A DNA stretch of 30,652 nucleotides, from IMG/VR virus record IMGVR_UViG_3300025276_000136, positions 1 through 30,652 of that record. One strand, 5' to 3'. A program made the position numbers and the translations under genes. This document shows, one piece after another, positions 1-30,652 of this stretch (positions are counted from its first letter, which is position 1; the number at the start of each line of letters is the position of its first letter). The stretch comes from a virus. A model generated the notes under the pieces. The model saw nothing but the letters and a program-made list of their open reading frames with translations, was not told the DNA's origin and made no database searches.

Positions 1-459
1 GGTGCTGCATGGTTTAAAGCTAAATACTTCAGAGACCCTCAGTTCCAAAGAAAAGCAGTAAGTTATGCAAGATGGTGTGATGAGTTATTCGCTGATCTCA
101 AAGTGCCATATTATATAGAAAACCCAGTGTCAGTCTTGTCAACAAAATGGCGTAAACCAGACTACCGTTTCCACCCATATGAATACGGTGGTTACATCAA
201 AGAAGGTGAAGAAGAACACCCACTATACCCTGAATACATAGCTCCAAGTGATGCATACTCTAAACGCACATGCTTGTGGACAGGTGGTGGGTTTGCAATG
301 CCAGCAAAGAATCCAGTAGCTTGTGAAAGTTACGGGTCAAGCACACAACATAGAAAACTTGGCGGCAAATCAATGAAAACTAAGAATATAAGAAGTGCAA
401 CTCCAAGGGGTTTTGCTGAAGCAATCTATCAAGCTAACAATTACAGAGGTGCAAAGTAA
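1..459 (+). CDS. C5-cytosine-methyltransferase-like protein, C-terminal part (5' partial)
   Basis: The frame is open from the first base of the window, so the true start lies upstream; a GTG at 103 is internal. Visible are about 152 C-terminal residues. The motif YIENPVSVLS (ENP, as in the ENV motif of C5 methyltransferases), followed by a KRTCLW block and a C-terminal RSATPRGFAEAI block, matches the C-terminal half of Dcm-like methyltransferases found in many phages, where an FG..KAT.LW block and an RS.T..GIA tail occur. The SAM-binding and catalytic Pro-Cys motifs would lie before the window, so activity cannot be judged. The likely role is modification of phage DNA, perhaps against host restriction. 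The stop is directly followed by the start of the next gene (taa-atg). Confidence 0.6.
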   Translation, partial: GAAWFKAKYFRDPQFQRKAVSYARWCDELFADLKVPYYIENPVSVLSTKWRKPDYRFHPYEYGGYIKEGEEEHPLYPEYIAPSDAYSKRTCLWTGGGFAMPAKNPVACESYGSSTQHRKLGGKSMKTKNIRSATPRGFAEAIYQANNYRGAK

Positions 460-705
460 ATGGATCCAACCATTGAGGAATCAGCAATAAACTCACAAAT
501 AAATGGTAACCACTACCTAGTCTTAGGTGTACAACCTCTTGAAGCTACGTATGCTAACTTCGGTTACGATGGTGTACGCGCATCTGTTTATACAAAAGTA
601 AATAAATACCTTACAAGAAGCAAAGGTTCACATCGACATGACCTTGAGAAAGCAATCCATGTATTGCAGATACAATTAGAATATCATAAGAAATATACTG
701 AATAA
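460..705 (+). CDS. DUF3310-type small protein (T7 gp1.7-like C-terminal domain)
   Basis: 81 residues. The core NGNHYLVLGVQPLEATYANF, then a V.KYLTR-like block (VNKYLTRSKGS) and LEKAIHVLQIQLEY, follows the DUF3310 pattern (HY...GIQP.E...., V.KY..R, ..DL.KA..YL). In T7, gp1.7 carries this kind of domain and has nucleoside monophosphate kinase activity; other phage members are uncharacterised. A nucleotide-metabolism role fits the neighbours (methyltransferase, ribonucleotide reductase). The ATG follows the previous stop without a gap, so translation is probably coupled. Family assignment is by motif resemblance only. Confidence 0.6.
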   Translation: MDPTIEESAINSQINGNHYLVLGVQPLEATYANFGYDGVRASVYTKVNKYLTRSKGSHRHDLEKAIHVLQIQLEYHKKYTE

Positions 706-780
706 TTGTAATAAAAAGATTAAGGCCAACTACGGTCTTAATCTAATTAATTTTATTAAACCGACAAAGAGGACTTGCTC
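706..780 (+). promoter_or_regulatory. Intergenic hairpin (717-744) upstream of the nucleotide-metabolism genes
   Basis: This is one of only two gaps over 50 bases inside the left arm. Bases 717-727 (agattaaggcc) pair with 734-744 (ggtcttaatct) to give an 11-bp stem with one G-T wobble and a 6-base loop. An AT-rich run (taattttatt) follows, so it could be a weak intrinsic terminator, an RNA-processing site or a hairpin promoter. The following aaaccgacaaagagga leads into the next gene; its aaagagga at 766-773 is the ribosome binding site for the ATG at 781. Confidence 0.4.
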
Positions 781-987
781 ATGGTTTTTGACACAAAGAC
801 ATGGCTTAAAGCAGTTGTAATAAACTATGACAGAGGTCAACCATACCTCCTACAATATGTTCTAAAAGAAAAAGAAATAGATAACTTAACAAACCTAATA
901 GATGCCTTAACAGATCTTAGAATAGCAGCCGCTATGGACGCAAGAGATAATAACGGTGGGTCTTTTAACAGCAGAGGTGATGAATGA
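781..987 (+). CDS. Hypothetical protein, 68 aa
   Basis: Start chosen at ATG 781, seven bases after the purine-rich aaagagga; an in-frame TTG at 775 sits too close to that site. The product is soluble-looking, with a Lys/Glu-rich centre, a Leu-rich helical stretch (IDNLTNLIDALTDLRIAAAM) and a polar Gly/Asn/Ser tail. I recognise no family. It overlaps the glutaredoxin start by four bases (atga), so it is read as part of the same translated block that feeds ribonucleotide reductase. Confidence 0.6.
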   Translation: MVFDTKTWLKAVVINYDRGQPYLLQYVLKEKEIDNLTNLIDALTDLRIAAAMDARDNNGGSFNSRGDE

Positions 988-1217
988 TTATAAAGTTTTA
1001 CACAAAAGGATGCCAACCATGTTATGCACTGACAACACTTCTGGATAATATGATGGTTGAATACGTGTCTTGCGACATAGAAGAAGAATGGGAAGTAGCT
1101 GCTAATAATAAAGTAATGAGTGTACCTACACTGTTAAACACTAAAACAGGTAAAAGACTTATAGGTTTCAAGAATGAAGAAAAAGTAAAGGAATTTCTAA
1201 ATGACAATAACAGTTGA
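984..1217 (+). CDS. Glutaredoxin / NrdH-like thioredoxin-fold protein
   Basis: 77 residues, the size of NrdH or glutaredoxin rather than full thioredoxin. The redox pair is C10-Q-P-C13 after a beta strand (MIIKFYTKGC), and the cis-proline loop is S47-V... written as MSVPTL with P48; both are hallmarks of the thioredoxin fold. It probably re-reduces the phage ribonucleotide reductase, whose gene starts inside its 3' end (17-base overlap), and whose large subunit ends in a CxxC pair. A second possibility is a T7-style polymerase processivity partner, but the short length and the position next to the reductase favour the reductant role. Confidence 0.85.
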   Translation: MIIKFYTKGCQPCYALTTLLDNMMVEYVSCDIEEEWEVAANNKVMSVPTLLNTKTGKRLIGFKNEEKVKEFLNDNNS

Positions 1218-2964
1218 TTACGAACGTAATAGTTTGCTTTCAGAACAAGCATACACACTCCTTAAGGACTACTATTGTCGTGAAGGTGAAGACCCACAAG
1301 ACGCATACGCTAGGGCAGCTATGGCATTTTGTAAGTCTGACTATGATCTAGCACAACGTATATATGACTATGCTAGTAAAAGTTGGTTTATGTTCAGCTC
1401 ACCTATCTTATCTAATGCCCCTGCACTCGGAGAAAAAGTACATGGTCTTCCTATTAGTTGTTTCTTATCTTACGTCCCTGATACTCTTGAAGGCCTTATT
1501 GGACACAGCACGGAATTACGGTGGCTATCCGTCAAAGGTGGAGGTGTTGGCGGTCATTGGTCTGACATTAGGTCTGTCAGTGATGTGGCTCCCTCTCCTA
1601 TACCCTTCTTAAAGACTGTCGATAGTGACATGACTGCTTACCGACAAGGTAAGACACGAAAAGGTTCTTATGCCGCTTACATAGACATAACACACCCAGA
1701 CATCATTGAGTTCATAAACATAAGAGTACCCACAGGTGGTGACCCTAATCGTAAAGCGTTCAATATTCACAACGCAGTAAACATTACTGATGAGTTTATG
1801 GATGCAGTCACATCAGGTAATACATGGGATCTAATAGACCCTAATGATAAAACAATACGAGATACATTACCTGCAAGAGAACTATGGGAACGTCTGATTG
1901 AGACAAGATTCCGTACTGGAGAACCATACCTTAACTTCATTGATGAAGCCAACAGGCATCTACCTGCAGAAATGCGTGAGAAAGGGTTAACTATCAAGGG
2001 TTCAAACCTTTGTAATGAAATTCATCTACCGACAAACGAAGATCGTACAGCAGTCTGTTGCCTGTCAAGTGTAAACCTTGAACACTACGAGGATTGGAAA
2101 GAAACCACTATGGTTGCTGACCTAATCACTATGCTAGATAATGTAATAAGCTTCTTTTGTTTCCATGCTCCCAAGGAACTACGCAAGGCTGTCTACAGTG
2201 CCACACAAGAGCGTTCTTTAGGACTAGGGGCAATGGGTTTCCACAGTGCATTACAACGTGTGGGGATACCTTGGGAGACCCCTATGGCTACTGCATACAA
2301 TACTGAGATGTTCACTCATATAAAAGCACAAGCAAGAGCAGCATCAGTGTACCTAGCAGAAGAACGTGGTTCATGTCCTGATGTAGATGGGATACGCAAC
2401 TCACACTTATTAGCAATAGCACCTAATGCCAACTCATCAATAATTGCTGGTTGCTCAGCATCAATAGAACCCCTTAAATCTAATGCATTCACACATCGTA
2501 CACGTGTAGGTGCACACCTTGTTGTAAACACTTATCTTGATAAAGTAATATTTGAATATGCAAACACATGGAAAGATAAATCTAAAGTTTGGATAGAAGA
2601 ACAATGGACTTCAATTATACTGAATGAAGGTAGTGTACAACACCTAGAATGGATGGAAGATTGGGACAAGCAGGTATTTAAGACTGCATTTGAACTTGAC
2701 CAACGATGGGTTATAGATCATGCAGCAACACGACAGCCCTTTATATGTCAGGGGCAGTCTGTTAATTTGTTCTTTCCTGCTGGAACCGACAAAGCGTACG
2801 TAAACGAAGTGCATATTCGTGCATTCAACAAGAAACTAAAGGGACTTTACTATCTTCGAACAAGTGCAGGTGCTAAGGCTGACACAGTAAGCTTCAAGCC
2901 TACCCGTGTAGCACTAAAAGACTACGCAACTGAAGAAGATGAGTGCCTATCATGCCAAGGATAA
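1201..2964 (+). CDS. nrdA: Ribonucleoside-diphosphate reductase, large (alpha) subunit, class I
   Basis: 587 residues. It reduces ribonucleotides to deoxyribonucleotides for phage DNA synthesis. Catalytic signatures are visible: the first active-site cysteine C87 in GLPISCFLS, the thiyl-radical cysteine in SNLCNEI (N269, C271, E273), the second active-site cysteine in AVCCLSS (C286), a KGGGVGGHWSDIR glycine-rich block, and a C-terminal redox pair C582-L-S-C585 two residues from the end. E. coli NrdA has about 760 residues; this one lacks the N-terminal ATP-cone, as in many phage enzymes, so dATP feedback inhibition through that domain should be absent. It starts inside the glutaredoxin gene and is followed seven bases later by the small subunit. 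Confidence 0.95.
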   Translation: MTITVDYERNSLLSEQAYTLLKDYYCREGEDPQDAYARAAMAFCKSDYDLAQRIYDYASKSWFMFSSPILSNAPALGEKVHGLPISCFLSYVPDTLEGLIGHSTELRWLSVKGGGVGGHWSDIRSVSDVAPSPIPFLKTVDSDMTAYRQGKTRKGSYAAYIDITHPDIIEFINIRVPTGGDPNRKAFNIHNAVNITDEFMDAVTSGNTWDLIDPNDKTIRDTLPARELWERLIETRFRTGEPYLNFIDEANRHLPAEMREKGLTIKGSNLCNEIHLPTNEDRTAVCCLSSVNLEHYEDWKETTMVADLITMLDNVISFFCFHAPKELRKAVYSATQERSLGLGAMGFHSALQRVGIPWETPMATAYNTEMFTHIKAQARAASVYLAEERGSCPDVDGIRNSHLLAIAPNANSSIIAGCSASIEPLKSNAFTHRTRVGAHLVVNTYLDKVIFEYANTWKDKSKVWIEEQWTSIILNEGSVQHLEWMEDWDKQVFKTAFELDQRWVIDHAATRQPFICQGQSVNLFFPAGTDKAYVNEVHIRAFNKKLKGLYYLRTSAGAKADTVSFKPTRVALKDYATEEDECLSCQG

Positions 2965-2971
2965 TTAATAA

Positions 2972-3925
2972 ATGAGCTTACTAACTGCATCACCAGCCTT
3001 TAAACCCTTTAACTACACTAGCTTTGTCACTCAAGCAATTGAACATGACAAGTTACATTGGGGTGAATGGGAGTGTGATCTTAATGAGGACGTAACACAG
3101 TGGAAATCTGGGAAGATTACTCCATCTGAGAAGAACTTTATCACCCAAATCCTACGATTATTTACACAATCTGATGTAATTGTAGGTGGTAGTTACGTAG
3201 ATGTGTTCCTACCTCGCATTAAAAACAACGAAGCACGTATGATGATGCTATCTTTCGCACAACGAGAGACAATTCACATGAGATCTTATGCATTACTGAA
3301 CGACACCTTAGGTTTTGCAGAGTCAGAGTACGCAGCATTCCTAGAATATGAAGCAATGGCAGAAAAACTTGAGTTCATGCAGACATTTGACCCAGATACT
3401 AAGCAAGGCTTAGCTAAAGCACTGGCACAAACTGTATGTAACGAAGGTATGTCTCTGTTTTCTGCCTTTGTGATGCTCTTAAACTTCCAAAGGTATGGTA
3501 AGCTTAAGGGAATGTGTGAGATTGTGGAGTGGTCTATTCGTGATGAGACAATGCATGTCACAGGTATGACTGAGTTGTTCCGAACATACACACATGAAAA
3601 CCCGGAGGTTGTAAATGATGAGTTTAAACTATCTATCTATGAAATGTACCGAACTGCGGTCCAACTTGAAGACAAAGTTATTGACCTTGCGTTTGAAATG
3701 GGAGCTATGGAAGGTCTTACAGCAGAAGAAGTCAAGCTCTATATTCGATATATCGCGGACAGACGACTAACAAACCTAGGACTTAAACCAAACTGGAATA
3801 TAGAAGAGAACCCACTGCCTTGGCTTGATTGGGTTTTAAATGGTGACAGTTTTAAGAACTTCTTTGAAGGTCGAGTTACCGATTACTCAGCAGATGGAAT
3901 GTCTGGCTCCTCTTGGGGCTGGTAG
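2972..3925 (+). CDS. nrdB: Ribonucleoside-diphosphate reductase, small (beta) subunit, class I
   Basis: 317 residues of ferritin-like fold. It generates the tyrosyl radical and passes it to the large subunit. Diiron ligands match E. coli NrdB: D68 (TQSDVIVGGS), E99 and H102 in RETIHMRSY, E158 (CNEGMSLFSA), E192 and H195 in IRDETMHVTG. The radical tyrosine is kept as Y106 four residues after H102, so a classic Tyr-radical enzyme is predicted, not a Phe-type Mn/Fe one. The C-terminus (SGSSWGW) would be the alpha-binding tail. The ribosome binding site aagga lies in the last codons of nrdA, nine bases before the ATG. Confidence 0.95.
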   Translation: MSLLTASPAFKPFNYTSFVTQAIEHDKLHWGEWECDLNEDVTQWKSGKITPSEKNFITQILRLFTQSDVIVGGSYVDVFLPRIKNNEARMMMLSFAQRETIHMRSYALLNDTLGFAESEYAAFLEYEAMAEKLEFMQTFDPDTKQGLAKALAQTVCNEGMSLFSAFVMLLNFQRYGKLKGMCEIVEWSIRDETMHVTGMTELFRTYTHENPEVVNDEFKLSIYEMYRTAVQLEDKVIDLAFEMGAMEGLTAEEVKLYIRYIADRRLTNLGLKPNWNIEENPLPWLDWVLNGDSFKNFFEGRVTDYSADGMSGSSWGW

Positions 3926-3986
3926 AATAAATAATTGACCTAAGCAAGGTCACTGTAAACTGCTTAACGGTCTGGGAGGACTGACT
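3926..3986 (+). promoter_or_regulatory. Intergenic leader with a 6-bp hairpin before DNA polymerase
   Basis: The second of the two larger gaps in the left arm. Bases 3936-3941 (tgacct) and 3947-3952 (aggtca) form a perfect 6-bp stem with a 5-base loop (aagca). Further on, gggagga (about 3975-3981) is a strong ribosome binding site for the ATG at 3987. No T-run follows the hairpin, so it is not a simple terminator; a promoter or mRNA-stability role is possible but unproven. Confidence 0.35.
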
Positions 3987-5840
3987 ATGACAACTAAATT
4001 GATTTGGGATCTAGAAACTAACGGACTTATCCCTGAAGTAAACAAGATATGGTGTCTTGTAATGCAAGATATTACCACAAAAGACATCTTCTCTTACTCA
4101 GATTACGATGAGAACCTACCTTCACTAGCCGAAGGTCTCCAGAAGCTCTTAGAAGCTGACCTAATAGCAGGTCACAACATAATTGGATATGACCTACCAG
4201 TTCTTAAAAGACTCCTAGGATGGGAACCTAGGCCCTCTCAGACTGTATGGGATACACTGCTAATGTCACAGCTATGTATGTTCCAACGCACACACAGGCA
4301 TGGCCTTGCAGGTTGGGGTGAGTTCTTCAAGTATCCAAAAGGAGATTACAACGATTGGACTAACTACAACCAAGAGATGCTTACATATTGTATACAAGAC
4401 GTTACATTAAACACGTTAGTATACGAAAGACTATCAAGAGAAGCGTCAATACAAATCAAAGCACGTCCTCAGTTCAAGCAAGCTTTAAACCTAGAGCATG
4501 ACTTTGCAGTAGTTAATGCAGAGATCACTGCTAAAGGTTGGAAGTTCAACATGCCTAAAGCTAAGGAACTTAAACGTGAACTAACATGGAAGCTACATGC
4601 TATAGAAGATGAGCTTGAGCCACAGTTAGGTAGTGTATGTATGCTTAAAGGTAGTAAAGAAGTAGATAAGATTGTTAAGAAGAATGGTGACTACTACAAA
4701 CTCATAACCGATTGGTATGATTTAGATGTAACCACTAAAGCTTCTGATAGTTTTATCACAGGACCTTTCTCTCGTATAGAGTTCAGTGAAGTACGGCTAG
4801 GTCAATTAGCAGAAGTAAAGAAGTACCTCTCTGATATTGGCTGGAAGCCTGACGATTGGACCTTTAAGAAAGTAGCAGGTAAGTGGATCAAGATGTCCCC
4901 GAAGCTAACAGACAGCTCCTTAGAGCCTCTAGGTATCGTTGGCAGTATGATCAGTGACTACTACATGCTACGTCAAAGGTTATCTATGGTTGATAACTGG
5001 ATAGAGATGGTAGCTAAGTGGGGTGATGGTAGGCTACATGGTGATATGTTTACCATAGGTACACCTTCATTCCGTTGTCGTCATCGTGGCATTGTTAACA
5101 TACCCGGAGTACACTCAGAGTACGGTAAAGACCTAAGAGCTTTACTTACATGTGAGCGTGGTCATAGGTTAGTGGGTGCTGACTCTGCTGGTAATCAATT
5201 CAGAGGTCTAGCACACTACATGGGTGATGATAAGTTTACATCCTCTGTAGTTGTGGGTAAAGAATCTGATGGAACTGATGCCCACTCTCGCAATGCTGAT
5301 ATCCTTGGTATCTCAAGGACAAAAGCTAAGAGCTTTATATATGCTTACTTATTTGGCGCAGGTGTGGCTAAGCTTGGTGAAGTTATCACTGGACTTAAGT
5401 CACCTAAAGCTGGTAAAGCAGCAGATGCTAAGTTCAAAGCAGCGTTCCCTAAGCTAAAGGATCTCAAAGACTCCTTGGTATCTGAGTACAATCACAACAA
5501 GATGAAGACCGGGATTGGCTTTATCATAGGCGCTGATGGTAGGCGAGTTGTTGTAAGCTCAGAACACCAACTACTTAACTACTTACTTCAAACACTAGAG
5601 GGTATCACCTGCAAGTCTGCATTAGTGTACCAGTACAAGAAGATTAAAGAGTTAGGTATCGAAGGTACATACCCTATCTTGTTTTATCATGACGAGACTG
5701 CATGGGTTACGCCTACTAAACATGCTAAAACTGTACTAGATATATCTGTAGCTGGATTCCGTGAGGGACCTAAGTCTGTGGGTGTTACCTGTATGGACGG
5801 AGATGGGAAGATCGGTATTAATTATGCAGAAATACATTAA
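3987..5840 (+). CDS. T7-like family A DNA polymerase with 3'-5' exonuclease
   Basis: 617 residues (T7 gp5 has 704). N-terminal proofreading exonuclease: D8 and E10 in WDLETNGL, D69 in GHNIIGYDL, and Y134/D138 in YCIQD. Polymerase: motif A starts at D399 in GADSAGNQFRGLAH; motif B is RTKAKSFIYAYLFGAG with R444, K448 and Y452; motif C is H568-D569-E570. The last residues (GDGKIGINYAEIH) align with the T7 gp5 C-terminus. The residue at the Klenow F762 / T7 Y526 position is Tyr. The motif A Glu (T7 E480, Klenow E710) is replaced by Gln (Q404), which is unusual. I see no clear large thioredoxin-binding insertion in the thumb. The HNH gene starts within its last 17 bases. Confidence 0.95.
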   Translation: MTTKLIWDLETNGLIPEVNKIWCLVMQDITTKDIFSYSDYDENLPSLAEGLQKLLEADLIAGHNIIGYDLPVLKRLLGWEPRPSQTVWDTLLMSQLCMFQRTHRHGLAGWGEFFKYPKGDYNDWTNYNQEMLTYCIQDVTLNTLVYERLSREASIQIKARPQFKQALNLEHDFAVVNAEITAKGWKFNMPKAKELKRELTWKLHAIEDELEPQLGSVCMLKGSKEVDKIVKKNGDYYKLITDWYDLDVTTKASDSFITGPFSRIEFSEVRLGQLAEVKKYLSDIGWKPDDWTFKKVAGKWIKMSPKLTDSSLEPLGIVGSMISDYYMLRQRLSMVDNWIEMVAKWGDGRLHGDMFTIGTPSFRCRHRGIVNIPGVHSEYGKDLRALLTCERGHRLVGADSAGNQFRGLAHYMGDDKFTSSVVVGKESDGTDAHSRNADILGISRTKAKSFIYAYLFGAGVAKLGEVITGLKSPKAGKAADAKFKAAFPKLKDLKDSLVSEYNHNKMKTGIGFIIGADGRRVVVSSEHQLLNYLLQTLEGITCKSALVYQYKKIKELGIEGTYPILFYHDETAWVTPTKHAKTVLDISVAGFREGPKSVGVTCMDGDGKIGINYAEIH

Positions 5841-6300
5841 TAAAAAGTGCATTAAATGTCTTATACCTTTAGAGTCGGGTGTAAACATAGCTGAAGGTAG
5901 ACTTAAAATCTCAGACTACAAGTGTAAGGAATGCCGTAATGCCTATGGTAGGAAACGACACCATGCTGTAAGGATAGGGACTCCAGAAGCTAAAGCTAAA
6001 GAACTTGCAAGGCAGACACAGTGGAAAATAGATAACCACGGATACGTCTGTCACATAAACAACCTAAGGTACGTTAAGAAGAAGCAGAGGATGCCCTCAT
6101 GGGCAGACCCTGATGCTATACGAAAGATATACGAGGACTGTGCAGCTCTTAACAAGAAGCATGGGCCTCGTTCATATCATGTAGACCACATAGTACCCTT
6201 ACAAGGTAAGAATGTATCAGGGTTTCATGTAGAGTATAATTTACAGATCCTAAAAGCATCTGACAATCTAGCAAAGAGTAACAACTATGTTCAACAATAA
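5824..6300 (+). CDS. HNH endonuclease with N-terminal zinc ribbon
   Basis: 158 residues from ATG 5824, which overlaps the polymerase stop by 17 bases; an in-frame GTG at 5761 lies deep in the polymerase and is less likely. Two CxxC pairs (C9/C12 and C34/C37) form a probable zinc ribbon. The C-terminal HNH core is YHVDHIVPLQGK (H119, D121, H122), then N139 in EYNLQIL and the N148/K151/N153 tail. It could be a free-standing homing-type nuclease lodged between replication genes or a recombination/packaging nuclease; the T4 endonuclease VII signature is not present. Its 3' end overlaps the exonuclease gene by 14 bases. Confidence 0.8.
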   Translation: MQKYINKKCIKCLIPLESGVNIAEGRLKISDYKCKECRNAYGRKRHHAVRIGTPEAKAKELARQTQWKIDNHGYVCHINNLRYVKKKQRMPSWADPDAIRKIYEDCAALNKKHGPRSYHVDHIVPLQGKNVSGFHVEYNLQILKASDNLAKSNNYVQQ

Positions 6301-7069
6301 CGATGCAGTCTTTACTATGTTTAGTAAAAGTTGTATGGAAGAAGAGATGGAGTACGACAAGTGTTTCATAGACGCTGACTCAATCATCTTTCGTATAGCA
6401 GTAACAACAGACTCAGTCACACAAGCAAAGTCATACTTTGATAAGGCACTTGATGCCATCATGCGTGACACTGGAAGTATCAAAGGTTACGTAGCTGTCA
6501 AAGGTAAAGGTAACTTCAGGTACGGTATCTCTGAGGACTACAAAGGTAACCGAAGTAAGTCCGAGATAGATCCTCAAGTAGCTGAAAGACGTAATGCAGT
6601 TACCGAGTACGCTTGGGAAACAGGTTGCTTCAAGTCAGATAACTGTGAGGCAGATGATGTTGTGTCTATCTGGGCGCAAGAAGCTTACGAAGCTGGTGAG
6701 CATTATGTCATAGCACATATCGACAAGGACATTGACATGGTCCCCGGTTGGCATTACAACTTCAACAAGAAGACACAATACTTTATTGACGCTGACCAAG
6801 GTCATTATAAAATGTGTATACAAATGCTTACAGGTGACAGCACAGATAACATTCATGGACTTAAGGGCATAGGCCCTAAGAAAGCCGAGAAGATCTTACA
6901 AGGTGTAGCCACTGAAGATATGCTTGAGACTGTTGCTAACACATGGCGTGACCACCATCCACGTGAGTGGAAGGGTATGCTTGAGACCTGCTTTAACTTA
7001 CTGTACATGCGCAGGAATTGGGATGGGTTTCGTAGGTTAACTATTGAAGAGGTATTTGTTAATGAGTAA
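6287..7069 (+). CDS. 5'-3' exonuclease (FEN / T7 gp6-like)
   Basis: 260 residues. It would degrade 5' ends of DNA or RNA-DNA, removing RNA primers and supporting host-DNA breakdown or recombination. Acidic metal-binding clusters of the PIN/FEN fold are visible: FIDADSIIF (D29, D31), CEADDVVSIW (E121, D123, D124), HIDKDIDMVPG (D146, D148) and LTGDSTDNIHG (D184, D187). These are followed by the helix-3-turn-helix GLKGIGPKKAEKIL (191-204). The start at 6287 is the first ATG, but ATGs a little later (M17, M21) are also possible because the conserved part begins near residue 25. It overlaps both neighbouring nuclease genes. Confidence 0.9.
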   Translation: MFNNNDAVFTMFSKSCMEEEMEYDKCFIDADSIIFRIAVTTDSVTQAKSYFDKALDAIMRDTGSIKGYVAVKGKGNFRYGISEDYKGNRSKSEIDPQVAERRNAVTEYAWETGCFKSDNCEADDVVSIWAQEAYEAGEHYVIAHIDKDIDMVPGWHYNFNKKTQYFIDADQGHYKMCIQMLTGDSTDNIHGLKGIGPKKAEKILQGVATEDMLETVANTWRDHHPREWKGMLETCFNLLYMRRNWDGFRRLTIEEVFVNE

Positions 7070-7553
7070 ACCCTTAGGACACTGGGACTACAAAGGAGAT
7101 CCATTTGTTGTTGACGATTACTTTGGTTTCATATATCTTATAACTGTATCTGTACCTGACGGTAATCCAATAAGATACGTAGGTAAGAAACAGTTCCATT
7201 CATATAAGAAAACCAAGAGAGACAAAGAGTCTAACTGGAAATCGTACACAAGCTCCTCCAAACATATCAATGAACTCATAAGAAATGGCTCTGTATTGTC
7301 ATACGAAATGATTCAATTGTTTGAAACAAGAGGTGGCTTGTCAGCAGCAGAGTGTAAAGTTCAATGGTACTTAGATGTTCTCACAGAGAAATGCCTGTTA
7401 GGTGTGCCTCTGTATTTAAACAGACAAATAGGTGCAATTAAATTCATTCCAAAAGAAGCAATATCAGATGAAACAAAAACAAGACTTGACGAAATCTACA
7501 GAAGTGGAAGACTACTTATTGAAGCCAAAGGAGAAGAAACAACAAAGACTTGA
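7062..7553 (+). CDS. GIY-YIG-like endonuclease (SegE-like)
   Basis: 163 residues from ATG 7062, which overlaps the exonuclease stop by 8 bases; gaagagg (7046-7052) nine bases upstream is the ribosome binding site, so the in-frame TTG at 7044 is not needed. The N-terminal half shows a degenerate GIY-YIG core: GFIYLIT, then IRYVGKKQFHSY, followed by NWKSYTSSSKHINELI and an E-rich helix (SAAECKVQWYLDVL). This resembles the SegE-type free-standing homing nucleases of T-even phages and similar proteins in other phages. A structural role in recombination, replacing the T7 gp3 resolvase, is an alternative. Catalytic residues are not certain by eye. Confidence 0.65.
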   Translation: MSKPLGHWDYKGDPFVVDDYFGFIYLITVSVPDGNPIRYVGKKQFHSYKKTKRDKESNWKSYTSSSKHINELIRNGSVLSYEMIQLFETRGGLSAAECKVQWYLDVLTEKCLLGVPLYLNRQIGAIKFIPKEAISDETKTRLDEIYRSGRLLIEAKGEETTKT

Positions 7554-7620
7554 CACTAAATCTAAAGCAAGTACCAGACGTACTGATACTAAATCCTTAA
7601 AAGAAAGCAGGTGGAACTGA
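7468..7620 (+). CDS. Possible small basic protein coupled to primase-helicase
   Basis: Frame open from 7432; ATG at 7468 gives about 50 residues, very rich in Lys, Arg, Gln and Thr (MKQKQDLTKSTEV, KPKEKKQQRL, STRRTDTKSL). It overlaps the end of the GIY-YIG gene by 86 bases but alone fills 7554-7619, otherwise a non-coding gap in a gapless operon. Its TGA shares a base with the primase ATG (tgatg), a typical coupling arrangement. No family recognised; it may equally be a chance frame. The weak upstream site is aaagaag. Confidence 0.3.
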   Translation: MKQKQDLTKSTEVEDYLLKPKEKKQQRLDTKSKASTRRTDTKSLKESRWN

Positions 7621-9248
7621 TGGGTGCAACATTCACTAAGCACTACCCATGTGTACATTGTGGGTCTTCAGATGCAGTAGCACTATGGTCCAATGGAAGA
7701 GGTAAATGTTTTGCATGTAATAAGCCAGCATTCCTAGATCAATATGATGACACAGTCGTGTCAAAGTTTAACCCCAATACCGAACGAGAGTATGATATGA
7801 GTGGCGATTCACTTCAAGATATAAACAACTATGATAGTGCAGGTGTACGTGAACGTGGTCTCACTAAGACTGCATGTGATGAGTATGATATGAAAGTGTC
7901 TTACGACTCCAATGGTACAGTCAATGCACACTACTACCCCTACACAGTCAAGGGTAAAATAGTTGCGTACAAGAAACGTACACTACCTAAAGAGTTCCGA
8001 GTTGTGGGTGACCTTAAGAACGCTAAGCTTGAGTTGTTTGGTCAATCTAAGTTCCAACCCGGTGGTTTCAAGGTGATCATAACCGAAGGTGAGCTGGATG
8101 CTATTGCAGTTCAACAAGCAATGCTTAACAAGTACAAGCGTACCTACCCTGTAGTATCACTACCATCATCATCTAACATGAAAATACTTGTGGCTAATCG
8201 TGAATGGTTACGTTCATTCAAAGAAGTCATACTTATGTTTGACCAAGATGAAGCAGGTGAGAAAGCAGTGGCAGAAGCAGCTAAGATAATTGGATGGGAC
8301 ATAACTAAGGTAGCATCCCTGTCAACCAATGATCCCTGTGACTCCCTCATGGCTAATCCATTAGAGCTAATGACAGCTATCTTTAATGCACGTAAGTACA
8401 CACCTGCAGCTATCGTACGTGGTGAGGCTATATGGGAAGCATACGTTGAGCGTAAGGAAGTTAAGTCAATACCATACCCTAAGTGTCTTGAAGGTCTTAA
8501 CGATAAGCTAGATGGTATGCGTAAGGGTGAGATAGTTTTATTCACATCTGGCACTGGGTCAGGTAAATCAACAATGATCAAAGAGATCATACTAGAATTG
8601 GAGGATAATACAGATGAAAGCATTGGGCTTGTATCTCTTGAAGAAAGTATTGGAGATTCTGCAGAGAAATTTATCAAGATGTTTACTCCTCCAGACCCGA
8701 CTGTTGAGCAAGAGCGTAAAGCATTTGAAAGAGTATTTGGAAATGAACGTCTCATATTACTTGACCACAATGGAGCTGTTTCAGATTCTAGCCTCATTGA
8801 CCAAATCGAAAATCTTTGCTTGCTTGGCTGCCAGTATATCATTCTTGATCATATCACCATCGCTGTATCTGAAGGAGCTGATGGAAAGACAGGTAACGAA
8901 GCTATAGACTCAGTCATGTCTGATCTGTTAAAGATAGTCAAGAAGCATAACGTATGGCTGGGTTTAATCAGTCACCTTAGGAAGTCACAAGGTAGGTCCT
9001 TCGAAGAGGGACACCTATCATCTATTGATGACATCAAAGGTTCAGGCTCCATTAAACAGATTAGCTTTGATATAATTACATTCTCTCGTAACTTAGTGGC
9101 AGAAGATGAAGATGAAAGAAACACAATTAAACTCCGAGTACTTAAGTCACGATTCACAGGACGAACAGGGGACTGTGGTTCAGCATACTACGATACCAGA
9201 ACCAACCGACTCAGAGGACAAGAGGACTTCCTCGAGTACACTGGTTAA
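7620..9248 (+). CDS. T7 gp4-like DNA primase-helicase
   Basis: 542 residues from ATG 7620, six bases after aggtgg; a GTG at 7611 is less likely. T7 gp4 has 566. The N-terminal zinc-binding domain has CVHC (C11, C14) and CFAC (C30, C33). A Toprim-type primase core follows, with VIITEGELDAIAV and VILMFDQDEAGEKAV. The C-terminal RecA-like hexameric helicase has Walker A SGTGSGKST at about residues 310-318, Walker B-like QYIILDHITIAVS, then LISHLRKSQG and a KGSGSIKQ motif, and a C-terminal RVLKSRFTGRTG arginine-rich motif. It makes RNA primers and unwinds the fork with the upstream polymerase. Its last 140 bases overlap the longest frame of the RNA polymerase. Confidence 0.95.
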   Translation: MGATFTKHYPCVHCGSSDAVALWSNGRGKCFACNKPAFLDQYDDTVVSKFNPNTEREYDMSGDSLQDINNYDSAGVRERGLTKTACDEYDMKVSYDSNGTVNAHYYPYTVKGKIVAYKKRTLPKEFRVVGDLKNAKLELFGQSKFQPGGFKVIITEGELDAIAVQQAMLNKYKRTYPVVSLPSSSNMKILVANREWLRSFKEVILMFDQDEAGEKAVAEAAKIIGWDITKVASLSTNDPCDSLMANPLELMTAIFNARKYTPAAIVRGEAIWEAYVERKEVKSIPYPKCLEGLNDKLDGMRKGEIVLFTSGTGSGKSTMIKEIILELEDNTDESIGLVSLEESIGDSAEKFIKMFTPPDPTVEQERKAFERVFGNERLILLDHNGAVSDSSLIDQIENLCLLGCQYIILDHITIAVSEGADGKTGNEAIDSVMSDLLKIVKKHNVWLGLISHLRKSQGRSFEEGHLSSIDDIKGSGSIKQISFDIITFSRNLVAEDEDERNTIKLRVLKSRFTGRTGDCGSAYYDTRTNRLRGQEDFLEYTG

Positions 9249-11364
9249 CCCAGAGAAGTCTTCTGCTGGTGTAGAGCGTATAACATCGTACATAAAAGAA
9301 AGATGTGAGGGTAATACCTTTCGTGGGAGGCCCCCAGAAGGGGCCAGATTAATCTCCTCACTAATACCTTATGGATATACGTACGAGAAGCTAACTGTAA
9401 GGGCCGTAGCAGGTGCTGTCGCAGCTTATCAGAAGTCCAGGAGGTCATCAGCTAACCCCTTTAAACTAACCGTTACATCGTCTGTGATAGGCTTACAGGT
9501 GCTGTCTGCTTTAGGTGTACTAAACACTAACCATCAAGAGATCTTATCAGTTGGTGACCTGTACCTAGAAGCTTTCCTTCAACTAGGTTACATCCATATT
9601 GAAAGGGAATACAAAGGGTTCAGAGCACCTTACATTATTAAGTTGCTAAGTACATGGTCTAGCCTTGGAGACTTACCACCTGAGTATGTAAAGAAAACTC
9701 TTATTGGTACGTCATTCACACCACCTAAGGATATAATGTCACTGCGTAATGAGTTCACAAAGAGACCATACATTAAACGTATGAGTTCCGAAGAGGACTT
9801 TAAGCAGCTTATAGGAGCACCATTCATAACTGCCCTGAACAAGCTGCAACAAACACCTTGGAGACTTAACAACACAGTAGCTAAAGCTTTAGAGACTAAT
9901 CTAGGGTTGTTTATAGACCTTGAAGATCAGTCTATAAAAGCTAAATCAAAAGCTATAGAGATGAAGTTTGTGATAGCTAAGATACATGCCATTGGGTTAC
10001 GAGACTTCTATCAAATGGTAGAGTGTGACTATCGTGGACGTGTCTACTACACAGAACCATTCTTAAACTTCCAAGGTTCTGATGTATCCAAGGGACTCTT
10101 TGAGTTTGCTTATGCTAAACCTATGGATACTGAAGGTTACAGGTGGCTGTGTATTCATACAGCTTGTTCTTACAATCAATCGTACGAGCTAGAGGAACTA
10201 CCTACATGGATAACAACGGACTACCAAACTTATCTTCAAGACGAAGGGCTATCTACCATATCGGTAGACAAGATGACACTAAAGGACAGAGAGTTGTGGA
10301 CCCTAAACAACCTGACTTGGATAAGCCACTTAGCGGATGGGCAGAGCTTCAGAACAGAAGCAGAAAAACCCGTTAGTTTTCTTTCGTGTTGCTTAGATGT
10401 TACTGATTACACTAAAGCAATAGCTAATGGTGACGTACATATGAGTCGTGTACCTATCCCAGTTGATGGTAGTAACAATGGTTGGCAACATCTTGCAGCT
10501 ATCTCTAAGGACAACCAAGCTGGAGACCTAGTGTCCTTAGTTCCTAGTAAGATACAGAAAGATTTCTATGTCCAAGTAGCTAAACGTTTAATAGAAAGAA
10601 TGCCTGAGTGGTTTGCTGAACGTAACATACCAATGAAAGCTATCAGGAAAGGTATAGCTAAGCGTGGGTCTATGACAAGGGCTTACTCTGCTGGTCAGAA
10701 AAAGATAGCTGCTAACATGTACTATGACTGTAAGGTTGAAGGCTATGATAAGATGTACAGTATCACTGAAGATGACTGCACCCCTCTGTCAAAGCAACTG
10801 ATACTGGCAATCAACGACACATGTGTAGGTCCCTTAAAGACTATGAAGTTTATACAAAAGATGACTGACCATATCTTATCAACAGGTGAGACATGTACAC
10901 GTTGGACAACTCCTTCAGGATTCCCAGTGTTGTACGAAGTGTGGCGTCAGAAGAACATAACTGTGCGCAGTACCATACGTGGTCTTGGTCAGATAGGTCA
11001 CAGCATTAAGGTGCCTTACATAACTTCTAACGGAGACTTGTTACCGTGTCGAAGATCCTTTGCATCTGGATGCTCACCTAACTTTGTCCACTCAATGGAC
11101 GCAGCACACATGGCTAAAGTTATACAGAGTTTCTCTGGAGACTTTGGAGCTATACATGATTCATTCTCGACTCATGCATGTGATGTTAATAAACTAGTAG
11201 ATCACACCAAGTGGCAATTTGCTATGATGTATAACAGTGAAAACTTCTTTACTGTCATAGAGCAAATGCTTTTAGAAACCCGTGAGGGTTATGAACTTAA
11301 ACAACCAGAGTTAGGATCATTGGATATATCTGAGATAATATCATCTGATTACTTCTTTTGTTAA
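9106..11364 (+). CDS. T7-like single-subunit RNA polymerase
   Basis: 752 residues at most (T7: 883). It transcribes phage genes from its own promoters. Core motifs: DYRGRVY (D308-R312), motif A PIPVDGSNNGWQH with catalytic D454, motif B KRGSMTRAYS with K519 and Y527, motif C AIHDSF with D685, preceded by a PNFVHSMDAAHM block. K519 and Y527 are eight apart, as K631 and Y639 are in T7. Deviations: Ser follows the motif B Tyr (Gly in T7), and Lys515 sits where T7 has R627. The start is uncertain: ATG 9106 or 9112 (agaag six bases before) gives a long overlap with the helicase gene; the Ser/Thr/Glu-rich first 50 residues may not be translated. GTG 9175 is an alternative. It lies late in the replication block, unlike T7, where the polymerase is the first large gene. 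Confidence 0.93.
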   Translation: MKMKETQLNSEYLSHDSQDEQGTVVQHTTIPEPTDSEDKRTSSSTLVNPEKSSAGVERITSYIKERCEGNTFRGRPPEGARLISSLIPYGYTYEKLTVRAVAGAVAAYQKSRRSSANPFKLTVTSSVIGLQVLSALGVLNTNHQEILSVGDLYLEAFLQLGYIHIEREYKGFRAPYIIKLLSTWSSLGDLPPEYVKKTLIGTSFTPPKDIMSLRNEFTKRPYIKRMSSEEDFKQLIGAPFITALNKLQQTPWRLNNTVAKALETNLGLFIDLEDQSIKAKSKAIEMKFVIAKIHAIGLRDFYQMVECDYRGRVYYTEPFLNFQGSDVSKGLFEFAYAKPMDTEGYRWLCIHTACSYNQSYELEELPTWITTDYQTYLQDEGLSTISVDKMTLKDRELWTLNNLTWISHLADGQSFRTEAEKPVSFLSCCLDVTDYTKAIANGDVHMSRVPIPVDGSNNGWQHLAAISKDNQAGDLVSLVPSKIQKDFYVQVAKRLIERMPEWFAERNIPMKAIRKGIAKRGSMTRAYSAGQKKIAANMYYDCKVEGYDKMYSITEDDCTPLSKQLILAINDTCVGPLKTMKFIQKMTDHILSTGETCTRWTTPSGFPVLYEVWRQKNITVRSTIRGLGQIGHSIKVPYITSNGDLLPCRRSFASGCSPNFVHSMDAAHMAKVIQSFSGDFGAIHDSFSTHACDVNKLVDHTKWQFAMMYNSENFFTVIEQMLLETREGYELKQPELGSLDISEIISSDYFFC

Positions 11365-11374
11365 AGGATAATAT

Positions 11375-11566
11375 ATGAGTAACGTAACACAATTCCCAGA
11401 TAAATATGTAGCTGAGAACGATATGCTAAACGAGATAGGCGACATAGTTGCTAAGTACAACGGCAAGGTCACCAACGTAGCAATGCTAGGTGTCCTGCAG
11501 TCAACAGCTAACTTTGTTTTCTTATCCATTGCAGAGCAAGCTATGGAGGATGATGAGGATGCATAA
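11375..11566 (+). CDS. Hypothetical protein, 63 aa
   Basis: A small acidic protein (MSNVTQFPDKY start, EQAMEDDEDA end) with a central hydrophobic helix (AMLGVLQSTANFVFLSI) that is amphipathic rather than a clear membrane span. The site aaggata lies in the ten-base gap after the RNA polymerase stop. Its end overlaps the MazG start by eight bases, and its last codons supply the MazG ribosome binding site. The family is not recognised. Confidence 0.65.
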   Translation: MSNVTQFPDKYVAENDMLNEIGDIVAKYNGKVTNVAMLGVLQSTANFVFLSIAEQAMEDDEDA

Positions 11567-11891
11567 GATATTTGAAGAGATTGAGCTTAAGGTTATTGAT
11601 TGGGGTCACATCAAGGGTATCCTTGGGGACCTCCATACAGATGCTGACAAGCAAGCACGTATCCAGAAACAACTAGAGAAGTTTAAAGAAGAGTCACTGG
11701 AGATGCTTGAGGCAATACACTCTAAGGATATAAATAAAATACGAGATGAGATGGGGGATGTCCTTGTGACTCTTGTAATTCAATCAAACCTATGGGGGTT
11801 AGACTTAGCAGAATGCTTAGACGAAGCCTATAATAAAATAGCTGTACGCACTGGTCGTATGGTAGATGGAGTATTTGTAAAAGATGAGTGA
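11559..11891 (+). CDS. MazG-like nucleotide pyrophosphohydrolase
   Basis: 110 residues from ATG 11559, nine bases after ggagg (11545-11549). The frame is open further upstream, but those residues have no family match. The all-alpha NTP-PPase metal motif EExxE...ExxD is present as E44-E45-S-L-E48 and E64-M-G-D67, followed by the typical second-half block DEAYNKIAVRTGRM. It hydrolyses NTPs or dNTPs to monophosphates, or possibly (p)ppGpp; phage MazG proteins accompany ribonucleotide reductase genes in many marine phages. It overlaps the next gene by eight bases. Confidence 0.88.
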   Translation: MHKIFEEIELKVIDWGHIKGILGDLHTDADKQARIQKQLEKFKEESLEMLEAIHSKDINKIRDEMGDVLVTLVIQSNLWGLDLAECLDEAYNKIAVRTGRMVDGVFVKDE

Positions 11892-12132
11892 TGAAAAGAA
11901 GTCATACAATATAGTTCCAGGAATTGACGACATGGAATACGTTGAGATGTACAACCTTGACCCTGCCCTTGCGTACACACCTGAGATAAATGAAGCAATC
12001 CTTAGCAAAGTTTGGGATGACAACTACGCAGGTGCTTTGGCTGAGGGTTTATCAGATGAAGAAGCCAAAGCTTATGCTGAGTCAGGTAGGAAAGCTGGTC
12101 GCCTAACAGTAGAAAATGCAATGATGCAATAA
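11884..12132 (+). CDS. Hypothetical protein, 82 aa, last gene of the left arm
   Basis: A small acidic soluble protein (MSDEKKSYNIVPGIDDMEY start) with a helical, Ala/Glu-rich second half (GLSDEEAKAYAESGRKAG). The ATG lies inside the MazG stop (gatgagtga), so translation is coupled. I recognise no family. It is the last gene before the convergent terminators, and its transcript would end at the hairpin at 12173-12211. Confidence 0.65.
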   Translation: MSDEKKSYNIVPGIDDMEYVEMYNLDPALAYTPEINEAILSKVWDDNYAGALAEGLSDEEAKAYAESGRKAGRLTVENAMMQ

Positions 12133-12168
12133 AATAACCCCCAAGTATACGTAATGTATACCTGAGGG
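12131..12168 (-). terminator. Predicted terminator of the late (- strand) operon
   Basis: The stem pairs 12138-12150 (cccccaagtatac) with 12156-12168 (gtatacctgaggg), with two mismatches and a 5-base loop. Read on the - strand, the hairpin is followed by ttatttt (complement of 12131-12137), which makes it an intrinsic terminator for transcripts coming from the vRNAP-like gene. On the + strand no T-run follows, so it is directional. Confidence 0.6.
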
Positions 12169-12172
12169 TAAT

Positions 12173-12211
12173 GCCCTTTGGGTTCCTTAACGGAACCTTT
12201 AGGGCTTTTTT
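12173..12211 (+). terminator. Intrinsic terminator of the left-arm (+ strand) operon
   Basis: The hairpin gccct...ggttcc / ggaacc...agggc spans 12173-12205 with a 3x3 internal loop and a ttaac loop, followed by six T (12206-12211) and an AT-rich stretch. It lies 40 bases after the last + strand gene. Confidence 0.75.
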
Positions 12212-12228
12212 ATTATTATTTATTGTTA

Positions 12229-15200
12229 TTAATTAAAGTTAAACTCTTTAAGACCATCCACTGCAAACTCATGGATGATTGGTTTAGAACCTAAGGTATT
12301 AAGGATAGTCATTCGTCCCTTCTTAGCTTCATTCCCAATAGCTCTGATAGCTGCAATCTTAGTCATAGTTCGTGGCGTTAGCTTCGTAAAGAGATCAGCA
12401 AGTTCTTGGTTAGTTAACATGTGACTCCTATCAGAAATAGTTCTAACTTGAGAAGAAGTCAATGAAGGGTTACTCCTTCTGTTATCAAACTGTAAATCAA
12501 GGTCAGTAATTAACTTGTTAACACTAGCCTTTTTACCTTTTGAAGTATACTCTACAACTGAACCTTTAGCCTTCTTAACAATATCTGCCATAAGACCAAC
12601 GATGTATTCAGCATGTTCTTTATCTTCAACAAGACCTTCTGGGTCTTTAGCCGCAAGAGCCATGACCTTAGCTTTACCACGTGCATGTGATTCAGTAGCA
12701 CCATCAGCCAAAGATTTAATAAGATCATACTTAAGATTAACATTAACCCATGTCTGATTAGATAGTTTAAGCAATGGCATGAAGGAACCTAAGTCTCCAA
12801 TGAATGCATCGTATATCAATGAGACATAAGGTACCTGAACACCTGCTTCCCTTTTAAGTGCTTGGTACATAGGTCCAGACATTAGCCTAGAAAACACAGA
12901 GCCATCATTACTTATAATAGCTTGAGCTAGTATACCCTGCCTCATAGAGAAACCACCTTGTGCTGTACGACCCAAAGCAGTTAGCTTCTTTATTGTCATT
13001 GGAAGTTCTGCACTCACAGCTTTCTTGTAAGGCTTACCATCAGCATCTACCTGAGTAGATGGGTTGTCTGGCTTAGGGTCACCAAATATTCTACCTGCTT
13101 TAACTGGATCGGAATACTCTAGTTGTATAGTAGACTTAACCTTTTGATCAGTTTCTTGCATAGCTAAAGAGTTACTTGACGTTGTAGTTCCAGTAGCTTT
13201 TACAAAACGAATAGGTTCATTTGATAACATACCAACCTGAGTCATGTCCTTAAGAGCTTCTGCAAAGGCAACAATCTGAGGTGAAAGAGTTTCTGTTAAA
13301 CCTCTGGAAAGGATCTTGTGTAAGATCTTACCTGTACCTGCGGTTCCAAAAGAACTGATTGAAGCTGCAGCTCTGAGATTTTCATCAGTGCTTATTGCAT
13401 TCATAACTCCACCCAACATACGCTCGATAGCTTGTCCATAAGCAAAGGTCATAATAGGTGGCTTTAAAAACTCATCCTTGTTGAGTATAGCTAACTCAAG
13501 TAGGTTTAATATCTCAGTGTGATTAGACTCATCAATACCCCAACTGTTCATAAGCTCAGGATCAACAGTAAGATCACTGACAGATTGCCTCATGTTCATA
13601 ACCATAAGATCACGGAGGTTACCCTCAAGACCTTTGTATTCTGCAATAACTTTCTGAGGATGCTCACGAAGAACACCAACCCTGTACATAACATCTACAA
13701 TTCCAAGTTGAGCAGACATACTTGCAATACCATTCATGATACCATCGACTTCAATGGGTCTCATTTGTGACGTAGTAGTTCCACCACTCTTAACCGCATC
13801 CATGTAATTAGAAAGCTCAATGGCTTCTTCTATTAGATTTACAACTTCATTAGGGTGTTTTGCTGCTTCTGTTAAAAACCTCTTAACATCTTCATCCCCA
13901 CTAAAGTTAGGTCGTGGTGAGTTGATTGCAGCACCAACACCTTGGACTGCACCATCTACTATTTGCATGTTAAGTACAGCCCCAATAGGTAGGTCTGTGT
14001 TATAACTATCCATAGTTTCCTTAAGCTTCTTACCGACTGAAGCTATCTTCATAAGCTTAGGGTCAGGTGGGCTTGAGTTGATACGAGATCTCATATTGAT
14101 AAGCATCTTTTCTGGTACAAAATCACCATCTGTAAAGAAGTGACCTGCCCAAGTTATAAGCATAGCCTGTTCTTTAGTTGTGTTAGTGTTAGGTTTAACC
14201 TGATACTTAGTTCCACTACCAAACAGTTGCCTAGCAAACTTGTTGTTCTGAACGTTCATAACCTGAGTAGCATAGCTTATCCTAGATGTTCCTGACTGAA
14301 GGAAAGTAGGGAACCCTATGGGAAGACCGTAGACTTCAACAACATCTTGAACCATAGCCAAAGCTTTAGTAGCTTCTTGATTATACCTAGCCTTACGCCA
14401 AGCGTTTGTCTGGGCAGTCTTGTGGAAATCAAGAAGGACTCTGATCTGGTTTTGCTTATCAGGGTCAACAGAACGACCCATCATAAAATCATAATCTATA
14501 TCCTTCTGAAGAGCTTTAGCTTTTAATAATAGGTTTTCAGCAGTGTTGTTAATCTTGTCTGCCATCTTCTGACCAATGCCAAGGGAGTTACCCTGCCACG
14601 ATTCAACCTCAACCCTACCATTAATACCTACCATTTCACCGTCTATTTGTGTTTCAGTACCACCAACTAAAGGGTTTGTTAAAGTTTGGCTGGCATATTT
14701 AAAAGCTTGTAGCGCTATTAAAAGTCCTGCTTTCATACGGTTAGGTGATACAATATGTTTAACAGCTGATGTGTTCTTCATCGCTTCAACTTCGGGTTGC
14801 ACCTTACGCTTTTTATCTGATGGTAATTTAAAGTTCTTATTAGTGTCTGACTTATCTTTCTGATAAGCTGGGTATGACTTAGGGTCGTTAATGATTTGAG
14901 TCCTAATACGTACATCAGGTTCTATAGCATCTTTCCTAGCGTTTTCAATGGCCATAACACCAGTAGGTGTAAGTACATAATCATAACGCACGTTACCATT
15001 AGTCCCAACATCTATTAGCTTAGTGTTAGCTGGGTTACCTAAGTTGTACTGCTGCTTAACCCAAAGACCTAACTGTTCATAAGCTTCCTTAGTTAATTGA
15101 TTAGCAGGATCAAGATGCTTATCAGGGATAATATCTAGACCACCCTTAGCCACCTGCTGGTACATCATTAACTGTTCATGGTACATACTACCAAGCTTAC

Positions 15201-16011
15201 CAACAGAGATGTCTGACTCTGTGTCTGCAGCGGTCAATCCAGTGAGTTGATTAATCTCATCTTCAGTGAAGTTATCAACCATGTCAGGGGATATAATATT
15301 CCTGTCTTGCATATGACGCATGTACTCATGCTCCATAACAACAAAACCTAAGACTTGTGCATCAGGTGTAACCTCAAACATACGAACATCATCTGGACTA
15401 GTCTCTTGAATCATTTCAAGATGAGAGAAAAGATTAGCTGCAGTCAATGGTCTAGTCCTTGCGGCATCAACCATCTTTTCTTTAGGTAGATCAGGATCTT
15501 CAGCTACCCTGACAGCAGGTGCTTTAAAATTCATCATGTTTTGTATAACATAATTTCTTTTATCAGCCGAACCTTCTAAGCCTGTGTCCACTGGTATCTT
15601 AATTGAATCAGTTTTACTAAGGTTTGAAAGAGCCTGAACTAACCTAGGCTTGTTAGCCTCACCTACAATACCAGCAATGCTACTCTTGTCCCAACCAGAT
15701 AAAACTTCTGTGTCAGCCAACTGCTGAATAGAACTAGACCTAGCTCTTTGTTGTTGCTGTAACTCAAGTGCAGCTATCTGTTCTGGGTCATTAACAGGAA
15801 GCATCTCTTGCTTCCCATCATTAACACCAACAGGTGAAGCAGGAAGAACTTCATTGGTGTACTGAACTTCTTCCGTGTCAAACACATTGTCTTGAGTTAA
15901 ACCTACTTGAATTTTATCTGAGATAGCATCTTGTATCCCATTAGAATCCATAGCCCTAGATGCTTCAAGACGTTTCACTTGCCCTGCATTACCTGCATTA
16001 AACTTAGCCAT
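12229..16011 (-). CDS. Predicted virion RNA polymerase (N4 vRNAP-like single-subunit RNA polymerase), 1260 aa
   Basis: No annotation-grade family is obvious at first sight, but the T7/N4 polymerase core is readable. Block 1 at 574-597 (GTSRISY, then NVQNNKFARQLF) aligns without gaps to DxxGR of the phage's other polymerase (R, Y, N, Q, L and F identical). Motif A is RPIEVDGIMNGIASM with D756. Motif B is LKPPIMTFAYGQ with K850 and Y858 (T7: K631-x3-MT-x-AYG). Motif C is SLIYDAF with D1068. D756 to K850 is 94 residues, the same as D537 to K631 in T7. About 440 N-terminal residues have no match. N4 vRNAP has about 3500 residues, so this would be a compact version. As the last gene of the ejection-protein block it is probably packaged and injected (inference). 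Odd points: D846 replaces R627, and YDA replaces HDS. The aggagg eight bases before the ATG is strong. Confidence 0.75.
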   Translation of the reverse strand: MAKFNAGNAGQVKRLEASRAMDSNGIQDAISDKIQVGLTQDNVFDTEEVQYTNEVLPASPVGVNDGKQEMLPVNDPEQIAALELQQQQRARSSSIQQLADTEVLSGWDKSSIAGIVGEANKPRLVQALSNLSKTDSIKIPVDTGLEGSADKRNYVIQNMMNFKAPAVRVAEDPDLPKEKMVDAARTRPLTAANLFSHLEMIQETSPDDVRMFEVTPDAQVLGFVVMEHEYMRHMQDRNIISPDMVDNFTEDEINQLTGLTAADTESDISVGKLGSMYHEQLMMYQQVAKGGLDIIPDKHLDPANQLTKEAYEQLGLWVKQQYNLGNPANTKLIDVGTNGNVRYDYVLTPTGVMAIENARKDAIEPDVRIRTQIINDPKSYPAYQKDKSDTNKNFKLPSDKKRKVQPEVEAMKNTSAVKHIVSPNRMKAGLLIALQAFKYASQTLTNPLVGGTETQIDGEMVGINGRVEVESWQGNSLGIGQKMADKINNTAENLLLKAKALQKDIDYDFMMGRSVDPDKQNQIRVLLDFHKTAQTNAWRKARYNQEATKALAMVQDVVEVYGLPIGFPTFLQSGTSRISYATQVMNVQNNKFARQLFGSGTKYQVKPNTNTTKEQAMLITWAGHFFTDGDFVPEKMLINMRSRINSSPPDPKLMKIASVGKKLKETMDSYNTDLPIGAVLNMQIVDGAVQGVGAAINSPRPNFSGDEDVKRFLTEAAKHPNEVVNLIEEAIELSNYMDAVKSGGTTTSQMRPIEVDGIMNGIASMSAQLGIVDVMYRVGVLREHPQKVIAEYKGLEGNLRDLMVMNMRQSVSDLTVDPELMNSWGIDESNHTEILNLLELAILNKDEFLKPPIMTFAYGQAIERMLGGVMNAISTDENLRAAASISSFGTAGTGKILHKILSRGLTETLSPQIVAFAEALKDMTQVGMLSNEPIRFVKATGTTTSSNSLAMQETDQKVKSTIQLEYSDPVKAGRIFGDPKPDNPSTQVDADGKPYKKAVSAELPMTIKKLTALGRTAQGGFSMRQGILAQAIISNDGSVFSRLMSGPMYQALKREAGVQVPYVSLIYDAFIGDLGSFMPLLKLSNQTWVNVNLKYDLIKSLADGATESHARGKAKVMALAAKDPEGLVEDKEHAEYIVGLMADIVKKAKGSVVEYTSKGKKASVNKLITDLDLQFDNRRSNPSLTSSQVRTISDRSHMLTNQELADLFTKLTPRTMTKIAAIRAIGNEAKKGRMTILNTLGSKPIIHEFAVDGLKEFNFN

Positions 16012-16043
16012 TAGCTAGACCTCCTAGTCCTTCTTGTATATTA

Positions 16044-19000
16044 TTAATCATCAGTATTCCAGTTTATCATTCTGTTTTTGTAAGGAGCAAAGATAGGTAT
16101 ACTTCCGTATAAGTTTCTTTTGAATTGAGCATCATCCGATGTTATTAGACCTTCAATAATACCATAGGTACGTTCAACTGTACCAGCAGCAGGGGCTTCA
16201 CCTGCAACGTGATCCCACACATACTCTGAAGCACCGTAAGAACTTTCAGGATACAATGGAAACAAGAAGTCACTCCCGATTACACGCTCCATAGTTCCTA
16301 GTAAACCGCTTGAGTAGATAGCTCGTTGTATTTTCTGTGGGTCTGACAGGTACGGTGAAGACTCTCCATACTTGAGTTCATCTTTGATTCCTTGAGATGC
16401 AAATGCAAGAAGCAGCATAGTGCTAGCTGATGCAAAAGTTCCGTAAGTTAATCCTTTAGAACTAGGACCTCCCCGCTTAACTTGATCCCACATCATTGGT
16501 ATCTGGTTAGCTTGGAACGTTGAAGTAAAACCATTAAACTGTGTTAGCATTGCAAAGTGTGGGTCACTATAGATCAGTGGCCTGTTCAATGCGTTAGGCA
16601 TAGGTATAGCTTGGTTAACAAAGTTAGCAGCTCCATTTAAGAACACGTCTTTGTAGATAGCTTCTTCAGTTTGAGTCAATGCTTCACCACGTTTCATCTT
16701 ATGTGATAAGGGTTGTAAAGCACTAAGAGGTATACCTAAATCTCTTAACATTTTCTTAGCTTCTGCAACACCAACTGTGTCAGGCTGACCTTCATACCTG
16801 TCAATAAGATCTATCTTACCTATAAGAAAATCATTAAAGAGCGACAGACGCATCATACGATGCATGTCTTGTTGGTCGTGTAAGAAGTTAGCCTTGAAGA
16901 AAGCGTCAGCCATCCCCTTAGTTAACTGGTTAGTTTCCTGAACACCTGTGGTTGTAGCTGCACCAGTTTCCTGAGACATAAATCCAGTACTACGTAACAT
17001 TTGTTTCATGTCTGTGTAGTATACAAAGCGAGGGTCATTGTCTCCCTTAGACCGATACTCTGCTAGTTTCTTTTCAATGATAGTCTCAAGGGTATCACGG
17101 GGCTTTGCAACCCTAGCAACAACACCTAAGTTTCTAATCCAAGATCCAACAGCATTGCCAAAAAGATAACCGTAAGTCGCTGTGTTCTTAACCATAACGT
17201 CCCGAGGTACACCATTAAAAATCATAGCAACTTCTGGTATAGAAGAGAAAGCAGCGTTAGATAAAGACTGCAGCATAGTGACAACTGTTAAGTATTTCTG
17301 AGCTTGCTTTAAGTTTTGATTCTCTATACGTTTATAGTTACCTGACTCCGCATTCAAAGCATTACGAATATCGTGTGCAAGTTCTGAAGTGTGCTTTACT
17401 GCAGCCTCTTCACCCTTAGCATTACGAATCTCCACGTAAGTATCATTAAGCATACGATTTAAATACACTGAGTCTTTACCTAAAAACTTACGATGAGCCT
17501 GAAATCTTGCAGCAGATCGTGAAGCATCCCCCATGTTTTTAAATATGTTCTGCTCTAAGAACTTAGCAAACTCAGGTCGATCAGAGATATTCATTTTACG
17601 TTGTTTGTTATAAGAAGGATTGAGTCCATGCTTAGTTACATCAAACGCATCACCAATAGTGTTAACTGTTTCATCGTTTATAATAGAGTCAGTCAAATCC
17701 AAAGCAGTGTTATAATCAATAGCATAAGAAACCATTAATGTGTTTATAAACTCAACCTTATGGTTAGCAATATACTCTGTCAATAAATTCTTATGTCTGT
17801 ATGACCAATCCTGAAGAACCTCTATTGGGTCTTGACTATTAGCAACTGTGTTACTATCTTCAATAGCAATGTTGTTATCCCTAAGCATTGCATTAGACCT
17901 TGCCAAAAGCTCTTTGTCGTACCTAAGTATAGCTTGCTTGTTAGATACAAGTTCGTCTGAAGCTTTACTCCAATCAACAGGCTTTCCAGATTTTCTTGAA
18001 GGTTTAAGTAGTTCTTCATTGTACTTATACATTAACTTACTTACAAAGTCAGACCTACCAGCAGAGCTTAAACCTCGAGGAGTTTTAAAGGATGCTTCAA
18101 TCTCTTCTTGAGGAGAAAGCATACCATCGTACTCAGCCACTTTAAGTTGTTGAGACATAACCATGTTCTTTCCGGGGAACACACGGTTTCTGTAAGAGCC
18201 AACCATGTCTACCATTTTAACAGCAGTAGTAGACACACCATCAAGTTTCTGAATAGCATTGTCCATTGTTCCACGTAAAGCAACCTTAGGGTTCTTTGCA
18301 AAAGATTTAATCCAAGCAAGACTGGTGTTAGGTCTGTCATGCATCTCAGCCCAATCGTCTACACTTCGTGGGTTAGCTAAGTCATTGTCAGGGTTCCAAG
18401 ATTTACCTGTCTCTTCAGCCTCAGTTTTCTCAAACCTCTGCTCTGCCATGCTCTCTTGAAACACTTTCTCTTCTACAGCGTTAGTAGCTGTGATTGATTC
18501 AACTGTTTGAATGTAACCCCTTGAGTCTTCTTGATCCTTAACTATATTACTGTGTACTTGATTGTCGAACCTGTTGTCAACCTCACTGTCAATGTCAGCA
18601 GCGGAATGCCAATCAGCAACTTGGAAAGCAGTGCCCGGAGCTGTAAAACCAGCACCCATAATACCACCTGCTACAACAGCGTTGATCATACGATTTTCTA
18701 TTTCATCGTAGTTCCATTGTTTCTCAGAGCCAATGACAGCAGCAGTGTACTCTGTGAGTTCCTGCATTGCCTCTGTCACACCCTCTTGAGCAGTACCCCT
18801 TGATAGTCTCTTAACACTTTCTCTGAACAAGTGACCTTTCTGTATTTGATTAGCCGCAAACTCTTTAGAGTTATCAATCTGTGAGAGCAACTCTCGTTTA
18901 CTCATAGATAGTAACAGGCTTGATGCCTCTGCATTAGAAACGCCTTTAACTCTAGCAATGTGCTCTATAGCTTTTGTACGTCCTTCTTTAGTAAGCATCA

Positions 19001-20132
19001 TCTTAGGGCTGACAAGACCCTTAAGTCCTAGCCTGTCTAAGAAAGTCATAGCAGTTCCAGCTACCATAGCAACGCCAAGATTCTTATCAGCTATGTCACC
19101 TTCCATAGTATCTAAAACCATACCTGTGTAAACAGAAACAGGTAGTCCAATAGAAGTACCAGCAGTTACAGGCATTGCAGCCATACCAACTAAGGTTGCA
19201 CCCATGAATGGCAGAGATGAACCAAGCATACCCCTAAGTCCAGAGGATACTTCATCAAACTCAGTCCAATCCATTTCAGTTACATTCATGTTTAGCATTG
19301 GCTGTGCGTTAATGTACCTTTGATTACTAGCTGCATCTGCTGCAAAGGATGCTTCAGTTTCTTCAGCACCTAAACGATCGCTAAGTGCTTGTCCAAAAGT
19401 GTTTAAACCTTTGTACAAGTTAGCAAATCCAATGTCAAAGCCAGTACCAAAAGGAGTACGAGACTTACCTTCATAATCTGCACCAGCGTTAACAGTCTTA
19501 ATACCCATGTAGAAATTAGGGTTACGTGCAAACTCAGCAGCGTCAAAAGCCATTAACTTCTGTACTGCCATACCACCATAAGGGTCTGTCTCAACCTCGT
19601 AGATAGCTTGTCTGGCTTGCTCAAAAGAACTAAGGTCACTGTCAGCACCTAATACTTTATCAGAGTTTCTACTCTTCTCAGCAAAGTTACTGGCAAGTAC
19701 ATTACCCATGTCATCTCCACCAGAAAATCTTGATGGAGAAACTACACCAGCTTTTATCAGAGTTTGTACAAATGATTCACCATCTGCATTAAACAAATCA
19801 CCAAGGTCACGATCGTAGTAACCTTGCTCACCTGAATAAACTTCTCTGTTAAAACCATATTCATTTGCAAGACTAGCTATGTAAGCTGTAGCAGAATCTG
19901 CACCAATCTCAGACTCTGAGTATGGCTTTTCTTTTATAAACTTAGCAGTCTCTCTGGTGTCAATACCATCTAGTCTTATAGACTTACCTGTTGTTGAGTT
20001 GAATATAGTATCACCATCAATGAAAGCCCAATCGGACCCGTTAATAGCTAGTGAGCTTTCTTGGGGGCCTTGTGTAGCCTCTTCTTCTTGTGTGAGTAAA
20101 TCACCTAGATCTAAAACAAGACCTTCTCCCAT
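16044..20132 (-). CDS. Large internal virion protein with N-terminal staphylococcal-nuclease-like domain, 1362 aa
   Basis: Residues about 34-132 match the SNase fold: FIDGDTIF (D39, D41), SIRLDGIDTRE (R53, D58, T59, E61), YYDRDLGDLF (R108) and a VQTLIKAGVV block that parallels EALVRQGLA. The nuclease residues D21, R35, D40, E43 and R87 of the Staphylococcus enzyme are all represented. The rest resembles giant ejection proteins of short-tailed phages: hydrophobic helices at about 300-365 (LPFMGATLVGMAAMPV) and near the C-terminus (ASASTMLLLAFASQG), and long helical stretches between. It is probably carried in the head or core and injected, where the nuclease might act on host or incoming DNA or RNA. 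The site aggaga precedes the ATG. It is encoded just before the vRNAP-like gene, 32 bases apart. Confidence 0.8.
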   Translation of the reverse strand: MGEGLVLDLGDLLTQEEEATQGPQESSLAINGSDWAFIDGDTIFNSTTGKSIRLDGIDTRETAKFIKEKPYSESEIGADSATAYIASLANEYGFNREVYSGEQGYYDRDLGDLFNADGESFVQTLIKAGVVSPSRFSGGDDMGNVLASNFAEKSRNSDKVLGADSDLSSFEQARQAIYEVETDPYGGMAVQKLMAFDAAEFARNPNFYMGIKTVNAGADYEGKSRTPFGTGFDIGFANLYKGLNTFGQALSDRLGAEETEASFAADAASNQRYINAQPMLNMNVTEMDWTEFDEVSSGLRGMLGSSLPFMGATLVGMAAMPVTAGTSIGLPVSVYTGMVLDTMEGDIADKNLGVAMVAGTAMTFLDRLGLKGLVSPKMMLTKEGRTKAIEHIARVKGVSNAEASSLLLSMSKRELLSQIDNSKEFAANQIQKGHLFRESVKRLSRGTAQEGVTEAMQELTEYTAAVIGSEKQWNYDEIENRMINAVVAGGIMGAGFTAPGTAFQVADWHSAADIDSEVDNRFDNQVHSNIVKDQEDSRGYIQTVESITATNAVEEKVFQESMAEQRFEKTEAEETGKSWNPDNDLANPRSVDDWAEMHDRPNTSLAWIKSFAKNPKVALRGTMDNAIQKLDGVSTTAVKMVDMVGSYRNRVFPGKNMVMSQQLKVAEYDGMLSPQEEIEASFKTPRGLSSAGRSDFVSKLMYKYNEELLKPSRKSGKPVDWSKASDELVSNKQAILRYDKELLARSNAMLRDNNIAIEDSNTVANSQDPIEVLQDWSYRHKNLLTEYIANHKVEFINTLMVSYAIDYNTALDLTDSIINDETVNTIGDAFDVTKHGLNPSYNKQRKMNISDRPEFAKFLEQNIFKNMGDASRSAARFQAHRKFLGKDSVYLNRMLNDTYVEIRNAKGEEAAVKHTSELAHDIRNALNAESGNYKRIENQNLKQAQKYLTVVTMLQSLSNAAFSSIPEVAMIFNGVPRDVMVKNTATYGYLFGNAVGSWIRNLGVVARVAKPRDTLETIIEKKLAEYRSKGDNDPRFVYYTDMKQMLRSTGFMSQETGAATTTGVQETNQLTKGMADAFFKANFLHDQQDMHRMMRLSLFNDFLIGKIDLIDRYEGQPDTVGVAEAKKMLRDLGIPLSALQPLSHKMKRGEALTQTEEAIYKDVFLNGAANFVNQAIPMPNALNRPLIYSDPHFAMLTQFNGFTSTFQANQIPMMWDQVKRGGPSSKGLTYGTFASASTMLLLAFASQGIKDELKYGESSPYLSDPQKIQRAIYSSGLLGTMERVIGSDFLFPLYPESSYGASEYVWDHVAGEAPAAGTVERTYGIIEGLITSDDAQFKRNLYGSIPIFAPYKNRMINWNTDD

Positions 20133-20154
20133 AGTATTCTCCTGTTACTTCATC

Positions 20155-22305
20155 TTAAAATTTACTATCAAAATCAATATTAACTGCAATACCCCTAACT
20201 TCAGGAGAATTAAGTCCTAAGTATTGATGCTCATGGTTTATGGTTGAAGTGTCATTGCTCTGCATCCACGACATGAATGCATTACTTCTGTCACCAGCTT
20301 GATCTGTCCAGTACACACGTGCAATTGGATCTAGCATTACAGTATCCTGAAACAAACGTCCAAGCTCCTGCACAACCCTAGTAGTGGTTATCTTTTCATT
20401 AGCGTCCTGCTTGGTAGCTCCATTAGTGACAGCAGACTTTACCCAATAATTTCTTAAAGAGTTTATCTTTGTTTCAAGAACACCCTTAGCATGACCACTA
20501 GCGTCAAAACCTTTTTCATATTCGGCAACACCATTGTCACCCCACTTCGTAGCTTTTCCGTATATAAACTCTGGTATGTTACCTTCACCTGTTAGGCTAT
20601 TCTTGAGTTGCATTTCTCGCCACTCACCAACCATGCTTGCAGTCTCTTCGCCATAGTCACCTTTACGTAAACCATTAGCTTGTTTCTCCATTGTAGATGT
20701 TAACATGTTTTGGAACATAGCCGTAAATGCAGCATTGTCATAATCAACACCTGCTTCCTGCATCTCTCTAGTAACAACTTCAAGAACATCTCTGGCTGCA
20801 CGTCCGTTACCAAAAGTCTGGTTGAGTGCTTCCAAGTCTTCAGCATCATACGATGTGTTACTGTTAAGAGCTTTAAGAAAATCATTTGTATTCTTATTAG
20901 TGGAGTCTAAAATAGCCTTGTTTATTTCATCAAAAGTTTGATGAGTCCCTGATTTATAAGTAACAAGCCCAGATGTCACTGGGTTTATAGCAATAGGGTT
21001 TCCATCTTCATCCTTGTTAAGTCCGTCATCTGTAATCTGATAAAAAGATTTACCATCTTTAGACGAGTAACCTGAGATAATTCGTTTTGAACTTTTATCC
21101 CACAGTTGCACAGACTTTGTTTGATCTACTGCTGAATTTGCGGCAGCTTTGTTTTCTGCTTTAGTTGTAACTATGTCCGCAGCAGCTTGGTTCTTCCAAC
21201 CTTGAATAAGAACTTGACCAGCAGCCATACCTGAGCCACTACCAGAGTAACCCATAAGACGAGCACCCATGTAGTACACAAGTGCATTCTTAATAGCTGT
21301 ATCTTCCCACAGAGAACCTAAGCCTTTACCAGCAAGTGCCATAGCTCCTTTAACAGTATCGACACTTCCGTCAAAGAAAGATTGCAACGCGCTATCACCT
21401 TCTTCTTGAACTGTATTTTTATCTGAAGTTCCAAGCTGTGGCATTAACTTAGTGGGGTCCATTCCTTGGGCCATGTTCATAAGAGCCACAGAATCTGGAT
21501 CTTTATCTACAGCAGCAGAAGCGGATATGTCTTTACGCCAAGATGTTGCATCAGCAAGTTTAGCTTCAAGAGCATCCCGTTGTTCTAACGCAGGTTTAAG
21601 TGCACGTCTAAGAGCTTCAGGGTCAAAGCTTAAATTCTTTACATGTGCGTCAATTATAGCTTGGTTGTTTGCCAGATCATTTTTAACATCATCTTCCCAC
21701 TCGGTAATGGATTGTTGTGGATCTGTAGCAGACTTAAGTTTAGTTAACTCTATCTTAGCTTGAGCTAATAACTCAGGTGAAGCGTTTACTTCTGTGAGTA
21801 ATTCAACCTTGTCTTGTGCTGCAGTCAACGCTTTCAAACTATCTGCATCAAGCTCTGATTGTTCTTCAGAAAGAACACCTTTAGTTTCTTCTGCATCATA
21901 CACTGTGGGAAATAAAGCTTCCTCTAGTACCATAGTTCCAAGACCTATAGGTGTTAATGCCCTAGGAATCTTACTAGCTTTCCATGCAGCTTTACCAAAC
22001 TTAGCCAGCTTCTTGTAGTCAGTTGGTTTAACCTTGTTACCCATATCATCTACAGCAACCTTTGGGAAAGTAGTCCTTGGGTTACCCTTCTTATCTACTT
22101 TAGGTATAGTGTTCTTCGGTTTAACCTTATTGTCTAAGTTTAATGTTTGTTGAGTTGGAACTGGTTTAGTTGGAACTGGTTTACTAGGTGCTAGGTTTGG
22201 TTTCCGACCCCTACCATCAAAGTTAAGCTTGCCCTGATTTGGATCAGGAACAGGCCTAGGTATGTTAGTGCCTGAAAATCTAGGCATACTTTTATCAACA
22301 GCCAT
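20155..22305 (-). CDS. Probable internal virion / ejection protein, 716 aa
   Basis: No enzyme motif recognised. The N-terminus is Pro/Lys-rich and low in complexity (SKPVPTKPVPTQQ, repeated VKPKNTIPKV-like units), followed by a basic segment (DYKKLAKFGKAAWKASKIPR), Glu/Ala-rich coiled-coil-like helices at about 140-270, a Gly-rich hydrophobic segment (YYMGARLMGYSGSGSG) at about 330-360, and a mixed C-terminal domain. Position between the muramidase-bearing protein and the 1362-aa protein suggests the second of three large ejected proteins, as T7 gp14-gp15-gp16 or P22 gp7-gp20-gp16 (analogy only). Its ATG shares a base with the previous stop (taatg) and its ggaggt site lies in the previous gene's last codons. 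Confidence 0.7.
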   Translation of the reverse strand: MAVDKSMPRFSGTNIPRPVPDPNQGKLNFDGRGRKPNLAPSKPVPTKPVPTQQTLNLDNKVKPKNTIPKVDKKGNPRTTFPKVAVDDMGNKVKPTDYKKLAKFGKAAWKASKIPRALTPIGLGTMVLEEALFPTVYDAEETKGVLSEEQSELDADSLKALTAAQDKVELLTEVNASPELLAQAKIELTKLKSATDPQQSITEWEDDVKNDLANNQAIIDAHVKNLSFDPEALRRALKPALEQRDALEAKLADATSWRKDISASAAVDKDPDSVALMNMAQGMDPTKLMPQLGTSDKNTVQEEGDSALQSFFDGSVDTVKGAMALAGKGLGSLWEDTAIKNALVYYMGARLMGYSGSGSGMAAGQVLIQGWKNQAAADIVTTKAENKAAANSAVDQTKSVQLWDKSSKRIISGYSSKDGKSFYQITDDGLNKDEDGNPIAINPVTSGLVTYKSGTHQTFDEINKAILDSTNKNTNDFLKALNSNTSYDAEDLEALNQTFGNGRAARDVLEVVTREMQEAGVDYDNAAFTAMFQNMLTSTMEKQANGLRKGDYGEETASMVGEWREMQLKNSLTGEGNIPEFIYGKATKWGDNGVAEYEKGFDASGHAKGVLETKINSLRNYWVKSAVTNGATKQDANEKITTTRVVQELGRLFQDTVMLDPIARVYWTDQAGDRSNAFMSWMQSNDTSTINHEHQYLGLNSPEVRGIAVNIDFDSKF

Positions 22306-23951
22306 TACTTACCTCCGAATCCTTTGACACCCGTTAACTGATCTACAGCTGACTGAGGTGTGGCATTAGCGCCTTTACCGCCAGCAGGTGCTTTATAAGC
22401 TGGGTTCTGTGTGGGAGATCCAACCATAGATCCATTACTAGATACAATAGGTTGTCCATTACCGCTAATAACAGTACCCATTGGTATTGCAGGGTTTTGT
22501 AAATGTGGTGACATAGTGATAACCATCTTACCGTTTTTATCGTAATGGTAACCATCACCACCGTTCTTTAATAAATTAAGTTGAGTCTGCTGAAGTATAT
22601 TATCCATATGACTTTGCTTACTAGGGTAAGCTACAGCGGCTGGTTCTTTAACTGCTGATTGATAACCTAAAGCACTCATAAGACCTTGGTCTACAGTTCC
22701 CTGTGGGGGTGCGATGTTAAGCTGACTTGCTTGTTGACGGTTTGGTGGAACCTGATAACCTAAAGAGTTCATAAGACCTTGATCTACAGTACCCATTGTT
22801 TGGTAACCTAAAGAGTTCATAAGACCTTGATCTACAACACCTAAAGGTTGTTGCATTTTCCTAGCCTGTTCTCCAAATACACCACCGTTTGCAACACTAG
22901 GTATGTCATTGTCTATTACAGGGGGCATAGTTCTTTCCATGCCAGCAATAACATCTGGCTTTGCATTACGTTTCTTTAAATAGGAATTAACCTGTGCTTG
23001 TGTTGCCATTTTATTCTCCGCTTTGGGTACAGTAGCCCCTTGTTCGGGTACTGGAATATCTTGTGTTGTTGTTGGTGAAACTTTTTCTTTTGGTACTTCA
23101 CCAGTAGAAAACATTTGATCTATAATCCCTTCTACAGAATCTTGAACTGAATCAAAAGCATCACTAAAGATGTTTGACTCTGGTACCTTATCAGTAGTGA
23201 AGCCACTGCCCATACCATTAAGCATTGCAGCGTCCTCTCTCTGATCATAGATTGACTGACTACGATCTTGCATCTGTTGTATAAGCTGAGGTTCTGCTGA
23301 TCTTTTTAAAGCTGCAGCTCTCCAATCAAACCTTGGAATAAGACCTCTGTTTACACCAGTAATACCCTTAGCTTTGTTGTATTCATTATGATTAATATGT
23401 TCAACAGCAGCCTTACGAAAGTCACCGTTGTTTACGTGATCAACCCATTTCTGAGAGGTAACCACTCCAGTGTCCTTATTGGTGTTAGTCAAGTCACCAC
23501 GATAAGCAGAGTCAACAAGAGCAAGCTGAACCTGAGGGTGTAGTCTTGCGTATTTAGGTACACGACTCTTAGCCTCATTGGTCTTTTCTGTCATAGCCCT
23601 AAGTGGTGAGGGGTCAGCAACATACTCAGCTGTAAGGCCTACGCCTGTGGTTAAGATACCTGAGCCATCTAAATAGAAGTTTGGATTGTACCCTTCTTCA
23701 CCAGAAAGATGAGCAAGTAAATCTTTGTATTCCGATGTAACATCAGTGTAAACTTCAGCTGTTTTTAAAACTGCATCGGTTCCTCTCACTGTACCACTTG
23801 GGTCTAAGATTGGAACTTTACCTGCAGCTTCCATAGTGTCAAGTGCTGCTTTATTATTAGCCCAAGTCTCTTCATTAGATTTAACTTTACCTTTTCCAAA
23901 CGTGGAATCAAGCCTAGTTTGCAAATCTTTAATTTGTGTAGCAGTTGCCAT
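22305..23951 (-). CDS. Virion protein with N-terminal GH24 lysozyme-like (muramidase) domain, 548 aa
   Basis: Residues about 75-215 form a T4-lysozyme-type domain. E86, D95 and T101 have exactly the E-x8-D-x5-T spacing of T4 lysozyme (E11, D20, T26) in SGEEGYNPNFYLDGSGILTT, followed by GVGLTAEY. A later NRGLIPRFDWRAAAL block matches the R-rich C-terminal helix of GH24 enzymes. The remaining 330 residues are low in complexity and contain three copies of a VDQGLMNSLGYQ unit (about 370-430). Lysis genes lie 6 kb away with their own endolysin, so this enzyme is more likely a particle component that opens the cell wall during DNA entry, like the lytic domain of T7 gp16. It ends in GFGGK. Confidence 0.78.
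   Translation of the reverse strand: MATATQIKDLQTRLDSTFGKGKVKSNEETWANNKAALDTMEAAGKVPILDPSGTVRGTDAVLKTAEVYTDVTSEYKDLLAHLSGEEGYNPNFYLDGSGILTTGVGLTAEYVADPSPLRAMTEKTNEAKSRVPKYARLHPQVQLALVDSAYRGDLTNTNKDTGVVTSQKWVDHVNNGDFRKAAVEHINHNEYNKAKGITGVNRGLIPRFDWRAAALKRSAEPQLIQQMQDRSQSIYDQREDAAMLNGMGSGFTTDKVPESNIFSDAFDSVQDSVEGIIDQMFSTGEVPKEKVSPTTTQDIPVPEQGATVPKAENKMATQAQVNSYLKKRNAKPDVIAGMERTMPPVIDNDIPSVANGGVFGEQARKMQQPLGVVDQGLMNSLGYQTMGTVDQGLMNSLGYQVPPNRQQASQLNIAPPQGTVDQGLMSALGYQSAVKEPAAVAYPSKQSHMDNILQQTQLNLLKNGGDGYHYDKNGKMVITMSPHLQNPAIPMGTVISGNGQPIVSSNGSMVGSPTQNPAYKAPAGGKGANATPQSAVDQLTGVKGFGGK
22306..22316 (-). promoter_or_regulatory. Ribosome binding site embedded in the stop region of the muramidase-bearing gene
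   Basis: On the - strand ggaggtaagtaatgg encodes Gly-Gly-Lys-stop of the upstream gene and at the same time gives the SD site and ATG of the 716-aa gene. The same 18 bases (22299-22316) recur at 24582-24599. Confidence 0.75.
22660..22841 (-). repeat. Three imperfect ~40-bp coding repeats (VDQGLM-x2-LGYQ units)
   Basis: Copies lie at about 22660-22699, 22754-22793 and 22802-22840. The last two are nearly identical in DNA (taacctaaagagttcataag shared), and the first differs at a few positions. They encode VDQGL-M-(N/S)-(S/A)-LGYQ, separated by 3 and about 19 residues. The near-identity points to recent tandem duplication, or to a repeated binding motif under selection. Confidence 0.85.
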
Positions 23952-23961
23952 TATATACCCC

Positions 23962-24588
23962 TTACTTTCCTGAGTTAGCAGCTAACATCATTCCACCAAG
24001 TACCAGTGGAGCAAACGGACCTGCTGCTAGTGCCATAGGAGCTGCTGCTGCTGCTGCACCTGTACCTGCTGCTGCTGCACCTGTTACTGCGGTGGCTGCG
24101 GCTGCTTCTGCGGCTGCTGCTGCAGCTACCTCTGCTGCTATTGCAGCCTCTGCACCACCTGATGCCATAGCACTAAACCCAGCTGCTGGACTTGCACCCA
24201 TAAGAGCTGTTGAACCCTGTGCTACTGTATTTGCTGCTGTTGCTTGTTGGGCTGCTATGGCCCCTTCAGCACCGCCAAACATACCTGACGGTGAAACAGC
24301 TGTACCCATAGTGTTGGATAGCTCACTGACAGGTATGTTTGATGGCGATTGTGGTGATTTAGTTAAAGCACTCCACGCATCCTTACTACTGTCAACCAAA
24401 TAGTTACCTGCACTTTTTGCCATAGGTGAAGTTACAGCTTTTTCTACTAGAGTTGGAGCTATTGTTTCCATAAGTCCGGGATTATCGTGCATAGCTACGT
24501 TAGGAGTAGGAAGCCCTTGCACTTGAGGAGCCTTACCCATCTGCTGTTGTTGTGTCATCTGAGGGGCAAAGGGATTAAATCCAGCCAT
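23962..24588 (-). CDS. Alanine-rich virion protein, 208 aa (ejection-type)
   Basis: The N-terminus is polar and Gln/Met-rich (MAGFNPFAPQMTQQQQMGK), the centre is mixed, and the second half is very rich in alanine (about residues 125-195), ending in a hydrophobic helix (GPFAPLVLGGMMLAANSGK). No family is recognised. Small Ala/Gly-rich hydrophobic proteins of this kind sit beside large ejection proteins in many short-tailed phages and may form part of a membrane channel. It starts at 24588, sharing a base with the previous stop, with ggaggt in the previous gene's end. Confidence 0.65.
   Translation of the reverse strand: MAGFNPFAPQMTQQQQMGKAPQVQGLPTPNVAMHDNPGLMETIAPTLVEKAVTSPMAKSAGNYLVDSSKDAWSALTKSPQSPSNIPVSELSNTMGTAVSPSGMFGGAEGAIAAQQATAANTVAQGSTALMGASPAAGFSAMASGGAEAAIAAEVAAAAAAEAAAATAVTGAAAAGTGAAAAAAPMALAAGPFAPLVLGGMMLAANSGK
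24030..24250 (-). repeat. GCN-type trinucleotide-rich stretch (poly-Ala coding)
   Basis: Runs such as gctgctgctgctgctgc recur at about 24040-24160, with shorter runs to 24250, encoding the alanine-rich half of the 208-aa protein. The opposite strand stays open by composition only. Confidence 0.7.
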
Positions 24589-25307
24589 TACTTACCTCCA
24601 GTTTTAGTAGTTGTTGTTTCCTTAGGTGCAATACCAGAAAACAAACCAATCTGTTGTGCAAGAGCTGTGTATGGTGCATCAGCACGTGCTTGGTCTTGTG
24701 CCTGTTGTGCCTGACCAATCATACCCATTGTCTGTGCACCTTGACCTTGAACACCCAGAGCAGAATTAAGGTTAGCCATTTGGTTCTGTTGAACTTGTTG
24801 ATCAATACCTGCAAAAGAAGCAGCTAGGTTATTCTCAATACCACTCTGGTTCAAAGCCTGACGAGAACCACCAAGAGCACCACGTTGTCCAGCCATACCT
24901 TGAGAAGCACCTAAAGCACCTTGTGCATCTAATAAGGATTGTGCCCTCATGCCTGATAGATCTACGGGTTGGTTGGCAATGTTCATCATGTTAGTGGCAA
25001 TACTTGTCTGGTTATTAGCTGCTGCTAGTCCAGCTCTCTGTGCATCTAGTCCTGTTTGGGTAAACCCTGCAACTTTACCTAGTTGTCCAGAGTCATACAT
25101 ACCCTTGGCATCTGCCATCATACCACTGATCTGTGGCTTGTACTCTTGGGCAAAGCCAGAAGTAGTCGTCTGAGTTTCTGGGCCACCACCACCACCGCAG
25201 TGTGCAATATCTTCTTCAGCATGGTAGGTGATATCACCATGAGAAAGTACTTCTCCTGTAGACATGTCAAATGTCATGCCATCATAAATCTTTACTAGTT
25301 TAGACAT
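24588..25307 (-). CDS. Gln/Ala/Gly-rich virion protein, 239 aa (ejection-protein-like)
   Basis: ATG 25307 is chosen; a TTG at 25310 is in frame just before it. The N-terminus is a short structured part (KLVKIYDGMTFDMSTGEV) followed by a Cys-Gly5 turn and a long helical, Gln/Ala-rich region (LDAQGALGASQGMAGQRG, GALGGSRQALNQSG). This composition is typical of phage internal virion proteins that form helical bundles, such as T7 gp14, but there is no diagnostic motif. It ends in TKTGGK, whose codons supply the next gene's SD site. It overlaps the GNAT-like gene by eight bases. Confidence 0.65.
   Translation of the reverse strand: MSKLVKIYDGMTFDMSTGEVLSHGDITYHAEEDIAHCGGGGGPETQTTTSGFAQEYKPQISGMMADAKGMYDSGQLGKVAGFTQTGLDAQRAGLAAANNQTSIATNMMNIANQPVDLSGMRAQSLLDAQGALGASQGMAGQRGALGGSRQALNQSGIENNLAASFAGIDQQVQQNQMANLNSALGVQGQGAQTMGMIGQAQQAQDQARADAPYTALAQQIGLFSGIAPKETTTTKTGGK
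24589..24599 (-). promoter_or_regulatory. Ribosome binding site embedded in the end of the 239-aa gene
   Basis: The same ggaggtaagtaatgg arrangement as at 22305-22316: the codons for Gly-Gly-Lys-stop carry the SD site of the following 208-aa gene. Confidence 0.75.
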
Positions 25308-25740
25308 CAAAGGTCTCCTTTAAACTCTTTCTCATTGTTGTGTATCGTTCTTTCCACCCAGCTTTTTCAAGTGGTTTTAGTAGGCCTCTTCGACCTGTAA
25401 ACTCTAAACAGTCAATCTGAGGGAACTTACTCATTTGTGTAGCAAACTCAGTAGTCCACTCTGTCAGCTTATCATTGGTCCTACCGCCAAGAGTTATGAT
25501 GTGGAGTGACACAAAGTTGTTGTACTGTATTAGTCTTGTAGTTCCAATCGCAACAAACTTACCATCATCAAAGACCTCCCATACATGGAAGTTCTGAGGA
25601 TCTGATACAGCTCCTTGGATTATCTGTTGTGTAGTCCATTCGCCTGAGCTATGTTTTAATGCAGACTCTATGAATGGTTTTAGGCAATGGTATTTTATAA
25701 GTATATCTTCACCCACTACTTGTATGATCTCAATTGACAT
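25300..25740 (-). CDS. GNAT-like protein in the virion block (T7 gp13-like position)
   Basis: 146 residues. The pattern of an N-terminal helix pair, a VWEVFDDGKFVAIGTTRL beta hairpin, a LHIITLGG strand-and-loop and a final LLKPLEKAGWKERYTTMRK block is that of GNAT acyltransferases; the end (FTGRRGLLKPLEKAGW) matches the last GNAT motif. The acetyl-CoA P-loop (Q/RxxGxG/A) is not clear: GGRTNDK stands there. T7 gp13 has the same size and fold type and helps to assemble the internal core, so a structural role is at least as likely as catalysis. It lies between the tail fibre and the ejection proteins. Confidence 0.6.
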   Translation of the reverse strand: MSIEIIQVVGEDILIKYHCLKPFIESALKHSSGEWTTQQIIQGAVSDPQNFHVWEVFDDGKFVAIGTTRLIQYNNFVSLHIITLGGRTNDKLTEWTTEFATQMSKFPQIDCLEFTGRRGLLKPLEKAGWKERYTTMRKSLKETFDV

Positions 25741-25768
25741 GTTTAGTTATTCCTGTAAATATTTAATG

Positions 25769-27709
25769 TTACGATTCTAATGCTGTAATTCTATTAGCAA
25801 GAGAAACTAAGTCAACTTCTATACCACCTGAGTTGGGGTCAGCAATAGATACAAATCCATTACCACCATTACCTCCTCCAACAGAGGATGCATATCCAGT
25901 TACTACGTTTTCTTCTGGGCCTTGAAGGAAAATATAAGGGATTATACCACCTGCAGCACCAGCCCCTCCAGTTCCTACAAATGATTTAACACTCTGGGTT
26001 CCAGTAGGTATTGTAAATTGTTGACTTATAGTAGCACCTGCTGGTGCAACACTACCTGCTGCTCTCATACCTACTTGGTTAAAGTAACTATTACCGCCAC
26101 CGCCTCCACCACCACCACCTCTAGAGCCATTGCCAGCGTCTGGAAGAGCACTTTGGCTATTTTGAACACCTTGGCCAGCTCCAGCCGAGTTAGATTGTGA
26201 TGATGCTTGGCCATTAGGTCCTGCAACGCCAGCCGAACCAAATGCAAAAGAGGCTCTAGTACCTCCAGAAGCTTCAAATCTAGAGGTGCCACTAATATTT
26301 AACAAATTACCAGTTACGCTGTTACTTACAACAGGTCCACTGTAAAATTCAATCCAAGAACTTGTACCTGAATTACCAACCCTAAGGCCTGTGTTATTAA
26401 TATTAGGTACCATAGTATTTTGAGCACCTGCACCGCCACCTATTATAATTACAGATATAACAGTAGTGGCAGGGGCTATGCTGGTTGCATAAAATCCAGG
26501 GTTTGGTAATTCTAAAGCAGTACCTGCAGAGCCTGTATAAATCCTAACATTATTAAGTGCCATAATACCTGTACTATCTGCGTAAATACCACTGCCACCT
26601 GCACCTACACCAGAGGATATATTAAATCCTGATATTGAATTACCATTAGCATCTAGTGATTTACCATAGAAAGAACCAGCTGCTGTATCTGCTAATGAAG
26701 TCTTCCCAAATATAAGTCCAGAAGTGTTACCCGTAAACGCTATGTTTTCTGCTATAGTAATCTTATTAGCGGTTACAGCACCTGCTGCTATTTTATCGGA
26801 AGTAATTGCACCTGCATCTATCTGAGTTGCAGTTATTGAGTTAGCCTGTATCTTGTCTGCACTGACCGTACCTGCAACTACAAGGGAACCGTCAATAGTT
26901 TCACCAGCAGACACCCAAGTACTAACACCAGACACCTGTGTAAACTTACCTGATAACACAGCATCATCGTACTTGATAACACATACAGTGCCATAGCCTA
27001 GTTCTATTTGATTAGAGTAAGGCCTACCTGTAAAAGATTGTGCTGCAATTATAACATCAGCAATCCAAACAGAGTCATTGAGTGTTGGTGCATTAGAACC
27101 TGCTTTAACATAACGTATCAGAGGGACACCTTTTTCCATAGGTTTAACTGGGTATAGTTCCCAAGGACCTACCTTACCATCAATAGTAAACCTATCGGCA
27201 AGCCAGAATGTGTTTGATGTTGCACCACCTAAAACCCAAGTGACCCCTTCAACAGGGTTACTGGGTGTTCCCATGTCTGCACGAAGTCCTGTATTTTCAG
27301 AACGATATCTTTGCAAAGAAGATGGTGAAGAGTTTATGTTAAACCATTGGTAATGGGTAGAGTTTGTGGATGCTACTAAGCCACCCCACCAAAGTCCTCT
27401 AAAAGCTTTAAGAGATCCATTAGGGTTTATTGGGTCAGTGCTAAAGTTGGTTACTTGATTCTGAGCAGTAGGTGGTATAGTTGAAACCGCATCTGCATAT
27501 CTTACATGAAGAACTGAAGTATCTATTGCCCATACGCCACTTGAGAACAACCACAAGTTATTTGTAGTTGCATTATAATGTGTGTCACCTTCTGTGAAGG
27601 ATCCATCTAGTGGGTCTACACTGGAGAGGTAGTTGCTTTCTTTACTGGAAGGTCTACGTTCTAAAGACTTTAACCTTCTCTGTAATTCTGTTTCACTTAT
27701 ACTAGCCAT
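25769..27709 (-). CDS. Tail fibre / receptor-binding protein with glycine-rich tip, 646 aa
   Basis: Order of parts: a short N-terminal coiled coil (ETELQRRLKSLERR), a beta-rich region with Trp/Tyr/Asn-rich repeats (about 30-280), a helical-repeat segment at about 283-318 (SADKIQANSI, TATQIDAGAI, TSDKIAAGAV, TANKI), then a beta-rich, Gly/Ser/Asn-rich part including nine consecutive glycines at about 530-540, and a short C-terminal helix (LVSLANRITALES). ADKI-type repeats and glycine-rich tips occur in lambda gpJ-like and T-even gp37/38-like receptor-binding proteins. It would bind the host surface. The only sizeable gap nearby is 28 bases (25741-25768), with no clear promoter. Confidence 0.75.
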   Translation of the reverse strand: MASISETELQRRLKSLERRPSSKESNYLSSVDPLDGSFTEGDTHYNATTNNLWLFSSGVWAIDTSVLHVRYADAVSTIPPTAQNQVTNFSTDPINPNGSLKAFRGLWWGGLVASTNSTHYQWFNINSSPSSLQRYRSENTGLRADMGTPSNPVEGVTWVLGGATSNTFWLADRFTIDGKVGPWELYPVKPMEKGVPLIRYVKAGSNAPTLNDSVWIADVIIAAQSFTGRPYSNQIELGYGTVCVIKYDDAVLSGKFTQVSGVSTWVSAGETIDGSLVVAGTVSADKIQANSITATQIDAGAITSDKIAAGAVTANKITIAENIAFTGNTSGLIFGKTSLADTAAGSFYGKSLDANGNSISGFNISSGVGAGGSGIYADSTGIMALNNVRIYTGSAGTALELPNPGFYATSIAPATTVISVIIIGGGAGAQNTMVPNINNTGLRVGNSGTSSWIEFYSGPVVSNSVTGNLLNISGTSRFEASGGTRASFAFGSAGVAGPNGQASSQSNSAGAGQGVQNSQSALPDAGNGSRGGGGGGGGGNSYFNQVGMRAAGSVAPAGATISQQFTIPTGTQSVKSFVGTGGAGAAGGIIPYIFLQGPEENVVTGYASSVGGGNGGNGFVSIADPNSGGIEVDLVSLANRITALES

Positions 27710-27712
27710 ATC

Positions 27713-29278
27713 CTACCTCTTACCTTGACCCTTTATACCAAACTGGAGGGTTGTTAACTTAGGGTTATTTGTACCGTTCATTGTAACCCTTAAGTTCATG
27801 AACCTTCCCGACTCTCGTACGTTTACCTTATGATCACTTGCAGGATCAAAGGTTTTATCATTAGAGTTAAAGCTTGTGTTTAGATCAGACTCTGTCATCT
27901 TTGTACTAGAACCTACAAGAGAAATCTTAAGTGACCCTTTAGATTCTGGGTACATTGTTGCAATGTCTTTGAATATACTTGTGTTTTCCATAGAGTCTTC
28001 AATTCTTGTAAAGAACCCTGAGGTTATTAACACAGTGTTAGATAAAGAGTGTATACCTGATGTACCCTTAGCTGCATAGATTTGTAAAGAACCATTTAAC
28101 TCTGCTTCCCACATATCTGAAATGTTAGGTAGCGTTCGTATGTGTACCTTCTGGTCACTGTAGTTAAATACAAAAGCCTTGTTACAACCAAAACCTGTAG
28201 TCCCTTTCTCTCTGAAACAGAACCACACTTCTTTATCTCTGGTCTGTTGGAATACAAAGGACCTTTCTTTATCTGAAGAGCTTACCAAGTTGAACATAGT
28301 TTCTTGGAATAAACCTTTTGCAATGTCTTGTCTTGAAGACTGACCATCGTGAAGATACACACCATAGTTACCTACAACCAAGTGTTGTGAGTCACCTATG
28401 TTTGCAAAGCATCTTGTTGAGTACAGGCCATCGTCTTCAAATATAGAATCAAATCGTAGTATAAAGTTATCACCTGTTTCAGATACCCTGACAACAGAGT
28501 CAGACTTGTAAGCAATAAAGAACTCACCCAGCTGACCACCATCAAGTATCCTTCCGGGGGTCTGTGTTAAGAATGCATCACCAGCTGTATTTACAGTTGA
28601 TGCTTGCCACGTTACACCAGCTAAAGAATCTATTGTTGTTATGTGAGAAGACCATGCGAAGTCTACGGGATATGCTTCATCATCTGCAAGGCTAGCTGTA
28701 TTCTTATCATCAAAGAAACTCATAGCTACCAGACGGTTTTTATAAGGTCTCATTATACGAGAGTACTGTGTACCAGCCATAGCTGACCAATTTGGTAGGT
28801 CAACTAAGTTACCATTTGTTGTTGCATCTGCAGATATGAATTGTGGATTACCAGTTCCTGGATTACATATTAGTATTCCATTAAACACAAATAATTGTGG
28901 TGGGTATTGAGTGTCTATCTCAAAGTTAGCAGCTGAAGTTGAATTTGTTATTTCTGCATGAACAGATGTACTAGTGTTGTATACAAACACACGACCCTTA
29001 GTACCTGTTGAAGACGCTGTGTCTTTTAGTACATAAGCAATGTTTAAGAAAGAAGAACCTGCTGGGGTCCATTGGGTAACAGACATTACTTCACCAGCAG
29101 AGTATCCTGATGGAAGTCCTATAGAAGCCACAAAGGCATTTACACCTTGGACAGATCCATCCTTAACTCTAATGTTTAGGCAGTCATTCCAAGCCCCTTG
29201 TGGGAGAGCATGTGCAGGTATATCTGTGATTAGACCCACAGCTGAGAAATCAATCTCTGGTGTTATTTGAAATGGCAT
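27713..29278 (-). CDS. Large structural protein, probable tail/stabilisation protein, 521 aa
   Basis: The N-terminus (PEIDFSAVGLITDIPAHALP, then GAWNDCLNIRVKDGSV) is a signature I associate with large structural proteins of many marine podoviruses, sometimes called phage stabilisation protein. The sequence is beta-rich with repeated short strands and Gly/Asp turns, as in a beta-propeller, with no enzyme motif or membrane segment. It is probably part of the tail hub or a plug (P22 gp10-like or T7 gp12-like), but the exact counterpart is not proven. It stands between the lysis genes and the tail fibre. Its stop is followed by the fibre ATG within four bases. Confidence 0.6.
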   Translation of the reverse strand: MPFQITPEIDFSAVGLITDIPAHALPQGAWNDCLNIRVKDGSVQGVNAFVASIGLPSGYSAGEVMSVTQWTPAGSSFLNIAYVLKDTASSTGTKGRVFVYNTSTSVHAEITNSTSAANFEIDTQYPPQLFVFNGILICNPGTGNPQFISADATTNGNLVDLPNWSAMAGTQYSRIMRPYKNRLVAMSFFDDKNTASLADDEAYPVDFAWSSHITTIDSLAGVTWQASTVNTAGDAFLTQTPGRILDGGQLGEFFIAYKSDSVVRVSETGDNFILRFDSIFEDDGLYSTRCFANIGDSQHLVVGNYGVYLHDGQSSRQDIAKGLFQETMFNLVSSSDKERSFVFQQTRDKEVWFCFREKGTTGFGCNKAFVFNYSDQKVHIRTLPNISDMWEAELNGSLQIYAAKGTSGIHSLSNTVLITSGFFTRIEDSMENTSIFKDIATMYPESKGSLKISLVGSSTKMTESDLNTSFNSNDKTFDPASDHKVNVRESGRFMNLRVTMNGTNNPKLTTLQFGIKGQGKR

Positions 29279-29293
29279 ATTGCCTCCTGTTTA

Positions 29294-29563
29294 TTATGAG
29301 TCTCTTAACATGAATGCTGCACCTGTGACTAGACAGGCTATAAGTAATCTTACAAACCACTCGTTGGTTCCACTAGATTTAGATACAACAGCTAGTTTAA
29401 CAGAGTGCGCATCTATAGCTTCACTGTGTTTATTTAAACGTTTATCTTGTATGTTGTTGTGGAAAAGAAGACCGTCAATCTTAGTGTCTATCTCTACAAG
29501 TTTTACCATAGCTTCTGCTAGCTTATCTAGCTTAGCCTCCAGCCTATCAAATCGTGCATCCAT
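29294..29563 (-). CDS. Coiled-coil protein with C-terminal membrane anchor (XhlA-like), 89 aa
   Basis: ATG 29563 is chosen because aaggag lies nine bases upstream; an in-frame GTG at 29608 would overlap the previous gene. The N-terminal heptads (DRLEAKLDKLAEAMVKLVE) form a coiled coil, and the C-terminus has one membrane span (WFVRLLIACLVTGAAFML) followed by RDS. This is the layout of XhlA/hemolysin-type lysis accessory proteins, which act with holins. It is next to the holin candidate and endolysin. An unrelated membrane-tether role cannot be excluded. Confidence 0.6.
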   Translation of the reverse strand: MDARFDRLEAKLDKLAEAMVKLVEIDTKIDGLLFHNNIQDKRLNKHSEAIDAHSVKLAVVSKSSGTNEWFVRLLIACLVTGAAFMLRDS

Positions 29564-29588
29564 CAAGTCAAACTCCTTGTATTGTAGG

Positions 29589-30029
29589 TCACTTAAGTTT
29601 AATCCCACCTAACTTACCTGATACTAATTTTGTAAGTAATCCACGCATACCAAATTTAACTACGTATACACCGATAACTAAGTACTGATACCAATCAGGC
29701 ATTGAAGCAAAGGACTCAAATGCCGCTGTAACTTCTGCTTGATAACCTATAAAGGATGCTGCAATAGGTACTAGCAGTAGTGCAATCATTACTTCATCAA
29801 GCAATGACTTGTCCATCTGTTGCATAGCCACCAGATCTAAATTAAAGTCTTGTGTCTGTCCATCATCAGCCAGCTTGTTAGCTGCCCTAGCACCTGCTGT
29901 TTTAACATCAGCATCTGCTTGTATTCCTACAATGGCTGCTGCTGACTTAGCCTTTGCCACTTGGTTCTTACCGTCAAGGTATGTTTTACCAAGGCTGGCA
30001 AGGGGATTTAAAAAACTTAAAAAACCCAT
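29589..30029 (-). CDS. Two-membrane-span lysis protein, holin candidate, 146 aa
   Basis: A polar, Ala/Lys/Asp-rich N-terminal half (about 1-75), then two predicted membrane segments at about 80-96 (VMIALLLVPIAASFIG) and 114-128 (YQYLVIGVYVVKFG), and a basic C-terminus (GKLGGIKLK). It follows the endolysin gene by two bases. The two-span topology beside an endolysin fits a holin, though the long N-terminal domain is atypical for classical class II holins, and no family signature is decisive. Confidence 0.55.
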   Translation of the reverse strand: MGFLSFLNPLASLGKTYLDGKNQVAKAKSAAAIVGIQADADVKTAGARAANKLADDGQTQDFNLDLVAMQQMDKSLLDEVMIALLLVPIAASFIGYQAEVTAAFESFASMPDWYQYLVIGVYVVKFGMRGLLTKLVSGKLGGIKLK

Positions 30030-30031
30030 AG

Positions 30032-30421
30032 TTAATCCCTCAGTTCAAAGTGAGGCATGTCTTGCCATGATTTCCACAGGCCACCCCACTTAAGTTCATA
30101 GCCCAATTGAGCTGATGCCTGTAGCATTGCTGTAGCTACTAAGGCTAAATGTAGTTTGTCCCATGATGCTTTACCATCAACGTAAGCATACACATCAAGT
30201 GCTTTACCTGATTGGTGGTATGACTTACCATTGACTCCGTCTGCTTTTGATACTCCATCTGCAAATAGCTTGGCTTGATCTTCTGTTGTGCGAAGTCCAC
30301 CAGTAGATGGAATACCAAAGTCAATGTTAGACAGTTTAATAGCTACCTCTGCTACATCAATAAGACGGTTATCAACCCCTTTCATATTGTTAATACTGTT
30401 ATTGCTTAGTTTAAAGCTCAT
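30032..30421 (-). CDS. Endolysin, L-alanyl-D-glutamate peptidase-like (peptidase M15 family)
   Basis: 129 residues. Zinc ligands of the M15 / VanY / T5-endolysin fold are visible: H69 and D76 in SYHQSGKALDVYAY (H-x6-D), and H124 in DMPHFEL, with the general-base region D121. A Gly-Arg-rich N-terminal substrate block (STGGLRTTEDQAKLFADG) also fits. It cleaves cross-linked peptidoglycan stem peptides at lysis. There is no signal peptide and no wall-binding domain, so it needs the holin to reach the wall. The ribosome site before ATG 30421 is weak. Confidence 0.9.
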   Translation of the reverse strand: MSFKLSNNSINNMKGVDNRLIDVAEVAIKLSNIDFGIPSTGGLRTTEDQAKLFADGVSKADGVNGKSYHQSGKALDVYAYVDGKASWDKLHLALVATAMLQASAQLGYELKWGGLWKSWQDMPHFELRD

Positions 30422-30422
30422 G

Positions 30423-30652
30423 TTATAAGTTACCTTTTATGTAAATTAATAAGCCAACAAATACTCCTAGAAAAAGTATAGTTAATAGTGTTACTAGAAA
30501 ACCTGTCTCTACATTCTTCTGTATCTTTTTAGCTCTTACTTTTTGTTTAGTTGCAATAGCTTTTTGTTTCCTAAAGAACTCTTCTCTAAATTGTTGATAC
30601 TTATAATAGCCCTGTATTTCCTGCTTGTTTAACATCCAAGCCAATTCTTTTT
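30423..30652 (-). CDS. Small basic membrane protein, possibly 5' partial
   Basis: The frame runs to the window edge, so an upstream start cannot be excluded; inside the window TTG 30644 and ATG 30635 are available. The N-terminal part is strongly basic and helical (FFRKQKAIATKQKVRAKK), and one C-terminal membrane span (VTLLTILFLGVFVGLLIYI) ends near the C-terminus. Placement just before the endolysin suggests a lysis-cassette accessory protein. An i-spanin would have its span at the N-terminus, so that call is not supported. Confidence 0.55.
   Translation of the reverse strand, partial: KELAWMLNKQEIQGYYKYQQFREEFFRKQKAIATKQKVRAKKIQKNVETGFLVTLLTILFLGVFVGLLIYIKGNL

Follow-up and report, generated by a model that had tools for sequence, protein, structure and literature searches.

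In the uncultured marine phage of viral record IMGVR_UViG_3300025276_000136, of which positions 1 to 30,652 (30,652 nucleotides) are referred to here as the window, the late operon ends with a gene that very probably encodes a compact stand-alone virion RNA polymerase (vRNAP) of the N4 type, packaged and injected for early transcription. That the 1260-aa product belongs to the single-subunit RNA polymerases is nearly certain from sequence profile and predicted fold; we infer its packaging and injection from homology and position, and the promoter type too is inferred. A polymerase had been proposed in this open reading frame from the letters of the DNA (the original prediction). The frame was confirmed, and its strand, absent from that prediction, is minus. 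The gene and the catalytic blocks of its product are as follows:

12229..16011, minus strand: predicted compact RNA polymerase of virion type (1260 aa), closing the late operon
14221..14295, minus strand: block equivalent to T/DxxGR, residues 573-597 (SGTSRISY...NVQNNKFARQLF), with R577 and N586-x-Q-x-x-K-x-x-R
13714..13770, minus strand: motif A, residues 748-766, with predicted catalytic D756 (EVDGIMNG)
13429..13467, minus strand: motif B, residues 849-861, with K850 and Y858 (LKPPIMTFAYGQA)
12880..12918, minus strand: pre-C block, residues 1032-1044 around D1036-G1037 (IISNDGSVF)
12778..12825, minus strand: motif C, residues 1063-1078, with predicted catalytic D1068 (SLIYDAFIGDLGSF)

These five blocks are in register across the 1260-aa protein, N4 vRNAP and T7 RNAP; the T7 residues D537/K631/Y639 and the N4 mini-vRNAP residues D559/K670/Y678/D951 were taken from the T7 and N4 records. 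The block at residues 573-597 is in register with TRVGR..NPQSAKLVR of N4 and DWRGR..NPQ of T7, and its GTSRISY/NVQNNKFARQLF stretch matches the DxxGR block of the T7-like RNAP of the same genome (DYRGRVYYTEPFLNFQGSDVSKGLF) without gaps, as had been claimed. In motif A, D756 (within PIEVDGIMNG, which begins at residue 752) aligns with D559 of N4 mini-vRNAP (EADGVTNG) and D537 of T7. K850 and Y858 of motif B (LKPPIMTFAYG, from residue 849) align with K670/Y678 of N4 (AKNPLTITIYG) and K631/Y639 of T7, and D1068 of motif C (SLIYDAF, from residue 1064) with D951 of N4 (KIFDGMN) and D812 of T7 (IHDSF). The order of the three motifs and every residue position quoted for them in the original prediction were right. 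Its inventory of blocks was correct as far as it went; the fifth block, at D1036-G1037 (T7 HSQDGS), which aligns with VHSQDGSHL of T7 and is invariant across the compact family, had been overlooked. The spacings of 94 (D756-K850) and 8 (K850-Y858) residues do equal those of T7, as noted earlier; however, the value of 94 is not diagnostic by itself because it varies from 92 to 99 in relatives and is 111 in N4, and the agreement with T7 was set aside as coincidence.

Searched alone, the 1260-aa protein had no match in Pfam, PHROGs, PDB or annotated phage records. Relatives were therefore gathered by stepwise IMG/VR searches, with identities from 99% to 27%; no relative of this compact family was found in the genome-contig collection. 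Full-length members measure 1190-1261 aa. All 11 sequences (ten metagenomic relatives and this one), down to 27% identity, keep D756, K850, Y858 and D1068 unchanged. Conservation in the alignment of eleven is highest at the active site, where the invariant columns cluster (E754-V-D756-G-I-x-N760-G; F848-L-K850-P-P-x-M-T-x-x-Y858-G-Q; D1036-G1037; P1061-Y...I1066-x-D1068-A). Values of dN/dS of 0.16-0.26 across the whole gene were obtained, with strong purifying selection on the core. Several distant relatives have PHROG matches of their own, to RNA polymerase (8.4e-7 and 7.2e-4) and to virion RNA polymerase (7.6e-5).

A profile of the compact family also found no match among PDB sequences, and the polymerase link is based on profile comparison and predicted structure because single-sequence and PDB sequence searches found nothing. 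The profile search that had been suggested as a check matched single-subunit RNAPs, specifically the virion RNAPs of N4 type, and kept the three motifs aligned. For this comparison the N4 mini-vRNAP region was aligned with the corresponding parts of 13 further N4-like vRNAPs. An HMM of these 14 catalytic domains placed all members of the compact family above all shuffled, reversed and unrelated decoys (best 3e-10; 0.075 for the 1260-aa protein itself). In profile-profile comparison, the family matched the 14 N4-like (Schitoviridae) catalytic domains with an E-value of 1.2e-12, a score of 121 and a probability of 97.8% over 464 columns, residues 562-1110 of the window protein being paired with N4 mini residues 410-992 and motifs A, B and C falling in register. 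The nulls, ten made by shuffling columns and two by reversal, scored 14-22. Comparisons by hhalign with single N4 or T7 sequences were weak. The top matches of the merged profile among other phage sequences were the T7-like RNAP of roseobacter phage CRP-7 (1.3e-5) and T7 RNAP (1.5e-5), and its alignment to T7-like enzymes lines up the NPQ block, motif B, the pre-C block and motif C. A BLASTP comparison of the 1260-aa protein with the T7-like RNAP of its own genome was not significant (best E 0.42), one segment of it aligning motif A. In a maximum-likelihood tree of the core, for which the program warns of long branches, the compact family forms its own clade (100/100), and the N4-like vRNAPs (87/61) share its side of a 100/100 split from the T7-like enzymes. 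The polymerase reading thus stands; the agreement with T7 spacing is not the main evidence for it, because sequence and tree group the protein with N4-type vRNAPs and not with T7.

A structure was predicted with AlphaFold2 from residues 91-1260 and 12 family sequences, without templates or known polymerases. The model is of moderate confidence (pLDDT 67, pTM 0.56), with values of about 80-90 over much of the core and about 53 at the motif C block, and it has strands at motif A and on both sides of motif C. The predicted fold had been named beforehand as a point at which the polymerase claim could fail; it is that of a single-subunit RNAP, all 50 of the 50 Foldseek matches in the PDB at E<=0.001 being T7 RNAP, yeast mitochondrial RNAP or human POLRMT (best 8.7e-11). 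Among predicted viral proteins, nearly every named match at E<=0.001 was an RNA polymerase, and several of these were annotated as vRNAPs. The palm/fingers/thumb fold of single-subunit RNA polymerases is thus present in the model, within its moderate confidence. An unnamed viral protein of 1463 aa, A0A7S5FRK7, also matched the model (E 1.2e-8), and may be another mid-sized virion-type polymerase.

The gene closes the late operon, after the virion-type proteins, which is where the original prediction had placed it. The features around it are:

9106..11364, plus strand: second RNA polymerase, a one-piece T7-like RNAP of 752 aa (Pfam RNA_pol 5.9e-52, phrog_414 1.4e-103)
12137..12169, minus strand: terminator-like hairpin (14 pairs) separating the convergent operons, by pattern match only
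16044..20132, minus strand: virion/ejection-type protein of 1362 aa (phrog_6958 virion structural protein 1.1e-13), a conserved neighbour in related contigs
20155..22305, minus strand: conserved neighbour of 716 aa, by position and conservation only
22305..23951, minus strand: protein of 548 aa with a phage-lysozyme domain (Phage_lysozyme 0.0032, phrog_7 endolysin 1.7e-5)

Within the window the leftward operon runs, in order of transcription, from the endolysin through the virion and tail genes to the lysozyme-domain protein, the 716-aa protein, the 1362-aa virion-type protein (directly upstream of the polymerase gene) and the compact polymerase. Facing it is a rightward replication block with ribonucleotide reductase, DNA polymerase, exonuclease, primase-helicase and the T7-like RNA polymerase, whose gene is convergent with that of the compact polymerase. 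The neighbours are called ejection proteins from their position and weak domain matches. The 548-aa protein is likely the cell-wall part of the ejection apparatus, and the 716-aa protein, which had no family match, is likely an internal virion protein. The N-terminal ~130 residues of the 1362-aa protein contain a weak staphylococcal-nuclease (SNase)-like domain, the only part of this protein found in CRP-7 gp34 (34% identity, E 1e-6); it may be an injected nuclease. An alanine-rich late protein of 208 aa without a family match is encoded just upstream of the lysozyme-domain protein (window 23962-24588), and a SegE-type GIY-YIG homing endonuclease (Pfam 2.9e-23) lies between exonuclease and primase-helicase in the replication block (window 7044-7553).

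In related contigs the same order is kept: two large virion-type proteins, the compact polymerase, and then the convergent T7-like RNAP and primase-helicase. The compact polymerase closes the late operon right after virion-type proteins in every related contig showing the region, and the T7-like RNAP is tail to tail with it wherever the arrangement was read. A scan for hairpin promoters (short stem, 3-nt loop) found the N4 control and nothing convincing here, where the early ends of the contigs are apparently missing. The right end of a 51.7 kb relative (18300-18739), beyond the terminase gene, is non-coding and dense in short inverted repeats (e.g. GGATACC TAG GGTATCC), and carries a 25-base direct repeat, TGTTCCTATAAGGTACTTAAAAGAT. 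This repeat-rich end may represent late-operon promoters or terminal signals.

As an N4-type vRNAP, the compact polymerase would be synthesised late and packaged with the neighbouring ejection proteins, and would be injected ahead of the DNA or with it. It would then transcribe the early genes, independently of host RNAP, at a stage when no phage protein has yet been synthesised. The T7-like RNAP would subsequently serve middle and/or late genes, so that two polymerases would act in a cascade, as in N4.

Other readings of the gene were weighed against this one. It is improbable that the protein is an active single-subunit RNAP made late and left unpackaged, perhaps serving late transcription or the priming of replication in the same infection. 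Such an enzyme would have the intact catalytic residues and the place among late genes that are seen here, but the closest relatives known for this protein are packaged vRNAPs and not middle or late T7-like polymerases, the genome already carries a T7-like RNAP, and the gene stands immediately behind virion-type proteins in all contigs showing the block. A former polymerase retained as a non-catalytic structural ejection protein is less probable still. Divergence so great that single-sequence searches miss the 1260-aa protein would fit such decay, as would the R that replaces K in the motif B of its possible counterpart in CRP-7; against it stand the four invariant catalytic residues, the conservation peak at the active site and the strong purifying selection on the core.

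There remains the reading that this is an ordinary internal virion protein in which the motifs match by accident. The negative single-sequence and PDB sequence-profile searches are what it has in its favour, yet it is already contradicted and deserves hardly any weight: the profile-profile score is far above the nulls, the merged profile recovers T7 RNAP, and the structural matches are exclusively single-subunit RNAPs. At the level of sequence, the motif match is beyond chance because its residues are invariant in 11 sequences, the score of 121 compares with nulls of at most 22, and family members rank above all decoys. A packaged and injected N4-type vRNAP remains the preferred reading.

A protein of similar size (1235 aa) is encoded by CRP-7 gp33 (17859-21566), annotated as a hypothetical protein. 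Like the compact polymerase, it is found at the end of the late operon and is convergent with a T7-like RNAP. Its candidate motifs are MEADARQSNAG, RGLVVAGLYG and AIHDA, with catalytic positions invariant in its relatives; motif B has R where the compact family has K. No significant pairwise similarity between gp33 and the 1260-aa protein was detected. Profile support is weak (P 0.001 at the motif C region; HMM 0.07), and AlphaFold gave an unusable model of the CRP-7-type family (pLDDT 37). Only ORF30 is named as an RNA polymerase in the CRP-7 paper (PMC6918029). From motifs and position, we regard gp33 as likely to represent a second and highly divergent lineage of compact RNA polymerases encoded in late operons. 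A similar hidden polymerase was sought in SIO1, VpV262, CRP-6 and HMO-2011, and none was found.

With somewhat better than even probability, injected virion-borne single-subunit RNAPs are not peculiar to the giant N4 protein and also occur as a stand-alone, deep lineage of ~1200 aa in uncultured marine podoviruses, and in a CRP-7-type roseophage lineage. If this is true, packaging and injection of the polymerase do not depend on the giant domains that flank it in N4 vRNAP, since other virion proteins can supply these functions; the ~1200-aa form would be a polymerase set apart from the domains to which its packaging, inhibition and delivery have been ascribed. A compact polymerase is small enough for routine biochemistry and would offer a simple model for the packaging and delivery of such enzymes. 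A gene called hypothetical in CRP-7, which is in culture and infects the abundant marine RCA roseobacters, may govern how infection begins. The pairing of two polymerases may also help to trace the kinship of T7-like and N4-like transcription programmes.

The known kind to which the protein belongs is the N4-type vRNAP, and its compact form is new, every such vRNAP that was checked being different from it. N4 gp50 and other Schitoviridae vRNAPs (the catalytic domain being the N4 mini-vRNAP, residues 998-2103) share with the compact family an ExDGxxNG motif A, a K-x7-YG motif B and an [IV][FYH]D[GA] motif C, and their NPQ and pre-C D blocks are in register. A late-operon place beside ejection proteins is also common to both, the N4 vRNAP gene following gp52 and gp51. 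Core identity between the two groups is only about 15%, and in the tree they are separate clades. A vRNAP of ~3500 aa and three RNA polymerase genes have been given as characters of the N4-like family by Wittmann et al. (PMC7650795), and the large vRNAP has been held as a hallmark of N4-like phages; the compact form departs from it. At 1190-1261 aa, as against 3022-3632 aa for 14 N4-like vRNAP genes, the compact family has none of the giant N- and C-terminal regions of Schitoviridae vRNAPs, and the 1260-aa protein is 36% of the length of N4 vRNAP, in line with the one third originally estimated. It has been described that N4-like RNAPs are always fused to zincin-like HExxH peptidase domains (PMC5512222), whereas no HExxH motif was found in the 11 compact-family sequences, two or three of which are truncated by the contig end. 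Nearly all vRNAP phages are reported to have a heterodimeric second RNAP (Lenneman and Rothman-Denes, PMC4496689), the RNAPII of gp15/gp16 type in N4-type phages; in contrast, a one-piece T7-like RNAP (702-755 aa) was found in nine of the nine compact-polymerase records checked, all of them fragments. The shortest vRNAP found in the literature examined is that of Alteromonas phage R22Y (2083 aa), which was compared with schitoviruses in its paper (PMC11705849). It too is shorter than usual and comes from a podovirus with a second RNAP, but it is about 800 aa longer than the compact polymerase and is set beside it here by its published description. Finally, T7 RNAP and the genome's own T7-like RNAP share the superfamily, the fold and the five blocks of the compact polymerase; unlike it, they lie on the other side of the tree and are encoded outside the virion genes.
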